Below are positions 1 to 64,000 of a DNA stretch of 64,000 bases, in pieces. The translations under genes were made by a program, and so were the position numbers. Source of the DNA: Flavobacterium sp. 9R (GTDB lineage: Bacteria; Bacteroidota; Bacteroidia; Flavobacteriales; Flavobacteriaceae); the NCBI RefSeq assembly GCF_902506345.1, contig NZ_LR733413.1, forward strand, positions 2,788,617-2,852,616. Direction: 5' to 3'. Position 1 is the first letter of the stretch. Every line of letters starts with the position of its first letter. The notes under the pieces are model-generated. The model was not told where the DNA came from and searched no databases. It saw only the letters and a list, made by a program, of their open reading frames with translations.

Positions 1-414
1 AAAAAAGCACTTTTTGCGGTACTAGTCCTTATTGTAGTATTCTTTGGGATTCTTGTTTTTCATATTGTAACAGCAAAGCCAGCGGTATATGAAAGCCCCA
101 ATTTACAAGTGAGTCGAATTGATTTTAAATCGACTATAACCCCAGAACAAGCTCAAAAAATATGCAAAGATTTAAGAGCTATCAAGGGAATAACCTCTGA
201 TTCTATTATCGTAAAAAGAAATGTGGTGGTCTATTTCCACAACAACAAAGTCACTAATTCAAAAAGAGTTTATGACGAATTAATGACAAAAGGAGCGTAT
301 GATGCTCAGCGATACATTCTGCCAGAAGGGATGGCAACGAAAGAAGTTTGTCCAGTAGACCAAAACAGTTTTAGCTATAAAATGGCAAAATCATTACATC
401 AAATTTTTAATTAA
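1..414 (+). CDS. Membrane-anchored small protein, HMA-like fold (5' end outside window)
   Basis: The reading frame is open from the first base, so the start codon lies upstream. The visible N-terminus is a hydrophobic segment of about 20 residues (KKALFAVLVLIVVFFGILVF) followed by a soluble domain of about 110 residues. The soluble part has the alternating strand-helix-strand look of heavy-metal-associated-like domains, but lacks a CxxC metal motif; only isolated Cys residues occur. It probably is a single-pass inner-membrane protein with its domain in the periplasm. It ends 17 bp before the truncated-haemoglobin lipoprotein on the same strand, so the two may be co-transcribed. A GTG at 109 could be mistaken for the start, but that would delete the membrane anchor. 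Function unknown. Confidence 0.7.
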   Translation, partial: KKALFAVLVLIVVFFGILVFHIVTAKPAVYESPNLQVSRIDFKSTITPEQAQKICKDLRAIKGITSDSIIVKRNVVVYFHNNKVTNSKRVYDELMTKGAYDAQRYILPEGMATKEVCPVDQNSFSYKMAKSLHQIFN

Positions 415-431
415 CCTTTAATATTTTTAGT

Positions 432-1022
432 ATGAAAAATTTTTCGAAAATCACACTCGGTGTAGTACTGCTAACGGCAGCAACATTTACTTCTTGTAGT
501 AACGACGATGACGCATCATCTCCAGTTGTAAAAGCGTCAATCTATGAACGATTGGGAGGAACCAAAATGGTTGCTGACCCAGATAATTCAGGGCAAATGA
601 TTGAGCAAGGTCGTTTGAGTTTCCGTAAAGTAGTAAACTCCACCATTGGATTAATTGTTGCAGATGTTCAATCGAATGCTGCGGGTAATTTACAAGCTCA
701 TTTTGCTCCTGTTTTGGCAGAAACAGGAACGACCCAAGCTACTAGTATTGCCAAATTATCTGATAATTTGACCGATTTTTTCTCCTTCAATACTGGAGGA
801 ACCAATGCGGTCAATACCTATTCAGGTTTGAATATGGTAGCGGCTCACGACCCTGCGATAAACAGTCGTATGGGGACAAAATCAAGTTCGGCTGATTATA
901 CCAAGTTTGTTGGTTATGTTGGTGCAGCAGCCAATGCCAATGGCGTGGCTTCAAATACAGAACTTTACAATGATATCGTTGTAGTTTTAGAATCATTGAG
1001 AGCGCCAATTGTTCAGAAATAG
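432..1022 (+). CDS. Lipoprotein with group 1 truncated-haemoglobin-like domain
   Basis: A protein of 196 residues with a lipoprotein signal peptide: the lipobox ends at Cys22 (TFTSC) and is followed by an acidic stretch (SNDDD). The mature part opens with SIYERLGG, the usual start of group 1 truncated haemoglobins. Near the C-terminus the pattern YSGLNMVAAH resembles the F-helix region of that family, making His139 the likely proximal haem ligand. An insertion (about residues 48-62) and divergence in the B/E helix region leave the distal pocket uncertain. Truncated haemoglobins are normally cytosolic, so lipid anchoring is unusual. It sits just upstream of the haem biosynthesis genes. It could bind haem, O2 or NO in the periplasm, or be a haem-free relative. 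Confidence 0.7.
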   Translation: MKNFSKITLGVVLLTAATFTSCSNDDDASSPVVKASIYERLGGTKMVADPDNSGQMIEQGRLSFRKVVNSTIGLIVADVQSNAAGNLQAHFAPVLAETGTTQATSIAKLSDNLTDFFSFNTGGTNAVNTYSGLNMVAAHDPAINSRMGTKSSSADYTKFVGYVGAAANANGVASNTELYNDIVVVLESLRAPIVQK

Positions 1023-1039
1023 TAATTGGTAGTTACAAA

Positions 1040-1070
1040 ATAACGCCACTCTAAAGGGGTGGCGTTTTTA
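1040..1070 (+). terminator. Rho-independent terminator
   Basis: The 8-bp stem AACGCCAC (1042-1049) pairs with GTGGCGTT (1059-1066) and runs into a T-rich tail. It closes the haemoglobin-like lipoprotein gene. Confidence 0.85.
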
Positions 1071-1087
1071 TAAAAATTAACATTTAT

Positions 1088-1280
1088 AAAGAACTCTTAG
1101 CGATGTTTTTTAATAAACAAAAGAATGTAGTTGCAAGTGTATTATTTAGAATAAATCTACATAGACTACTTTTCAAACCCCTATTTTAGTATGAATGGCA
1201 ATAAATTCTATTTAGAATGACTTATTTTGAGTAATTTAAGCCGTAGCGATATAAAAAGAACCTCTAGCGTTGTTTTTATA
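1088..1280 (+). repeat. Imperfect direct repeat upstream of hemA
   Basis: Two similar stretches of about 25 bp, each containing AAAGAAC, TAGCG and GTTTTT in that order, lie at 1088-1112 and about 1255-1280. A third TAGCGAT sits at about 1244. Apart from these and the promoter candidate, I see nothing in the 1071-1326 gap. They could be regulator sites for the hem operon or chance similarity. Confidence 0.3.
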
Positions 1281-1301
1281 CATTTGTTAGTAATAATTTT
1301 G
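1273..1301 (+). promoter_or_regulatory. Candidate Bacteroidetes-type promoter of hemA
   Basis: TAATTTTG at 1294-1301 matches the -7 consensus TAnnTTTG. TTTT at 1273-1276 stands 17 bp upstream, where TTTG is expected. The start codon follows 25 bp later. An overlapping TACATTTG at 1279-1286 also fits the -7 element but has no -33 partner. Confidence 0.4.
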
Positions 1302-1326
1302 TCAAACTTTTTAAGGAAAGTATAAT

Positions 1327-2631
1327 ATGGAAAATTTCAATATGTCCAAAACTACCACTTTTTATGCTTTAGGTTTAAGTTACAAAAAAGCAGATGCAAC
1401 GATAAGAGGAAAATTTAGTTTAGATACTAATGCACAATCCAATTTATTAGCCCAAGCCAAAGAGGAAGGCATCGAGTCATTAATTGTAACTTCTACTTGT
1501 AATAGAACAGAGATTTATGGTTTTGCCAATCATCCATATGAGCTAATCAAATTACTTTGTGATAACAGTAATGGTACTGTAGAAGAATTTAGAGAAGTTG
1601 CTTTCATCTACAAAAATCAAGAAGCGGTAAACCATATGTTCCGAGTGGGAACGGGTTTAGACAGCCAAATATTGGGCGATTTTGAAATCATAAGCCAAAT
1701 TAAAAACGCGTTTAACCAAAGTAAGGCGTTAAACTTAGTCAATACTTTCTTGGATAGATTGGTGAACTCCGTGATTCAAGCAAGTAAAAAAATCAAAAAT
1801 GAAACCGAAATTTCATCTGGTGCTACCTCAGTATCCTTTGCATCAGTACAATATATTATTCGCAATGTCGAAGATATTGGAGATAAAAATATCCTATTGT
1901 TTGGAACAGGAAAAATAGGAAGAAATACTTGTGAAAACCTTGTAAAACATTCCAAAAACGGTCATATCACTTTGGTAAACAGAACCAAAAATAAAGCCGA
2001 AAAACTAGCAGGAAAACTCAATGTTATTGTAAAAGATTATGCCAATTTACAAGAGGAATTACAACAAACCGATGTATTGGTAGTGGCAACTGGCGCCAAA
2101 AATCCAACGATTGACAAAACATTATTGAATTTAAAAAAACCACTTCTGATTCTAGATTTATCCATTCCTAGAAATGTAAATCCCGATGTAGAACAAATTG
2201 AAGGAGTAACCCTAATTCACTTAGATTATTTGTCACAAATAACAGACGATACTCTAGAACGAAGAAAACAACATATTCCAGCCGCCGAAGCTATTATTGA
2301 AGATATTAAACTCGAATTTAATACGTGGATGAACGGTCGTAAATACGCGCCAACCATTCACGCACTCAAAGCAAAACTGAATGATATTGTAGCTACCGAA
2401 TTGGCTTTTCAAAAAAAGAAAACGTCCAATTTCAATGAAGAGCAAGCGGATATCATCAGTACAAGAATTATTCAAAAAATCACCAATCAATTCGCAACTC
2501 ACCTAAAAGATGAAAATACTTCGTTAGACGAAAGTATCGATTTCATTGAAAAAATATTTCAAATTGGGCAACTTGCTCCCAAAAAAACTACTTCAGAAAT
2601 AGAAGAAAAATACAAAATCAATTTGTCTTAA
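1327..2631 (+). CDS. hemA: Glutamyl-tRNA reductase
   Basis: This enzyme reduces glutamyl-tRNA(Glu) with NADPH to glutamate-1-semialdehyde, the first committed step of C5-pathway tetrapyrrole synthesis in the cytoplasm. The protein has 434 residues, near the family norm. The catalytic cysteine is Cys58 in TSTCNRTEIYG. The substrate-domain signature appears as SQILGDFEI, followed by the Rossmann motif LLFGTGKIGR of the NADPH domain and a helical C-terminal dimerisation domain. Translation probably starts at 1327 (MENFNMSK); a second ATG five codons later is possible. It leads the hem block and has a candidate promoter just upstream. The partner aminomutase HemL is not in this window. Confidence 0.96.
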   Translation: MENFNMSKTTTFYALGLSYKKADATIRGKFSLDTNAQSNLLAQAKEEGIESLIVTSTCNRTEIYGFANHPYELIKLLCDNSNGTVEEFREVAFIYKNQEAVNHMFRVGTGLDSQILGDFEIISQIKNAFNQSKALNLVNTFLDRLVNSVIQASKKIKNETEISSGATSVSFASVQYIIRNVEDIGDKNILLFGTGKIGRNTCENLVKHSKNGHITLVNRTKNKAEKLAGKLNVIVKDYANLQEELQQTDVLVVATGAKNPTIDKTLLNLKKPLLILDLSIPRNVNPDVEQIEGVTLIHLDYLSQITDDTLERRKQHIPAAEAIIEDIKLEFNTWMNGRKYAPTIHALKAKLNDIVATELAFQKKKTSNFNEEQADIISTRIIQKITNQFATHLKDENTSLDESIDFIEKIFQIGQLAPKKTTSEIEEKYKINLS

Positions 2632-2679
2632 ATAGTTAAAAAACTAGAGTTCCTTAACTAGTAAGGACCAAAAAAGAAT

Positions 2680-3606
2680 ATGGCTCAAAAAGTTATTAGA
2701 ATAGGAACCCGCGATAGCGAACTCGCGCTTTGGCAAGCCCACACGGTCGAGAAAAAACTAAACGACTTAGGTTACAAAACAGAGATTATTGCCGTGAAAT
2801 CAGAGGGCGATATCATTTTGGACAAACCACTATACGAATTAGGAATCACCGGAATTTTCACCAAAACTCTTGATGTCGCTATGATTAGCGGTCAAGTCGA
2901 TATTGCGGTACATTCTATGAAAGATGTGCCCACCGCATTGCCACAAGGCATTGTGCAAGCAGCCGTTTTAGAGCGTGCGAATACCCTAGATATTTTGGTA
3001 CACAAAGGCAATCTAGATTTTCTAGAAGGTAGCGGCACCATCGCCACCGGAAGTTTGCGTCGTCAAGCCCAATGGCTCAACAAATATCCCAATCATCAAG
3101 TGGTAGACCTTCGTGGAAATGTCAATACTCGTATGCAAAAATTGCAAGACAGTGACTGGAGTGGAGCCGTTTTTGCCGCCGCAGGATTAGAGCGCATCAA
3201 TTTAAAACCAACGGATTTTATCAATTTGGATTGGATGATTCCCGCACCAGCGCAAGGAGCAATGGTAGTGGTTGCAATGGCCGAAGACGAGTTTTGTCGC
3301 GAAGCCGTATCCGAATTGAATGATATCGAAACCGAGGTGTGCACCCACATCGAGCGTCAATTTTTACGCCGTCTCGAAGGAGGTTGTACAGCACCCATCG
3401 GAGCTTTGGCAACATATAACGAGGAAGAAGACACCATTCATTTCGAAGGCGTCCTTTTTTCCATCGACGGACAACAAAAAATAGCCATCAACAAAGTCGT
3501 ACCTATCGAAGAGTGGAAAAACCTAGGCTACCATTCAGCCGAAGAAATCCTCAACAATGGTGGTACCGAGTTGATGAAAACGATAAAAGAAACCTTGAAA
3601 AAGTAA
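2680..3606 (+). CDS. hemC: Hydroxymethylbilane synthase (porphobilinogen deaminase)
   Basis: It condenses four porphobilinogen molecules into linear hydroxymethylbilane in the cytoplasm. The 308-residue protein starts with RIGTRDSELALWQA, typical of the family. The arginine-rich substrate loop appears as GSLRRQAQ and LRGNVNTR, and the dipyrromethane cofactor cysteine lies in EGGCTAPIGA. It follows hemA by 48 bp and precedes hemD; the hemC-hemD gap holds one copy of a dispersed structured repeat. Well supported. Confidence 0.96.
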   Translation: MAQKVIRIGTRDSELALWQAHTVEKKLNDLGYKTEIIAVKSEGDIILDKPLYELGITGIFTKTLDVAMISGQVDIAVHSMKDVPTALPQGIVQAAVLERANTLDILVHKGNLDFLEGSGTIATGSLRRQAQWLNKYPNHQVVDLRGNVNTRMQKLQDSDWSGAVFAAAGLERINLKPTDFINLDWMIPAPAQGAMVVVAMAEDEFCREAVSELNDIETEVCTHIERQFLRRLEGGCTAPIGALATYNEEEDTIHFEGVLFSIDGQQKIAINKVVPIEEWKNLGYHSAEEILNNGGTELMKTIKETLKK

Positions 3607-3725
3607 GGAGCGAAACAAAAGGCTTTTTTGCCAGTATGGGTTCCCGCTGTCCTTCCTATCTTTTTTGTCCCGAAAAAAATCGGAACAAAAAAGGATATTC
3701 CCTCCCATCGGGGCTAGAGAATAAC
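3607..3725 (+). repeat. Dispersed structured element, copy A (3' of hemC)
   Basis: The core at 3642-3716 opens with TCCCGCTGTCC and ends with ATCGGGGCTA. The middle is a hairpin with a long T-rich arm pairing to an A-rich arm across a CCGA/TCGG top. The outer ends can pair CCCG with CGGGG. Flanking AAAAGGCTTTTT-like palindromes lie on both sides. The same framework recurs at 9932, 43893 and 61364 and, on the minus strand, at about 22271-22388. It sits between hemC and hemD without terminating the operon in any obvious way. Confidence 0.75.
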
Positions 3726-3754
3726 AAAAGGCTTTTTCAGAAAAAAACATAAAA

Positions 3755-4426
3755 ATGAGTCAATCCATCCGCATATTATCTACAAAAACACTTTTGCCTA
3801 ATCAAAAGCAAGTCTTGCTGGACGCTCATTTTGAAGTAATCGAAACCAATTTTATTCAAACCACCGCCACGGATTTTTCTTTAGATTCGGTAAACGAGCA
3901 TTTGATTTTTACTAGTCAAAATGCCGTGAAAAATTTCTTGAAACATCCCAAAGCAACTGAATTTAAGCATAAAAAAGTCTTTTGCGTCGGTTTAAAAACC
4001 AAAATAATGCTCACCGAAGCAGGATTTGAAGTTGTTGCCTACACAGGCTATGCCGAGGATTTGGCTGAGATTATTGCGTTAATTTATGGTAAGGCGAGCT
4101 ACACTTTTTTTAGTGGTAACCTTCGCAGAAATACGCTACCCGAAGCTTTACAAAGTGCAGGTATTGTTTTCAACGAGATTCAAGTATACACGACCACTTT
4201 GTCTCCCCAAACGATTCAGGAAAAAGTAGATGGCATTTTATTTTTTAGTCCATCTGCCGTCGAAAGTTATTTAGCAGCAAACAAAATAAAAAACGAAATT
4301 TGCTTTTGCATAGGCGAAACCACCGCCGAGGCATTAGAAAAAAATAAAATGAAGAACATCATTGTGGCTCATCAACCGTCTATAGAAGACGTGATAGATG
4401 ATGTAATTCAAGAATACCATCCCTAA
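3755..4426 (+). CDS. hemD: Uroporphyrinogen-III synthase
   Basis: It cyclises hydroxymethylbilane with inversion of ring D to give uroporphyrinogen III. This family is very divergent in sequence. The call rests on length (223 residues), position between hemC and hemE, and recognisable two-domain features such as LIFTSQNAVKNF and ILFFSPSAVESY followed by FCIGETTAEAL near the C-terminus. The start ATG at 3755 follows the repeat element directly. Some flavobacterial HemD proteins are fused to other domains; this one is stand-alone. Confidence 0.9.
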   Translation: MSQSIRILSTKTLLPNQKQVLLDAHFEVIETNFIQTTATDFSLDSVNEHLIFTSQNAVKNFLKHPKATEFKHKKVFCVGLKTKIMLTEAGFEVVAYTGYAEDLAEIIALIYGKASYTFFSGNLRRNTLPEALQSAGIVFNEIQVYTTTLSPQTIQEKVDGILFFSPSAVESYLAANKIKNEICFCIGETTAEALEKNKMKNIIVAHQPSIEDVIDDVIQEYHP

Positions 4427-4509
4427 GGAGGTAAACTTAAAAAGAGAACAAAAAAAATAACAATTTACGGTGTTCAGATTGAACACTAAAATACTGAACA
4501 CTGATTACT

Positions 4510-5538
4510 ATGTTAAAGAACGACCTATTTTTAAAAGCATTACGAGGAGAAACAGTAGAACGTCCACCAGTTTGGATGATGCGCCAAGCGGGAAGATATT
4601 TACCAGAATTTCGTGCTTTGCGTGACAAATACGATTTCTTCACGCGTTGCGAAACTCCAGAATTAGCTGCTGAAATTACCGTACAACCTATTCGTATAGT
4701 TGGACCAGATGCAGCGATTTTGTTTTCGGATATTTTGGTAGTGCCTCGTGCTATGGGAATTCACGTTGAATTGAAAGACAATTTAGGTCCCATAATTCCA
4801 AATCCTATTCGAACTATGGAGCAAGTCAATCAAGTGATTGTTCCAAATATCGAAGAAACCTTAGGTTACGTAATGGATGCGGTGAAATTGACCAAAGAAA
4901 TGCTAAATGATGAGGTACCTCTAATTGGTTTTGCAGGTTCACCTTGGACAATTTTCTGCTATGCCGTAGAAGGAAAAGGTTCTAAAAGTTTTGATACGGC
5001 CAAAGGTTTTTGCTTCTCTAATCCAGTTGCGGCGCATACCTTATTGCAAAAAATCACCGATACCACTATTTTATACTTGAAAGAAAAAGTAAAAGCAGGA
5101 GTAAACGCCGTTCAAATTTTTGATTCTTGGGGTGGAATGCTGTCACCTGTGGATTACCAAGAATTCTCTTGGAAATACATCAACCAAATCGTTGAGGCTT
5201 TGGCTGAGGTGACTCCAGTAATTGTTTTCGGAAAAGGATGTTGGTTTGCTTTAAACGAAATGGGAAAAAGCAAGGCTTCTGCACTTGGAGTAGATTGGAC
5301 GTGCACGCCAAGAAATGCTCGTTATTTATCTGGTGGAAACATTACTTTGCAAGGAAATTTCGACCCATCCAGATTATTGTCACCTATTCCAACCATCAAG
5401 AAAATGGTACACGAAATGATTGACGAATTTGGAACCGACAAATACATCGCCAATTTAGGACACGGAATTTTACCAAACATCCCTGTAGACCACGCCAAAG
5501 CGTTTGTCGATGCGGTAAAGGAATATAGAAAGAAATAG
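4510..5538 (+). CDS. hemE: Uroporphyrinogen decarboxylase
   Basis: It removes four carboxyl groups from uroporphyrinogen III to give coproporphyrinogen III. The 342-residue protein has the N-terminal signature [17 protein letters not shown] with the invariant arginines, the ILFSDILV motif with the catalytic aspartate, and the C-terminal NLGHGILP motif. It lies 83 bp after hemD. An inverted-repeat structure follows the stop codon. Confidence 0.97.
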
Positions 5539-5554
5539 TTGGCTCATATCTTCT

Positions 5555-5642
5555 CCTGCAAGGTTTTTTTTAACCTTGTAGGTATATTTGGAAGTTCAAC
5601 TAAAAAGGAATACCTACAAGGTCTAGAAAAAGACCTTGCAGG
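5555..5642. repeat. Nested palindromic element (cruciform-like)
   Basis: CCTGCAAGGT at 5555-5564 is the inverse of ACCTTGCAGG at 5633-5642. ACCTTGTAGGTAT at 5573-5585 is the exact inverse of ATACCTACAAGGT at 5610-5622. Each arm is also a local hairpin, so the whole can form either one long stem or two small ones. It separates hemE from the next gene and looks like a member of a dispersed flavobacterial repeat family. Confidence 0.8.
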
Positions 5643-5661
5643 ATAACACAAAATACTTAAA

Positions 5662-6054
5662 ATGCTAAGCAAAGGATTGCGAGATAAAGAAAGTACCCGA
5701 ATAGACAATTGTCTAAAGCAGTTACATTCTCTAGTATTGCCGCCTTTGGATTGGAATCTAGACATAAAAGAGGCACTCGAATTGGAGCTAAAAGACTTCG
5801 CAATGGATTTGGAAAGTCTGAATGATTTTACTCCAGAGGATTTGGTTCTTCATTTGCAACGCCTTCATTTCGATTGGAATCAAATGGAATCCTTTGCCGA
5901 TTTTTTAATAGCGTTTTCTGAAGCAAGTCCCTTTTCTTTTTCTGAAAAAGCACTTGCTATTTATCGTTTTATTCAAAAAGAAAGTAAAGTATTTTCGTTT
6001 GGAATCAATGCTAAAATAGCGGCTTTAACTGACATCAATACTAACACAAAATAA
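5662..6054 (+). CDS. Hypothetical protein inside the hem cluster
   Basis: I do not recognise this 130-residue protein. It has no signal peptide or membrane segment, is rich in Leu, Phe and acidic residues and looks mostly alpha-helical, so it is probably a small soluble cytoplasmic protein. No cysteine pair or other haem- or metal-binding motif stands out. It lies between hemE and hemF on the same strand, preceded by the palindromic element and followed by a short GC-rich repeat. Its place suggests co-expression with haem genes, but nothing in the sequence gives a function. The ATG at 5662 is the first in frame after the repeat. Confidence 0.6.
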   Translation: MLSKGLRDKESTRIDNCLKQLHSLVLPPLDWNLDIKEALELELKDFAMDLESLNDFTPEDLVLHLQRLHFDWNQMESFADFLIAFSEASPFSFSEKALAIYRFIQKESKVFSFGINAKIAALTDINTNTK

Positions 6055-6061
6055 ATTCCTA

Positions 6062-6098
6062 GTTTCCCTTTCCTTTGGAGAGGGGTTAGGGGTGAGGC
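6062..6098 (+). repeat. G-rich palindromic repeat covering the hemF ribosome-binding region
   Basis: CCCTTTCC and GGAGAGGG form a short imperfect stem, followed by GTTAGGGGTGAGG. This resembles the widespread intergenic repeat with CTCTCC/GGAGAG arms followed by G-rich sequence. It ends two bases before the hemF ATG, so it supplies the whole translation-initiation region. Confidence 0.55.
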
Positions 6099-6100
6099 TT

Positions 6101-7003
6101 ATGAAAAATAAATTTTACACCTATATACAAAACCTTCAAGACCAAATCGTAGCAGGATTAGAAGCGGTTGATGGTCAGGCCAAATTCAAAGAAGACCTTT
6201 GGAATCGCCCAGAAGGGGGAGGCGGAAGAACACGCGTAATCGAGAACGGCGCTGTTTTCGAAAAAGGCGGGGTCAATATTTCGGCAGTACACGGCAAATT
6301 GCCAGATAGTATGCAGCAATTATTCAAAGTTGGTGAAGCCGATTTTTTTGCTTGTGGATTGAGTTTGGTGTTGCATCCCAAAAATCCAATGGTTCCCACA
6401 GTACACGCCAATTGGCGTTATTTTGAAATGTATGATGACAACGGAAAAGTAATTCAGCAATGGTTTGGAGGAGGACAGGATTTAACGCCTTATTATCTGT
6501 TTGAAGAAGATGCTGTTCATTTTCATCAAACCTGCAAAACCGCTTGCGACAAGCACAATCCTGAGTTTTATCCAAAATATAAAAAACAGTGCGACGCCTA
6601 TTTCTGGAATGCACATCGCAACGAAGCGCGAGGCATTGGAGGTTTATTCTTTGATTATTGCAAAGCTTCTGAAGCGATGAGTATGGAAGATTGGTACAAT
6701 TTTGTAACCGAAGTAGGCAATAGTTTCCTTCAAGCTTACGTTCCCATTGTGGAAAGAAGAAAAAAATTGCCCTACAATCAAGAACAACGCACTTGGCAAG
6801 AAATTCGCCGAGGACGTTATGTTGAATTTAATTTGGTGCACGACAAAGGCACTTTGTTTGGTTTAAAAACCAACGGAAGAATTGAGAGTATTTTGATGTC
6901 TTTGCCACCGCACGTGCAATGGGTGTACGACCATCATCCAATTGCGGGTAGCGAAGAAGAAAAATTAATTACTACTTTAATGCAGCCAAAAGAATGGGTT
7001 TAA
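6101..7003 (+). CDS. hemF: Oxygen-dependent coproporphyrinogen III oxidase
   Basis: It oxidatively decarboxylates two propionates of coproporphyrinogen III to vinyl groups using O2, giving protoporphyrinogen IX. The protein has 300 residues when started at the ATG at 6101; a GTG at 6092 lies inside the upstream repeat and is unlikely. Family hallmarks include NRPEGGGGRTRV, HANWRYFEM, WWFGGG-like QWFGGGQDLTPYY, and RGIGGLFFD, then GRYVEFNLVHDKGT. Its presence points to aerobic growth; an oxygen-independent HemN would have to be elsewhere. The next gene overlaps it by 10 bp. Confidence 0.96.
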   Translation: MKNKFYTYIQNLQDQIVAGLEAVDGQAKFKEDLWNRPEGGGGRTRVIENGAVFEKGGVNISAVHGKLPDSMQQLFKVGEADFFACGLSLVLHPKNPMVPTVHANWRYFEMYDDNGKVIQQWFGGGQDLTPYYLFEEDAVHFHQTCKTACDKHNPEFYPKYKKQCDAYFWNAHRNEARGIGGLFFDYCKASEAMSMEDWYNFVTEVGNSFLQAYVPIVERRKKLPYNQEQRTWQEIRRGRYVEFNLVHDKGTLFGLKTNGRIESILMSLPPHVQWVYDHHPIAGSEEEKLITTLMQPKEWV

Positions 7004-7935
7004 AAAAAATAGTACTTTTTTGGTTGGTTGGACTTTTGTGTTGCAAGGCACAAGAGCCATTGGCGCAAAAAGACTATTTTAAATCCTATGACGAAAAAGT
7101 AATTGGAAGTATTTATTTTTTCAATACATCAAATAATTTTCAATTTACTTCCACAGCCAATGGAAAAACTAGTTATTTGGATTTGATTCCCAATAGGAGA
7201 GAACAAATCGGATTTAGTTTGAGTTATAAACTTATTGATATTAGTTACGGTGTTTCTCCACTTTTTTTTGATGTAAATAAAGACAATTCCAATTCTCGTT
7301 TGGTCAATTTTGGAACGCGTTTCATCGTTAAACAATGGATGCAGACGTTTCTGTACGTAAATCAAAAAGGGTTTTATGCGGTAGATGATACTTTTAGCGC
7401 TTCTTTTCCTAAGATGCGTTCCATCAAAATCGGAGGAACCACGTCCTATATTTTTAACCCTAAATTTTCATTCAAAACCATTGCCAATCAAAACCAATGG
7501 CAAACCAAAAGTTCAGGTAGTTTTATCCCAACCTTGTCAATTTATAATACCTATCTTAATTTGAATGATGGGATTGAGGATAATAAAAGTAGAATTTGGC
7601 TGGTAACTTTGGCGCCCTCTTATTACTACAATTGGGTCATCAGCAATCGTGTTCTAGTCTCTTCGGGGATTGCTATTGGTTCTGGTTTTAATACAATTGA
7701 TGGTGATTTTTCAGGAATTATTGAGTCTACTATTAACCTAAAATTAGGCTATAACTCAGACTCTTTTTTTACCTTTGTAAACTTAAATTATTCAAATTTT
7801 GTTCAGGATAACAACAATCCTGTTCGGTTCAATGAAAACATTGCCACTTTTAGAGTAACCGCAGGCTATCGATTTGACCCACCAAAAAAAGTAAAACAAC
7901 TATACGATAAAGGAGCTAAGGCTATTGGTCTTTAG
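6994..7935 (+). CDS. Secreted DUF4421-like outer-membrane barrel protein
   Basis: The protein has 313 residues with a signal peptide (hydrophobic stretch to about residue 18, ending near KAQ). The rest consists of alternating hydrophobic/polar strands with many aromatic residues and ends VTAGYRFDPPKK, consistent with an outer-membrane beta-barrel. It resembles DUF4421 proteins of Bacteroidetes, though I am not certain of the family. Its ATG overlaps the end of hemF by 10 bp, which suggests translational coupling, and hemB follows after 33 bp. A link with haem or porphyrin transport is possible from position only. Confidence 0.65.
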   Translation: MGLKKIVLFWLVGLLCCKAQEPLAQKDYFKSYDEKVIGSIYFFNTSNNFQFTSTANGKTSYLDLIPNRREQIGFSLSYKLIDISYGVSPLFFDVNKDNSNSRLVNFGTRFIVKQWMQTFLYVNQKGFYAVDDTFSASFPKMRSIKIGGTTSYIFNPKFSFKTIANQNQWQTKSSGSFIPTLSIYNTYLNLNDGIEDNKSRIWLVTLAPSYYYNWVISNRVLVSSGIAIGSGFNTIDGDFSGIIESTINLKLGYNSDSFFTFVNLNYSNFVQDNNNPVRFNENIATFRVTAGYRFDPPKKVKQLYDKGAKAIGL

Positions 7936-7968
7936 TTAATTATTGAAAATATAAAACAATAACAAAAT

Positions 7969-8964
7969 ATGTTTCCACTACACAGAAACCGTCGCTTAAG
8001 AGTGAACGAATCCATAAGAAGCTTAGTTAGAGAAACCACTTTAAGTCCTACCGATTTTATGTTTCCAATGTTTATAGCAGAGGGCGAAAATGTACAAGTC
8101 GAAATTCCTTCTATGCCGGGAATCTACCGCCGTTCCATTGATTTAACAGTTGCTGAGGTCAAAGAAATTTATGCATTAGGCATTCGTGCGGTCAATATTT
8201 ATGTAAAAGTTAGCGAAACGCTAAAAGACAATACCGGTAAAGAAGCTTGGAATCCTAACGGATTAATGCAACAAGCCATTCGTGCCATCAAAGCGGCTTG
8301 TCCAGAAATGATTGTTATGCCCGATGTGGCTTTAGACCCTTATTCTATTTATGGTCACGACGGAATCATTGCCAATGGCGATGTAGAAAATGACTCCACC
8401 AACGACGCTTTGGTAAAAATGGCCGTTTCACACGCGGAGGCAGGAGCCGATTTTGTAGCACCAAGCGATATGATGGACGGACGCGTGTTGCGTTTGCGTC
8501 AAGGATTGGATGCTGCGGGCTATCATCACGTGGGAATTATGAGTTATTCAGCCAAGTATGCTTCGGCATTTTATGGCCCGTTTCGCGATGCGTTAGACAG
8601 TGCCCCAAGAGAAGCTGAAATCGAAGTGCCCAAAGACAAAAAGACCTACCAAATGGATTATGCCAATCGCATCGAAGCCATTAAAGAAGCTTTGTCTGAT
8701 GTGGAAGAAGGTGCTGATATGGTAATGGTAAAACCCGGAATCGCCTATTTGGATATCGTGCGTGAGGTAAAAAATGCCGTGAATGTACCCGTAACGGTTT
8801 TCCATGTTTCGGGTGAATATGCTATGATTAAAGCCGCAGCAGAAAGAGGTTGGCTCGATCATGACAAGATTATGATGGAACAATTAATGTGTATCAAGCG
8901 AGCTGGAGCTAGTTTAATCTCGACGTATTTTGCCAAAGAAGCTGCGATACTTTTAAATCAATGA
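7969..8964 (+). CDS. hemB: Delta-aminolevulinic acid dehydratase (porphobilinogen synthase)
   Basis: It condenses two 5-aminolevulinate molecules into porphobilinogen. The 331-residue protein has the two Schiff-base lysines Lys196 (MSYSAKYASAFYGPF) and Lys255 (MVMVKPGIAYLD). The metal region at residues 119-132 reads DVALDPYSIYGHDG: aspartate and alanine replace the cysteine triad of zinc enzymes, so this belongs to the magnesium-type (non-zinc) class. It is separated from hemA/C/D/E by four genes, but all lie on one strand and may form one long transcription unit. A DinB gene follows 3 bp after the stop. Confidence 0.96.
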   Translation: MFPLHRNRRLRVNESIRSLVRETTLSPTDFMFPMFIAEGENVQVEIPSMPGIYRRSIDLTVAEVKEIYALGIRAVNIYVKVSETLKDNTGKEAWNPNGLMQQAIRAIKAACPEMIVMPDVALDPYSIYGHDGIIANGDVENDSTNDALVKMAVSHAEAGADFVAPSDMMDGRVLRLRQGLDAAGYHHVGIMSYSAKYASAFYGPFRDALDSAPREAEIEVPKDKKTYQMDYANRIEAIKEALSDVEEGADMVMVKPGIAYLDIVREVKNAVNVPVTVFHVSGEYAMIKAAAERGWLDHDKIMMEQLMCIKRAGASLISTYFAKEAAILLNQ

Positions 8965-8967
8965 AAC

Positions 8968-9477
8968 ATGAAAAAAATCACATTGACGCTAGTTGGACTT
9001 TTTACTAATTTTATTTCAGCACAAGCTATAATTACAGAAACTTTTGTTGATAAATGGGAAAATTCTAAAGTTTATTTGCTACAAATGGCAGAAGCTATGC
9101 CAGAAGAAAAGTACGGATTTAAGCCAAGTGAACGTGAAATGAGTTTTAAAGAGCAAATTGAGCACATACTAGGAAATATGGACTGGCTTAGTGGAAGTTA
9201 TTTCGCAACGGATAAATATAAAAAAAGAGAGTTTACTCCAATTACAACAAAGGCGCAAGTTTTAGCCGAGATCAATACTGTTTTCGATTTGGCCAAAACC
9301 AGAATTGAAACCAATAGTAACATAGATTTAAGCCAGAAAGTGGATTTTTTTGCAGGACCTAAATCAAAATTACAAATTCTCAACCTGATGCAAGATCATG
9401 TTACGCATCACAGAGGACAGCTTATCGTTTATTTAAACTTATGTCAAATTCCACCACCAAAATATGTGGGTTGGTAA
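8968..9477 (+). CDS. Secreted DinB-family protein
   Basis: A 169-residue protein with a signal peptide (MKKITLTLVGLFTNFISAQA) and a DinB/YfiT-like four-helix bundle. The expected metal-binding histidines are visible: one in EQIEHILGN and two in DHVTHHRGQL. DinB-like proteins are metal-dependent thiol transferases or hydrolases in the cytoplasm in other bacteria; a periplasmic version is typical of Bacteroidetes but its reaction is unknown. It starts 3 bp after hemB, so it is co-transcribed. A second, larger secreted DinB protein is encoded at 29200-30330. Confidence 0.85.
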   Translation: MKKITLTLVGLFTNFISAQAIITETFVDKWENSKVYLLQMAEAMPEEKYGFKPSEREMSFKEQIEHILGNMDWLSGSYFATDKYKKREFTPITTKAQVLAEINTVFDLAKTRIETNSNIDLSQKVDFFAGPKSKLQILNLMQDHVTHHRGQLIVYLNLCQIPPPKYVGW

Positions 9478-9489
9478 AAATAAATTAAA

Positions 9490-9894
9490 ATGAAAAAAAT
9501 AATTTTAGTAGTAGCATTAATAGCAATTGTCTCTTGCAAAAAAGAAAGTGCCGAGCCCTTTGGTACTCCAGCAACAACCGATGCAGCAACCGAAGCAAAA
9601 ACCGAAACAGCTGCAACGCCCGAGGCATTAGGCAAAGAACTTTTTGAAACCAAAGGAGCCTGCATTGCCTGCCATAAAGTAGACACCAAACTTATTGGTC
9701 CAAGCTTGCAAGACATTGCCAAAACGTACAAAGAGAAAAACGGAGACCTAGTTGCCTTCCTCAAAGAAGAAGCAAAACCCATCATGGACCCAAGTCAATA
9801 CGACATTATGAAGGCCAATTTTGCCATCACCAAAGCCATGTCCGAAGAAGAATTAAAAGGATTAGAAGCCTACATCTATTCCAATTTGAAATAA
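9490..9894 (+). CDS. Lipoprotein c-type cytochrome
   Basis: A 134-residue protein with a lipoprotein signal (Cys16 in IAIVSCKK), a linker rich in Ala, Thr, Glu and Pro (residues 20-45), and a single-haem cytochrome c domain. The covalent haem site is CIACH (Cys58, Cys61, His62), and a Met in the C-terminal half (Met99 or Met107) could be the axial ligand. The domain ends with the usual C-terminal helix (EEELKGLEAYIYSNL). It is probably an electron carrier on the periplasmic side of a membrane. It follows the DinB gene by 12 bp and ends the hem-region transcription unit. Confidence 0.9.
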   Translation: MKKIILVVALIAIVSCKKESAEPFGTPATTDAATEAKTETAATPEALGKELFETKGACIACHKVDTKLIGPSLQDIAKTYKEKNGDLVAFLKEEAKPIMDPSQYDIMKANFAITKAMSEEELKGLEAYIYSNLK

Positions 9895-9919
9895 AAATAA
9901 TCCTGAGCGAAGGCGAAGA

Positions 9920-10000
9920 ATTAGGAGCTATTTCCTGCTCTACACTATATCTTTCCCGCCGAACCCCGGCGGCAAAGGATGCCGTTACGATCAGGGCTAA
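9920..10000 (+). repeat. Dispersed structured element, copy B (3' of cytochrome c gene)
   Basis: The core at 9932-9999 opens with TCCTGCT and ends with GATCAGGGCTA. The middle hairpin pairs CTTTCCCGCCG with CGGCGGCAAAG around the loop segment GAACCCC. The outer bases are CCTG with CAGGG, whereas copies A and C have CCCG with CGGGG, a compensatory change. It lies about 30 bp after the cytochrome stop codon, in the gene's orientation. Confidence 0.8.
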
Positions 10001-10008
10001 ACCACACA

Positions 10009-10044
10009 AGAACCATTTGTACAAACGAATGGTTCTTTTTTTTT
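10009..10044 (+). terminator. Rho-independent terminator after copy B
   Basis: AGAACCATT (10009-10017) pairs with AATGGTTCT (10028-10036), followed by a run of Ts. It would end the hem/cytochrome transcript after the structured element. Confidence 0.8.
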
Positions 10045-10062
10045 GAACGCAGTTTAATAATG

Positions 10063-10231
10063 AACCGCAAAGTTCGCAAAGGGCTACGCGAGGAACGCAA
10101 TTAAACTCCAAAAAAAAAATTTGCGTTAATTCGTTTAATTTGCGGTTACATTTTCAACCATATAAGGCATATAAGGTCATTTAAGTTTTTTCATTGCGAA
10201 CTTTGCGTAAATCTTTGCGAACCTTGCGGTT
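10063..10231. repeat. MITE-like element with 19-bp inverted ends
   Basis: AACCGCAAAGTTCGCAAAG at 10063-10081 is inverted, with one mismatch, at 10213-10231. Inside are further partial copies (TTTGCGTT, TTTGCGGTT at about 10138, GCGAACTTTGCG) and short motifs of the type ATATAAGG. Similar AACCGCAAA/TTCGCAAA arms occur at 27675-27738. The gap from 9895 to 10357 holds only copy B, a terminator and this element; I see no gene in it. Confidence 0.6.
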
Positions 10232-10357
10232 ACCTTTTTTAAACACTACTAAAAATTTCAAACCATTTAAGGTATATAAATTCGCTTCATCCATAGCAGA
10301 ATCACCTCCATTCATCCAAAAACTTTTAGTACTTTGCGGTTCAATTCACACCAACTT

Positions 10358-10828
10358 ATGGAAACCGTTGCTATCAATACACCACTAGGAATCGCCCAAA
10401 TTACAGGCGACGCCAACGGTATTAAACAAATTTCCGTTATCGATGAGGGAGAGGTTTCCTCTGAAATCCCATCGGTCTTACAAAACGCGGTTACCCAACT
10501 TAATGACTATTTTCAAGGCAAACGAACCCATTTTGATTTCAAACTTAATCCCAAAGGAACCGAATTCCAACAAAAAGTGTGGCAAGCCCTACTCGAAATT
10601 CCGTACGGGAAAACTTGTAGTTATATGGATTTGTCCAAAAAACTAGGCGATGTCAAAGCCATTCGAGCAGTAGCTTCGGCCAATGGAAAAAACCCACTAT
10701 GGATTGTAGTACCCTGTCACAGAGTCATTGGTACTGATGGCTCACTAACGGGCTATGCTGGCGGATTGTGGTGCAAAAAATGGCTATTGGAACACGAAAG
10801 TCCATCTGGCCAACAAACACTTTTCTGA
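10358..10828 (+). CDS. ogt: Methylated-DNA--protein-cysteine methyltransferase
   Basis: This suicide DNA-repair enzyme transfers the methyl group of O6-methylguanine or O4-methylthymine to its own cysteine. The protein has 156 residues from the ATG at 10358. The acceptor is Cys120 in IVVPCHRVIG, preceded by the helix-turn-helix region with AIRAVASANGKNP. The C-terminal GYAGGLWCKKWLLEHE is typical. A TTG at 10334 would add eight residues but starts in the repeat region. It is a stand-alone Ogt type without an Ada domain. Confidence 0.95.
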   Translation: METVAINTPLGIAQITGDANGIKQISVIDEGEVSSEIPSVLQNAVTQLNDYFQGKRTHFDFKLNPKGTEFQQKVWQALLEIPYGKTCSYMDLSKKLGDVKAIRAVASANGKNPLWIVVPCHRVIGTDGSLTGYAGGLWCKKWLLEHESPSGQQTLF

Positions 10829-10894
10829 AATTATAGCCATAAATTCCCGAATTTTATTTTCAATTATTTAAATTCGTGAATAAATCACTTACAA

Positions 10895-11608
10895 ATGATC
10901 GAAAAAATAAACCTCAATAATATTCTTTTTCTAGACATAGAAACCGTTCCTGAAGTTGCTGATTTCAATACTTTGGATGACGAAATGAAAGCGCTTTGGG
11001 ATCACAAAACACTATACCAACGCAAAGACGATTTTACACCTGAAGAGTTTTATGATCGCGCTGGTATTTGGGCCGAGTTTGGAAAAATTGTATGCATTTC
11101 GGTAGGTTATTTTATTATCAAAGGGGACATTCGTAATTTTAGAGTGACCTCTTTTTTTGGTGAAGAAAAGCAGCTATTGAAGGATTTCAGTAATCTAATC
11201 AACAATCATTTTAATCAGCCGCAACACGTGTTGTGTGGTCATAATGCCAAAGAATTTGATATTCCGTTTTTAGCAAGAAGAATGATCATCAACCAAATGC
11301 CTATTCCCGACAAACTCAATTTATTTGGCAAAAAACCTTGGGAGATTCCGCATTTGGACACTTTGGAATTATGGAAATTTGGCGATTATAAGCATTTTAC
11401 TTCCTTAAAATTAATGTGTAAAGTACTTGGCATTCCTTCACCAAAAGGCGATATCGACGGCAGCCAAGTCGGACATGTTTTTTATGTAGAGAAAGACATC
11501 GATCGCATCGTGACCTATTGCGAAAAAGATACTATTGCCGTGGCGCAGATTTTCCTTCGCCTTCGCAGAGAAGATCTACTGATTGACGAAGAGATTATTC
11601 ATGTGTAA
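10895..11608 (+). CDS. DnaQ-like (DEDDy) 3'-5' exonuclease
   Basis: A 237-residue protein with the RNase H-like exonuclease fold of the DNA polymerase B-type exonuclease group. The acidic motifs are Asp14/Glu16 in FLDIETVPE (motif I), GHNAKEFDIPF (motif II) and YCEKDTIAV (motif III, with tyrosine four residues before the aspartate, hence DEDDy). It has no polymerase domain, so it is probably a free-standing 3'-5' exonuclease acting on DNA or RNA; the substrate is unknown. The family is common in Bacteroidetes. The four-helix-bundle cassette begins only 2 bp after its stop codon. Confidence 0.88.
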   Translation: MIEKINLNNILFLDIETVPEVADFNTLDDEMKALWDHKTLYQRKDDFTPEEFYDRAGIWAEFGKIVCISVGYFIIKGDIRNFRVTSFFGEEKQLLKDFSNLINNHFNQPQHVLCGHNAKEFDIPFLARRMIINQMPIPDKLNLFGKKPWEIPHLDTLELWKFGDYKHFTSLKLMCKVLGIPSPKGDIDGSQVGHVFYVEKDIDRIVTYCEKDTIAVAQIFLRLRREDLLIDEEIIHV

Positions 11609-11610
11609 AC

Positions 11611-11698
11611 AATTTCAAAATCAAAAATCAAAAGTCAAAATCAAAGGTCAAAATCAAAGGTCAAAATCAAAGGTCAAAATCAAATTTAAAATTAAAAG
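11611..11698. repeat. Left low-complexity inverted arm of the four-helix-bundle cassette
   Basis: The arm starts with AATTTCAAAATC and contains about four tandem copies of the 13-bp unit GTCAAAATCAAAG (11634-11684). Its outer end is the inverse of the right arm that ends at 12134. It lies between the exonuclease stop codon and the ATG at 11709. Confidence 0.85.
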
Positions 11699-11708
11699 TC
11701 AATTTATA

Positions 11709-12077
11709 ATGCTGGAATCAAATCCTTTTAAAGGGAAAATTTTTAATTTAGACGACAGATTAGTTCGTTTTGCGGGAGAATGTATTTTCTTTACACGAAA
11801 ATTGGAAAAAAGCTATGAAAACGAATATTACAAGAATCAACTTATCCGTTCATCCTGGAGTTCAGCTTTAAACTTTGGCGAATCGCAAGGAGCTGCATCC
11901 GATAAAGATTTAATCTTCAAGCTAGCATTAGTTGTAAAAGAGCTAAAAGAATCTCGGAATTCTTTAAAAATATTAAATTATATAAATGAAGGTAATCAAG
12001 ATTTTAGAGCTCTTCTTTTAATTGAAGTTGAAGAATTAATAGCAATTATATCTAAAATAATAATTAATAAAAAATAG
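11709..12077 (+). CDS. Four-helix-bundle protein (23S rRNA intervening-sequence type)
   Basis: A 122-residue, mostly helical protein. Hallmarks of the TIGR02436/S23 family are LVRFAGECIFFTRKL, the QLIRSSWSSALNFGESQGA segment and a C-terminal VKELKESRNSL stretch. Relatives are encoded inside intervening sequences of 23S rRNA genes in several bacteria, and are frequent stand-alone genes in Bacteroidetes; their role is unproven, with structures showing pentameric bundles related to Avd of diversity-generating retroelements. Translation should start at 11709; an in-frame upstream start would translate the low-complexity arm into a Lys/Gln-rich tail. Inverted repeats on both sides could fold the gene's RNA into a loop on a long stem. 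Confidence 0.88.
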   Translation: MLESNPFKGKIFNLDDRLVRFAGECIFFTRKLEKSYENEYYKNQLIRSSWSSALNFGESQGAASDKDLIFKLALVVKELKESRNSLKILNYINEGNQDFRALLLIEVEELIAIISKIIINKK

Positions 12078-12082
12078 TAAGT

Positions 12083-12134
12083 AAATCAAAGGTCAAATTT
12101 TTGATTTTGATTTTTGATTTTGATTTTTGAAATT
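12083..12134. repeat. Right low-complexity inverted arm of the four-helix-bundle cassette
   Basis: TTTTTGATTTTGAT repeats end in TTTTGAAATT (12125-12134), the exact inverse of AATTTCAAAA at 11611-11620. The arm also carries one direct copy of ATCAAAGGTCAAA from the left arm. It ends 14 bp before the next ATG. Confidence 0.85.
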
Positions 12135-12148
12135 TAAACATAAAAAAA

Positions 12149-13588
12149 ATGGTATTGAGTAGATTTTGGTTGGTTATATTTATTTCTTCCATCCTTTTTG
12201 TAGTAGTGAGTTTGTTTTCGGGCAATAGTTATACTATCGATCATGTTTTGAATGGCAAAAAAGACGATCCTATTTTACTATCGGAACACTATCTAGAGCA
12301 AATGCCTGTTTTTATCAAAGACAGTCTTAAAAAGGCACCTGATCAAACCATGGTCATCAACCGAGATACCTTAAATGCCGACACTACCTATGTGTATAAA
12401 AACAAAGTAGTCAAAGTATTTAGCGGCGTTCAAAAATCTGATGGGCTCTTGCCAACATGTAAAAGTACCTTGCTCGATTTGATTTTGCCATTGATGGCGT
12501 ACCTAGCTTTTTTCTGTGGATTGATGGAATTATTAATCATTTCAGGAGCTTCCGAAAAACTAGCCAAAGTATTGAGTCCGGTGTTCGTAAAAGTATTTCC
12601 TAGTATTCCTAAAAATCATCCTTCGATTTCCTATATGACCTTGAATTTTGCTGCAAATTTCTTAGGGTTAGATTCAGCCGCAACACCTTTTGGATTAAAA
12701 GCGATGGAAAGTTTGCAAACCATCAACCCCGAAAAAGATAAAGCCAGTGACGCACAGATTATGTTCATGTGTTTGCATGCATCAGGACTTACATTGATTG
12801 CTACTTCTATCATTGGTTATCGTGCAGCAGCAGGAGCTAGCAATCCTGCCGATGTAATGTTGCCTTGTATTATTACTTCTTTCATTGGAACCATTGCGGC
12901 TTTCTTAATTGTAGGTATAAAACAAAAAATCAATTTTAAAAGTGCTTCGTTAGTGCTAGGATTAATGGTTTTAATCGCCGCTATCGTAGGTTTATTGATG
13001 TATGTGAATCACTTGGATTTAATCGGAAAAAATTATTTTACTTCTAATCTTTCAGCTTTAATTTTAGTAGCTATTATTGCTTTTACGCTGATTTTGTCTT
13101 TTGTAAAAGAAAAGAAATTTACAGAGGCAGGCACCACCGTTTACGAAGCGTTTGTAACGGGAGCCAATAATGGAGTGAAAACAGGAGTAACCATTTTCCC
13201 TTATGTTTTGGGCATGTTGGTCGCTATCTCTTTGTTCCGAAATAGTGGTTTATTCGAAATTGTGAGCAATTGGGTAGCTTTTGCATTTTCTAATATGGGA
13301 GTTAACAAACAAATCACCGATGCGTTGCCAGTAGCTTTACTTAGACCGTTTAGCTCGGCAGGATCTCGCGGCTTTTTGATTGATTCCATGAATACTTTTG
13401 GAGCCGATTCGATGACCGGAAGACTAAGTAGTATTTTTCAATGCAGCGCCGAAAGCACTTTTTATGTAATTGCAGTTTATTTTGGTTCGGTAAATATCAA
13501 AAATACCCGTTATGCTTTAGGAACAATGTTGTTGGTAGACGTGATTTGTGTGATTACGGCTATTTTCGTGGCTAGCTGGTTTTTTTAG
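12149..13588 (+). CDS. Nucleoside-recognition (SpmA/SpmB-like) membrane protein
   Basis: A 479-residue inner-membrane protein: an N-terminal membrane helix (residues 4-24), a periplasmic stretch to about residue 108, then two groups of membrane segments. The two halves resemble the spore-maturation proteins A and B (gate/nucleoside-recognition domain), here fused in one chain: FAANFLGLDSAATPFGLKAM is typical of the SpmA half and LLRPFSSAGSRG of the SpmB half. This organism group does not sporulate; such proteins are probably transporters of unknown substrate. It follows the four-helix-bundle cassette closely. Confidence 0.85.
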   Translation: MVLSRFWLVIFISSILFVVVSLFSGNSYTIDHVLNGKKDDPILLSEHYLEQMPVFIKDSLKKAPDQTMVINRDTLNADTTYVYKNKVVKVFSGVQKSDGLLPTCKSTLLDLILPLMAYLAFFCGLMELLIISGASEKLAKVLSPVFVKVFPSIPKNHPSISYMTLNFAANFLGLDSAATPFGLKAMESLQTINPEKDKASDAQIMFMCLHASGLTLIATSIIGYRAAAGASNPADVMLPCIITSFIGTIAAFLIVGIKQKINFKSASLVLGLMVLIAAIVGLLMYVNHLDLIGKNYFTSNLSALILVAIIAFTLILSFVKEKKFTEAGTTVYEAFVTGANNGVKTGVTIFPYVLGMLVAISLFRNSGLFEIVSNWVAFAFSNMGVNKQITDALPVALLRPFSSAGSRGFLIDSMNTFGADSMTGRLSSIFQCSAESTFYVIAVYFGSVNIKNTRYALGTMLLVDVICVITAIFVASWFF

Positions 13589-13606
13589 ATCATTGTAATT
13601 AAATAA

Positions 13607-13648
13607 TGACATTCGCCCAAAGGGTTTTAGTATGTTGGTCGAATGTCA
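13607..13648. other. Inverted repeat between the transporter and fumarase genes
   Basis: TGACATTCG (13607-13615) pairs with CGAATGTCA (13640-13648) over a 24-nt loop, with extra partial pairing beside it. No T-run follows, so it is not a clear terminator. The remainder of 13589-13854 shows nothing I can name. Confidence 0.4.
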
Positions 13649-13854
13649 AGATTTCATTAAATATTTATTCGTTGGGTCGAACGTATTTATAATATAACCC
13701 ATTATCCGTTTCTGAATAAATAAATGAAAGTTCATAAAAGAATCCTTGTGTCTGATTGTTAATTTATACCAATTCTAAAGGATAAGTTATGAGAAATGGA
13801 TTTTCATTCTTTCAACAATTCTTATCTTTACCTTTCATAAAAAAACAATACAAT

Positions 13855-15456
13855 ATGGACTTTATATACCAGGATCCTTATCCTATTTTAAAAGACGAAA
13901 CCCAATACCGAAAAATTACTTCCGATTTTGTAAAAGTTGAACAATTAGGGGAACGTGAGATTTTAAGCGTTGACCCGAAAGGTCTGGAATTATTGGCTCA
14001 AGAAGCTATGAGAGACGTTTCTTTTATGTTGCGTACTTCGCATTTAGAAAAGTTAAGAGCCATTTTGGATGACCCAGAAGCGACCGATAATGATCGTTTT
14101 GTAGCGTATAATTTATTGCAAAATGCCGTAGTAGCTATCGATGGCGAATTGCCTTCTTGCCAAGATACAGGGACAGCAATTGTGATGGCCAAAAAAGGAG
14201 AGAATGTATACACCGGTGTTGATGATGCAGAGTATTTGTCTAGAGGGATTTTTAATACTTATCAAGAAAAAAACCTTCGTTATTCTCAAATTGTGCCCAT
14301 TAGCATGTTTGAAGAAAAAAATTCAGGATCAAACCTTCCGGCTCAAATTGATATTTATGCTAAAAAAGGAGCTTCATATGAATTTCTGTTTTTAGCCAAA
14401 GGTGGAGGCTCAGCGAATAAAACGTATTTATACCAACAAACGAAATCTTTATTAAATGAGAAATCGTTAGATGCTTTTATTCGTGCTAAGATTATGGATT
14501 TGGGGACATCTGCTTGCCCACCTTACCACTTGGCTTTGGTGATTGGAGGAACTTCTGCCGAAGCTAATTTGGCAGCTGTAAAAAAAGCTTCTGCAGGTTA
14601 TTTTGACCATTTGCCTACTTCTGGAAATATGGCAGGACAAGCTTTCCGTGATTTGGAGTGGGAGAAAAGAGTACAAATCATTTGCCAAGAAAGCCAGATT
14701 GGAGCACAATTTGGAGGTAAATATTTCACACACGATGTTCGTGTCATTCGTTTGCCGCGTCATGCTGCTTCTTGTCCAGTAGGACTAGGAGTTTCTTGTT
14801 CGGCGGATAGAAATATCAAAGGAAAAATTACGAAAGACGGTATTTTTGTAGAACAATTGGAAGTAAATCCAAAACGATTGTTGCCAGAAACACCTCCTCA
14901 TTTGGAAGCGGCTGTCGAGATTGATTTGAATAAGCCTATGCCAGAAATTTTGGCTGAGTTGTCTAAATATCCTATCAAAACACGATTAAAACTAAACGGA
15001 ACCTTAATTGTAGCTCGTGATATTGCACATGCGAAAATCAAAGAGTTGTTAGATGCCGGAAAACCGATGCCGGAATATTTTAAAAACCACCCTATTTATT
15101 ATGCTGGACCAGCCAAAACACCAGAAGGAATGCCTTCAGGAAGTTTTGGACCAACAACTGCAGGTCGTATGGATGTGTATGTTGAGGAGTTCCAAAAAAA
15201 TGGCGGAAGTATGGTGATGTTGGCCAAAGGTAACCGAACCAAAGATGTAATGAACGCTTGTAAAACTTATGGAGGATTCTATTTGGGTTCTATTGGTGGA
15301 CCAGCAGCTATTTTGGCAAAAGAAAATATTCTTTCTGTTGAGGTAGTAGATTTTGAAGAATTAGGAATGGAAGCCGTTCGTAAAATCACCATCAAAGATT
15401 TCCCAGCTTTTATTATAACAGATGATAAAGGAAACGATTTTTTTGCCAATCTTTAG
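13855..15456 (+). CDS. fumA: Class I fumarate hydratase, single-chain (iron-sulfur)
   Basis: It interconverts fumarate and malate in the TCA cycle using an oxygen-sensitive [4Fe-4S] cluster. The 533-residue protein contains both class I domains: the N-terminal alpha part with [12 protein letters not shown] and [17 protein letters not shown], a cysteine in [10 protein letters not shown], and the C-terminal beta part with GPTTAGRMD and [13 protein letters not shown]. The ATG at 13855 is preferred; an upstream in-frame ATG at 13789 adds 22 residues not typical of the family. A terminator follows the stop codon. Confidence 0.94.
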
Positions 15457-15505
15457 TATTTGATACAAAGACGTAAAGTCTTGAAGATTGGTCTAACCAA
15501 TATTG

Positions 15506-15552
15506 AACCACTAATTCACAAGTGTATTATTTGTGAATTGGTGGTTTTTTAT
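15506..15552 (+). terminator. Terminator of the fumarase gene
   Basis: The 16-bp stem AACCACTAATTCACAA (15506-15521) pairs with TTGTGAATTGGTGGTT (15531-15546) with one G-T pair, followed by TTTT. Confidence 0.9.
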
Positions 15553-15593
15553 AGGAACATTTCAAAAAGATGTATTTGTTGGGCAATGTATCA

Positions 15594-15630
15594 AACAAAA
15601 ACAGTTGCAAGAGGACTTGCAACTGTTTCA
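15594..15630 (-). terminator. Terminator of glyS
   Basis: The 13-bp perfect stem AAACAGTTGCAAG (15599-15611) / CTTGCAACTGTTT (15616-15628) has a 4-nt loop. Read on the minus strand it is followed by a T-rich run, which suits the convergent glyS gene. Confidence 0.85.
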
Positions 15631-15678
15631 TTTATAGAGTGAAAATTGTCTACTTATGACAATTAAAGTATTTTGGTA

Positions 15679-17220
15679 TTACATCTTCATCAACCAATTT
15701 TTCATCGATACTTCATTTTCGATGATGGCTTTTAAATCTGCAATAGCTACACGGTCTTGTTTCATCGTATCTCTATGACGAATGGTCACCGTTTGGTCTT
15801 CTGCTGTTTGATGGTCTACTGTGATACAGAAAGGTGTTCCTAAGGCATCTTGTCTTCTATAACGTCTTCCTACTGCATCTTTCTCATCGTAAGACACATT
15901 GAAATCCCAACGTAAATCTTCAATAATTTGCTTAGCAATTTCTGGTAAACCGTCTTTTTTCACTAAAGGCAAAATAGCCGCTTTAGTTGGTGCTAAAACC
16001 GCTGGTAATTTCAATACCGTTCTTGTTGAGCCATCTTCTAAAGTTTCTTCTTTTAGTGAAGTAGCAAAAACCGCCAAGAACATTCTGTCCAAACCAACTG
16101 AAGTTTCAACTACGTAAGGCACATAATTTTGATTCAATTCGGCATCAAAATATTGTAATTTTCTACCGGAATATTCTTCGTGCGCTTTCAAATCGAAATC
16201 GGTTCTTGAATGAATTCCTTCTAATTCTTTGAAACCAAATGGGAATTCAAATTCGATATCTGCAGCAGCATTGGCATAATGCGCTAATTTTTCGTGGTCG
16301 TGAAAACGGTATCTTTCGGCTCCTAAACCAAGCGATAAATGCCATTTCAAACGAGTAGCTTTCCAGTGTTCGTACCATTGCATTTCTTCTCCTGGACGTA
16401 CAAAAAATTGCATTTCCATTTGTTCAAATTCACGCATACGGAAGATGAATTGTCTCGCTACGATTTCGTTTCTGAAAGCTTTTCCTGTTTGAGCAATTCC
16501 AAAAGGAACTTTCATTCGCCCAGATTTTTGCACATTCAAAAAATTTACAAAAATTCCTTGAGCCGTTTCTGGACGCAAATATAAATCCATTGCCGTATCA
16601 GCAGAAGCACCTAATTTAGTACCAAACATCAAGTTGAATTGACGCACTTCGGTCCAATTACGAGAACCTGATTCTGGACAAGCAATTTCTAATTCTTCTA
16701 TTAAGGCTTTTACATCCTCTAAATCACCATTACCCAAAGAACGTCCCATTCTTTCAAGAATTTCTCTTTCTTTGGCTAAATATTCTACTACTCTTGGATT
16801 GGTCGTAATGAATTCTTGCTCATTAAAAGCTTCTCCAAAACGAACTTTTGCTTTTTCGATTTCTTTTTTAGCCTTAATATTTAGTTTTTCGGCATAATCT
16901 TCAATCAAAACATCAGCACGATATCTTCTTTTAGAGTCTTTGTTGTCAATCAATGGGTCATTAAAAGCATCAACGTGGCCTGAAGCCTTCCAAGTGGTTG
17001 GATGCATCAAAATGGCAGCGTCGAGACCTACAATGTTCTCGTTCATTTGTACCATCGATTTCCACCAATATTCGCGTATGTTCTTTTTTAATTCTACACC
17101 GTTTTGTGCATAATCATATACTGCACTCAAACCATCGTATATTTCGCTTGACGGAAAAATAAATCCGTACTCTTTTGCGTGCGAAACTACATTCTTAAAT
17201 AAATCTTCTTGTTTTGCCAT
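15679..17220 (-). CDS. glyS: Glycyl-tRNA synthetase, single-chain alpha2 type
   Basis: It charges tRNA(Gly) with glycine in the cytoplasm. The 513-residue protein is the homodimeric class II form, not the bacterial alpha2beta2 form. Visible class II motifs are LRPETAQGIFVNF and GKAFRNEI...RQFIFRMREFEQMEMQ split across motif 2, and VGLDRMFLAV (motif 3). The C-terminal anticodon-binding domain contains APTKAAILPLV. It is transcribed alone, convergent with fumA and divergent from comF. Confidence 0.96.
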   Translation of the reverse strand: MAKQEDLFKNVVSHAKEYGFIFPSSEIYDGLSAVYDYAQNGVELKKNIREYWWKSMVQMNENIVGLDAAILMHPTTWKASGHVDAFNDPLIDNKDSKRRYRADVLIEDYAEKLNIKAKKEIEKAKVRFGEAFNEQEFITTNPRVVEYLAKEREILERMGRSLGNGDLEDVKALIEELEIACPESGSRNWTEVRQFNLMFGTKLGASADTAMDLYLRPETAQGIFVNFLNVQKSGRMKVPFGIAQTGKAFRNEIVARQFIFRMREFEQMEMQFFVRPGEEMQWYEHWKATRLKWHLSLGLGAERYRFHDHEKLAHYANAAADIEFEFPFGFKELEGIHSRTDFDLKAHEEYSGRKLQYFDAELNQNYVPYVVETSVGLDRMFLAVFATSLKEETLEDGSTRTVLKLPAVLAPTKAAILPLVKKDGLPEIAKQIIEDLRWDFNVSYDEKDAVGRRYRRQDALGTPFCITVDHQTAEDQTVTIRHRDTMKQDRVAIADLKAIIENEVSMKNWLMKM

Positions 17221-17317
17221 AGTGATGCAAAAATATAAAAAGTGGATTTAAAAAAAACAAAAAAGCAAAAGTTTGAAGCATTGATTTGCTTATTTTTATC
17301 AATAAAATTTGGATTAG

Positions 17318-18001
17318 ATGCTCAAAAACCTTGTGAATTTATTTTTTCCACCAGTTTGTTCTGGATGTCACTCTTTTTTATTGACAAATGAAACAGTAAT
17401 TTGTACTAAGTGTAGGCACGATTTGCCACAAACAAATCATCATATTTATACAGAGAATGAAGCTTTCAAGAAGTTTTATGGCAGGATTCCTGTAATTCAT
17501 GCTTCTGCTTTTTTGTATTTTCATAAAAAAGGAATGGTGCAAGAATTGATTCATAACTTAAAATACCGTGGGCATCAAGAAATTGGTACACAATTGGGAT
17601 ATTGGTATGCTGAAGATTTAAAAAATAATCTGGCTCTAAAAAATGTAGACGCAATCATACCCGTTCCAATTCATAAAAAAAGATGGAGAAAAAGAGGTTA
17701 CAATCAAGTAGACACTTTTGCGGAAGCATTATCGAACGAATTGAACATTCCTGTACAAAAAGAGGTTTTAATTCGGAAAATTGATTCGAAAACCCAATCT
17801 AAGAAAAATCTATTGGGAAGAACCGAAGGAATACATCGGGTTTTTGATGTTCATTTTTCAGAAGAAGAACACAACAAACATTTTTTATTACTAGATGATG
17901 TTTTGACAACTGGCGCTACGCTAGAGGCTTGTTCTAGAGCACTTTTAGAAATACCAGGAGCCAAAATTAGTATTGTTTGTATGGCTATGGCGCATTCCTA
18001 A
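17318..18001 (+). CDS. ComF-family phosphoribosyltransferase-like protein
   Basis: A 227-residue protein with an N-terminal zinc-finger-like motif (CSGCHSF and CTKCRHDL, two CxxC pairs) and a C-terminal phosphoribosyltransferase domain whose PRPP loop reads LLLDDVLTTGATL. The middle has the family's KYRG and KKRWRKRGYNQ segments. ComF is needed for DNA uptake in naturally competent bacteria; here there are no competence genes beside it, so the role is inferred from the family. It is divergent from glyS by 97 bp. Confidence 0.9.
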   Translation: MLKNLVNLFFPPVCSGCHSFLLTNETVICTKCRHDLPQTNHHIYTENEAFKKFYGRIPVIHASAFLYFHKKGMVQELIHNLKYRGHQEIGTQLGYWYAEDLKNNLALKNVDAIIPVPIHKKRWRKRGYNQVDTFAEALSNELNIPVQKEVLIRKIDSKTQSKKNLLGRTEGIHRVFDVHFSEEEHNKHFLLLDDVLTTGATLEACSRALLEIPGAKISIVCMAMAHS

Positions 18002-18130
18002 AATTATATTTTTCCTGAAATTAAAATCTAAAAATGAGCATATTACATTTAAACTAGTAAAAATTAAGGATTTGAAAAACAAAATAGGAATTATAACAAA
18101 AATGTTTTTTAAAGTATAAAGTTAATTGTA

Positions 18131-18138
18131 TAAATTTG
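18131..18138 (+). promoter_or_regulatory. Candidate -7 promoter element of sodA
   Basis: TAAATTTG matches the Bacteroidetes -7 consensus TAnnTTTG, 34 bp before the sodA ATG. No good -33 TTTG lies at the usual distance, so support is partial. Confidence 0.3.
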
Positions 18139-18172
18139 GATAAATTTTTATCAATCTATAAATTACGATATC

Positions 18173-18781
18173 ATGGCATTTGAATTACCACAATTACCTT
18201 ATGCATACGATGCATTAGAACCACATATTGATGCTAGAACAATGGAAATTCATCATTCTAAACATCATAATGCCTATACAACTAACCTGAATGCAGCGAT
18301 TGCAGGAACGGATATGGAAGGCAAAACAATCGAAAACATTTTAATTAATTTAGATAAAACTAATGCTGCTGTTCGTAACAACGGAGGAGGTTTTTACAAT
18401 CACAATTTGTTTTGGACTGTAATGTCTCCAAATGGTGGAGGTTTGCCAACAGGTGAATTATTAGATGCTATCGAAGCTTCTTTCGGTACGTTTGAAGAAT
18501 TCAAAGCTAAGTTTGCTAAAGCTGGAGCAACACAATTTGGTTCTGGATGGGCTTGGTTGTGTGTTCAAAAAGGCGGTAAATTAGAAGTTTGTGGTACACC
18601 AAACCAAGATAATCCGTTAATGCCAGGTGTAGGTTGTGGAGGAACTCCAATCTTAGGAATGGACGTTTGGGAACATGCTTACTATTTGCACTACCAAAAC
18701 AGAAGACCAGACTATATTGAAGCTTTTTTCAATGTAATCAATTGGACTGAAGTAACTAGACGTTACGTTTTAGAAAAATAA
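18173..18781 (+). CDS. sodA: Superoxide dismutase, Mn-type
   Basis: It dismutates superoxide to O2 and H2O2. The 202-residue protein lacks a signal peptide, so it is cytoplasmic. The metal ligands are His27 (EIHHSKHH), His77 (NHNLFW), Asp164 and His168 (MDVWEHAY). Gly at the GGGFYNH site and Gln145 in TPNQDNPLM are the residues that usually mark manganese rather than iron enzymes; cambialistic activity cannot be excluded. It has its own promoter candidate and terminator and so is probably monocistronic. Confidence 0.96.
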
Positions 18782-18797
18782 TATAAGTTACTATACT

Positions 18798-18830
18798 AAA
18801 AAGGCTGTCTAATTCTAGACAGCCTTTTTT
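18798..18830. terminator. Bidirectional terminator between sodA and the TM2 gene
   Basis: A perfect stem AAAAAGGCTGTCT / AGACAGCCTTTTT is flanked by A- and T-runs, so it can serve both convergent genes. Confidence 0.9.
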
Positions 18831-18846
18831 ATTTTGAAACGGTTTT

Positions 18847-19122
18847 TTAAAACCATCCTTTTTTGCCCACTTGGTATGTTTGATAAAATTCTTCATCCGA
18901 TTTGGTCAAATAGATAATTCCTTCAATTATTCCGATTATGTATCCAATTCCACATAATCCAATTAGCAGTTGTATGATTCCTTCTTGAGTGTAGCCTAGA
19001 ATAAATTTATGAATTCCTAATCCTCCTAAAACGATTGCCAATACACCAGCAATAATTTTTTTGTTTTCGGGTTGTGCTTTAGGATAAGGGGTATTCCATG
19101 CTTCGTGTTTCGTTTCTTCCAT
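18847..19122 (-). CDS. TM2-domain membrane protein
   Basis: A 91-residue protein with a short polar N-terminus and two membrane segments (about residues 22-43 and 47-70). The first has the TM2 signature AIVLGGLGIHKFILGYTQEG with the G-x-H-xF-Y pattern; the second is glycine-rich. It is a small inner-membrane protein of unknown function; the TM2 family is widespread. The gene converges on sodA. Confidence 0.9.
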   Translation of the reverse strand: MEETKHEAWNTPYPKAQPENKKIIAGVLAIVLGGLGIHKFILGYTQEGIIQLLIGLCGIGYIIGIIEGIIYLTKSDEEFYQTYQVGKKGWF

Positions 19123-19201
19123 AATGGTTAAATTTGATTATTGATTTAGTTAGTTGTAAATCTATAAAAAAAGTTACATATTTTTCATAACCAATAGATT
19201 A

Positions 19202-20149
19202 TCATTTGCCGTAAAGTAGCTTTATTTTGTCAACAATTACTTGTGCCAATCGTTCATGGCTCTCGAAAGTCCAGCCAGCAATGTGTGGCGAAAGCAAAAC
19301 TTTAGGGCTTTTCAATAAGTAATCAAAAGCTTCGGGAGTGTTATTGTCATTAAACAAAGTTTCAAAAGACAATTTCTCATACTCCAAAACATCCAAACCT
19401 GCACCTAAAATTTTTCCAGATTCTAAAGCTTGAACCAAGTCAGCAGTAACTACATTTTTTCCTCTAGAGGTATTAATCAACCAAAAAGGATTGGAAAACG
19501 ATGCTATAAAATTAGCATTCACCATTTTGTCCGTTTCAGGTGTCCATGGAATATGCAGACTTAGCACATCGGCTTTTTGTTGTAATTCTTCAAGTGTAAC
19601 TTGTTTGGCGTTGGCATCGCCTACGTTTGGTAAAATATCGTGGCAAATTACTTCAACATCAAAGCCTCGCAATTTTTTAGCGAAAGCTTTGCCCATATTG
19701 CCATAACCAATAATACCAACGGTCTTTCCGTCTAGTTCATGACCGCGATTACTTTCTCTACTCCATTGCCCTTTTCTAATTTCAGCATCGGCTTGATTGA
19801 GTTTGTTAAAAAGCGATAAAATCATTCCTAGAGCATGTTCGGCAACCGCATTTTGATTGCCTTCGGGAGCGGCTATGAGTGCAATGTTTCTGGCTATAGC
19901 GTAATCACAATCAATGCTTTCGAGACCAGCACCCACACGGGCTATAAACTGTAAATTGGTGGCTTTGTCGATGAAAGTTTTATCAATTTTAAATCGGCTA
20001 CGAATCACGATGCCATGATAGTCTTTAATTTTATCTTCAATGGCTTCTTTAGAAGAAATAAAGTCGGCTTCGTTGAGAAAACCCGCTTCTTGTAATTGTT
20101 CCCACAACAAGGGATTGTTGCTGTCTATATGAAGGATTTTGATGTCCAT
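19202..20149 (-). CDS. D-2-hydroxyacid dehydrogenase (phosphoglycerate dehydrogenase-like)
   Basis: A 315-residue NAD-dependent dehydrogenase. It has the substrate Arg in RVGAGLESID, the Rossmann motif VGIIGYGNMGKAFA, the catalytic Arg in NTSRGKNVV, the Glu region in LDVLEYE and the catalytic His in SPHIAGWT. It lacks the ACT domain of long SerA proteins, so it could be a short 3-phosphoglycerate dehydrogenase for serine synthesis or act on another 2-hydroxyacid. No serC lies beside it, so SerA is a guess. It is divergent from nhaA. Confidence 0.85.
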   Translation of the reverse strand: MDIKILHIDSNNPLLWEQLQEAGFLNEADFISSKEAIEDKIKDYHGIVIRSRFKIDKTFIDKATNLQFIARVGAGLESIDCDYAIARNIALIAAPEGNQNAVAEHALGMILSLFNKLNQADAEIRKGQWSRESNRGHELDGKTVGIIGYGNMGKAFAKKLRGFDVEVICHDILPNVGDANAKQVTLEELQQKADVLSLHIPWTPETDKMVNANFIASFSNPFWLINTSRGKNVVTADLVQALESGKILGAGLDVLEYEKLSFETLFNDNNTPEAFDYLLKSPKVLLSPHIAGWTFESHERLAQVIVDKIKLLYGK

Positions 20150-20268
20150 AACTACTATTTTTTATCCTTCAAATTAACGAAAAAAATACGGTTTTTACTT
20201 TCTGGAAGGTAGATCCTTTAAAAATGCTTAAATTAGCCAAAAGTATAGAAAACATATTAAAAGCAATG

Positions 20269-21435
20269 AAATTGACCAAAACATTTAAAGCCTTCTTTGA
20301 AAGTGAAAAAGCTGGAGGATTATTACTTCTATTTGTAACGTTACTCTCTTTATTTCTAGCCAATTCGAGCATACAAACTGACTATATTGCCTTTTGGAAA
20401 ACTCCTTTGGGACATCATACAATTACGGATTGGATAAACGACGGCTTGATGGCTATCTTTTTCTTGATGATTGGTTTGGAGTTAGAACGAGAAATGTATG
20501 ATGGCGAATTAGCCAATATCAAAAATGCTGCACTACCTATTTTTGGAGCATTGGGAGGAATGGTTGTTCCTGCTGGGATTTTTTTAGCGCTAAATTTTGG
20601 GACGATTACCCAAAACGGAGCGGGTATACCTATGGCTACTGATATTGCTTTTGCGATTGGAATTTTGTCTTTGTTAGGAAATAAGGTTCCTGCTTCTTTA
20701 AAAATATTTTTAACGGCATTGGCTGTTATTGATGATTTGGGAGCCATTATCGTCATCGCTGTTTTTTATACCGATTCCATTGCTTTTCTAAATTTATTTT
20801 ATGCTTTAGCGATTTGGGGTTTCCTTTTTATCTTGAATCGCCGAAAAGTGCACAACTTGATTCCTTACTTGTTAGGTGGAATAGGAATGTGGTATTTTAT
20901 GTTGAATTCGGGAATTCATGCTACAATTACAGGCGTTATTTTGGCCTTTGTTATTCCGTTTGGGGATGGTGGACCACAAACATCTTCCTACCGTTTACAA
21001 CACTTTTTACACAATCCTGTTGCCTTTTTTATTCTGCCTTTATTCGCAATTGCCAATACTGGAATTCCAATCACGGGAGATTGGCACGAAGGATTATTAC
21101 ATGAAAATTCTATCGGGATTATTGCTGGATTGGTCATTGGGAAGCCTTTGGGCATTTGGCTCTTTTCATTTTTGGCCGTGACTTTTGGCGTTTGTGCTTT
21201 ACCGAAAGAACTGCGTTGGAAAGATATTATTGGTGCAGGAATGTTAGGTGGAATTGGATTTACGATGTCCATTTTTATCACCTTATTGGCCTTTAAAAAT
21301 GACGGGGAAGAAATTATCAATTATTCTAAAATTGCGATTCTAATTGCTTCGTTTTTGGCAGGAACCCTTGGTTTTATTTGGCTAAAAATCAATTTGAAAG
21401 CAAAGAAAACTAAAAAGAAAAAAGCGGTGTTATAA
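20269..21435 (+). CDS. nhaA: Na+/H+ antiporter NhaA
   Basis: This inner-membrane antiporter extrudes Na+ in exchange for H+. The protein has 388 residues from the ATG at 20269, the same length as the E. coli protein; another ATG at 20224 would add 15 residues. About 11-12 hydrophobic segments are visible. The conserved FFESEKAGG start, PMATDIAFAIG and the ion-binding aspartate pair in AVIDDLGAI are present. The C-terminus is a lysine-rich tail. The terminator stem overlaps the stop codon. Confidence 0.95.
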   Translation, partial: KLTKTFKAFFESEKAGGLLLLFVTLLSLFLANSSIQTDYIAFWKTPLGHHTITDWINDGLMAIFFLMIGLELEREMYDGELANIKNAALPIFGALGGMVVPAGIFLALNFGTITQNGAGIPMATDIAFAIGILSLLGNKVPASLKIFLTALAVIDDLGAIIVIAVFYTDSIAFLNLFYALAIWGFLFILNRRKVHNLIPYLLGGIGMWYFMLNSGIHATITGVILAFVIPFGDGGPQTSSYRLQHFLHNPVAFFILPLFAIANTGIPITGDWHEGLLHENSIGIIAGLVIGKPLGIWLFSFLAVTFGVCALPKELRWKDIIGAGMLGGIGFTMSIFITLLAFKNDGEEIINYSKIAILIASFLAGTLGFIWLKINLKAKKTKKKKAVL

Positions 21436-21448
21436 CCGCTTTTTCTTT
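21417..21448 (+). terminator. Terminator overlapping the nhaA stop
   Basis: AAAGCGGT (21421-21428) pairs with ACCGCTTT, followed by a T-rich run; the TAA stop lies in the loop. Confidence 0.8.
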
Positions 21449-21471
21449 TCTTTTTTAATTATAAAATTATT

Positions 21472-22137
21472 CTATTTTTTCATCAATCGATTAGAGAAAT
21501 CTGAAATCACATTTTTATATTTTCTCAAAATCCTATCCCAATCTTTAAATTGCTCATCGGCTTTTACACTTGTTCCGCTTAATCCAGAATATTCGCTATT
21601 CAATTTAACTTTAAACGTAAGTGGATCAGATTTTGACAATTTAATAATTAATCGGGTTCGAATTGTGTTTTGTTGAAATGATTGCACGCTCCAAGCAGTT
21701 CTTAGATAAGAAGTTTCTTTGTCACTTACTTCGATCGCGTCAAAATGATCTGTAACAATTTGTGTGGTTAATTTCCAAGCTTCAGTAATATTTAAATCAG
21801 GATTAACCTCTATTTGAAAATCTACGTTTGCTTGATCTGTTTTAACAGAAGCTTCTTCAGCATCATCCTTTTTCATTTCAAAATACAATGATGATGGTGG
21901 TTCTGGTCCTGCTTTTTTTCCACAAACCGTTGATTCATACTTCAAAAAACCAGCTTTTTCTACTTTAATTTTGTAGCAATCTTTCTTCTCTAAAGATAGA
22001 GTATAGCTCCCCGTTCCAACATTAGCTCCATTTACAATTATGTTTGCATCTGGCTCCGATGCACTAATTTTTACTTTTTGAGAATGTACCAAAAAGGAAA
22101 TAAAAAACATTGAAGTAATCATAATTTTTGATTTCAT
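21472..22137 (-). CDS. Secreted protein with PEGA-like repeat domain
   Basis: A 221-residue protein with a signal peptide (ending near LVHSQ). Residues about 22-75 resemble a PEGA-type beta domain (a surface domain with ANIIVNGANVGTGSY followed by YKIKVEKAGF). The C-terminal half (about 100-221) is a mixed alpha/beta domain that I do not recognise. A start two codons upstream is also possible. It is probably periplasmic or surface-exposed. It is transcribed alone and converges on nhaA. Confidence 0.65.
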   Translation of the reverse strand: MKSKIMITSMFFISFLVHSQKVKISASEPDANIIVNGANVGTGSYTLSLEKKDCYKIKVEKAGFLKYESTVCGKKAGPEPPSSLYFEMKKDDAEEASVKTDQANVDFQIEVNPDLNITEAWKLTTQIVTDHFDAIEVSDKETSYLRTAWSVQSFQQNTIRTRLIIKLSKSDPLTFKVKLNSEYSGLSGTSVKADEQFKDWDRILRKYKNVISDFSNRLMKK

Positions 22138-22270
22138 AAGCATTTAATTTTAGATTAATTAAGAAACAACTCGCTAATTAGTAATATGTTACGAAGCTAA
22201 TTTAACTTTTTTTTTTGGTTTTTAACACATAAATAATAAAAATCTTAAAAAATGAATAGAATTAAGGTTA

Positions 22271-22388
22271 CCGCGTGAGGGATAGGAGCAGGCTACCGAA
22301 GTAGCGCGGATAGCCTGACAGCCTAAAGGAAAGGGGCCGACTCACGACTAGCATGAGTTGGCCCCTTTTCTTTAGGGTGGCACGCCCA
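22271..22388 (-). repeat. Dispersed structured element, long form, copy E (3' of proC)
   Basis: Read on the minus strand it begins GGGCGTGCCACC just after the proC stop and ends CTCACGCGG. Outer GCGTG/CACGC (22273-22277 and 22381-22385) can pair. A 23-bp arm pair with two G-T pairs (22322-22344 with 22354-22376) forms a strong hairpin. The rest, GGCTATCCGC, a small GCTAC/GTAGC hairpin and CTCCTATCC, follows the framework of copies A-D. Like them it lies directly 3' of a gene, in that gene's orientation. Confidence 0.7.
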
Positions 22389-22394
22389 AATGAT

Positions 22395-23171
22395 TTATCC
22401 TTTGATTTGTTTTAAGGACGTTTTGATGCCTCGAATGAGTGAGGAACTGAAACCGTGCATTTCCATTTCGTTGAGTCCTGCGATGGTACAGCCTTGTGGT
22501 GTAGTTACGCGGTCGATTAATTGTTCGGGATGGCCTTTTTCTTCTAGGAGCATTTCGGCGGCACCTTTTACGGTTTGTGCTGAAATGGCCAAAGCTGTTT
22601 GCCAATCGAATCCAATTTCGATACCCGCTTGCATAGACGCACGGATGTAACGTAAGGCAAAAGCCGTTCCGCTGGCGGCCAAAACGGTAGCTGCATCCAT
22701 CAATTTTTCGTCAATAATTGGCGCTGTTCCTAAGTCTTGAAACAATTGTACTACGGGTTGAGCTGCTTCTTTGTTTTTTTCGTTGAAGGCGATACAAGTC
22801 GCTGATGCACCAAATTGGGCAGCGATATTGGGCATAATTCGGATGGCGCTGTGAGAAGCCCCTATTTTGTTTTGTAAATTTTCGATAGATAAACCACTAA
22901 CGGCTGAAGCAATGGTTTTGTTCGTAATTACTGGAAGGATTTCGGTCAATACCGTATCTACTTGATAAGGTTTGATGGTTAAGATAATTAAATCGGCTTC
23001 CTGAATAGCTAAGGTATTGTCTGTTGCAACGGTGATTCCGAGTTCTTGTAAATATAAAATGCTAGCCGTGTTGCGTCGTGTAATGGTGATTTGATGTCCT
23101 TGTGAAAACTTGGCTAAACCTAAGGCAATAGAAACGCCAAGGTTTCCTCCTCCGATGATGTGTACTTTCAT
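22395..23171 (-). CDS. proC: Pyrroline-5-carboxylate reductase
   Basis: It reduces 1-pyrroline-5-carboxylate to proline, the last step of proline synthesis. The 258-residue protein has the N-terminal dinucleotide-binding motif HIIGGGNLGVSIA, SAVSGLSIENLQ and RIMPNIAAQFGAS in the middle, and the C-terminal dimer helix domain with QTVKGAAEMLLE and the TTPQGCTIAGLNEME proline-binding stretch. It is at the slightly short end for the family. It is the last gene of the minus-strand run serS to proC. Confidence 0.94.
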   Translation of the reverse strand: MKVHIIGGGNLGVSIALGLAKFSQGHQITITRRNTASILYLQELGITVATDNTLAIQEADLIILTIKPYQVDTVLTEILPVITNKTIASAVSGLSIENLQNKIGASHSAIRIMPNIAAQFGASATCIAFNEKNKEAAQPVVQLFQDLGTAPIIDEKLMDAATVLAASGTAFALRYIRASMQAGIEIGFDWQTALAISAQTVKGAAEMLLEEKGHPEQLIDRVTTPQGCTIAGLNEMEMHGFSSSLIRGIKTSLKQIKG

Positions 23172-23213
23172 GGTTTGGTTTTTTGGTTGGTTAATTGGGT
23201 TGTTGCTGTTGAA

Positions 23214-24566
23214 TTAGAATCCTAGCACTAATTTGGCAATCGAAAAATAAATCAAAATTCCGCAAATGTCGTTGCTAGTGGTAATAAATGGCCCTGTTGC
23301 TAATGCAGGGTCGATACCAAATTTATCTAATAACAACGGGATAAAAGTACCAATTAATGAGGCAATAATTATCACGGATACTAATGCAATTGTTACAATT
23401 ACGCCAATAATTACCTCTACATTCAGCAGAAAATGGCTTCCCAAAAACAAGATACTGGCTAAGATTAATCCGTTCAAAAGGCTTAGTGAAATTTCTTTGA
23501 CCAAACGATTGAACAGGGAACCACTTAAGGTATTATTTGCTAAACCTTGAACGATGATTGCTGAGGATTGTACCCCAACATTTCCAGCCATCGCGGCGAT
23601 TAATGGAGTGAAAAAGAATAATTTTCCGTGTTCGAGCATGGCGCCTTCAAACAAACCAAGCACGCGAACGGTGATAAATCCACCTAATAGCGCTAAAACC
23701 AACCAAGGCAAACGAGCTTTGGTCAATTCCATAATACTATCATCGGCCTCTACGTCTTGGGAGATACCCGCTGCTAACTGGTAATCTTTGTCGGCTTCGT
23801 CCTTGATTACGTCAACGATATCATCGATGGTGATTCTGCCCACTAAACGGCCTAATTCGTCGACTACAGGAATGGCTTCTAAGTCATATTTTTGCATGAT
23901 ACGAGCGACCTCAACATCCTCGGTATCTACGTTGACAAAATTCAATTTTCTTATGTACACATCACTAATTGCAGTTCGTGTAGAAGTGGTTAATAAGTCT
24001 TTGAGCGACAAACGTCCTTTGAGTCTTTCATCATCATCTACCACATAAATGGAGTGTACGCGTGATATATTTTCGGCTTGAATTCGCATTTCTTTGACGC
24101 AAGTGAGCACGTTCCAGTTTTCGTTGACTTTCACTAACTCTTTGTGCATGATTCCCCCAGCTGTATCTTCGTCATAGCGCAACAATTCGACAATGTCTTT
24201 GGCGTGCTCAACGTCTTGCAATTCTGAGATTACTTCAGCTTTGATGTCTTGAGATAATTCGGCAATAATGTCTGCCGCATCATTGGTTTCTAATTCATCA
24301 AGCTCTTCAGCGATTTCTTTTGGGGAAAGACGGCTCAAGATGTTTTCTCTTAAATCGTCTTCTAGTTCTAGAAGGATTTCAGCTGTTTTTTCGCTATCTA
24401 AAACTTTAAAAATATAGGTAGCTTCATCAAATTCTAGTTCGTCTAGAATTTCGGCAATATCAGCATGGTGCATGTCATTCAATAACAATTCCAATTTAAC
24501 ATCGTTCTTGCTTTGAATGAGTTGCTCTAACTCTTGAATGAGTTCTTTGCTGATTTTAAACTCCAT
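23214..24566 (-). CDS. mgtE: Magnesium transporter MgtE
   Basis: This is an inner-membrane Mg2+ channel gated by intracellular Mg2+. The 450-residue protein has the acidic N-terminal superhelical domain with repeated [18 protein letters not shown] motifs (to about residue 130), a pair of CBS domains (about 135-255) and five membrane segments from about 285, with the pore region [10 protein letters not shown] and the acidic DEADKDYQ linker. Its start overlaps the rsmA end by 11 bp, indicating coupling. Confidence 0.95.
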
Positions 24567-25335
24567 CGGCTTCTATTTTTTGGGTCAAGGCAATAAATTC
24601 TTCAACACTTAATTGCTCTGGACGAATATCAAATACTGGGTCTTCTCTTAGTTTATCGGACAAATTTAAGGTTTTTAAACTGTTGCGCAAGGTTTTTCTA
24701 CGCTGCTGAAAGGCAGTTTTAACCACCGTAAACAAGAGTTTTTCGCTACAAGGCAAGGTGTAATTTTCTTTACGACGCATGCGCATCACACCCGATTTTA
24801 CTTTTGGTGGCGGATTGAATACGTGTTCATCAACCGTAAACAAATATTCGGTATCGTAGAATGCTTGTGCCAAAACCGAAAGTATGCCATAAGTTTTGCT
24901 TCCTTTTTTCTCGCAAATGCGTTCGGCAACTTCTTTTTGAAACATACCCGAAAACTCGGGAATTTGGTCTCTAAACTCCAAGGTTCTGAATACAATTTGC
25001 GTTGAAATATTATAGGGGAAATTACCAATGATAGCAAATTGTTTCCCTTCGAAAACGGAATTGATATTGTATTTTAAGAAATCTTCAGAAATGATTTTAT
25101 CCTTTAACTTTGGATAATTGGCATCCAAATAAGCCACAGATTCCGTATCGATTTCTATAACATAGGTGTCGATAGGTTTTTCTAATAAATACTTGGTCAA
25201 TACACCCATTCCTGGTCCAATTTCTAAGACATCGTTGTAACCTTCTAAACTCAAGGTGTCGGCAATGGCTTTGGCAATGCTTTCATCTTTTAGAAAGTGT
25301 TGTCCGAGATGTTTTTTGGCTTTTACTTTTTCCAT
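24556..25335 (-). CDS. rsmA: 16S rRNA (adenine(1518)/(1519)-N6)-dimethyltransferase
   Basis: It dimethylates two adjacent adenines in the 3' hairpin of 16S rRNA using S-adenosylmethionine. The protein has 259 residues. Motifs are [11 protein letters not shown] at the N-terminus, the SAM site [12 protein letters not shown] and the N6-adenine catalytic motif NFPY in [11 protein letters not shown] start two codons upstream is possible. It overlaps mgtE by 11 bp. Confidence 0.96.
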
Positions 25336-25467
25336 AATCATTTTTTTAACCGCAAAGGCAGGAAGGCGTTAGGGTATTTATGCGTTTTAAAATTCTTTTT
25401 TTATAACATTGTTAACGGATTGAAATTTGTTGTTACAATATTATTGGCACCAATGGAGCTATCGTTT

Positions 25468-25779
25468 TTAATGTTCCGAAATCACTTCTAATTCGGTTCT
25501 GAATGCTAGCATTTTATCGCCGAATAATTTGAGTCCTTCTTCACGCAAAGCGGGTGCATCTTCTTGATAATATTTTTGCAATGTTTCTCTGCTATCTGTG
25601 GTGTATTGCACTGAATAAGTAAGTCCTCCCATTTCTTCTTCGACCAAAACGCGAACCATTCTTGCATTTGTAAATTTGCCTGTCGCTAATATTTCTGGAA
25701 TGTGCTTGTGCTGCATCCAAATCATCCATTTGTCGTGTACACTTTCGTGAATATTGATGGTAACGTTGTATATAATCAT
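25468..25779 (-). CDS. DUF4286-family protein
   Basis: A 103-residue soluble protein typical of Bacteroidetes. The pattern MIIYNVTINIHESVHDKWM, the GGLTYSVQYT core and the QEDAPALREEGLKLFG end match DUF4286, which has a ferredoxin-like (antibiotic-monooxygenase-like) fold. Its function is not known. It lies in the serS-TPR-DUF4286-rsmA-mgtE run on the minus strand. Confidence 0.88.
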   Translation of the reverse strand: MIIYNVTINIHESVHDKWMIWMQHKHIPEILATGKFTNARMVRVLVEEEMGGLTYSVQYTTDSRETLQKYYQEDAPALREEGLKLFGDKMLAFRTELEVISEH

Positions 25780-25803
25780 CTTTTGTTGTTTAATCGGTTA
25801 ATT

Positions 25804-25847
25804 GTTTAATCGTTGATTTAATCGGTTAACCGAATCAACGATTAAAC
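25804..25847. repeat. Perfect 15-bp inverted repeat with inner palindrome
   Basis: GTTTAATCGTTGATT (25804-25818) pairs exactly with AATCAACGATTAAAC (25833-25847); the loop contains the palindrome CGGTTAACCG. Neighbouring bases repeat the motif TTAATCGGTTAA. It lies between the DUF4286 and TPR genes, both on the minus strand, and could be a dispersed repeat or an attenuating hairpin. Confidence 0.7.
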
Positions 25848-25851
25848 TCTT

Positions 25852-27630
25852 TTACAAATTCTTATCGCCTCTTAATTGTCTGAATTTTTTCCTTGCCTCA
25901 ACGAAGTAAATACTGTCTTGATGGTTAAAAATCATTTTTTCATAAAGTGGCTTCGCTTTTTCGGGGTCGTTTAGGTACTTCACGTACAGTTCCGCTGCAA
26001 AAAACAAGGCTTCATCGATGTAAATGCCATCACTATGTTGAGCAATTATCGCCTGATATTGCTGTAAGGCCTGAGTATAATTGCCAGTTGTCTCATACAG
26101 TTTACCTAATCGTAATAGGGTGGCCGCTTCTATCTCTTGCCCTTTGAACTGCTGTAATATCTTTTGGAAATGAGCAATTGCCTCATCGTTGCGTTTTTGA
26201 TACATCAAGTAGTCTCCTTTGGCAAATTGCTTTAAAGCCGTTTGAGTAGAATCGGCAACGGTATTGTCATTAATTAATAAAAAATATTCCAAAGCATCAT
26301 TGGCAATCAATTGTGTATTGGCAGATTTTAATTCTTTAAATTGCTTCAACGCCCAGTCAAAATCGGTTTTAAAATAACTTGTTTTTGCTGCTTTTAAACT
26401 GGCTTCATGCGCCATTACATCGTTCTTCAAATCCAATTCAATTTGGGAATAATACAGCAAAGCTTGGTTGTATTTTTCTTCAAATAAAAAAATATCGGCC
26501 AACTCCATTTTGGTGTCGGCAATTTGGTAATCGTTTAACGGTAGCGTCAGTGCTTTATTAATAATTGCTTTTGCTTCTTCAGGTTTTTTTAAACTAAAAG
26601 CCGTAAAATGTGCTTGTATTAATTGCAATTTCAGTGTAAACGGATTGATTTCAAATTCTTGTAACAAGGCTTTTAGCTGTGTGTCAATGGCAATAAAATC
26701 AGCAGGTTTTGCTTTGGCCAATTTCATTTCGATTAAGTACGTATTGGCTTGTATCAACGTTTCCAAATCCTTGGTGTTTTCTAAAACAAAGCCCAAAATT
26801 TCGGTTGCCGCTTCGGTTTGGTCTTCCTCAATGGCCATTTGTCCCAAGCTTACAATTTCTGCTAAGGATTCTGGATTGCGTTTGTAAATGGCTTTTTCTT
26901 GAATAAAGGCTTTGCCAAATTCTTTCTGTTGTACGTAAAACCAACTCAAATACTGATTCCAGAAAATGTCTTGGTCTTTTTGAGTACGCAAAATCAATGC
27001 TTTTTTTAAAGAATCAGAAAATGAGGTATCGCTCTCATCCGACATATAACGAGACAATTGATGCTGAATCAAATTCGAATTTTGCGGATTAATAAAAGCT
27101 TCATCCAAAAATGTAGTAATCATCAAATCGGTTTTGCCCAATTGCCCATAAAGTAACGCCATTTGATAATTGAAGTTAAAGGTCGGGTCTAATTGAGCCG
27201 CGGTTTGGTAAGCTTTTACTGCGTATTCTAAAATCACTTTTTTTTCAAAGGCATTGGCTATACCATAAACTTCGTTAGGATTTTTGCGAATGCTTTCTAG
27301 CGCTTGTTCATAATAACTTTTGGCTTTGGCTTCGTTTTTTTGCAACTGCCAATTATAGCCTATTTCGACTAATAAAAAAGCTTGTTTGTATTTAGAATAA
27401 CGCGTTTGAATTGTTTTTTCTGCCAGTTCAAATTGTTGTAATTGCTGGTAACAATCTACCGTTCTGAGAAAATATTGGGAGTTTTGCGGGATACTTTTGA
27501 GTAATTCTTCGTACCCTAATTTGGCTTTTTCAAAATCTCCTTTTTCATAAAAATATTGAGCCAATTGTTCGTTTTGCGAAAAACAAATCCATGAAAAAAA
27601 CAGCGCGATATGTAGAAAGAGTTTTTTCAT
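25852..27630 (-). CDS. Secreted tetratricopeptide-repeat protein
   Basis: A 592-residue protein with a signal peptide when started at the ATG at 27630 (MKKLFLHIALFFSWICFSQ); an in-frame ATG 11 codons upstream would bury it. The whole mature part consists of TPR-like helical repeats, for example FYEKGDFEKAKLGYEELL near the N-terminus and GNYTQALQQYQAII near the C-terminus. The last 120 residues look like the TPRs of YbgF/BamD-type periplasmic proteins. It probably is a periplasmic scaffold; partners are not known. It lies between serS and DUF4286. Confidence 0.85.
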   Translation of the reverse strand: MKKLFLHIALFFSWICFSQNEQLAQYFYEKGDFEKAKLGYEELLKSIPQNSQYFLRTVDCYQQLQQFELAEKTIQTRYSKYKQAFLLVEIGYNWQLQKNEAKAKSYYEQALESIRKNPNEVYGIANAFEKKVILEYAVKAYQTAAQLDPTFNFNYQMALLYGQLGKTDLMITTFLDEAFINPQNSNLIQHQLSRYMSDESDTSFSDSLKKALILRTQKDQDIFWNQYLSWFYVQQKEFGKAFIQEKAIYKRNPESLAEIVSLGQMAIEEDQTEAATEILGFVLENTKDLETLIQANTYLIEMKLAKAKPADFIAIDTQLKALLQEFEINPFTLKLQLIQAHFTAFSLKKPEEAKAIINKALTLPLNDYQIADTKMELADIFLFEEKYNQALLYYSQIELDLKNDVMAHEASLKAAKTSYFKTDFDWALKQFKELKSANTQLIANDALEYFLLINDNTVADSTQTALKQFAKGDYLMYQKRNDEAIAHFQKILQQFKGQEIEAATLLRLGKLYETTGNYTQALQQYQAIIAQHSDGIYIDEALFFAAELYVKYLNDPEKAKPLYEKMIFNHQDSIYFVEARKKFRQLRGDKNL

Positions 27631-27674
27631 TATTCGATTTTCACTAAATATTAATTTCTCCAAGATAAACTATA

Positions 27675-27738
27675 TAACCGCAAATTCGCAAATTATTCTA
27701 TTATTACAATAAAAAATAAATTTGCGAATTTGTGGTTA
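27675..27738. repeat. Inverted repeat of the AACCGCAAA family
   Basis: TAACCGCAAATTCGCAAATT (27675-27694) pairs with its inverse at 27718-27738 with two differences, around a 23-nt AT-rich loop. The arms resemble those of the element at 10063-10231. It lies between serS and the TPR gene, where it may also act as a weak terminator of serS. Confidence 0.7.
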
Positions 27739-27754
27739 AAATAAATTACCAGTA

Positions 27755-29026
27755 CTAGTCAATGATATCAAAACCACAATACGGGCGTAATACTTCTGGG
27801 ATTACAATTCCTTCTGGAGTTTGGTAGTTTTCTAAAATTCCAGCCAAAACTCTTGGCAAAGCCAAAGAACTTCCGTTCAAGGTATGTGCCAATTGATTTT
27901 TTCCGTCTTTGTCTTTGAAACGTAATTTCAAACGGTTGGCTTGGAAGGTTTCAAAGTTAGATACAGATGAAATTTCTAACCAACGGTCTTGTGCAGTTGA
28001 AAACACTTCAAAATCATAGGTCAATGCCGAAGTGAATCCCATATCTCCTCCGCACAAACGCAAAATTCGGTACGGTAATTTTAGTTCCTGCAAAATATCT
28101 TTTACATGTTCTACCATACCATCCAAAGCTTCGTATGATTTTTCTGGATGTTCGATACGAACAATTTCTACTTTATCAAATTGGTGCAAACGGTTTAATC
28201 CACGTACGTGTGCCCCATAAGAACCTGCTTCACGACGGAAACAAGGGGTGTAAGCGGTACATAAAATTGGCAATTCGTTTTCACTTACGATAACATCTCT
28301 AAATAAATTGGTTACAGGAACCTCAGCTGTTGGAATCAAGTACAAATCATCAACAGTAACGTGGTACATTTGTCCTTCTTTGTCTGGCAACTGACCTGTT
28401 CCGTAGCCTGAAGCTTCGTTTACTAAATGTGGCACCTGCATTTCCTTGTAACCTGCAGCTGTGTTTTTATCTAAAAAATAATTGATTAAAGCACGTTGTA
28501 AGCGGGCTCCTTTTCCTTTGTAAACAGGGAATCCCGCACCGGTGATTTTTACACCCAATTCAAAATCGATGATGTCGTATTTTTTTACCAATTCCCAATG
28601 TGGCAAAGCCCCTTCGTGCAACGTAGGAATGTCACCTTCTTGAAAAACATTCAGGTTATCATCTGCCGATTTTCCGTTCGGAACAATATCCGCAGGAAGG
28701 TTAGGTAAGGTATATAATTTTTGAGTCAGTTCTTCAGCCAAAGCATCTGCTTTTTCTGCCAATTCTTTGCTTTGTTCTTTTAAAGAAACTGTTTTTTCTT
28801 TAAGAATAGCAGCTTTTGCTTTCTCACCACTTTTCATCAAATCACCAATATCTTTGGACAATTTATTAGATTCAGATAAAGTGTTGTCTAAAGCCACTTG
28901 AGTAGCGCGACGTTGTTCGTCTAATTGTACCACTTCGTTTATAATACTGTTAGCATCAATGTTTCTTTTGGCTAAAGCGTTGATTACTTTTTCTTGATTC
29001 TCTCTAATAAATGCGATTTGTAACAT
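27755..29026 (-). CDS. serS: Seryl-tRNA synthetase
   Basis: It charges tRNA(Ser) and tRNA(Sec) with serine. The protein has 423 residues from the ATG at 29026 (MLQIAFIRENQEKV); an in-frame upstream start adds 15 atypical residues. The N-terminal antiparallel coiled-coil arm spans about residues 30-105. Class II motifs include PVTNLFRDVI (motif 2 entry), CFRREAGSYG and the C-terminal NGSSLALPRVLAGILENYQ (motif 3). Confidence 0.97.
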   Translation of the reverse strand: MLQIAFIRENQEKVINALAKRNIDANSIINEVVQLDEQRRATQVALDNTLSESNKLSKDIGDLMKSGEKAKAAILKEKTVSLKEQSKELAEKADALAEELTQKLYTLPNLPADIVPNGKSADDNLNVFQEGDIPTLHEGALPHWELVKKYDIIDFELGVKITGAGFPVYKGKGARLQRALINYFLDKNTAAGYKEMQVPHLVNEASGYGTGQLPDKEGQMYHVTVDDLYLIPTAEVPVTNLFRDVIVSENELPILCTAYTPCFRREAGSYGAHVRGLNRLHQFDKVEIVRIEHPEKSYEALDGMVEHVKDILQELKLPYRILRLCGGDMGFTSALTYDFEVFSTAQDRWLEISSVSNFETFQANRLKLRFKDKDGKNQLAHTLNGSSLALPRVLAGILENYQTPEGIVIPEVLRPYCGFDIID

Positions 29027-29137
29027 AGTTTTGTTTTTAACTCTTGTATTTATGGCTATTTGCGCCCACAAATTTAAGGAAATGTTTGATAAGTAATAGA
29101 CAAAGTTTTAGGAAAAGGTTTTTCGATTTGGATTCAT

Positions 29138-29178
29138 AAAAAAACCTTCTTTGATTTATGTTCAAAGAAGGTTTTCTT
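29138..29178 (-). terminator. Terminator of the secreted DinB gene
   Basis: The 14-bp perfect stem AAAACCTTCTTTGA (29141-29154) / TCAAAGAAGGTTTT (29162-29175) is flanked by runs of A and T on both sides, so it works for the minus-strand gene ending at 29200. Confidence 0.88.
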
Positions 29179-29199
29179 TTTTAAAAAAATGACAGGGAT

Positions 29200-30330
29200 T
29201 TAATTTTTAATCTTCTGTTCTAAAATGACTTCTTTTTGGGGTGGAATTCGTTTTTTTAGAAACAAGATTTGTCCCAAATGACTGGATTGATGCTCCATTA
29301 CATGAAACCAACAGTAATGATTGGTTACTTCTTCTTTCATCACTTGCTGATTGAACCACGCATCATCTCTTTTCTTTAGTTCCTCGATGGTTTTATTTCT
29401 TACTTGAGTATAAATATCTAAATAGTATTGCACATCATGTCCTTTCCATTCATCACGACCTCCTTTATCTAAGTCTAAGGCAGTACCCCATTTAGCTTGT
29501 TCTTCGGGTGTAAAATCTCTATTCTCAAAAGTTAGTACTTGATAGTACTTTTCGGCAGCAGCCAAATGCATAATTAGCGAACCTATTCTATTGGCTTTTT
29601 CATCGTGCAAATAATCAATTTCGTACTGATTCATATTTTTTACAGTGCGTTCGACTCTGTCTTTCAAATCCTCAAGCATAGAAATCATCGCACCTATTTG
29701 AGGTGATGCTCCTTCAACATTTCCTATTTTACCGGTTTCTTTAATTACAATTCCAGTACCTTCAAGAAGCAAGCTAGTATTCCCAGCAGCGGCACTTTTA
29801 TCTAGTTTTGTGCTATATTCTTTGACTTTTGTAATCTTGCCTTTTCGAGTTCCAAATTCCCATTTTTGAATTTCTCCATTTTTAAGAGGCATTTCAAAAC
29901 TAGCATTCATAATAGTGTAGGGTTCTAATACGCCTTTGGCATTTTCTATGAAAAGTTCGAATTTGTCAAAATAGAATTTACCGTTGTACGAACACAAGCC
30001 TCCAAAATTTAGTGCTTTTGAATTCTCCTCAATGGTTCCTTCTATAGTATAAGATTGCCAAGTATTGGATTTGATGGGTCGATTTCCCATATTATCAAAG
30101 AAACCCATTTCGTCATTTTTGTTATCAACTCTTGACCAAATTCCAGCCCATGCCTTCGGTTCATTTGTTTCAACTTTGACCGATGCAACTACTTTGAATT
30201 TCTTTTTTGCTTTGGTTTGAATATCAATGGTTTGACGGAATGCCACCCAATCATTAGATATAGCTCCTTGTCCTTTTACTTGTGTGCTAACCACAATACA
30301 CCAAAAGAGTGCGTTTATAAATTTTTTCAT
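29200..30330 (-). CDS. Secreted two-domain protein: beta domain plus DinB
   Basis: A 376-residue protein with a signal peptide (from the ATG at 30330, cleaved near QVKGQ; an ATG eight codons upstream also exists). The N-terminal 150 residues look like a beta-sandwich similar to carbohydrate-binding or concanavalin-like domains (YTIEGTIEENSKALNFGG, FYFDKFELFIEN). The C-terminal part (about 205-365) is a DinB-like four-helix bundle with histidines in GSLIMHLAAAEKYY and HVMEHQSSHLGQI. This is the second secreted DinB protein of the window. The combination is unusual to me; function unknown. Confidence 0.75.
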   Translation of the reverse strand: MKKFINALFWCIVVSTQVKGQGAISNDWVAFRQTIDIQTKAKKKFKVVASVKVETNEPKAWAGIWSRVDNKNDEMGFFDNMGNRPIKSNTWQSYTIEGTIEENSKALNFGGLCSYNGKFYFDKFELFIENAKGVLEPYTIMNASFEMPLKNGEIQKWEFGTRKGKITKVKEYSTKLDKSAAAGNTSLLLEGTGIVIKETGKIGNVEGASPQIGAMISMLEDLKDRVERTVKNMNQYEIDYLHDEKANRIGSLIMHLAAAEKYYQVLTFENRDFTPEEQAKWGTALDLDKGGRDEWKGHDVQYYLDIYTQVRNKTIEELKKRDDAWFNQQVMKEEVTNHYCWFHVMEHQSSHLGQILFLKKRIPPQKEVILEQKIKN

Positions 30331-30639
30331 TTTGCTATCACTAACATTAAACAACTGAAATACAATATTTTATAATGAATAATTAAATAAGAATGTAAAG
30401 ATAATACTATTTTTTAAAGTGCCTAATTTATGATTAAATTCATACAGAAGATTTAATATAGTTGGTGTTATTAATATTGTCTTGTAGTTTTTAAATTACA
30501 ATTAAAACATTGACTTTTTTTAACAAATGCAAGAGTCTCATAATAAATGTATTACAAATTTCAAAAAGTCAAAACATTAAGAAACTTAAGAAAATAGCTT
30601 AAATAGTCTATTTTTGCCGCGAACTTTTAAACCATTACA
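30331..30639. other. Gene-free stretch with a candidate -7 element
   Basis: This AT-rich stretch between divergent genes holds no open frame of note. TATTTTTG at 30609-30616 matches the -7 consensus TAnnTTTG, 24 bp before the barrel gene ATG, but I see no -33 match at the right distance. Nothing else stands out. Confidence 0.4.
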
Positions 30640-31143
30640 ATGAAAAAAATTCTTTTTTTAGCAGTTTTCTGCTTTTCAGCAATTACTATTTTTGCACAAG
30701 CTCCTTTAGAAAATGGGAGAGTACAATTGAATGCCGGAATAGGAACTTCTGGTTGGGGAACTCCAGTTTATGTAGGTCTTGACTATGGTGTAGGTAGTAA
30801 CTTTACAGTTGGTGGAGAATTATCTTACCGCACGCACAATGAGCGTTATGCAGGAACATATTACGACTATTCTGTAACTGGTCTTGGTGCAAATGTTAAC
30901 TACCACTTCAATAAAGTATTAAATATTCCTAGCCAATGGGATTTTTATGGTGGATTGGGATTGAACTATTATATTTTTAACTACGATGATAGAAATTATA
31001 ATGGTACCGAAGATTCAGATATTGGACTTGGCGTACAAATTGGAGGAAGGTATTTCTTCAATAAAAATTTCGGAATTAACATCGAAGGTGGCGGAGGTAA
31101 CGCTACAAGTGGTGCCAAAATTGGAATCACTTATAAATTCTAA
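30640..31143 (+). CDS. Small outer-membrane beta-barrel protein
   Basis: A 167-residue protein with a signal peptide (cleaved after about IFAQ, residue 20). The mature part has eight or so amphipathic strands with alternating Gly/aromatic residues (VGLDYGVGSNFTVGGELSY, WDFYGGLGLNYYIF) and ends with the barrel terminus GITYKF, whose final Phe is a typical outer-membrane insertion signal. It resembles OmpW/OmpX-sized barrels. Function unknown. Transcribed alone, with a terminator. Confidence 0.88.
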   Translation: MKKILFLAVFCFSAITIFAQAPLENGRVQLNAGIGTSGWGTPVYVGLDYGVGSNFTVGGELSYRTHNERYAGTYYDYSVTGLGANVNYHFNKVLNIPSQWDFYGGLGLNYYIFNYDDRNYNGTEDSDIGLGVQIGGRYFFNKNFGINIEGGGGNATSGAKIGITYKF

Positions 31144-31163
31144 TTGTTATTAAACAATTTTAT

Positions 31164-31195
31164 AAAAGCCATTCGTAAAGAATGGCTTTTTTTGG
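31164..31195 (+). terminator. Terminator of the barrel gene
   Basis: The 10-bp stem AAAAGCCATT (31164-31173) / AATGGCTTTT (31181-31190) is followed by more Ts; it may also serve the converging gene. Confidence 0.9.
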
Positions 31196-31196
31196 A

Positions 31197-31736
31197 TTAA
31201 GACCTTTTGATTTCGTGTCCTACAAATTCTTCTAAAACAGCAAACATTTCATCTACTGTAAGTATTTCGGTATTGGGATGAGATTTTAAAAAATGGGCAT
31301 TTAAAGCCACTAAGTTTTCTTCTATTTCAAAAAAAGTATCATTGTTGAGTAGGTCTCTAATTGGATTTACACCTTCTAGTTTGCTTTTGAAGAATTTTTC
31401 GCGCTTTACGCTACTCATTAATTGTACTTTTTTGCATTGCTTTTGAAATAGTGCTAAATGATTGTGAGCACCTAACAATTGCAGGCCTTCCTCAATAAGT
31501 TCGTTTAATTCTATATTCCATCGTGAATTGTAGACGAATTGAGCAAAATTTCCTTCGGTATATTGTGAAGTATAATAATCTAAATAATAACTCATTAAGG
31601 CGTCTTCGTGAATTAAATCGTCATCGACTTTTTCTTCTCTCATCAAATTGATTACTGAAATATTAGAGTTGATAACGTCTTGAGGGTTTTCGCTTGCTGC
31701 AGCGGTTTCTGAAATAATGATTTTACCGAATTCCAT
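31197..31736 (-). CDS. Hypothetical cytosolic protein, possibly DMP19-like
   Basis: A 179-residue soluble protein, acidic and probably all-helical. The central SYYLDYYTSQYTEGNFAQFV with the following WNIELNELIEEGLQLLGAH resembles the DMP19 (DNA-mimic) domain family, in which a helical protein with a patch of acidic residues may bind DNA-interacting partners. The similarity is judged by eye and is weak. It has no signal peptide. It converges on the barrel gene and is divergent from nothing nearby. Confidence 0.6.
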   Translation of the reverse strand: MEFGKIIISETAAASENPQDVINSNISVINLMREEKVDDDLIHEDALMSYYLDYYTSQYTEGNFAQFVYNSRWNIELNELIEEGLQLLGAHNHLALFQKQCKKVQLMSSVKREKFFKSKLEGVNPIRDLLNNDTFFEIEENLVALNAHFLKSHPNTEILTVDEMFAVLEEFVGHEIKRS

Positions 31737-31813
31737 ATGGATTAGTTTTTAAAGCAATTGACGACAAATTTCGAATAAAAAGTTGATTTTGAATGTAATT
31801 AAAAATTCATCTG

Positions 31814-31993
31814 TTACTTGATATTATTGCTATCCGATTCGTCTGTTCTTTTTTGAGCATTCATTTTGGCGACCAAAGCTTTTAATCGCAAGGCTTTTTC
31901 TCTTTTTTCTTCTTGCAATTTAGCTTTCTTCCGATTGAGCAATTTGGTATGCAACGCCTTGTTTTTGGTGTTTTTTTCAGGTCCCTTAGCCAT
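31814..31993 (-). CDS. Small basic protein of 59 residues
   Basis: The ATG at 31993 opens a 59-codon frame ending at TAA 31814-31816. The product is strongly basic and charged (MAKGPEKNTKNKALHTK at the start, then KKAKLQEEKREKALRLK), predicted to be one long helix with a polar C-terminal tail. It has no signal or membrane segment. It lies 20 bp after the CDGSH gene on the same strand, so it is probably its operon partner. The lack of hydrophobic core suggests an RNA- or DNA-associated or intrinsically disordered protein. I do not recognise the family. Confidence 0.6.
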   Translation of the reverse strand: MAKGPEKNTKNKALHTKLLNRKKAKLQEEKREKALRLKALVAKMNAQKRTDESDSNNIK

Positions 31994-32013
31994 AACCTTA
32001 GTGTTTATTGAAT

Positions 32014-32238
32014 CTAATTTTTCTTCATTGGAGGTAAATCAAATGCTTTAGATTCGCCTTCAAAATTATTGCGGTGGGAACCGTCACAAAAAGGCTTATT
32101 CGATGACAAACCACATCGGCATAAACCTAAAGCAGTTCTTCCTTCTAGTCCGTAAACATTTCCGTCTTGATCTACTATTTCAAAATCCCCTTCAATTTTT
32201 ATAGATCCGTTTTTGTTAATTGTTAGTTTCGTCTTGCT
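32014..32238 (-). CDS. CDGSH iron-sulfur domain protein
   Basis: A 74-residue protein from the ATG at 32238 (an upstream in-frame start adds 11 residues). The motif CRCGLSSNKPFCDGSH gives the three cysteines and one histidine that bind a redox-active [2Fe-2S] cluster in the mitoNEET/CDGSH family. The N-terminal half is a small beta domain. It is cytoplasmic and could transfer electrons or clusters. It is likely in an operon with the 59-residue gene. Confidence 0.92.
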   Translation of the reverse strand, partial: SKTKLTINKNGSIKIEGDFEIVDQDGNVYGLEGRTALGLCRCGLSSNKPFCDGSHRNNFEGESKAFDLPPMKKN

Positions 32239-32313
32239 CATAATTTGTTTTGTTTTGGCATCAAAGGTCATAAAATTAAAATTGTTTTTCGGTTTTCAAA
32301 TCTTCTTTTTTGC

Positions 32314-32373
32314 ATAGAGCACAGACAAGTCACGACTTGACTCTACGTCCTATCATAAAAAATCTTATTTTTG
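32314..32373. other. Inverted repeat and candidate -7 element upstream of metG
   Basis: TAGAG...CTCTA flanks a central CAAGTC-AC-GACTTG palindrome at about 32315-32345, resembling a short dispersed repeat. TATTTTTG at 32366-32373 matches the -7 promoter consensus TAnnTTTG, 22 bp before the metG ATG; the -33 partner is not clear. Confidence 0.45.
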
Positions 32374-32395
32374 CACTCAATAAAATAGAATCAAG

Positions 32396-34450
32396 ATGCA
32401 GAATCCAAAAAGATATACCATTACAGCAGCATTGCCTTACACTAACGGTCCCATCCATATTGGGCATTTGGCGGGAGTTTACGTGCCTTCGGACATTTAT
32501 TCACGTTATTTGCGTTTGCAAGGAAGGGATGTTGTGTTTGTTTGCGGAAGTGATGAACACGGCGTGGCTATATCGATGAAAGCCAAAAAAGAAGGGATTA
32601 CACCTCAAGAAGTGATTGATAAATACGATGGAATCATTAGAAAATCATTTGCTGATTTCGGAATTTCATTTGACAATTATTCTAGAACTTCGGCGGAAAT
32701 TCATCACAAAACGGCTTCTGAATTCTTCAAAAAATTATACGACAAAGGTGATTTTATCGAAGAAATTACCGAACAATTATACGATGCCAAAGCCAATCAG
32801 TTTTTGGCCGATCGTTTTGTAGTAGGTACTTGTCCAAAATGTGGTAACGAAGAAGCCTACGGTGATCAATGCGAAAAATGTGGGTCTACATTAAACGCTA
32901 CCGACTTAATCAATCCGAAATCAACCATTACGGGAGAAACACCTATTTTGAAATCGACCAAACACTGGTTCTTGCCTCTAGATCGTTATGATGCGTTTTT
33001 GAGGGAATGGATTTTGGAAGGCCATAAAAATGATTGGAAACCTAACGTATACGGTCAAGTAAAATCTTGGATTGACGGCGGATTAGAACCTCGTGCGGTA
33101 ACTCGTGACTTAGACTGGGGAATTGATGTTCCTGTAGAAGGTGCCGAAGGAAAAAAATTATACGTTTGGTTTGATGCCCCAATTGGTTACATTTCATCTA
33201 CCAAAGAATGGGCCGCCAGAGAAGGTAAAGATTGGGAACCTTACTGGAAAGACAAAGACACCAAATTGGTACATTTTATCGGAAAAGACAATATCGTTTT
33301 TCACTGTGTGATTTTCCCAGCAATGTTAAAAGCGGAAGGCAGTTTTATCTTGCCTGATAATGTTCCAGCAAACGAGTTTTTGAACTTAGAAGGAAATAAA
33401 TTATCAACTTCAAAAAACTGGGCTGTTTGGTTGCACGAATATTTAGAAGAATTCCCAAATCAGCAGGATGTGTTGCGCTATGCCTTGACTTCGAATGCTC
33501 CAGAAACCAAAGACAACGATTTTACTTGGAAAGATTTTCAGGCTAGAAACAACAACGAATTGGTAGCCATTTTTGGAAATTTCATCAATCGTGTGGTAGT
33601 GTTGACGAATAAATATTACAACGGAATTGTTCCAACGCCAAATGAATTGTCTGAAGTAGACGAGCAAACTTTAGAAGAATTGAAAGCTTATCCAGCGGTG
33701 ATTTCAAGTTCTATCGAGAGATACCGATTTAGAGAAGCCTTGGGCGAAATGATGAATGTAGCGCGTTTAGGAAATAAATATTTGGCAGACGAAGAACCTT
33801 GGAAAATGGTCAAAACCGATCCAGAACGTACCAAAACGCAAATGTATGTAGCCTTGCAAATTGCGGCTGCTTTGAGTTCACTTTGTGAGCCATTCTTACC
33901 GTTTACGTCACAAAAATTGTTACGTATGCTAAACATCGATGTCAATAATTGGAATTTAGATTTTGACAATTGGAATTTACTACCTGCAGGTCACCAAATT
34001 GGCGAAGCAGAATTGCTTTTCTCTAAAATTGAAGACGAAGCGATTCAAAAGCAAATCGACAAATTAGAAGCTACGAAAACGGCTAATAGTGCTGAAAATA
34101 AAAAAGCTGAACCACAGAAAGAATTGATTCAGTTTGAAGATTTTGCCAAAATGGATATTCGTGTAGGAACTATTTTGGAAGCCGAAAAAATGCCAAAAGC
34201 GAATAAATTATTGATTCTAAAAGTAGATACAGGAATTGATGTACGCACCATCGTTTCAGGAATTGCAGAGAGTTTTAAACCCGAAGATATCATTGGAAAA
34301 CGAGTAACTGTTTTGGTAAACTTAGCACCAAGAAATTTACGTGGCGTAGAAAGCCAAGGTATGATTTTGATGACTTCTAATGCAGAAGGGAAATTGGTTT
34401 TCGTTAATCCAGATGCGGAGGGAGTTACTAACGGAGAAACGATAAATTAA
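32396..34450 (+). CDS. metG: Methionyl-tRNA synthetase with C-terminal tRNA-binding domain
   Basis: It charges tRNA(Met). The 684-residue class I enzyme has the HIGH motif in PIHIGHLAG, a zinc knuckle ([18 protein letters not shown], residues about 143-160), the KMSKS-type loop KLSTSKNW and a C-terminal OB-fold EMAP/Arc1p-like domain from about residue 575 ([15 protein letters not shown], ending with [16 protein letters not shown]). A Glu/Lys-rich linker joins the two. It has its own promoter candidate. Confidence 0.97.
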
Positions 34451-34549
34451 TTAGCAGTAACTATAACAAAACTTTATAATTCGTTCTTATAATTTTTTGG
34501 CAAACTTTGTAACTTTGCGCCTTAATTCAGTTAACTAAAAATAAAAAAT

Positions 34550-34960
34550 ATGTATCCACAAGATATGGTTTTACCGATGCAAGCAGAATTAACTGCTGCT
34601 GGTTTCCAAGATTTACATAATGCAGCAGAAGTAGATGCTGCTATAAAAGCAGAAGGAACAACATTAGTAGTTGTGAATTCTGTATGCGGGTGTGCTGCAA
34701 GAAATGCACGTCCAGGAGCTAAAATGAGTTTAGATGGTGCAAAAAAACCAGACCATTTAATTACTGTTTTCGCTGGTGTTGACAAAGAAGCTGTTGATGC
34801 TGCTAGACAACATATGTTTCCTTTTCCTCCATCATCGCCTTCTATGGCTTTGTTCAAAAACGGAGAATTAGTGCATATGTTAGAGCGTCATCACATCGAA
34901 GGTCGTCCAGCAGAAATGATTGCAGACAACTTAAAAGATGCTTTTAACGAATATTGCTAA
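34550..34960 (+). CDS. BrxA/BrxB-family bacilliredoxin
   Basis: A 136-residue thioredoxin-fold protein of the YphP/YqiW (bacilliredoxin) family. The active site is CGC (Cys46, Cys48) in VVNSVCGCAARNA; FPPSSPSMALFKNG and ERHHIEGR are further family marks. In Firmicutes these proteins remove bacillithiol from proteins; some Bacteroidetes also make bacillithiol, but no bsh genes are in this window, so the thiol is inferred. A TAACTTTG at 34510-34517 may be the -7 promoter element. Confidence 0.92.
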   Translation: MYPQDMVLPMQAELTAAGFQDLHNAAEVDAAIKAEGTTLVVVNSVCGCAARNARPGAKMSLDGAKKPDHLITVFAGVDKEAVDAARQHMFPFPPSSPSMALFKNGELVHMLERHHIEGRPAEMIADNLKDAFNEYC

Positions 34961-34981
34961 TCGTATCATTTTATAGAGCAT

Positions 34982-35015
34982 AAAAAAACATCCATATTCG
35001 GATGTTTTTTTATGC
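34982..35015. terminator. Bidirectional terminator
   Basis: AAAAAACATCC / GGATGTTTTTT stem with a 6-nt loop lies between the bacilliredoxin gene and the end of the RND efflux operon. Confidence 0.88.
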
Positions 35016-35025
35016 TCTATATTTT

Positions 35026-36390
35026 TTAATTCCAACCTCCGCCTAAGGCTTTGTATAACTGAACCATAGCGGTTAATTGACGTTGCGACAATTGTGACAA
35101 ACTAATTTCTGCATCGAACAAAGAACGCTGCACATCCAAAACTTCCAGATAAGAAACATAACCATTGTAATAACGTGCATAGGATAATTCATAATTCTTT
35201 TTTGCAGCGGCAACTTGACGGCTTCTTGCTTCAAATTCTTCCTTAAAGGTGGTAACGTTTTGAATAGCGTTTTCAACTTCTCCAACTGCAACTAGATATG
35301 TTTTTTGATAATTGAGTTTAGATTGCTCTGCTATTTGACGGTTAATTTCTACACGTCTTCTGTTTTTTCCAAATTGAAAAATAGGACCGACCACTCCTGC
35401 CGAAGCATTTTGATTATAGGAACCACTATCGTATAAGTCACCCACTTTTGCGCTAGCAAATCCTGCAAAAGCCGCAATGTTGAATGAAGGAAAACGCATC
35501 GCTTGCGCTACTCCAATGCGCTCGTGAGCTGCTATGTATTGTAATTCTGCTCTTTTTACATCAGGTCTGTTTTGCAACAAAGTCGACGGAATCGACAAAG
35601 GCAAATTGGTTACCATCAATTGCTCTTTGTTGGATTTTCCTCTTTCTATAGGTGCTGGCATTTGTCCAATCAAAATGGAAATCGTGTTTTCTAAAACGGT
35701 GATTTGTCTTTTGATATTTGGAATGGCAGCTTCGGCAATAGCAACTTGTTGTTCTATTTGCACTTTATCCAATTCTGAAGTATAACCACTTTTAAAACGG
35801 TCGGTAATGATTACATAGGAATCCTGACGTGTCTTCAACGTTTGTTTCGTGATTTCTAGTTGATTGTCTAAATCCCTCAACTGAAAATAAGCGGTGGCAA
35901 TATCACTTACTAATCCTGCCATTACAGTCTTTCTCGCTTCCTCGGTAGCCAAAAGCTCATTTTGAACGGCTCTATTTTCGTGTCTTAGTTTTCCCCAAAA
36001 ATCGATTTCCCAAGACATATTTGCCACCAAAGTAGAAGGCTGAAATATAGTTTCTGCCGTGTTTACGCCTCCAGAATATTGAAAAGTGGGTAAAACATTG
36101 GCTTTGGTAAATCCTAAATTGGCTTTGGCTTGGTCCAATCTTGAAATGGCAATTTTTAAATCATAATTGTTTTGAATTCCTTTGGTAATCAAGCCTTTTA
36201 AAACCTCATCATTAAAGATATCAAACCATTTCACATTTAGAATAGAAGCAGTGGTATCTGCTGTTTGTGCCATTCTATATTGCATTGATTCTTGCAATTC
36301 TGGTGCTTTATATTTTGGCCCTACCAAACAACTTATTGGCAAAAAAGACAGCGTAAGCAACAGTAATCCTATTTTATATTTATTCCTCAT
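35026..36390 (-). CDS. TolC-family outer-membrane efflux lipoprotein
   Basis: A 454-residue NodT-type outer-membrane factor. From the ATG at 36390 the signal ends in the lipobox LPISC (Cys21), followed by VGPKYKAPEL, the classic start of this family; in-frame starts further upstream would hide it. Two long TolC-like helical repeats follow (AISRLDQAKANLGFTKA, ARYYNGYVSYLEVLDVQRSLFDAE). It forms the trimeric exit channel. Its start overlaps the pump gene by 11 bp. Confidence 0.93.
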   Translation of the reverse strand: MRNKYKIGLLLLTLSFLPISCLVGPKYKAPELQESMQYRMAQTADTTASILNVKWFDIFNDEVLKGLITKGIQNNYDLKIAISRLDQAKANLGFTKANVLPTFQYSGGVNTAETIFQPSTLVANMSWEIDFWGKLRHENRAVQNELLATEEARKTVMAGLVSDIATAYFQLRDLDNQLEITKQTLKTRQDSYVIITDRFKSGYTSELDKVQIEQQVAIAEAAIPNIKRQITVLENTISILIGQMPAPIERGKSNKEQLMVTNLPLSIPSTLLQNRPDVKRAELQYIAAHERIGVAQAMRFPSFNIAAFAGFASAKVGDLYDSGSYNQNASAGVVGPIFQFGKNRRRVEINRQIAEQSKLNYQKTYLVAVGEVENAIQNVTTFKEEFEARSRQVAAAKKNYELSYARYYNGYVSYLEVLDVQRSLFDAEISLSQLSQRQLTAMVQLYKALGGGWN

Positions 36391-39300
36391 GGCTAATCGA
36401 TTTAGTAGGTTCGACATTTGATTCGGAGGTCTTCTTTTTTCCGAAACCTTCAATAAACACAAATAAAACGGGAATAAAACAGACTCCTAAAATTGTAGCT
36501 ACAAGCATTCCGCTAAACACGGTCATTCCCATTACCTTTCGGGCTTGAGCTCCCGCTCCTGAAGCAGTTAACAATGGAACCACACCAAGAATGAAAGCAA
36601 AAGCCGTCATTAAAATGGGTCGGAATCGCAACTTAGCAGCTGTTAAAGCTGCCTCTACTAAAGGAACTCCTTTCTCATATTCAGCTTTCGCAAATTCGAC
36701 AATCAGAATGGCATTTTTGGCCGCCAGTCCAATGAGCATTACCAGTCCAATTTGAGCAAAAACATTGTTCACATAATCAGGACTAAATAACTTGCACAAA
36801 TACAATCCCAAGAAGGCGCCAAACACAGCAAAAGGTGTACCTAACAATACACTAAACGGCAGCTTCCAGCTTTCGTATTGAGCCGCTAAGATTAAGAACA
36901 CAAACAAAATAGCCATAATAAAAACAGTGGCTCCTTTCCCTTCAGCTTGTTTTTCTTGATAACTCATCGCAGACCATTCGTACCCCATATCTGCTGGAAG
37001 AATTTTTTCGGCAGTTTCTTGCAACGCTTGACGAGCTTCTGCAGAAGTATAACCCTCGGCAGGTGTTCCTCCAATTTCAGCTGCTCGGTACAAATTGAAA
37101 CGAGTAGTAAACTCGGGTCCGCTCTCTTTTTTTATCGTGGCAATACTCGAAATAGGAATCATAATATTGTCTCTGTTACGAACAAAGATTTTGTTGATGT
37201 CTTCCGGATTCAAGGTGAAGCTTGGAGCCGCCTGAATCAAAACGATGTATTGTCGCCCAAATCTGTTGAACTCATTTACGTATTGTCCTCCCAAACTGGC
37301 TCCAATGGCGATATTCACATCCGATAGTGATAAATTGAGTTCGGTTACTTTTTCTCGGTCAATATCCAGACTAATTTGAGGAACATTCGGGTTAAACGTA
37401 GTTCGAACACTACCTATTTCAGGACGTTTTCTAGCTTCGGCCATAAAACGTTGGGCATTTTCAAACAAATATTGAGGCGTTTTTCCTCCCTTATCTTGTA
37501 ACATAATGGTAAATCCAGCCGCATTTCCAATTCCCGTAATAGGAGGTGGACCAAATGCAAAAGCGGTGGCTTCTGGTACAGCATACACTAATTTTCCGTT
37601 TAACTCTTTTATGATTTGAAACACATCTTGCTCTCGCTCTTTCCATTCTTTCAACGAGATAAAGAAAAAACCATTATTGGTAGCCATAGAGTTTTTCAAC
37701 AAACTAAATCCTGCTACTGTGGTGTAATATTCGATTCCTTCTGTTTTTCCTAAAATGGCTTCGATTTTTTTACAAACTGCTTCGGTTCGATGCAAAGAAG
37801 AAGCGCCTGGTAATTCAACATTGATAAACATATACCCTTGGTCTTCTTCTGGAACAAATCCACCTGGTATTTTACTGCCAAGCAGTATAATGGCTCCCAC
37901 AATTATCCCTATGAATATAAAACTGCGAACGGTTTTCTTAATCAAAAAACCTGTGAGACCGGTGTATTTGCCCGTAAAAGCATCAAATTTTCGATTGAAT
38001 GCCTTGAAAAAACGACCTAACCAACCTGTAGCTTCTTGATTGGGTTTTAATAAAATAGAACACAAAGCTGGACTTAAAGTTAAAGCACTTATGGCTGAAA
38101 ATACCACAGAGATAGCAATTGTGATTGCAAACTGTTGGTACAAACGACCTGTAATTCCGGGTGTCATCGCCACTGGGATGAAAACGGCCGTCAACACCAC
38201 CGCTATAGCTACTACAGGTCCCGAAACTTCTTTCATCGCGCGGTTGGTAGCCTCTCTTGGCGACAATCCGTGCTCAATATGATGCATTACAGCTTCGACT
38301 ACGACAATCGCATCATCGACCACAATACCTATCGCTAGTACCAAACCTAACAAGGAAAGTACATTCACAGAGAACCCTAAAAGCGGGAACAACATAAATA
38401 CCCCAATTAAGGAAACAGGTACTGTAAGCAAAGGAATAATGGTGGCTCTCCAATTTTGCAAAAAGATAAACACTACTATAATTACCAGAATGATAGCTTC
38501 TAAAAGCGTGTGCATAATTTCGTTTATCCCTTCGGTAATGGCCAAAGTAGTATCAAGAGATGTAGTATATTTAAGGTCTTGCGGAAACTTTTTGCTCAAT
38601 TCGTCCATTACGCGTTTTGACTCCGCTGCTACTTCGAGCGCATTAGAACCTGGCATTTGTTTTACTCCGATAGTTCCTGCTGGTTTTCCATTTAAGCCAC
38701 CTTTTGACGCATAGCTTTCTGTACCAAGAGCAACAGTTGCTACGTCTTTTAATCGGACTTGTTGATTGCCAATATTGGACTTTAGTATGATATTTTCAAA
38801 ATCTTCAATGTCGATTAAACGGTCTTTTAAAGTAACGTTATACGTGAATTCATTTCCGTCTTCGGCTGGTGGTGCGCCAAATTTTCCACCTGGAGCAATT
38901 GAGTTTTGCTCTTTGATGGCATTCATAATGTCGGGAATCGTCAATTTGTATTTGGCCAAAATATCGGGTTTCACCCAAATTCTCATCGCATAATTACTCC
39001 CTCCAAAAATTACTACTTCACCAACACCCTTGATTCTTGAAAGCGCATCCACAATGTTGATGTTAGCATAATTGGTTAAAAAATTAGAATCATACGTGTT
39101 ATTGGGAGAATAAATAGAAAACAACAACAAAGGCATTGACAAGGATTTTTTGGTCGTTACCCCTGTGTTTTTCACATCAACTGGCAAGGTTGAAGTCGCT
39201 GATGCTACTCGGTTTTGAGTCAACATTGTGGCATTATCCAAATCGGTTCCCATATCAAAAGTAACCGATAATGACATACTTCCATCACCGGTATTGGTAG

Positions 39301-39538
39301 ATTGCATATACAGCATATTTTCTACCCCGTTTACTTTTTGTTCGATTGGAGTAGCTACGGCTTGCTCTACATTTAGCGCATTTGCTCCTCTATAACTCGT
39401 TTGAATTTGTACAATTGGAGGCGCTATTTCTGGGTACTGAGCAATTGGTGTGGAGAGAATCGAGAGCCCTCCAATAATTACCATAAAAATGGATAATACA
39501 ATTGCAACGATGGGTCTTCTTACAAAAAAATTATCCAT
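36380..39538 (-). CDS. RND (HAE1/AcrB-type) multidrug efflux permease
   Basis: A 1052-residue proton-driven inner-membrane pump. It shows the N-terminal MDNFFVRRPIVAIVLS, periplasmic porter loops, the proton-relay aspartates in VLAIGIVVDDAIVVVE and the second membrane bundle with AKNAILIVEFA. Length and layout match AcrB/MexF. It lies between adaptor and outer-membrane genes in the order adaptor-pump-channel, with gaps of 2 bp and an overlap of 11 bp, so the three are one operon. Substrates cannot be told from sequence; no local regulator gene is present. Confidence 0.96.
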   Translation of the reverse strand: MDNFFVRRPIVAIVLSIFMVIIGGLSILSTPIAQYPEIAPPIVQIQTSYRGANALNVEQAVATPIEQKVNGVENMLYMQSTNTGDGSMSLSVTFDMGTDLDNATMLTQNRVASATSTLPVDVKNTGVTTKKSLSMPLLLFSIYSPNNTYDSNFLTNYANINIVDALSRIKGVGEVVIFGGSNYAMRIWVKPDILAKYKLTIPDIMNAIKEQNSIAPGGKFGAPPAEDGNEFTYNVTLKDRLIDIEDFENIILKSNIGNQQVRLKDVATVALGTESYASKGGLNGKPAGTIGVKQMPGSNALEVAAESKRVMDELSKKFPQDLKYTTSLDTTLAITEGINEIMHTLLEAIILVIIVVFIFLQNWRATIIPLLTVPVSLIGVFMLFPLLGFSVNVLSLLGLVLAIGIVVDDAIVVVEAVMHHIEHGLSPREATNRAMKEVSGPVVAIAVVLTAVFIPVAMTPGITGRLYQQFAITIAISVVFSAISALTLSPALCSILLKPNQEATGWLGRFFKAFNRKFDAFTGKYTGLTGFLIKKTVRSFIFIGIIVGAIILLGSKIPGGFVPEEDQGYMFINVELPGASSLHRTEAVCKKIEAILGKTEGIEYYTTVAGFSLLKNSMATNNGFFFISLKEWKEREQDVFQIIKELNGKLVYAVPEATAFAFGPPPITGIGNAAGFTIMLQDKGGKTPQYLFENAQRFMAEARKRPEIGSVRTTFNPNVPQISLDIDREKVTELNLSLSDVNIAIGASLGGQYVNEFNRFGRQYIVLIQAAPSFTLNPEDINKIFVRNRDNIMIPISSIATIKKESGPEFTTRFNLYRAAEIGGTPAEGYTSAEARQALQETAEKILPADMGYEWSAMSYQEKQAEGKGATVFIMAILFVFLILAAQYESWKLPFSVLLGTPFAVFGAFLGLYLCKLFSPDYVNNVFAQIGLVMLIGLAAKNAILIVEFAKAEYEKGVPLVEAALTAAKLRFRPILMTAFAFILGVVPLLTASGAGAQARKVMGMTVFSGMLVATILGVCFIPVLFVFIEGFGKKKTSESNVEPTKSISHEE

Positions 39539-39540
39539 AA

Positions 39541-40680
39541 CTATTGTGCTTTTTTAGTTTCTGGTGAATAAGGAACTGGCGTAACTACTGAGCCCGGCTG
39601 AATGAACAAACTACCCACAATGGCTACTTTATCTCCCACGTTTAAGCCTTTGTTGATTACCCAATCTTGACCCACTTTGGCACCAACCTCAACAATACGA
39701 ACCTGAATTTTATTCTCATTATCGATAATGAATACCTGAAAAATTCCTTGTAATTCGGTTACTGCTTTTTGAGGAATGGCAATCGCTCCTTTTTGATTTT
39801 CAATCAAAGCTCTTACTTTTGAAAATTGACCAGAGCGCAAATTATTGTCAGGATTAGGGAAAGTTGTTTCAATAGTCATTGTTCCTGTGGTAGGGTCGAT
39901 TTTGGCGTCAGCAAAATTCAGAACTCCTTTGTAGGGATGAACACTTCCGTCAGAAAGCAAAAGCTCAATATCGTTGGCAGCATTATCTTTACTTAAGCTT
40001 TTCTTCTTGCGATAATCTAAAAACTCGGCTTCGCTGATGGTAAATCTAACCCTTACTTTGTCTAATCTAGAAACCGTATTTAGTTTAGAAGAATTACCGA
40101 TTCTTGAAATATAATCACCAACTCTAGCATTACTAATTCCTATAACTCCATCAATTGGCGAAAGTATATTGCAATAACTACGCTCCAATTGTTGGTTGCG
40201 TAACGAAGCTTGAGTACTTTCATAATTAGAACGTGCCGCCTTAGCTTTAGCAACAGCGGCGTCCAATTCACGTTTACTAACTGCGTTCATATCAGCTAGC
40301 GGGCGAATTCTTTTCAGCTCTTCCTCTGCATTGACGAGATTACTTTGTGAGGTAGCCACTTGTCCTTTTACTTGTTCTACTTTGGTATCATATTCTAATG
40401 GGTCAATGGTGTACAACAATTGCCCTTTTCGCACTCTCTCTCCTTCTTTAAAATGAATACCTGTCAAAATTCCGTCCACTCTAGCGGTCAGCACAATGTC
40501 TAAATCTCCAAAGGTTTGCGCGGCAAAATCCTTGTAAATAGGAACATCTTTTGCGACAACTGTAATAAACGGAGCTGGAATAGGCGGTGGCGCTTGCTTT
40601 TCTTCTTTTTTACAAGAACTAAACAGACTTAAAAAAACAATAAGCACCCAGAAAAAATTAGGTTTAGATGTGGTATCCAT
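39541..40680 (-). CDS. RND periplasmic adaptor lipoprotein
   Basis: A 379-residue membrane-fusion protein: lipobox LFSSC (Cys23), then a polar Lys/Glu/Pro segment, an MFP beta-barrel, a lipoyl half with GILTGIHFKEGERVRKGQLLY, an alpha-hairpin coiled coil (about 110-170) and a second lipoyl half (SPIDGVIGISNARVGDYI). It links pump and outer-membrane channel. It is the first gene of the operon, divergent from trhO. Confidence 0.94.
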   Translation of the reverse strand: MDTTSKPNFFWVLIVFLSLFSSCKKEEKQAPPPIPAPFITVVAKDVPIYKDFAAQTFGDLDIVLTARVDGILTGIHFKEGERVRKGQLLYTIDPLEYDTKVEQVKGQVATSQSNLVNAEEELKRIRPLADMNAVSKRELDAAVAKAKAARSNYESTQASLRNQQLERSYCNILSPIDGVIGISNARVGDYISRIGNSSKLNTVSRLDKVRVRFTISEAEFLDYRKKKSLSKDNAANDIELLLSDGSVHPYKGVLNFADAKIDPTTGTMTIETTFPNPDNNLRSGQFSKVRALIENQKGAIAIPQKAVTELQGIFQVFIIDNENKIQVRIVEVGAKVGQDWVINKGLNVGDKVAIVGSLFIQPGSVVTPVPYSPETKKAQ

Positions 40681-40882
40681 AATTTTTATGTTAAATGATT
40701 TCTAGTAAATTTAACATTTTTTATAAAACCTTTTTATTTATCTGATAAAAAAATCAGAAAAAAACACTGACTATCAAGTACATACTATTTAGTCAAACTA
40801 ATATCCATAAAAAAGTATTACATTTGCACCCGAATTCTTCCAATTAGAGTTCCTAATTTATTTCTCACTTAACGTTTATAGC

Positions 40883-42241
40883 ATGCAACTGTATAACACC
40901 TTAAGCGCAGAAGAAAGAGCCGAGCTTATTGACCAAGCCGGAAAACAACGCCTCACGTTGTCTTTCTATGCGTATGCCAAAATTGAAGATCCCAAAAAAT
41001 TTCGCGACGATTTGTTTATCGAATGGAATAAACTGGATGCACTAGGTAGAACCTATGTAGCCAAAGAAGGAATCAACGCGCAAATGTCTGTCCCTGCCGA
41101 AAATTTAGAAGCCTTTCGTGAAACGCTAGAAGCTTATGAATTTATGCGCAACATTCGCTTGAATGTAGCCGTAGAACACGATGATCATTCGTTTTTGAAA
41201 CTCACTGTAAAGGTGCGTGACAAAATTGTGGCCGACGGATTAAACGACGAAACCTTTGATGTAACCAATATTGGAGTACATCTAAAAGCCAAAGAATTTA
41301 ATGACATCTTAGAAGATCCCAATACGATTGTAGTCGATTTTAGAAACCATTACGAAAGTGAAATCGGTCATTTTAAAGGCGCTATTACTCCTGATGTGGA
41401 AACGTTTCGCGAATCGTTGCCTATCATCAACGAACAATTACAAGACTTTAAAGAAGATAAAAATCTAGTGATGTATTGCACTGGAGGAATTCGTTGCGAA
41501 AAAGCTTCGGCTTACTTCAAGCACCAAGGTTTTAAAAACGTTTTCCAATTAGAAGGAGGTATCATCAACTACGCCAAGCAAATCAAAGAAGAAAATCTAG
41601 AAAGTAAATTTATCGGAAAGAATTTCGTTTTTGACCATCGTTTGGGTGAGCGCATCACAGACGATATCGTTTCGCAATGCCACCAATGTGGAAAACCTTG
41701 CGACAATCATACCAACTGCGAAAATGTTGGCTGTCATTTGTTGTTCATTCAATGTGATGAATGCAAAGAAGCTATGCAAAATTGTTGTTCAAACGAATGT
41801 TTAGACATCATCAAGTTGCCATTAGTTGAGCAAGTAAAGTTGAGAAAAGGCATCCAAGTTGGCAACAAAGTCTTCCGAAAAGGAAAATCAGATAAATTAC
41901 CCTTCAAGCATTCAGGCGAGCTTTCGGACACACCATTGGCAGTTGCCACAACTCCAGCCAAAATTCGTCAAAGAATAAAAATCAAAAAAGCACTTTTAGG
42001 CAAAGCCGAACATTACTTTGTAAAAGCGCAAGTTGCTCTTTTCGTTATTGAAAATAATGAACTACAATTAGGCGATACCATTTTAATTTCGGGTCCTACT
42101 ACAGGAAACGAACAACTTGTACTCGAAAAAATGTTAGTCAACGGCATCGAAAAAACGGTCGCACAACCTGGCGACAAAGTAACATTTGAAGTACCTTTCA
42201 GAGTACGTTTATCTGATACATTGTATAAAATTTTAAAATAG
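40883..42241 (+). CDS. trhO: tRNA uridine(34) hydroxylase TrhO with extra C-terminal TrhP-like domain
   Basis: TrhO catalyses the O2-dependent formation of 5-hydroxyuridine at the wobble position of tRNA. This 452-residue protein has the N-terminal acylphosphatase-like part (LSFYAYAKIEDP, TYVAKEGINAQ), a rhodanese domain with active Cys199 in VMYCTGGIRCEKA, and a cysteine-rich region (Cys266 to Cys302) that may bind zinc. E. coli TrhO stops about 100 residues earlier. Here residues 384-451 align without gaps to residues 344-411 of the neighbouring TrhP (30 of 68 identical, counted by eye), including shared GDxIL, GPxTG, PFRxR and LYKI. The extension is an unusual domain fusion. It is divergent from the efflux operon. 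Confidence 0.93.
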   Translation: MQLYNTLSAEERAELIDQAGKQRLTLSFYAYAKIEDPKKFRDDLFIEWNKLDALGRTYVAKEGINAQMSVPAENLEAFRETLEAYEFMRNIRLNVAVEHDDHSFLKLTVKVRDKIVADGLNDETFDVTNIGVHLKAKEFNDILEDPNTIVVDFRNHYESEIGHFKGAITPDVETFRESLPIINEQLQDFKEDKNLVMYCTGGIRCEKASAYFKHQGFKNVFQLEGGIINYAKQIKEENLESKFIGKNFVFDHRLGERITDDIVSQCHQCGKPCDNHTNCENVGCHLLFIQCDECKEAMQNCCSNECLDIIKLPLVEQVKLRKGIQVGNKVFRKGKSDKLPFKHSGELSDTPLAVATTPAKIRQRIKIKKALLGKAEHYFVKAQVALFVIENNELQLGDTILISGPTTGNEQLVLEKMLVNGIEKTVAQPGDKVTFEVPFRVRLSDTLYKILK

Positions 42242-42264
42242 TTTTTCCAAACTTTCATCCATCA

Positions 42265-42353
42265 CCTTTGTCAAAGTTCAAAACGTTGACAAGGTTCACT
42301 CTACAAAATAAATTGGACACAGATTTCACAAATTAATCTGTGAATTTTGTGTC
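42265..42353. repeat. Two palindromic repeats between trhO and trhP
   Basis: An imperfect hairpin (CCTTTGTCAA with TTGACAAGG, 42265-42295) is followed by a nearly loop-free palindrome, GACACAGATTTCACAAATTA (42316-42335) with its inverse at 42334-42353, three mismatches. Both look like dispersed intergenic repeats of this lineage. They may separate or attenuate the two genes. Confidence 0.6.
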
Positions 42354-42368
42354 AAAATAATATACACA

Positions 42369-43610
42369 ATGACAACAAACAACAAAATAGAATTAATGGC
42401 GCCTGCCGGGAATTTCGAATCCTTGCAAGCCGCCGTAGATAATGGATGTGATTCCGTATATTTTGGAGTAGAACAACTCAATATGCGTGCCCGCGCCTCC
42501 GTAAACTTCACTATGGATGATTTGGCCGAAATCGCCAAACGCTGCGAAGCCAAAAACGTACGAAGTTACTTGACCTTAAACACCATCATTTATGACCACG
42601 ACTTATCTGTGGTCAAAACTTTAATCAATAAAGCCAAAGAAGCTAACATCACTGCGGTGATTGCTTCCGACCAAGCCGTAATTGCAATGGCTCGAAGCGT
42701 GGGGATGGAAGTTCATATTTCTACACAATTGAATGTGACCAATATCGAAACCATCAAATTCTACAGCCTTTTTGCCGATACTATGGTGTTGAGTCGTGAA
42801 TTGAGTTTACGTCAAGTAAAAAAAATCACCGAACAAATCGAAAAAGAACAAATCAAAGGCCCTAACGGAAATTTGGTTGAGATTGAAATCTTTGGTCACG
42901 GAGCGTTATGTATGGCCGTTTCGGGTAAATGCTATTTGAGTCTGCATTCGCATAACTCCTCAGCCAACCGTGGTGCTTGCAAACAAAATTGCCGTAAAAA
43001 ATATACCGTAATCGACCAAGAAACGGGTTTCGAAATCGAATTGGACAACGAGTATATGATGTCGCCCAAAGATTTATGCACCCTAGATTTCCTAGACCAA
43101 GTCATTGATTCGGGTATCCAAGTCCTCAAAATCGAAGGTCGTGGCCGCGCTCCAGAATATGTGGCTACCGTAATCAAAACTTATCGAGAGGCAATTGATG
43201 CCTACTATGACGGCACGTTCTCCAAAGACAAAATCGCCGTTTGGATGGAAGCTTTGAACACCGTGTACAACCGCGGATTCTGGTCGGGTTATTATTTAGG
43301 ACAAGAATTAGGCGAATGGAGCGATGTTTCAGGTTCTGTAGCTACGCAAAAGAAAGTCTATGTAGGCAAAGGCACCCATTTTTTCCCCAAAGCCGAAATT
43401 GGTCAATTCAAAATCGAAGCCTACGATATCAAAGTGGGCGATAAAATTCTAGTAACGGGTCCAAGCACTGGCGCACAAGAAATGGTTATCGAAGAAATGT
43501 TTGTCAACGATACCTCGGCAGAGCGCGCTACCAAAGGAGACGATTGCACCCTCAAACTGCCTTTCAGAATCCGAATGTCCGACAAATTATACAAAATAGT
43601 AGAAGCCTAA
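42369..43610 (+). CDS. trhP: tRNA 5-hydroxyuridine synthase TrhP (peptidase U32 family)
   Basis: Despite its family name, TrhP (YegQ) is an iron-sulfur enzyme of the prephenate-dependent, O2-independent route to 5-hydroxyuridine in tRNA. The 413-residue protein has ELMAPAGNFESLQAAVDNG at the N-terminus, GHGALCMAVSGKCYLS with NRGACKQNCRK (Cys181, 188, 204, 208 as likely cluster ligands), the KIEGRGRAPEYVATV motif and a C-terminal beta-barrel domain (from about residue 344) like the extension on TrhO. Its stop codon overlaps the ferredoxin start by one base (TAATG). Confidence 0.94.
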   Translation: MTTNNKIELMAPAGNFESLQAAVDNGCDSVYFGVEQLNMRARASVNFTMDDLAEIAKRCEAKNVRSYLTLNTIIYDHDLSVVKTLINKAKEANITAVIASDQAVIAMARSVGMEVHISTQLNVTNIETIKFYSLFADTMVLSRELSLRQVKKITEQIEKEQIKGPNGNLVEIEIFGHGALCMAVSGKCYLSLHSHNSSANRGACKQNCRKKYTVIDQETGFEIELDNEYMMSPKDLCTLDFLDQVIDSGIQVLKIEGRGRAPEYVATVIKTYREAIDAYYDGTFSKDKIAVWMEALNTVYNRGFWSGYYLGQELGEWSDVSGSVATQKKVYVGKGTHFFPKAEIGQFKIEAYDIKVGDKILVTGPSTGAQEMVIEEMFVNDTSAERATKGDDCTLKLPFRIRMSDKLYKIVEA

Positions 43611-43840
43611 TGGTCATCATCACCCTGCAAAGAGACAAATGCATCGGTTGCAATTACTGCGTAGAAATGGCGCCCGTTCAGTTTCAAATGTCCAAAAAAG
43701 ACGGTAAATCGGTGCTCATCAAAAGTGTCAATGCCAAAGGTTTTTACACCCTAAAATCGCCCGATCACACCATCGTAGAAAGTTGCGAACTCGCCGCAAA
43801 GGCTTGTCCCGTAAAAATTATTTCGGTCAAAGAAACCTAG
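43610..43840 (+). CDS. 4Fe-4S ferredoxin
   Basis: A 76-residue protein. The start ATG overlaps the trhP stop in TAATG, indicating translational coupling; a longer in-frame extension would lie inside trhP. Cluster ligands are CIGCNYC and the later ACP in AAKACPVKI, the usual single [4Fe-4S] pattern, with an extra Cys at SCELAAK. It is probably an electron carrier for the adjacent iron-sulfur enzyme TrhP, an inference from coupling. Confidence 0.92.
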   Translation: MVIITLQRDKCIGCNYCVEMAPVQFQMSKKDGKSVLIKSVNAKGFYTLKSPDHTIVESCELAAKACPVKIISVKET

Positions 43841-43849
43841 CCTCTAACT

Positions 43850-43975
43850 GTTTTTAGGAGCAGAAAAAATAGGCTTTTTTAAGGAACAATGGTCCCGCTA
43901 TCCGTTGCAATCTTTGCGGGCTGAACCCCAGCCCACAAAGGATTTCCACTACTATCGGGGCTAAAGAGCCACAAT
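43850..43975 (+). repeat. Dispersed structured element, copy C (3' of the ferredoxin gene)
   Basis: The core at 43893-43963 opens with TCCCGCTATCC and ends with ATCGGGGCTA. The middle hairpin pairs CTTTGCGGGCTG with CAGCCCACAAAG around GAACCCC-type loop bases. As in copy A, the outer bases are CCCG/CGGGG and an AGGAGC and GGCTTTTTT prelude precedes it. It lies just after the ferredoxin gene in its orientation. Confidence 0.8.
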
Positions 43976-44345
43976 CCGCTTCTTTAAGAACAATCATAAA
44001 TGCAATAACCTAAACCATCACAATCCTTCTTGTGGTGGTTTTTATTTTTGACCCAAATTTATATCTTCTAAAATGGTTCAAAAACATAATCATTTTGGAA
44101 TCACAAATAGAATTGCAATTAAAACTTCTGCCGTCTCTTACCTTTTTTACTGCTAAATCCTTTTATTCTTCTAGAATTTCTGTTGAGATTAAATCAAAGT
44201 GCCCACAAACCCAATTATTTTAGTATAATTTTAAGAAGGAATGCGTTTTTTTACCGTTGTAACATACAATTAAAAAATACTATCTTTACCGATTAAATTT
44301 AAGTAAGAACTCAAGTTGCTTTTTTGGCAACACTACAATATAATT
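43976..44345. other. Gene-free stretch with one terminator
   Basis: AAACCATCACAA (44012-44023) pairs with TTGTGGTGGTTT (44030-44041) and a T-run follows, ending the trh/ferredoxin transcript. From about 44050 to 44345 I see only AT-rich sequence; a 63-codon open frame here begins inside the terminator and has no coding character. The ricT promoter should lie at the right-hand end. Confidence 0.7.
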
Positions 44346-45668
44346 ATGGCTTGTACAAGTTGTTCAACTTCCGATGGTGGCGCACCAAAGGGGTGTAAAA
44401 ATAATGGGACTTGCGGCACCGATAGCTGCAACAAATTAACCGTTTTTGATTGGCTTTCGAACATGAGTTTACCCAATGGCGAAGCGCCTTTTGACTGTGT
44501 CGAAGTACGTTTCAAAAACGGCAGAAAAGAATTTTACCGCAATACCGAAAAACTAACTTTAAGCATGGGAGACATCGTGGCAACGGTAGCTTCACCTGGT
44601 CACGATATCGGAATTGTGACGCTAACTGGCGAGTTGGTAAAAATTCAAATGAAGAAAAAAGGAGTCAATCCTAACGGAACTGAAATTCCAAAAATCTATA
44701 GAAAAGCCTCTCAAAAAGACATCGATATTTGGTCTGCCGCTCGAGATAAAGAAGAACCAATGAAAGTTCGTGCTCGTGAATTGGCCATTCAGCATAAATT
44801 AGAAATGAAAATTTCGGATATTGAATTTCAAGGTGATGGTTCCAAAGCAACTTTTTATTACACAGCCAATGACCGTGTAGATTTTAGAATGTTGATTAAG
44901 GATTTTGCCAAAGAATTCAGCACAAGAGTCGAAATGAAACAAGTAGGTTTCCGTCAAGAAGCCGCTCGTTTAGGAGGAATCGGTTCTTGCGGAAGAGAAC
45001 TATGTTGTTCTACTTGGTTGACCGATTTTAGAAGTGTGAATACTTCAGCAGCACGTTACCAACAATTGTCTTTGAATCCACAAAAACTAGCAGGACAATG
45101 CGGGAAATTAAAGTGTTGTTTGAATTATGAGCTCGACACCTATATGGATGCCTTGAAACATTTTCCAAATTTCGACACCAAATTAGTGACCGAAAAAGGA
45201 GATGCTATCTGTCAAAAACAAGATATTTTCAAAGGCTTAATGTGGTTTGCTTACACGAATAATTTTGCCAATTGGCACGTGCTTAAAATTGAACAAGTAC
45301 ACGAAATCATTGCCGAAAACAAACTAAAAAACAAAGTTTCATCGTTAGAGGACTATGCTATAGAAGTGGTAGCCGAACCAGAGAAAAACTTTAATAACGC
45401 TATGGGACAAGAGAGTTTAACTCGTTTTGACCAGCCCAAAGCCAAGAAAAGACCTTCGAAAAAACGCAAGCCAAACGTTGCCGCACCAGCAAATGTAGCT
45501 GCTGCACCAGCTATAGCACCTAATAAACCTGCTGCTCAAAATGGCAACAAAAAAAGACCTCACAACAACAAAAATCGAGGTAATGCCAATGATAAAAAGC
45601 AAGGTAATGCTCCAACCAACGAGCCAAGAAAACCTATAATAATTACTAAAAATGGGGATAAAAAATAG
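44346..45668 (+). CDS. ricT: PSP1/RicT-like protein
   Basis: A 440-residue cytoplasmic protein with the PSP1 domain of RicT (YaaT). RicT is part of the Ric complex (RicA/F/T) in Bacillus that influences RNA processing and phosphorelay; the complex binds iron-sulfur clusters. The N-terminus is cysteine-rich (ACTSCS, PKGCKNNGTCGTDSC), and the conserved core has GGIGSCGRELCCS and AGQCGKLKCCLNYE. The C-terminal 70 residues are a low-complexity Lys/Asn/Ala/Pro tail. Start at the ATG 44346 is preferred to a TTG at 44316. Its end overlaps gldH by 17 bp. Confidence 0.9.
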   Translation: MACTSCSTSDGGAPKGCKNNGTCGTDSCNKLTVFDWLSNMSLPNGEAPFDCVEVRFKNGRKEFYRNTEKLTLSMGDIVATVASPGHDIGIVTLTGELVKIQMKKKGVNPNGTEIPKIYRKASQKDIDIWSAARDKEEPMKVRARELAIQHKLEMKISDIEFQGDGSKATFYYTANDRVDFRMLIKDFAKEFSTRVEMKQVGFRQEAARLGGIGSCGRELCCSTWLTDFRSVNTSAARYQQLSLNPQKLAGQCGKLKCCLNYELDTYMDALKHFPNFDTKLVTEKGDAICQKQDIFKGLMWFAYTNNFANWHVLKIEQVHEIIAENKLKNKVSSLEDYAIEVVAEPEKNFNNAMGQESLTRFDQPKAKKRPSKKRKPNVAAPANVAAAPAIAPNKPAAQNGNKKRPHNNKNRGNANDKKQGNAPTNEPRKPIIITKNGDKK

Positions 45669-46131
45669 TTGCATCTTATTTGCTGTTGTCTTACTCTTTT
45701 TGGCCTGCGACAAAAAAAGAGTTTTTGACGAATACAAAACAGTAGGCAGCGGTTGGAACAAAGACAGTATTGTTTCCTTCGATTTGCCTGCATTGGACTC
45801 AACAAAACAATACAATTTGTTTGTGAATTTGAGAGCCAATGACGATTATAAATTCAATAATATCTTTTTGATTGTGGCTATGGAACAAAAAAATGGCTTC
45901 ACCAAAGTAGATACTTTAGAATACCAAATGGCCAACCCTGACGGGACTTTGTTAGGCAATGGCTTTACGGATTTAAAAGAAAGCAAACTTTTTTATAAAG
46001 AAAAAGTTAGATTTAACGGACAATTCAAAGTATACATCAAGCAAGCTTTGAGAGAAAACGGCAAAGTGCCTGGTGTATCCAATTTGGATGGCATTACCGA
46101 CGTAGGTTTTAGAATAGAAACAATAGAGTAA
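45652..46131 (+). CDS. gldH: Gliding motility lipoprotein GldH
   Basis: A 159-residue lipoprotein (Cys19 in LLFLACDKK). The mature sequence DEYKTVGSGWNKDS...FDLPALDSTKQYNLFVNLRAND fits GldH of Flavobacterium, an outer-envelope lipoprotein required for gliding and linked to the type IX secretion machinery. It starts inside ricT (17-bp overlap) and is followed within 4 bp by a class A PBP gene, the usual arrangement in the family. GldH is a good marker of a gliding bacteroidete, though the full gld/spr gene set lies elsewhere. Confidence 0.94.
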   Translation: MGIKNSCILFAVVLLFLACDKKRVFDEYKTVGSGWNKDSIVSFDLPALDSTKQYNLFVNLRANDDYKFNNIFLIVAMEQKNGFTKVDTLEYQMANPDGTLLGNGFTDLKESKLFYKEKVRFNGQFKVYIKQALRENGKVPGVSNLDGITDVGFRIETIE

Positions 46132-46135
46132 CATT

Positions 46136-48451
46136 ATGGCAGTTAGAAAAAATAACACATCGTCTAAAGCAATTGATAAAGACATCAATTACTATAAAAA
46201 GAAGTTTTGGAAAATCTACTTTTATGGTTTGGGTATTTTGGCTCTTTTCTTCCTTTTTGCTTCTTGGGGACTTTTTGGTTCAATGCCCTCTTTTGAAGAT
46301 TTAGAAAATCCAGACTCTAATTTGGCTACCGAAATCATTTCCTCTGACGGAGTGGTTTTGGGAAAATATTTCCAAAAAAATCGTTCGCAACTAAAGTATT
46401 CTGATTTACCAAAAAACTTGGTAGATGCCTTAGTAGCTACCGAAGATGCTCGTTTTTATGAGCACTCTGGTATCGATGGTAGAGGAACTATGCGAGCTAT
46501 TGTAAGTTTAGGAACCAGTGGTGGTGCTAGTACACTAACCCAACAATTAGCCAAACAATTATTTCACGGAGAAGGTTCGAAATTCCTTCCTTTTCGTATT
46601 GTTCAAAAAATAAAAGAATGGATTATCGCTATCCGTTTGGAAAGACAGTACACCAAAAATGAAATCATCGCCATGTATTGTAATGTCTATGATTTTGGAA
46701 ACAACTCTGTAGGTGTTAGTTCAGCAGCAAAAACCTATTTCTCCAAAGCTCCAAAAGATTTAACCATAGACGAATCGGCTATTTTGGTAGGAATGTTCAA
46801 AAACTCTGGACTTTACAACCCAATTCGCAATCCAGAAGGAGTAAAAAACCGCCGAAATGTGGTTTTACACCAAATGGAAAAAGGAAAAATCATTACCGAG
46901 CAACAAAAATTACAACTACAAGGTTTACCCATAAAACTTAACTTCAAATTAGAAACTCACAAAGATGGTATTGCTACTTATTTTAGAGAATACCTAAGAG
47001 ATTATATGAAGAAATGGGTAGAAGAAAACAAAAAACCAGACGGTACAGATTATGATATCTACAAAGATGGTTTAAAGATTTATACCACCATAGATTCCAG
47101 AATGCAAACCTATGCTGAAGAAGCAGTAGCGGCACATATGGCGAACATGCAAGAAGAATTCTTTTTGCAACAAAAAGACAACAAAAATGCGCCTTTCGTA
47201 AACATTACCGAAGCTGAAACGCAACGTATTTTGAACCAAGCAATGAAGACTTCAAACAGATGGAATGTTATGAAAGCTATGGAAAAAAGCGAAGACGAAA
47301 TCATTGCTTCATTTAAGAAAAAAACAAAAATGAAGATTTTCTCTTGGAAAGGAGAAATTGATACCGTAATGACTCCAATGGATTCTATTCGTTATTACAA
47401 ACACTTCTTGCAATCTGGTTTAATGGCAATGGAGCCTCAAACCGGAAGCATCAAAGCTTGGGTGGGTGGAATCAATTATAAATATTTTCAATACGACCAC
47501 GTAGGACAAGGTGCGAGACAAGTAGGGTCTACTTTCAAACCTTTTGTATACGCTACTGCTATTGAACAATTAAATATGTCACCTTGTGATTCTATTATTG
47601 ATTCTCCTTTTATGATTCATAAAGGACGTCATCACGTTACCGAAGATTGGGAGCCGAGAAACTCTGATAACAAATACCGAGGAATGGTTACCTTGAAACA
47701 AGCTTTGGCGCATTCTATCAACACCATTTCAGCGAAACTGATTGACAAAGTAGGACCAGAAGCGGTTATTGAATTAACACATAAATTGGGTGTAAAATCA
47801 GAGATTATTACGCAACCTTCTATTGCTTTAGGAGCGGTTGAAATCACAGTTGAAGATATGGTGGCTGCTTACAGTACTTTTGCCAATCAAGGGGTTTATG
47901 TAAAACCACAGTTTTTAAACAAAATCGAAGATAAAAGCGGAGTGGTTATTTACGAGCCAATTCCTGAATCGCATGATGTGTTGAATAAAGACATTGCTTT
48001 TGCTGTTATTAAATTACTAGAAGGTGTAACCGAAAGTGGTTCTGGAGCAAGATTAAGAACAGAAGGAGGAGGAGCAGGTGACCACCGCTGGACAGGCTAT
48101 CCTTATATGTTTAGAAACCCTATCGCCGGAAAAACAGGAACATCTCAAAATCAATCTGATGGATGGTTTATGGGAATGGTACCAAATTTAGTTACTGGTG
48201 TTTGGGTTGGTTGTGAAGACCGTTCTGCTCGATTCAAAAGTTTAACTTACGGACAGGGGGCAGCCTCAGCATTGCCAGTTTGGGGGTATTTTATGAAAAA
48301 ATGTTATGAGGACCCTAGTTTACAAGTTTCCAAAGAACCTTTTGAACGACCCGCCAATCTTTCAATTAAAGTAGATTGTTACACTCCAAGAAGAGCCGTT
48401 GTGGTTGACACTACCGCTACTGAGCAAACTACCGAGGAATTCGAACTATAA
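46136..48451 (+). CDS. Class A penicillin-binding protein 1A
   Basis: A 771-residue bifunctional peptidoglycan synthase: one N-terminal membrane helix (about 28-45), a GT51 glycosyltransferase domain with catalytic Glu103 in ATEDARFYEHSGID and GASTLTQQLAK, then a transpeptidase domain with the serine in GSTFKPFVYA, SINTISAK-type second motif and KTGTSQNQSDGWF. It ends with a short Thr/Glu-rich tail. It is coupled to gldH. Acts in cell-wall growth in the periplasm. Confidence 0.96.
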   Translation: MAVRKNNTSSKAIDKDINYYKKKFWKIYFYGLGILALFFLFASWGLFGSMPSFEDLENPDSNLATEIISSDGVVLGKYFQKNRSQLKYSDLPKNLVDALVATEDARFYEHSGIDGRGTMRAIVSLGTSGGASTLTQQLAKQLFHGEGSKFLPFRIVQKIKEWIIAIRLERQYTKNEIIAMYCNVYDFGNNSVGVSSAAKTYFSKAPKDLTIDESAILVGMFKNSGLYNPIRNPEGVKNRRNVVLHQMEKGKIITEQQKLQLQGLPIKLNFKLETHKDGIATYFREYLRDYMKKWVEENKKPDGTDYDIYKDGLKIYTTIDSRMQTYAEEAVAAHMANMQEEFFLQQKDNKNAPFVNITEAETQRILNQAMKTSNRWNVMKAMEKSEDEIIASFKKKTKMKIFSWKGEIDTVMTPMDSIRYYKHFLQSGLMAMEPQTGSIKAWVGGINYKYFQYDHVGQGARQVGSTFKPFVYATAIEQLNMSPCDSIIDSPFMIHKGRHHVTEDWEPRNSDNKYRGMVTLKQALAHSINTISAKLIDKVGPEAVIELTHKLGVKSEIITQPSIALGAVEITVEDMVAAYSTFANQGVYVKPQFLNKIEDKSGVVIYEPIPESHDVLNKDIAFAVIKLLEGVTESGSGARLRTEGGGAGDHRWTGYPYMFRNPIAGKTGTSQNQSDGWFMGMVPNLVTGVWVGCEDRSARFKSLTYGQGAASALPVWGYFMKKCYEDPSLQVSKEPFERPANLSIKVDCYTPRRAVVVDTTATEQTTEEFEL

Positions 48452-48463
48452 AAATTCAATAGG

Positions 48464-48507
48464 CCATAACGATAACTTTTTTAACTATCGTTATGGTTTC
48501 TTTTTTT
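48464..48507 (+). terminator. Terminator of the ricT-gldH-PBP operon
   Basis: CCATAACGATA (48464-48474) pairs with TATCGTTATGG (48486-48496); a T-run follows. Confidence 0.9.
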
Positions 48508-48668
48508 CAAAAAACGATACTTTTAAATCCAATCTTCGCAATCGATTTCGTTATTGCTTCTTTTTTTGAAGTATTTTAGCGGCTGCGATGAAATTTCTAT
48601 TATTAAAGAGATTTTAAGTCGTTGTTTTATCGAATAAATACATTATCCCTAAAATAAATTTTACATAT

Positions 48669-49367
48669 ATGATAAACAAAACGGTTTCCAATGTTCAAGA
48701 TGCCCTTCAAGGTATCGAAAACGGAATGACACTGATGTTGGGTGGCTTTGGCCTTTGTGGAATACCAGAAAACTCCATTGCAGCTTTAGTTCAAAAAGGC
48801 GTTAACGATTTAACTTGTATTTCAAATAACGCTGGTGTAGATGATTTTGGACTTGGTTTGCTTTTACAAAAAAAACAAATCAAAAAAATGATTTCTTCTT
48901 ATGTGGGAGAAAATGCAGAATTTGAACGCCAAATGCTCTCTGGCGAACTCGAAGTAGATTTGATTCCTCAAGGTACTTTAGCTGAACGTTGTCGCGCGGC
49001 TCAAGCTGGTATTCCTGCTTTTTTTACTCCTGCTGGTTATGGAACTGAAGTTGCCACAGGCAAAGAAGTACGCGAATTCAATGGAAAAATGCACATTATG
49101 GAAGAAGCTTTCAAAGCTGATTTTGCCATTGTGAAAGCTTGGAAAGGCGATACCGCTGGAAATTTAATATTCAAAGGAACAGCCAGAAATTTTAATCCGT
49201 GTATGTGCGGTGCCGCAAAAATTACCATTGCTGAAGTAGAAGAATTAGTAGAAGCTGGAACGTTGGACCCGAATCAGATTCATATTCCTGGAATTTTAGT
49301 ACAACGTATTTTTCAAGGCGAAAAATATGAAAAACGAATAGAGCAAAGAACAGTTAGAAAAAGATAG
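48669..49367 (+). CDS. scoA: 3-oxoacid CoA-transferase subunit A
   Basis: With subunit B this transfers CoA between succinyl-CoA and acetoacetate or a related 3-oxoacid, linking ketone-body or beta-oxidation metabolism to the TCA cycle. The 232-residue protein has the glycine-rich [11 protein letters not shown] motif and AGFG-type [13 protein letters not shown] segment. It is followed by scoB after 116 bp; no other gene is between. Substrate could also be adipate-type oxoacids; SCOT activity is the most likely. Confidence 0.93.
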
Positions 49368-49483
49368 TATTCAGTCTGAAGCTAAAACTTAAATGTTCCT
49401 GATTTCTTATCTGATTCAAAACTATTTAGTAGGCAATACTAAAACTAAACTTATAGGATTTATATGTTTCAAAAAACAAAATT

Positions 49484-50140
49484 ATGCTAACAAAAGAAGA
49501 TATAGCAAAACGCATTGCAAAAGAAGTAAAAGACGGTTACTTTGTGAACCTAGGTATCGGGATTCCAACCTTGGTAGCCAATTATGTAAGAGAAGATATT
49601 TCAGTTGAATTTCAAAGCGAAAACGGTGTTTTAGGTATGGGTCCTTTTCCTTTTGAAGGTGAAGAAGATGCCGATTTAATCAATGCCGGCAAACAAACCA
49701 TTACCACCTTACCAGGAGCTAGTTTTTTTGACTCCGCAACGAGTTTTGGAATGATTCGCGGTCAACATGTAGATTTGACTATTCTCGGAGCTATGGAAGT
49801 CGCCGAAAACGGCGATATTGCCAACTGGAAAATTCCAGGAAAAATGGTCAAAGGAATGGGTGGCGCTATGGATTTAGTAGCATCGGCGGATAATATTATC
49901 GTGGCGATGATGCACGTAAACAAAGCAGGTGAAAGTAAAATTTTAAAAAAATGCACCTTGCCATTAACTGGCGTAGGTTGTGTAAAAAAAGTAGTAACCG
50001 AATTGGCGGTTATGGAAATCACTCCTAATGGATTTAAGCTTTTAGAAAGAGCGCCAGGCGTATCGGTAGAACATATCATCGCTTCTACGGAGGCCGATTT
50101 AATCATAGAAGGCGAAATTCCAGAAATGCTAATTGATTAA
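49484..50140 (+). CDS. scoB: 3-oxoacid CoA-transferase subunit B
   Basis: The catalytic subunit: a 218-residue protein with the active glutamate Glu46 in the SENGVLGMGPFP motif that forms the CoA thioester intermediate. Other marks are VNLGIGIPTLVANYV and GAMDLVASADNIIV. It forms a heterodimer with ScoA. A terminator that also serves the converging GH109 gene follows. Confidence 0.94.
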   Translation: MLTKEDIAKRIAKEVKDGYFVNLGIGIPTLVANYVREDISVEFQSENGVLGMGPFPFEGEEDADLINAGKQTITTLPGASFFDSATSFGMIRGQHVDLTILGAMEVAENGDIANWKIPGKMVKGMGGAMDLVASADNIIVAMMHVNKAGESKILKKCTLPLTGVGCVKKVVTELAVMEITPNGFKLLERAPGVSVEHIIASTEADLIIEGEIPEMLID

Positions 50141-50146
50141 TAATTA

Positions 50147-50189
50147 ATTCTAGTCCTAAAGCTAACGAATTGTGCTTTAGGACTAGAAT
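50147..50189. terminator. Bidirectional terminator, 16-bp perfect stem
   Basis: ATTCTAGTCCTAAAGC (50147-50162) pairs exactly with GCTTTAGGACTAGAAT (50174-50189) over an 11-nt loop. It separates scoB from the convergent GH109 gene. Confidence 0.85.
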
Positions 50190-50196
50190 ATTTAAA

Positions 50197-51570
50197 TTAT
50201 TTAGAAAATTCAACGGTTTTAAGTTTATTCCAACTTCCTCTTGTGAAATCAGGAATTGCTACTGGAGCAGAATTATTATCCAATGACAGTTCTGTTAATG
50301 GGCCCAAACTACTCCATTCGGCCAAATCATAAACATCCATATCTAAGGGAAGTCCTTTTTGTAAGCAATAAATCAAGCGATAATCCATTATAAAGTCCAT
50401 ACCTCCGTGACCGCCAACTTCTTTGGCTTTTTCTTCTATATCAACAACAATAGGGTTTTTATATTTTAGCATTAATGCTTTTTTGACTTCTTCTGGCATG
50501 TAACTGTGTGCAGATAATTTTTTATGTCCAGGAGCAATAGCATCACCCACCTGTGCCTCATCTAAAGCGTATCCTTCAAAAGGGTATTTGTTGGCAAATC
50601 CTTTTGTGCCGCTTAACTGATACATTCTACTGTAAGGTCTAGGTGATGTCACATCGTGTTGAATATGAATCGTTTTTCCATTCTCAGTTTTAATCATTGT
50701 CATTGTATGGTCACCGTTTCTAAAGTCATTTACTTTTTCGCCTGTTTTTTGTTCGATAAAAGCAGGATTTCCAACGGCTTTTGTATCCATTGAAACTAAG
50801 TAATTCATTTTATCTCCTCTATGAATATTCAATGCTAAACAAGCAGGGCCCATACCGTGTGTAGCATACAAGTCACCGCGATGCTTGCGGTTGTAATCCA
50901 TACGCCAGTTATTCCAATAGGAACCCCAAAAGGGTTGTAAACCATGAATATATGACCCTTCAGCATGTAGTATTTCTCCAAAGACACCTTGTTGTGCCAT
51001 AGTTAAAGTAGTTAATTCAAAAAAATCATACACACAATTTTCAAGTTGCATACAATGTTTTCTTGTTTTTTCTGAAGTGTCTATTAATTCCCAAATTTCT
51101 TTCATTGTTAATGCTCCAGGAACTTCTATGGCTACATGTTTACCATCTTTCATCGCCTGAACGCCAATTGGTGCATGATGAAGCCAATCTGTAGCAATGT
51201 AAACCAAATCTACATTGGGTAATTTGGTTACTTCTTTCCATGCATTTTCTCCATAAAATTCTTTGGCTTTAGGAAATCCTAGTTTTTGTAAGGCAGTATT
51301 TGAAGCTTGAGTTCTTTCTTGTAAAACATCACAAAGCGCTACGATTTCTACCCCTTTTATATTGGTCATTCTTTCTACTGCATCCGAACCTCTCATTCCT
51401 AATCCGACAAAAGCGATACGTACAATTGGAATTGCTGGCGCAGCCATTCGCAAAACATCTGTTTGGTTTTTACTACGCGAAGGTGTTTTGACTTTAATAA
51501 TTTGAGCATTTACAGTTGCTATTGCAAGCATAAATACAAAAGAAGATAGGAGGGTAATGCAAGTTTTCAT
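50197..51570 (-). CDS. Secreted Gfo/Idh/MocA enzyme, GH109-like
   Basis: A 457-residue protein with a signal peptide (to about ATVNAQ). The dinucleotide motif is VGLGMRGSDAV; the EVPGALTMKE segment carries the conserved catalytic region, and RGDLYATHGMGPACLALNIHRGD is the pattern of family GH109, NAD-dependent alpha-N-acetylgalactosaminidases. These use a bound NAD+ to cleave glycosides through an oxidation/elimination path, here in the periplasm or at the surface. Neighbouring sugar kinase and nucleotidyltransferase genes fit an amino-sugar salvage role. Specificity for GalNAc is inferred from the family and not proven. Confidence 0.85.
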   Translation of the reverse strand: MKTCITLLSSFVFMLAIATVNAQIIKVKTPSRSKNQTDVLRMAAPAIPIVRIAFVGLGMRGSDAVERMTNIKGVEIVALCDVLQERTQASNTALQKLGFPKAKEFYGENAWKEVTKLPNVDLVYIATDWLHHAPIGVQAMKDGKHVAIEVPGALTMKEIWELIDTSEKTRKHCMQLENCVYDFFELTTLTMAQQGVFGEILHAEGSYIHGLQPFWGSYWNNWRMDYNRKHRGDLYATHGMGPACLALNIHRGDKMNYLVSMDTKAVGNPAFIEQKTGEKVNDFRNGDHTMTMIKTENGKTIHIQHDVTSPRPYSRMYQLSGTKGFANKYPFEGYALDEAQVGDAIAPGHKKLSAHSYMPEEVKKALMLKYKNPIVVDIEEKAKEVGGHGGMDFIMDYRLIYCLQKGLPLDMDVYDLAEWSSLGPLTELSLDNNSAPVAIPDFTRGSWNKLKTVEFSK

Positions 51571-51721
51571 TGAATATTATTTTGAACTGTTTAACCAAAT
51601 ATAGTTTTAAAAAAGCAATTTTTTAAATGTTACATTTTATTCTTTTACCTTTTTTACTGTGGGTAAAATTATAGGGTTTTCTATTTTATTCCGATTTTTC
51701 AAAGCTGACTTCAGTTTATAA

Positions 51722-52759
51722 TCAGTTATTATGAATGCTTTTTATATAAGAGAAGACTTGTTTTAATAGATGAATTTGAGTTTTTGCTCGAACCAAGTTA
51801 TGTTCTTCATAAGTGGTAGCATAATACGAATCGTTATCTAAATAGTCTGACAGAAAACGACAAGCTTGTTCAAAAAGTAATAAAGGAAGACTGAGAGGGA
51901 GCGATTCTAATTCTTTTGTAGTCATAAATGAATGTGCTTCTTTCGTATATCCTTTTATAAACGATTCGTAAATATTGGCATCAAAATTTACTTTGGTCAA
52001 ATCCTTTTCTTCCTCTGTGGCGGTATTTGTTCCTGACCTTAAGGCATCGCCAACGTCATGAAGAAGGCTACCTGGCATAATCGTATCTAAATCAATTATG
52101 CAGATGATATTGCCTTTTGCATCAAAGAGCATGTTGCTTATTTTGGTATCATTATGCACAACACGCAAAGGAATTTTTCCTTCTTGAATAGCTAAAGCCA
52201 CCGAAGCTACTTTTGCATAAAAATAGTTGAGTTGTTCTATTTCCTCACTGGCATTTTGCAAACGCTCTTTTGAAGCACTAATGAGCTTGCTCTTAAAATC
52301 GGTATATCGTTTGGGAGTGTTATGAAAATCGGGGAGGGTATATTCTAATTGTTCAATTGGAAAATCAAGCAGTATTTTATGAAATTGCGCTAAATGAATA
52401 CCTGCTTTTTCCGCCATAGCAGGCGACTCAATTTTTTCTTTTACAAATGAGGGAATGTAAACCGACATTTGCCAGATATCTTCACCGAGTTTACTATACA
52501 ATAACCCTTCTTTAGTAGCAAGAAATGTAACAGTGGGGAAGCCAATTTCACTTAAAAATTGAGTTGTTTTTGTTTTATTGTTCAACAATGAATTGATGTT
52601 AGGAAAGACCTTTTGATTCATTTTTTGTAAAACAAAAATCCCCTTGTTGGTTGCAATTTTATAGGTACTATTAATCAAACCACTTTGAAGAGTCACAATA
52701 TCAGTAATGCTTACTGCTCCTAAAAATTCAGATACGACTTTTGTTACTAGTGTTTCCAT
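51722..52759 (-). CDS. APH-family sugar kinase (N-acetylhexosamine 1-kinase/AmgK-like)
   Basis: A 345-residue cytoplasmic kinase of the aminoglycoside-phosphotransferase fold. The catalytic loop reads VVHNDTKISNML with Asp204 as base, and the metal-binding motif is IIDLDTIMPG (Asp223, Asp225); DVGDALRSG follows. HNDTK...IDLDT is shared with anomeric kinases such as NahK, which make GlcNAc/GalNAc 1-phosphate; AmgK is a related alternative. It is not expected to confer aminoglycoside resistance. Its start overlaps the nucleotidyltransferase gene by 13 bp. Confidence 0.85.
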   Translation of the reverse strand: METLVTKVVSEFLGAVSITDIVTLQSGLINSTYKIATNKGIFVLQKMNQKVFPNINSLLNNKTKTTQFLSEIGFPTVTFLATKEGLLYSKLGEDIWQMSVYIPSFVKEKIESPAMAEKAGIHLAQFHKILLDFPIEQLEYTLPDFHNTPKRYTDFKSKLISASKERLQNASEEIEQLNYFYAKVASVALAIQEGKIPLRVVHNDTKISNMLFDAKGNIICIIDLDTIMPGSLLHDVGDALRSGTNTATEEEKDLTKVNFDANIYESFIKGYTKEAHSFMTTKELESLPLSLPLLLFEQACRFLSDYLDNDSYYATTYEEHNLVRAKTQIHLLKQVFSYIKSIHNN

Positions 52760-53628
52760 AATGGGTTGCTGTAAACTCCTAAGTTATGTAATTCTTCCAA
52801 CTGAGATACTGCTTTTTGCTTATCGTCTTGGTAGGTTATTCCTATCCATTTTTCGTCAGTGGTAAGTACAGTTATTTGATAAATACCTTTTTCAATTATA
52901 GCAGTAACAACATTTGGTAGCTGATATTCTAGCTTTATATTTTGCTGCCATTTTTGGATAAAGTCAACCAAGTCATTGTCTAAGAAATCAAAAATTTCAG
53001 TAGTAAAGCCCCACATATTCATTGAGACCAAAGTGTCTTCACTGAGTAGTATGTTTTCTCCATTTGGATTGGGATAAAAAACACCTTCATTGGTTTTGCT
53101 AATTTTTTCTCTTTCGATAGAATCTTTCAAAAACCCATTTTCAATATGAATTTCGGCTCGATTTACAGTGCCATTTTCAGATAAGGTTTTCAAGATTGGG
53201 AAAACGACTGCACACGGATTTTTGTATTGAACCAAATGGTTAAAAGCTAAAGCAAAGGAGTTTTGACCATAAAAATCATCCGCATTGATTAATAAAAAAT
53301 TGCCTTTTATGCTATTTCTTGCACACCAAAGGGCATGCGCAGTTCCCCAAGGTTTGGAGTTTTCATAAACAATATTATTTCTTTCTATGAATTTGTCCTG
53401 AATAACAAATGAAACAGGCCATTTTAAATGAACCACATATCGCTCATGGAGCATTGGAATCATTGCCTCTTGAACAATCAAGACCACGCTTCCAAAACCA
53501 GCTTTAAGGGCATCATTGATAGAATAATCCATTATGATTTCACCATTTGGACCTAATTCGTCGAGCTGTTTCAATCCTCCATAACGAGAACCCAATCCAG
53601 CAGCTAAAACTAATAATGTTGGTTTCAA
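52747..53628 (-). CDS. Sugar-1-phosphate nucleotidyltransferase-like protein
   Basis: A 293-residue NTP-transferase domain protein with the nucleotide loop VLAAGLGSRYGGLKQ close to the N-terminus and the metal site NADDFYG. The best start is a TTG at 53628 (then KPTLLVLAAG); longer in-frame starts would overlap the upstream barrel gene and add residues unlike the family. It should activate sugar 1-phosphates to nucleotide sugars. The overlap with the kinase gene suggests a coupled kinase-transferase pair, as in AmgK/MurU salvage. Confidence 0.8.
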   Translation of the reverse strand: MKPTLLVLAAGLGSRYGGLKQLDELGPNGEIIMDYSINDALKAGFGSVVLIVQEAMIPMLHERYVVHLKWPVSFVIQDKFIERNNIVYENSKPWGTAHALWCARNSIKGNFLLINADDFYGQNSFALAFNHLVQYKNPCAVVFPILKTLSENGTVNRAEIHIENGFLKDSIEREKISKTNEGVFYPNPNGENILLSEDTLVSMNMWGFTTEIFDFLDNDLVDFIQKWQQNIKLEYQLPNVVTAIIEKGIYQITVLTTDEKWIGITYQDDKQKAVSQLEELHNLGVYSNPLWKH

Positions 53629-53653
53629 ATTAAAGTATTTAATACTATTGTAA

Positions 53654-54181
53654 TTAAAATCGATAACCCAAAGTAATGCCACCACGGCCTACTATTTCTG
53701 GACTATTGTCACTGAATAAGTTTCGTCCTATTCCAGCATTTATTTCGAAAACAAATCCTTTTTTGTGAATCCATTTAGAACCGAGTCCAAAACCAAGAGC
53801 GAAATCAGTAAAACGATTTTTATCTATTGAACTTAAGTTTCCAGTGTTATCATAATAGTACGTTCTACTATTTATTCCAGTATTAATCATACTAAATCCT
53901 TCAATAAAAAAACCACTAGCTGTTTTTTTTCCAAAATAGGCACGATAGAATGGGGTGAAACTAAAAGAAATATCCGATTCATTTTCGTTAATAAAAAAAA
54001 CAGAAGCACCTAGGGCGGAATCATCAGTTAGTATGCGTTCGTAGGTTACTTCAACAGCACCTAAAACTAAGAATAAAGCGTTTCCCTTAATCTCATTTTT
54101 TTTAAAAGTTGACACTTCATTTTCTTGACTATAGCTAGTTAAACTTAAGACGATAGTGCATAAAAGTAATAGTTTTTTCAT
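53654..54181 (-). CDS. Small outer-membrane barrel protein
   Basis: A 175-residue protein with a signal peptide ending near SYSQ. The mature part alternates hydrophobic/aromatic strands (FTPFYRAYFGKKTASGFFIEGF, FGLGSKWIHKKGFVFEINAGIG) and ends GITLGYRF with the terminal Phe of outer-membrane barrels. It may belong to the DUF3575 group. It lies 25 bp before the nucleotidyltransferase gene on the same strand and could be its operon leader; role in sugar uptake is only a guess. Confidence 0.82.
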   Translation of the reverse strand: MKKLLLLCTIVLSLTSYSQENEVSTFKKNEIKGNALFLVLGAVEVTYERILTDDSALGASVFFINENESDISFSFTPFYRAYFGKKTASGFFIEGFSMINTGINSRTYYYDNTGNLSSIDKNRFTDFALGFGLGSKWIHKKGFVFEINAGIGRNLFSDNSPEIVGRGGITLGYRF

Positions 54182-54475
54182 AAATAGTTTTTTTCAAATG
54201 TAAGAAAGAAATTAATTTTTAATTGAAGGAATCGTTAAGTTAATAAAATATTCAAAGTAGATAATTCATTGTATCTATGGTTTAGTTTTGTTGTTTTGAA
54301 TGATTTTATAACATTTTTCTGTATTTTTATTTTTTCTGTTAACAAATTGAAACTTTCTTTTAACAATACATAAAGGTAAAGTAGGTTTGCTATAACTTTA
54401 GGTTTTCTAAAATGCTCTATAGTAAAAGGGTGTTTTTTTTACTATACTTTCTAATTATATTTCAAGGGTTGCCAA
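54182..54475. other. Gene-free stretch before the LytTR gene
   Basis: AT-rich sequence between divergent genes without open frames of note. TAACTTTA at 54393-54400 is a one-base-off match to the -7 consensus. I see no repeats or palindromes of interest. Confidence 0.35.
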
Positions 54476-55279
54476 ATGAGTTTTACGTATGTAATTGTTG
54501 ATGATTCAAAAGAGGGCGCTTTGCAAACTAAAGGTATTGCAGACGAGTTTCCTGAATTGGTATTCTTAGGAATGGCAAATACACATGTGAATGGGATTGA
54601 TTTAGTATTGGAAAAAAAGCCTCAACTTGTTTTTTTAGAAATTGACCCGACCGAAAAAAAAAGTTTATTATCGTTAGGCTTTATCAGTGAGTTGCATCGT
54701 TTTCTGTCTATTTTACCAGATATAATTATTACTACAAACAAAAAAGATTGGGCTTTAGACGCTATAAATTATGGAGTTTTTGATTATTATACAAAGCCCG
54801 TTCAGCCTCAGCAAATGATTAAATCTATTCATAAGTTAAGTAAAAAAGCAGCTCTTGTTTTGCCAAATGAACTTAGTCCATCAGATGGATTAACTGAAAA
54901 AATGACTATTCAAGCAACTGTTGCATCAAAACCACTAATCATTTGTATTAAATCCTATGGGGATTATCGTTACATCAATGCAGATGATATTTGTTTTTTT
55001 CAAGCCGATAACAATTCTACCGATATTCATTTGAATTCTGGTGAAATGATAACGGCTTTCAAAACGTTAAAACATTTTGAGTCTATTTTAGATTTTCCCT
55101 TCATCAGAATCCATAATAGTTACATCGTAAATCGAAATTATATATCGCGAATTCAAGCGGGTAACTCTTTGTGTTTCATAAGAAATAGCTTAAAAAAAAT
55201 ACCTTTTTCAAGGTCCTATAAATCCAATATTGACTTGATTATTTCGGAGTTTTCAAAGGGCAACTATCTGGAAATCTGA
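54476..55279 (+). CDS. LytTR-type response regulator with atypical receiver
   Basis: A 267-residue protein: receiver-like domain (residues 1-125) and LytTR DNA-binding domain (about 155-260) with IKSYGDYRYINADDICFFQAD, FIRIHNSYIVNRNYI and SRSYKSNI. The receiver keeps the acidic pair Asp9-Asp10 (VDDS), the Thr (IITT) and Lys (YTKP), but the phospho-acceptor position has Glu55 (LVFLEIDPTE) instead of Asp. No LytS-like kinase is adjacent. The regulator may therefore be permanently active or use another signal. It precedes the repeat-peptide gene. Confidence 0.88.
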   Translation: MSFTYVIVDDSKEGALQTKGIADEFPELVFLGMANTHVNGIDLVLEKKPQLVFLEIDPTEKKSLLSLGFISELHRFLSILPDIIITTNKKDWALDAINYGVFDYYTKPVQPQQMIKSIHKLSKKAALVLPNELSPSDGLTEKMTIQATVASKPLIICIKSYGDYRYINADDICFFQADNNSTDIHLNSGEMITAFKTLKHFESILDFPFIRIHNSYIVNRNYISRIQAGNSLCFIRNSLKKIPFSRSYKSNIDLIISEFSKGNYLEI

Positions 55280-55454
55280 CAATCAGTTAGTTTGCTTTGT
55301 ATTGAATAGTACTTGCTAACGAATGGCTATATTCTACCAAAAACAGGGTTTTTGTGTGGGAAAAAAGTGGTGTGGCTGCTTAGATTTACAAAACATTTCC
55401 GCAAGAAAGTGGAAAAAAAAGTAAAATCTATACAAAAACATAAAGCCACAAATT

Positions 55455-55691
55455 ATGAAAAACGCAATCTTAACTATCGGATTATTTACATTAGTAATGG
55501 GATTAACTTCATTTACTACACCAGAGCAAAAAGCTACAATTGAAAAAGGAATTACAGCTGAAATAAACGGGTCTCAATCTACAGGAGGTAACAAGAAAGT
55601 TGATATAAATGGGTCTCAATCTACAGGAGGTAATAAGAAAGTTGATATAAATGGGTCACAATCTACGGGAGGTAATAAAAAAGTAGACTAA
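55455..55691 (+). CDS. Secreted small protein with three 14-residue repeats
   Basis: A 78-residue protein: a hydrophobic signal-like N-terminus (MKNAILTIGLFTLVMGLTSF), a short linker (TTPEQKATIEKGITAE) and then three identical copies of INGSQSTGGNKKVD (residues 37-50, 51-64, 65-78) up to the last residue. No cysteine or known domain. It is flanked by a LytTR regulator upstream and a histidine kinase/response regulator pair downstream, and has its own terminator. It may be a secreted signal precursor or a surface repeat protein; the sequence does not decide this. I do not recognise the family. Confidence 0.8.
   Translation: MKNAILTIGLFTLVMGLTSFTTPEQKATIEKGITAEINGSQSTGGNKKVDINGSQSTGGNKKVDINGSQSTGGNKKVD
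55563..55688 (+). repeat. Three tandem 42-bp coding repeats
   Basis: The repeat units start at 55563, 55605 and 55647. Copy 2 differs from copy 1 at two bases and copy 3 from copy 2 at five; every difference is a third-position synonymous change, so the encoded peptide repeat is identical in all three. Confidence 0.95.
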
Positions 55692-55712
55692 AACATCAAA
55701 AAACAATATTTT

Positions 55713-55745
55713 AAAAGCTAACAATTTTTGTTAGCTTTTTTTTTG
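55713..55745 (+). terminator. Terminator after the repeat-peptide gene
   Basis: AAAAGCTAACA (55713-55723) pairs with TGTTAGCTTTT (55729-55739), followed by Ts. It isolates the peptide gene from the kinase gene, whose promoter may overlap the T-run. Confidence 0.88.
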
Positions 55746-55766
55746 TCAAATCTTTTTATATTTTTG
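55738..55766 (+). promoter_or_regulatory. Candidate promoter of the histidine kinase gene
   Basis: TATTTTTG at 55759-55766 matches TAnnTTTG, with TTTT at 55738-55741 exactly 17 bp upstream. Transcription would start close to 55772, after the ATG at 55767 and shortly before the TTG at 55784. Confidence 0.35.
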
Positions 55767-55783
55767 ATGAAATTCAAAAAACT

Positions 55784-57835
55784 TTGAAATTCAAAAACTT
55801 AATAGTTTGTTTTTTTGTTTGTTTTTTTGTCAATTGTTCAAAAAATAAAAAAATTGAATACATTGATGATAAGTTTAGTATAGATAGTCTCAAAGTTTTA
55901 TTGGAATTAGCTAACAATGATACAATCCCTTTTGTTGTTAAACAAGGTTACAATAAGAAAGCCTTTGATATCCTAGCGGATTATCAAAATGATTCATTAG
56001 CAAGAATGAATTTGTTTAAAGTAGCAAACAGATTCTATAATATGGATGATTCATTCAATTACATAAAAACAGTTGAATTTGTATTAAAGAATTCTTTAGA
56101 GGCTAAAGATACATTGAGTTTAGCGAAAGCATATGCATATAAAGGGGACTATTTCGGAACAAGATTAATTTCAGATAGTGCATTTTTGAATTATTACAAA
56201 TCTGAAAAATTGTATTTAATTAAAAATGATTTGTACAATGTTGCAAGAACAAGATTGAATAAAGCTAATTTACAATATGCTGAAAGCGATTTGTTAGGAA
56301 GTGAAAAATCTGTTTTTAATGCTTTAAGAATTTTAAAATATCAAAAAGCTAATGATTTATTGTATGAGTTATACAACTTATTAGGCATTTTATATAATGA
56401 TTTAGAAGAATATGATAAATCTATTGACTATCATACTAAAGCACTAGCTAATGCTACTGATGATAAAATCCCTTCAGTTTATCAATCAAGAGCTACTTCT
56501 TTAAATAACATCGGTTATGTTTATCAAAATTTAAAAAATTATCAAAAAGCTCAAGAATACTATCAAGAAGGTTTAAGACAAAAAAATCTAAAATACGATA
56601 AGCCTTCTTTGTATGCCATGCTCTTGGATAATTTGGCTTACTCCCGATTTAGGCTTAGGGAAGATGATGAACTTCCAGGATTGTTTTTAAAATCCTTAAA
56701 ATTAAGAGATAGTCTGAAACTAACTTCAGGTATTGTAGCGAACAAAATCCACCTTTCAGAATACTACAGTTACAAAAATGACGATGCGAAGGCCGTTCAG
56801 TATGCAAGAGAGGCATTGACTTCTGCGAGAAATGATAAAAACTTCAGAAATGTATTGGTCGCTCTTAAACAGATGGGTGTAGTAGAACCCCAAAACGCGA
56901 CACTTTATTCTAGAGAATACATTCACATCAATGACAGTCTTCAAAAAGCCGAACGAAAAATGGGTGAAAAATTCTCCCGAATTGAGTATGAAACGGATGT
57001 TATAAAAAGCGAAAACACTGATTTGGTCGTTCAAAATCGAAATTTATTCTATGTTTTTAGTATTCTCACCTTGATAGGGGTTTTTACTTTTGTTTTTGTC
57101 TCCCAACGCAATAAACATAGAGAGTTAATGTTTAAAGAACAGCAACAAATTGCTAATGCTGAAATTTACAATCTGATGATATCTCAGCAAAAAACAATAG
57201 AAGAAAACAGAGCAAAAGAAAAAAAACGAGTTGCAAGGGAGTTACATGATGGCGTTTTGGGCAAAATATTTGGTGTTCGAATGAATCTGGATACGATGAA
57301 CACTGCTCAAGATCAACATGCGATTAAAAGCAGATTAGAATATTTAGCAGAATTAAAGCAGATTGAACAAGACATTCGAGAAATTTCCCATGATTTGAAT
57401 AGAGAAAACACCGAATTAATTAATAACTTCGTAGTGATTCTAAATAATCTTATTGAGAATCAAAGAAAAGCGTTCAAAACAAAATTAAATTTTACTCTTG
57501 ATAAGAATATTGACTGGGCTAATGTTTCAAATGAAGTCAAAATTAACTTATACAGAATGCTTCAAGAAGCCTTGCAAAACTGTAATAAATATGCAAAAGC
57601 TTCTTTGATAGCTGTTGATTTCAAAAAAGAAAGTAATCCAGAGCACCTAAAGTTATGTATTGCAGATGATGGAATAGGATTTAATTTGAAAAGAGCCAAG
57701 AAAGGAATTGGTCTCCAAAACATAGCATTTAGAACCAAAGAGTGTAAGGGTAAATTAGAAATAAAAACAAAACCAGGCGAAGGAACGCAACTTATTATTG
57801 AAGTCCCCATTGAAAACCCAAATAACCAAACTTAA
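55784..57835 (+). CDS. TPR-containing sensor histidine kinase (HisKA_3 type)
   Basis: A 683-residue sensor kinase. The N-terminal signal-like segment (LIVCFFVCFFVNC, possible lipid Cys18) is followed by a periplasmic domain of TPR repeats (about 60-390), one membrane helix (about 422-440), a coiled coil, the HisKA_3 dimerisation domain with His488 in RVARELHDGVLG, and an HATPase_c domain with EALQNCNKYAKA, DDGIGFNL and GIGLQNI. The only usable start in frame is TTG at 55784; an ATG 17 bp upstream reads six codons and stops. The response regulator gene follows 12 bp after its end. Confidence 0.92.
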   Translation: MKFKNLIVCFFVCFFVNCSKNKKIEYIDDKFSIDSLKVLLELANNDTIPFVVKQGYNKKAFDILADYQNDSLARMNLFKVANRFYNMDDSFNYIKTVEFVLKNSLEAKDTLSLAKAYAYKGDYFGTRLISDSAFLNYYKSEKLYLIKNDLYNVARTRLNKANLQYAESDLLGSEKSVFNALRILKYQKANDLLYELYNLLGILYNDLEEYDKSIDYHTKALANATDDKIPSVYQSRATSLNNIGYVYQNLKNYQKAQEYYQEGLRQKNLKYDKPSLYAMLLDNLAYSRFRLREDDELPGLFLKSLKLRDSLKLTSGIVANKIHLSEYYSYKNDDAKAVQYAREALTSARNDKNFRNVLVALKQMGVVEPQNATLYSREYIHINDSLQKAERKMGEKFSRIEYETDVIKSENTDLVVQNRNLFYVFSILTLIGVFTFVFVSQRNKHRELMFKEQQQIANAEIYNLMISQQKTIEENRAKEKKRVARELHDGVLGKIFGVRMNLDTMNTAQDQHAIKSRLEYLAELKQIEQDIREISHDLNRENTELINNFVVILNNLIENQRKAFKTKLNFTLDKNIDWANVSNEVKINLYRMLQEALQNCNKYAKASLIAVDFKKESNPEHLKLCIADDGIGFNLKRAKKGIGLQNIAFRTKECKGKLEIKTKPGEGTQLIIEVPIENPNNQT

Positions 57836-57847
57836 TCAATTCATACA

Positions 57848-58534
57848 ATGCCCCAAGAATTTACAGTAATTAAAAAAAATATCCTTATTGTTGATGATCA
57901 TCCTTTCATCATTCAAGGATATAAGAATGCCATAACTCGATATCGTCCTACCGAATATGAGTTTTTGATTGATCAAGCCAAAGATTGTCAATCAGGCTAT
58001 GAGGTGATTGTTAATCCGGAATCACCTTCTTTTGATATCGCCTTTTTGGATATAAGTATGCCTGCTTATGTAGAAAAAGGAATTTTATCTGGTGAAGATT
58101 TAGCAATTGTACTTATGGAACGTATGCCTAAATGCAAAATTGTTTTGCTTACCATGTTTACAGAAAAATTAAAAATCAATACCATTCTAAAAAATATTAA
58201 TCCAAATGGATTGATAATTAAAAATGACTTAACCTTTGATGAATTGCTTTTTGCATTTGATAGAGTAATCAAAAATGAAAAGTATTACAGTCAGTCAGTT
58301 TTGGAAATGCTAAGCCAAATGCAACATGTTCCTATCGAAATTGATCAGTTTGATAAAAAGATTTTGTTCCAATTGTCAAAAGGAACTAAGGTTGCTGATA
58401 TTCCACAATACGTACCTATTTCTTCAAGCGCTATAAAAAGGAGAATGGAAGACTTGAAAGTGCTTTTAGAACTCAAAGATCGTTCTGATGAAGAGTTGGT
58501 AAAAGTGGCTAAGTCCAAAGGTTTACTGCTATAG
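57848..58534 (+). CDS. NarL-like response regulator
   Basis: A 228-residue regulator. The receiver (about 10-135) has Asp16-Asp17 in LIVDDHPF and the phospho-acceptor Asp68 in AFLDISMP. The C-terminal part (about 160-225) is a helix-turn-helix with SKGTKVADIPQYVPISSSAIKRRMEDL, a LuxR/GerE-like element with an unusual sequence. It should be the partner of the adjacent TPR kinase, with which it shares an operon (12-bp gap). Target genes unknown; the repeat peptide is a candidate by proximity. Confidence 0.92.
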   Translation: MPQEFTVIKKNILIVDDHPFIIQGYKNAITRYRPTEYEFLIDQAKDCQSGYEVIVNPESPSFDIAFLDISMPAYVEKGILSGEDLAIVLMERMPKCKIVLLTMFTEKLKINTILKNINPNGLIIKNDLTFDELLFAFDRVIKNEKYYSQSVLEMLSQMQHVPIEIDQFDKKILFQLSKGTKVADIPQYVPISSSAIKRRMEDLKVLLELKDRSDEELVKVAKSKGLLL

Positions 58535-58551
58535 TTTGAAAACACTTGCAT

Positions 58552-58580
58552 AAAAAAAGACACCTTAGGTGTCTTTTTTT
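58552..58580. terminator. Bidirectional terminator
   Basis: AAAAAAGACACC / GGTGTCTTTTTT stem with a 3-4 nt loop between the convergent regulator and acyltransferase genes. Confidence 0.9.
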
Positions 58581-58586
58581 GTGATA

Positions 58587-60389
58587 TTAATCTTCTTTGT
58601 CATTCATTTTTCGTTCCAGTTCAGCTTGGTATTCTTCCATAACTGGTTTCATAGTACTTTCTGGAATATCTTCAATTCGAATATAAATTAATCCATCAAT
58701 TGCATTGTTAAAAAGCGGATCAACGTTAAAGGCTACCAGTCTTGCGTTTTGTTTGATATATTTTTTGATTAATACAGGAAGACGCAATACGCCTGGTTCT
58801 AGTTCGTCAATGATTTTATCAAATTTGTTCAAATCAGCATCGGTTTCATTAAAAACAAAATCCTTATCAGCATCCTTTAGTTTTACTTTGTATTCTTTTT
58901 TAGGATGCACGTATTGTGCGATGTACGGGTCATAATAGTGGGATTTCATGAACTCAATCATTAACGATTTTGAAAAATCAGAAAATTGATTACTTATACT
59001 CACCCCACCAAGTAAATACTTGTGCTCAGGATAATGCAAGGTCGTATGAATAATTCCGCGCCATAACAAAAACAAAGGCATTGGTTTTTGTTGGTATTCT
59101 TTGATGATAAAAGCACGCCCCATTTCGATTGATTTATGAAGCATATCATGCAATTCCGGCTCAAAACGGAACAATCCATTCAGGTAAAAACCGTCCATGC
59201 CGTATTTTGGGTAAATCTCACAACCCAATCCCATACGATAAGCACCAGCAATTTTGTTTGTCTCATCATCCCACAAAAAGAGGTGACGATAATATTGATC
59301 GTATTTGTCTAAATCTATAGATTCGTTGGTTCCTTCTCCTACCTCTCTAAAAGTGATTTCTCTTAATCGACCTATTTCATGTAGAATATTTGGAATGTCT
59401 TTTGCCTTAGCAAAAAAGACTTCATAGTTTTTACTTTGCAACAAGCGGCAATCCAAAGTTCTAAGATTTTCGACCTCACGAATCATTTTTTCACTACTAG
59501 CAGGCGTAACGATTTTCTTAGGGCTTTTGTGTCCTTTAAGCGGATTGGTATTCAGGAAATTATTGTCTTTTTCGAAAGGATTAGCCAACATATAGGTTTT
59601 CTTTCTCAAGAATTCTGAGTATTCTTCAATAGACTCGTACTCATTTTGTTCGGCTACTGATATCGGTTTACCAATACGAACTTTGATGACTCTTTTTTTC
59701 TGAGTTAACAATTCCGAAGGCAATTTAGCCGTTCTTAGGGTGTCGTTTATCTTCGATAAGAAGTAAAATAATTTACTGTTTTTGGCATGAAAGTAAATAG
59801 GTACCACTGGCACTTGCGCTTTTCGAATCACTTTTAATGCGCCTTCTTCCCATGGTTTGTCTACCATCAATTTGCCATCTTTATAGGTAGAAACTTCACC
59901 TGCTGGGAACATTCCCAGTGGTTTTCCGTCTTTCAAGTGACGCAACGTTTCTTTTATTCCAACTACACTCGATTTGGCATCTTTGTGGTTTTCAAAAGGA
60001 TTAACCGGCATGATGTAAGGCTTCATGGGGTCAATGCGGTGCAATAAAAAATTGGCAATAATTTTAAAATTAGGCTCTTTTTCGAGCATTAATTTCAATA
60101 GCAATATGCCATCAATTCCTCCAAGAGGATGATTCGAAATCGTAATATATGCACCATCCTTTGGTAGTCGTTTGAAGTCTTCTTTTGGAATTTCAAATTT
60201 AATTTGAAACTCATCCAATATAGCATTTAAGAATACAACATCACTCAAATGTTTATTCCTGTCGTAGATTTTGTTTAACGTAGAGATTTTTAAAACTTTC
60301 ATCAGCAACCAACCCGAGAAAGTACCAAAAACGCCGTACTTATCCGTATTTATTGCTTTTGCAACTTCTTTTGCGGTAACTAAACCCAT
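58587..60389 (-). CDS. Bifunctional acyltransferase, OlsF-like (ornithine lipid synthesis)
   Basis: A 600-residue protein with two acyltransferase domains. Residues about 45-270 are a PlsC-type lysophospholipid acyltransferase with TISNHPLGGIDG (His87, Asp93) and FPAGEVST. Residues about 310-520 are a GNAT-type domain (GRLREITFREVGEGTN, HLFLWDDETNKIAGAYRMG) like OlsB/hemolysin-type N-acyltransferases. This order matches OlsF, which makes ornithine lipid in one polypeptide and has been studied in Serratia and Flavobacterium. The product might instead be a glycine lipid. It is transcribed alone. Confidence 0.85.
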   Translation of the reverse strand: MGLVTAKEVAKAINTDKYGVFGTFSGWLLMKVLKISTLNKIYDRNKHLSDVVFLNAILDEFQIKFEIPKEDFKRLPKDGAYITISNHPLGGIDGILLLKLMLEKEPNFKIIANFLLHRIDPMKPYIMPVNPFENHKDAKSSVVGIKETLRHLKDGKPLGMFPAGEVSTYKDGKLMVDKPWEEGALKVIRKAQVPVVPIYFHAKNSKLFYFLSKINDTLRTAKLPSELLTQKKRVIKVRIGKPISVAEQNEYESIEEYSEFLRKKTYMLANPFEKDNNFLNTNPLKGHKSPKKIVTPASSEKMIREVENLRTLDCRLLQSKNYEVFFAKAKDIPNILHEIGRLREITFREVGEGTNESIDLDKYDQYYRHLFLWDDETNKIAGAYRMGLGCEIYPKYGMDGFYLNGLFRFEPELHDMLHKSIEMGRAFIIKEYQQKPMPLFLLWRGIIHTTLHYPEHKYLLGGVSISNQFSDFSKSLMIEFMKSHYYDPYIAQYVHPKKEYKVKLKDADKDFVFNETDADLNKFDKIIDELEPGVLRLPVLIKKYIKQNARLVAFNVDPLFNNAIDGLIYIRIEDIPESTMKPVMEEYQAELERKMNDKED

Positions 60390-60587
60390 TTCTTTATTGT
60401 TTTAAAGCAAGACGCAAAGATAGAAAAAAAGGCTAATTTATTTGGGTTTTGTCAAACAAACTTCCACTTTTTTACTACTTTTGAATTCCGCAAAAATCTT
60501 AGTTTTTTATCCGAAAATTGAACTAAAAATAAGGGAAAAACAGCTATTTTTTCATTTATTTATAAAGAAATTTAATACGTCACCTCA

Positions 60588-61349
60588 ATGAAAATCATCT
60601 CTTACAACGTAAACGGAATTCGCGCTGCCATCACCAAAGGGTTTTTAGAATGGTTGCAACAAGCCAATCCCGATGTTATTTGCCTTCAAGAAATAAAAGC
60701 CAACGAAGACCAAATACCCGTAGCCGATATTGAAAAAGCAGGGTATCCTTACCAATATTATTTCTCGGCTACCAAAAAAGGCTATTCTGGCGTAGCCATT
60801 TTGTCCAAAATAAAACCCAATGCAATAACTTACGGAACCGGAATTGAGCACATGGATTACGAAGGACGCAACCTCAGAGTTGATTTCGATGATTGCTCTG
60901 TGATGAGCTTGTACTTGCCTTCAGGAACCAACATCGACAGATTGGACCATAAATTTAAGTACATGGATGATTTTCACGATTACATCAACCAACTAAAAAA
61001 AGACATTCCTAACCTCATTATTTGTGGCGATTACAACATTTGTCACAAGCCTATCGATATTCACGACCCCATTCGCAACAAAAACGTTTCGGGTTTCCTT
61101 CCTGAGGAGCGCGCGTGGTTAGATAAATTTATTAATTCAGGATTCATCGACAGTTTCCGTCATTTCAATCAAGAGCCCCATCAGTATTCGTGGTGGAGTT
61201 ACAGAGCAGGAGCCCGCGGCAATAACAAAGGCTGGCGCATCGATTACAATTTGGTGAGCGACTCCTTACAACATAAACTCAAAAGAGCCGTTATTCTACC
61301 AGATGCTATGCACTCCGATCATTGCCCTATTTTGGTAGAAATCGAATAA
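60588..61349 (+). CDS. xth: Exodeoxyribonuclease III
   Basis: A 253-residue AP endonuclease/3'-5' exonuclease of base excision repair. Motifs in order: YNVNGIRAA (Asn), CLQEIKA (Glu), YSGVAILSK, GDYNICH (Asp, Asn), WWSYRAGARGNNKGWRIDY and the C-terminal SDHCPI (Asp-His pair). It has the usual length. TACTTTTG at 60476-60483 may be the -7 element. A copy of the structured repeat follows the stop codon. Confidence 0.96.
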   Translation: MKIISYNVNGIRAAITKGFLEWLQQANPDVICLQEIKANEDQIPVADIEKAGYPYQYYFSATKKGYSGVAILSKIKPNAITYGTGIEHMDYEGRNLRVDFDDCSVMSLYLPSGTNIDRLDHKFKYMDDFHDYINQLKKDIPNLIICGDYNICHKPIDIHDPIRNKNVSGFLPEERAWLDKFINSGFIDSFRHFNQEPHQYSWWSYRAGARGNNKGWRIDYNLVSDSLQHKLKRAVILPDAMHSDHCPILVEIE

Positions 61350-61350
61350 T

Positions 61351-61440
61351 TTTTAGGAGCTAATCCTGCTGTCCACTATATCTTGCTTGGCGAACCCCGC
61401 CAAGCAAGGATGCCGTTCCCATCAGGGCTAGGGCATAGGA
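61351..61440 (+). repeat. Dispersed structured element, copy D (3' of xth)
   Basis: The core at 61364-61430 opens with TCCTGCTGTCC and ends with ATCAGGGCTA. The middle hairpin is perfect: CTTGCTTGGCG with CGCCAAGCAAG around AACC. Outer bases are CCTG with CAGGG, as in copy B. It begins a few bases after the xth stop, in the gene's orientation. Confidence 0.85.
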
Positions 61441-61489
61441 CATCAAACAATCATCTTACATAAAATTAATATAGTTTAAATTCAACCCC

Positions 61490-62428
61490 ATGATTAAAAA
61501 AACCTTCCTTGGACTCACATTACTGCTTTTAGCCAGTTCCTGCGTGTCCAAAAAAATCTACAACGAGCTAGAAAATAAATTAGCCAATCTTCAAAAAGAA
61601 CACGCCGATTTAACCAACGAAAATGGCGAATTGCAAAAAGCAAAAACACAATTAGAATCCGATAAAGAAGGATTGACATCTGAGTTAAATAAAACCAAAT
61701 CCGATTTAGAAAAGTTAAAAGCAGACTATGCCGCTGCACAAAACAAGTACAAAGTACTTCAAGATTCGTATGCAGCACTAGAGAAAAACAGTGGAGAAGC
61801 TTTGCAAACCAACTTGAAAAAAAATCATGAACTTCTTGCTGAACTTGATGCAAAAAGTAAAGCCTTAGCCACCGAAAAAGAGCGTTTAAGCAAAAGTGCT
61901 CAACGTTTGCAAGAACTAGAGGATTTGATTGCAGCCAAAGAAGCCGCGATGAAAAAACTAAAAGATACACTCTCTAAAGCCTTGAATGGTTTTGAAGGAA
62001 AAGGCTTGACCGTTGAGCAAAAAAATGGAAAAGTTTACGTTTCTATGGAGAACAAATTATTGTTCAATTCAGGTAGTTGGGCTGTAGGTTCCGAAGGGAA
62101 AAAAGCAGTGGTAGAAGTAGCTAAAGTATTGGGTGATAATCCAGATATTGCTGTTTTAATCGAAGGGCATACAGATGATGACGGTTTCAAAGGTTCAGGA
62201 CCAATCGCGGATAACTGGGATTTGTCTACCAAAAGAGCCACAGCTATAGTAGCTATTTTGAGCGAAAACAAGAAAGTAAACAAACAAAATTTAACGGCTG
62301 CAGGTCGTAGCGAATATGCTCCATTGCAAAGCAACGCCACTGCCGAAGGAAAAGCCAAAAATCGCCGAATTGAAATCATTCTGACGCCACGTTTGGACGA
62401 AATCTCAAAAATGTTAGAAGAGTTTTAG
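61490..62428 (+). CDS. OmpA-family lipoprotein
   Basis: A 312-residue protein: lipobox LLASSC (Cys18), a long coiled coil (about 22-170) and a C-terminal OmpA domain with peptidoglycan-binding marks LIEGHTDDDGF, LSTKRATAIV, GRSEYAP and KNRRIEI. It probably bridges outer membrane and peptidoglycan. The coiled-coil stalk is longer than in Pal. Followed by a terminator. Confidence 0.92.
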   Translation: MIKKTFLGLTLLLLASSCVSKKIYNELENKLANLQKEHADLTNENGELQKAKTQLESDKEGLTSELNKTKSDLEKLKADYAAAQNKYKVLQDSYAALEKNSGEALQTNLKKNHELLAELDAKSKALATEKERLSKSAQRLQELEDLIAAKEAAMKKLKDTLSKALNGFEGKGLTVEQKNGKVYVSMENKLLFNSGSWAVGSEGKKAVVEVAKVLGDNPDIAVLIEGHTDDDGFKGSGPIADNWDLSTKRATAIVAILSENKKVNKQNLTAAGRSEYAPLQSNATAEGKAKNRRIEIILTPRLDEISKMLEEF

Positions 62429-62456
62429 AAAAAAGCTTGTCTTATAGAAAAAGTGC

Positions 62457-62490
62457 AAAAGGCTCTCCGTTTTATTAGAGAGCCTTTTGT
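62457..62490. terminator. Terminator after the OmpA lipoprotein gene
   Basis: AAAAGGCTCTC (62457-62467) pairs with GAGAGCCTTTT (62478-62488). It can serve the small converging gene as well. Confidence 0.9.
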
Positions 62491-62688
62491 TTAGATATAT
62501 CTTTTGTTCAAAATTCGTTTAATATAGTAACTCATAATGCCTAAAATAGGGAATGAGATTATTATGAAGAGCCAAAACGGAAGCCCATATTTTTTCTCTT
62601 TCTTTACGATTTGTGATGCAGTAAATAACAATAATAAACCATATGCTAAAATTGCTATTGCAATTTCAATAGAACTTATTTTTCCCAT
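62491..62688 (-). CDS. Small two-helix membrane protein (PLDc_N-like)
   Basis: A 65-residue protein with two hydrophobic segments (about 8-26 and 36-55) separated by a basic loop (KKEKKYG) and ending in a basic tail. The segment FWLFIIISFPILGIMSYYI resembles the phospholipase D N-terminal (PLDc_N) membrane domain, found in many short proteins. Function unknown. Confidence 0.72.
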   Translation of the reverse strand: MGKISSIEIAIAILAYGLLLLFTASQIVKKEKKYGLPFWLFIIISFPILGIMSYYIKRILNKRYI

Positions 62689-62792
62689 TCGATTATTTTA
62701 ATTGAAGTAAATATAATATATTTTTTAAATTGAATGGAATCAACTTTATTCAAGCTTAAATGCTTTTGGGTTAAAATTAACGAACGTCCAAC

Positions 62793-62821
62793 TTTTATCG
62801 GAAAACTAATTTTTACCTTTG
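62793..62821 (+). promoter_or_regulatory. Candidate promoter of the aldo/keto reductase gene
   Basis: TACCTTTG at 62814-62821 matches the -7 consensus and TTTT at 62793-62796 stands 17 bp upstream, one base off the -33 consensus TTTG. The ATG follows 31 bp later. Confidence 0.4.
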
Positions 62822-62852
62822 GCTTTTTAGATTTTATAAATTTTCAGCATCA

Positions 62853-63890
62853 ATGAAATATACCACTTTACCCAATACTGATATTCAAGTCAGTAAAATT
62901 TGTTTAGGCACGATGACTTTTGGTCAACAAAATACAGAAGCCGAAGGACACACTCAAATGGACTATGCTTTAGAACAAGGTGTTAACTTTTTTGATACGG
63001 CCGAGATGTACTCAGTACCAGCGCGTAAAGAAACTTACGGCAGCACCGAACGCATTTTAGGAACTTGGTTCCAAAAAACAGGCAATAGAGACAAAGTGGT
63101 TTTGGCATCAAAAATTGCGGGGCCAAATCCTAACTTTACCTATATGCGCGAAAAGAATGATTTTTCTCCAGCGAGTATTCAATATGCTTTAGACAAAAGT
63201 TTAGAGCGTTTACAAACGGATTATATCGATTTGTACCAATTGCATTGGCCAGAACGTAAAACCAATTTTTTTGGACAACGCGGTTTTAAAGTGCAAGACG
63301 ATGCTTGGGAAGACAACATTCACGCAGTTTTAGAAACATTGAATGGTTTTATCCAACAAGGAAAAATAAAACATATCGGATTGTCGAATGAAACGCCGTG
63401 GGGAATTATGCGCTTTTTGGAAGAAAGTAAATACCATAATTTGCCAAGAATCAAAACGGTTCAAAATCCTTATTCGTTGTTGAATCGCTTGTACGAAAAT
63501 GGTTCAGCAGAGATTGGAATCAGAGAAAACGTGGGGCTTTTGGCCTATTCGCCAATGGCGTTTGGGGTGTTGTCGGGTAAATTTTTAACAGGCGAATCAC
63601 ATCCTAACGCAAGAATCAATTTGTTTCCTCAATTTTCAAGATACAATAGCGAACAATCGGCTGCGGCTACGCGTTTGTACAACGAAATTGCACAGCAAAA
63701 CGGATTGACGCTAACGCAATTGGCCTTAGCTTTTATCGAGCAACAACCTTTTGTAACTAGTACGATTATTGGCGCCACAACAATGGAACAACTGAAAGAA
63801 AACATCGATACGATTAATGTGACTTTAAGCGAAGAACTACCGCAAGCGATAGATGGCGTTCAGGCAAAAATTCCAGACCCAGCGCCTTAA
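62853..63890 (+). CDS. Aldo/keto reductase (Tas-like)
   Basis: A 345-residue NADP(H)-dependent oxidoreductase. The (beta/alpha)8-barrel motifs include VSKICLGTMTFG, the catalytic tetrad with Asp and Tyr in FFDTAEMYSVP, Lys in LASKI and His in QLHWPERK, and the NADPH-binding GLLAYSPMAFGVLSGKF and STIIGATTMEQL. It resembles the Tas/YghZ group. Substrate unknown. Transcribed alone with a terminator at its end. Confidence 0.94.
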   Translation: MKYTTLPNTDIQVSKICLGTMTFGQQNTEAEGHTQMDYALEQGVNFFDTAEMYSVPARKETYGSTERILGTWFQKTGNRDKVVLASKIAGPNPNFTYMREKNDFSPASIQYALDKSLERLQTDYIDLYQLHWPERKTNFFGQRGFKVQDDAWEDNIHAVLETLNGFIQQGKIKHIGLSNETPWGIMRFLEESKYHNLPRIKTVQNPYSLLNRLYENGSAEIGIRENVGLLAYSPMAFGVLSGKFLTGESHPNARINLFPQFSRYNSEQSAAATRLYNEIAQQNGLTLTQLALAFIEQQPFVTSTIIGATTMEQLKENIDTINVTLSEELPQAIDGVQAKIPDPAP

Positions 63891-63913
63891 GAAAGAACTA
63901 GAAATTGAATAAA

Positions 63914-63951
63914 TAAAAGCTGTAATCGTTGTTATGATTACAGCTTTTTTT
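63914..63951 (+). terminator. Terminator of the aldo/keto reductase gene
   Basis: AAAGCTGTAATC / GATTACAGCTTT stem around a 7-nt loop is followed by a T-run. The final 50 bases of the window show nothing else. Confidence 0.9.
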
Positions 63952-64000
63952 GTGGATTTAAAATATTTCCTAGAAAAAAGGTTTTTTTAACCTATAGCCT

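Follow-up and report, generated by a model that had tools for sequence, protein, structure and literature searches.

As described in PMC6599085, TrhO (also known as YceA or UPF0176) is an O2-dependent tRNA U34 hydroxylase, and the U32 family comprises further tRNA hydroxylases, i.e., TrhP (YegQ) and the pair TrhP1/TrhP2 (YrrO/YrrN). There, TrhP is presented as mainly proteobacterial and TrhP1/TrhP2 as present in Firmicutes, some Tenericutes and Cyanobacteria; Bacteroides is said to be without trhO, and other U32 subfamilies are suggested as functional homologues (PMC6599085). Fusions of yceA with trmR in Phytophthora and Phaeodactylum are mentioned there as well (PMC6599085). The TrhO described here likewise appears to be joined to a partner that serves the same modification; however, the partner is the next enzyme in the yceA-trmR fusions, whereas it is a non-catalytic domain of the parallel enzyme type in the present protein. 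Among the literature titles and abstract openings listed, no description of a TrhO with a U32-type tail was found.

The window, i.e., the whole analyzed stretch of 64,000 nucleotides from Flavobacterium sp. 9R, contains trhO directly followed by a gene of the U32 family. This adjacency, reported in a first-pass annotation of the DNA, is confirmed, as both open reading frames are found in place. The features are the following:

40883..42241, + strand: trhO, predicted oxygen-dependent tRNA U34 hydroxylase, 452 amino acids (NCBIfam NF001133; PF17773, PF00581, PF12368)
41912..42238, + strand: TrhO residues 344-452, linker and putatively captured U32-type C-terminal domain (domain at about 366-452), from homology to the neighbor
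42242..42368, + strand: spacer between trhO and the U32 gene, 127 bases, with a promoter-like site at 42286-42314
42369..43610, + strand: U32-family protein, 413 amino acids, of a distinct Bacteroidota subfamily as judged from PF01136, alignment and trees
43308..43607, + strand: residues 314-413 of the U32 protein, i.e., its C-terminal domain, to which the tail of TrhO is homologous (BLASTP, profile-profile comparison)
43610..43840, + strand: 4Fe-4S ferredoxin, 76 amino acids, starting inside the U32 stop codon and kept beside the U32 gene in relatives

The promoter-like site is the only one that a scan of the spacer gives, and the number of such sites in the region is no higher than in shuffles. 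The closest named TrhO relatives of the window's genome are from Flavobacterium.

The window's TrhO is predicted to be an O2-dependent tRNA U34 hydroxylase. It scores 264.4 bits against the equivalog model NF001133, for which the cut-off is 170, and carries CTGGIR at residue 199 (200 in E. coli), in agreement with the CXGGXR active-site loop; this loop is present in 61 of 61 extracted TrhO sequences. The three Pfam domains, the CTGGIR loop and the score over the NCBIfam cut-off are shared with E. coli TrhO. The latter stops at 350 amino acids and indeed lacks the extension, as had been noted before, whereas the window's TrhO adds 109 U32-type residues. Extracted tailless TrhO proteins (n = 15) end at 342-357 amino acids, which is where the extension starts in the window. 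As to partner enzymes, a profile search of the window's genome finds no CmoB over its cut-off and three methyltransferases of PF01596 over theirs, presumably the family of TrmR.

The TrhO tail and the C-terminal domain of the neighboring U32 protein are homologous. In the ungapped alignment of TrhO 384-451 with residues 344-411 of the U32 protein, a recount yields exactly the 30 identities in 68 positions that the first-pass annotation had counted by eye. BLASTP stretches the match to 50 identities in 135 positions (E 5e-25), reaching back to TrhO residue 344 (GELSD), the equivalent of U32 residue 314 (GEWSD). The two protein ends, taken from residue 311, score 219, compared to a mean of 27 (sd 4.6) and a maximum of 52 in 2000 shuffles. 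When a profile of 26 TrhO tails is compared with one of 37 U32 tails, the probability is 100 and the E-value 4.3e-42 over 88 columns; the two tails are thus homologous, and the difference in fold that the annotation had named as a refuting outcome did not turn up.

To which wider family the domain belongs was examined by profile searches. Pfam and PDB searches with the whole window proteins do not reveal the tail. An hmmscan of 26 TrhO tails at E-values up to 1 yields matches to PF16325 (Peptidase_U32_C; best 6.7e-6) in 12, to GTP_EFTU_D2 (domain 2 of EF-Tu, PF03144; best 1.2e-5) in 13 and to G5 (best 2.8e-4) in 10, further families being weakly matched as well. To our knowledge, no job has been assigned to PF16325, and the tail is attached here to a rhodanese enzyme. 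The window's tail alone scores 15.1 bits against PF16325, below the gathering score of 28.2, and a domain of unknown function matches it with a better E-value. For whole U32 proteins the picture is similar: of 40 aligned, 12 match PF16325 and 9 match EF-Tu domain 2, and the window's own protein gives no PF16325 match at E up to 1. A PDB sequence search with the tail profile returns 12 sequences, nine of which are EF-Tu, with EF-Tu on top and E-values of 0.11 to 0.93. Single sequences compared with the tail profile by hhalign give a probability of 8.1 for E. coli TrhP, which is weak, and of 0.7 for E. coli EF-Tu, which is not significant and does not confirm the matches to PF03144. Altogether, a translation-factor-like barrel is plausible for the tail.

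The tail is specific to one clade of TrhO. It was followed in a survey of the phylum (296 genomes) and one of the order (246 genomes, 223 of them listed), and all figures are among the matches listed. In the phylum survey, the query is covered up to residue 450-452 in 18/18 genomes of the genus and in 6/6 of the Chryseobacterium family, and no other TrhO in the 296 genomes has a listed range extending into the tail. In the order survey, a tailed TrhO is found in all 23 listed genomes of Flavobacterium and in 32 of the 38 listed for the Chryseobacterium family, the other six being without TrhO. Seventeen other Flavobacteriaceae are listed, of which one has the tail (G501), 15 have a tailless TrhO and one has no TrhO (G456). 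All remaining TrhO among the order-survey matches listed end at or before query residue 373. Searching 5.8 billion proteins with the tail region gives 730 hits, and all 120 of those listed carry the TrhO domain PF12368. Named loci retrieved with a Chryseobacterium-family query point in the same direction, as the best 80 of 392, belonging to Chryseobacterium, Elizabethkingia, Kaistella and Epilithonimonas, are all tailed. The extension had been questioned as a possibly general trait of TrhO; in the surveys of this phylum it is confined to Flavobacterium, G501 and the Chryseobacterium family, the status outside Bacteroidota being taken from E. coli TrhO alone.

Trees support a single origin of the tail, probably followed by transfer to the Chryseobacterium family. 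In the midpoint-rooted tree of the TrhO core (61 extracted rows), the 46 tailed proteins form one side of a branch with support of 100/100. In the tail tree, built from 97 rows and 88 columns without the bootstrap having settled, all 46 TrhO tails fall into one clade (99/95), which joins 12 of 14 Flavobacterium U32 tails at 99/96. Two loci are omitted from the alignments, L127 because its longest open reading frame is not TrhO and L139 because its start is uncertain. Two independent captures, giving a diverged 'type I' and a U32-like 'type II' tail, were considered as well and are not supported, since the core tree and the tail tree each give one clade. Within the core tree, the Chryseobacterium family lies inside the Flavobacterium-G501 clade, joined at 100/98 to part of the genus, and the U32 proteins of this family group apart, in a clade to which genomes without TrhO contribute as well. 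Nesting of the one protein and separation of the other suggest that trhO came to the Chryseobacterium family by transfer, without its U32 gene.

Regarding the donor, the mean identity of the five less diverged TrhO tails is 61.8% with the U32 tails of the genus, compared with 54.6% for other Flavobacteriaceae and 50.5% for the Chryseobacterium family; the 41 diverged tails do not discriminate (49.8, 46.2, and 48.8%, respectively). AU tests fix no single Flavobacteriales U32 as donor. A clade without TrhO tails is not rejected for the U32 tails of the genus (p 0.52), for these together with the Chryseobacterium-family ones (p 0.52) or for the 32-row set of Flavobacteriales (p 0.22, or 0.37 with only the five less diverged TrhO tails), and neither is a union of the TrhO tails with the Chryseobacterium-family U32 tails (p 0.43). 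The sole rejection (p 0.036) is confounded by row G134.

The U32 neighbor itself has the PF01136 domain, with Cys181, Cys188, Cys204 and Cys208 invariant in 40 aligned proteins. It thus resembles TrhP and TrhP1/TrhP2 in its U32 domain, its four invariant cysteines and its C-terminal domain, and E. coli TrhP can be aligned nearly end to end, over 382 columns, with a profile of 40 neighbor-type proteins. The first-pass annotation had named it TrhP, and this name is not upheld. Although TrhP is the best of its four NCBIfam matches, it scores 199.2 bits against the TrhP equivalog NF011996, whose cut-off is 534. The U32 tree includes E. coli TrhP, RlhA and UbiU, besides a Paenibacillus U32 pair next to mltG that we take to be TrhP1/TrhP2, on the basis of the yrr operon and the published description of the pair. 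In this tree the neighbor falls into a Bacteroidota clade of its own (14 rows, 96/97), split at 94/88 from E. coli TrhP and the Paenibacillus pair, with long branches and no outgroup. Score and tree therefore place it in a separate U32 subfamily, which also differs from TrhP in having a ferredoxin gene attached. This gene lies beside the U32 gene in all 51 genomes with an extracted U32 protein, at a distance of at most 944 bases and, in 53 of 68 loci (several loci in some genomes), in direct contact or overlap with it, and it is present in 30 of 30 fetched stretches with U32. The yfhL gene is reportedly mentioned in the study of RlhA.

The neighbor-type U32 protein likely does the same job as TrhO, because the two have a complementary distribution; a TrhP-type name would go beyond this. 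Among the 203 genomes of the order with any match to the TrhO query, 26 have TrhO and U32, 150 TrhO only, 20 U32 only and seven neither; this tally leaves out 43 genomes without such a match, of which 20 are listed (18 of them 0.3-0.6 Mb genomes of family f64). In the 296 genomes of the phylum, the corresponding numbers are 54, 107, 81 and 54, at thresholds of E below about 1e-25 for TrhO and below 1e-60 for U32. Fisher tests, not corrected for kinship, give p 8e-10 for the order and 8e-6 for the phylum. The Bacteroides finegoldii U32 protein is 57% identical to that of the window. These elements suggest, as a candidate hydroxylase, a U32 subfamily of Bacteroidota that is separate from the named TrhP groups.

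Concerning the role of the tail, the first-pass annotation proposed that the shared domain docks both enzymes on the same tRNA or on each other, in a locus pairing the two routes. Docking of TrhO on its U32 neighbor or on the ferredoxin, which would couple the routes, is suggested by gene adjacency in the window and several relatives, as well as by the descent of the tail from the neighbor's family. It is nevertheless very unlikely. A full-length U32 protein of the neighbor type is present in 21 of the 56 tailed genomes of the order survey (14/23 in the genus, 7/32 in the Chryseobacterium family and 0/1 for G501) and missing from 35. Of the 80 named Chryseobacterium-family loci, eight have U32 and ferredoxin genes adjoining trhO, and 72 show no U32 within the stretch examined, which was up to 3.5 kb on each side. 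The ferredoxin, too, is missing from all 30 fetched stretches without U32. Moreover, purifying selection on the tail is similar with and without the U32 protein: the median dN/dS of the tail is 0.094 where both members of a pair have U32, 0.086 where one lacks it and 0.085 where both do (29, 19 and 6 overlapping pairs, at core dS 0.15-1.0 and tail dS > 0.1). Gene pairing and tail are separate matters as well. The order trhO-U32-ferredoxin also occurs with a tailless TrhO (in G107, G118 and G198), so that the neighborhood is independent of the tail. The distance between the two genes is 630-1682 bases in seven tailed stretches from Flavobacterium.

As the tail is kept where the U32 neighbor is gone, it probably helps to hold tRNA. 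Our preferred reading, with a probability of about one half, is that the tail serves to hold tRNA, and that it was acquired in a single capture from the parallel type of enzyme and subsequently spread by transfer. The C-terminal domain of a neighbor-type U32 protein would have been added to the end of trhO in one event, most likely in the lineage of Flavobacterium, and the tailed TrhO would later have passed to the Chryseobacterium family. The domain would be a small barrel with kinship to PF16325 and, perhaps, also to domain 2 of translation GTPases. In both enzymes it would grip the tRNA through conserved Lys/Arg residues, and a separate catalytic domain, rhodanese or U32, would hydroxylate U34. 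The tail would then be a substrate-binding module taken from the parallel enzyme that acts on this base, and not a tether between two enzymes. Two unrelated types of enzyme, both probably producing one tRNA modification, would thus share a domain by capture and not by descent, which would point to the job of that domain, i.e., holding tRNA.

The part of the docking proposal that concerns the same tRNA fits both the weak translation-factor-like matches and the conserved basic residues. Twenty-four positions have the same residue at a frequency of at least 90% in both the 46 TrhO tails and 32 Flavobacteriales U32 tails, among them H377 and eight Lys/Arg positions: K368, K369, K374, K381, R440, R442, K446 and K449. 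The window's own TrhO has T446 instead of K446. No position is conserved in both kinds of tail with different residues; seven are conserved in TrhO tails only and 17 in U32 tails only, two of the latter being lysines. From this pattern, the shared basic set may mark the RNA-facing side of the tail, and the set conserved only in U32 tails could reflect a former contact with the U32 barrel. The net charge of the tail is only about +2, and the conserved basic residues may serve folding instead.

A second reading regards the tail as a structural or oligomerization part of TrhO without direct RNA contact. G397, D398, G404, T407, G408, D431, T434 and D445, conserved in both tails, look like fold positions, and tail dN/dS is about three times that of the core (0.03), which speaks for this reading. 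On the other hand, tailless TrhO from other genera of Flavobacteriaceae shares 64-72% identity with the core, which therefore should need no tail to fold, and the eight Lys/Arg positions are conserved in TrhO and U32 tails alike. We regard a purely structural role as rather doubtful. The elevated dN/dS and the single origin could also be taken as signs of an accidental fusion, locked in without benefit. The presence of the tail on every listed TrhO of the genus (23) and of the Chryseobacterium family (32), its dN/dS of about 0.09 and the 24 positions conserved with U32 tails make such an accident hardly credible.

In the Chryseobacterium family, the chromosomal site gives a further indication. 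Upstream of a shared gene, f1, which by eye would be 5-formyltetrahydrofolate cyclo-ligase, 18 of 22 fetched stretches carry U32 alone (six), trhO-U32 (five) or trhO alone (seven); with the same upstream gene, f11, these numbers are four, one and five. The comparison considers genes of at least 80 amino acids and does not include L111, L113, L116 and L118. Such a series is what displacement in place would leave. The occupation of the U32 site by TrhO, alone in some genomes, could also be read as retargeting, in which the tail directs TrhO to another tRNA set or to an rRNA site made by the U32 protein, the fusion having moved the target of U32. The neighbor is unproven as a tRNA enzyme and sits in its own U32 clade, which would agree with this. 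However, tailless TrhO and neighbor-type U32 are complementary across the phylum as well, where most TrhO is tailless, and a shared target before the fusion is simpler; retargeting is accordingly an improbable option. In our ranking, a tRNA-holding tail is most likely, a structural or retargeting role less so, and a tether to the neighbor or an accident least.

The series at this site suggests how one route may displace another at a single place on the chromosome. Tentatively, TrhO would have taken the substrate-recognition domain of an unrelated enzyme for the same modification and so become able to replace it, a tailed trhO settling beside the resident U32 gene in the Chryseobacterium family before the U32-ferredoxin pair disappeared from that site. 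One of the U32-only stretches has three other genes between the U32 site and f1.

A gene for a 4Fe-4S ferredoxin lies next to the gene for the window-type U32 protein, which belongs to a distinct Bacteroidota subfamily and which the first-pass annotation had called TrhP.

43610-43840, 4Fe-4S ferredoxin gene

This ferredoxin gene lies next to the U32 gene in all genomes from which a U32 of the window type was extracted (51/51), and it is absent from each of the 30 stretches without such a U32 (30/30). The ferredoxin is probably dedicated to the U32 protein, as its redox or cluster partner. A full-length U32 of the window type is kept in a genome of approximately 0.3 Mb from family f64 of the order survey (L240, G495:C3:44798-46021), while none was found in the three other small f64 genomes searched. 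A second kind of U32 occurs in some Bacteroidota: L141, from genome G005, groups with E. coli TrhP, a placement subject to a long-branch warning, and the U32 of genome G087 resembles it by score.

Within Flavobacterium, TrhO tails are of two kinds, U32-tail-like and diverged (comparison of sequences L003-L026 with L063-L069). The former occurs in five genomes and is approximately 62% identical to the genus U32 tails; the window TrhO carries the diverged kind. In Elizabethkingia miricola and E. occulta, TrhO (L208, L210) is 89-90% identical to a Chryseobacterium TrhO, which may reflect a further transfer.

Upstream of trhO, in divergent orientation, lies an efflux operon, judged by eye.

35026-40680, minus strand, apparent RND operon with genes for an outer-membrane factor, an efflux pump and a membrane fusion protein

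The window also holds four Flavo-1 RNAs (RF01705), all above the gathering score; one of them, encoded on the other strand, follows closely on the ferredoxin gene.

3636-3719, Flavo-1 RNA
9927-10002, Flavo-1 RNA
43887-43966, minus strand, Flavo-1 RNA, past the ferredoxin gene
61358-61433, minus strand, Flavo-1 RNA
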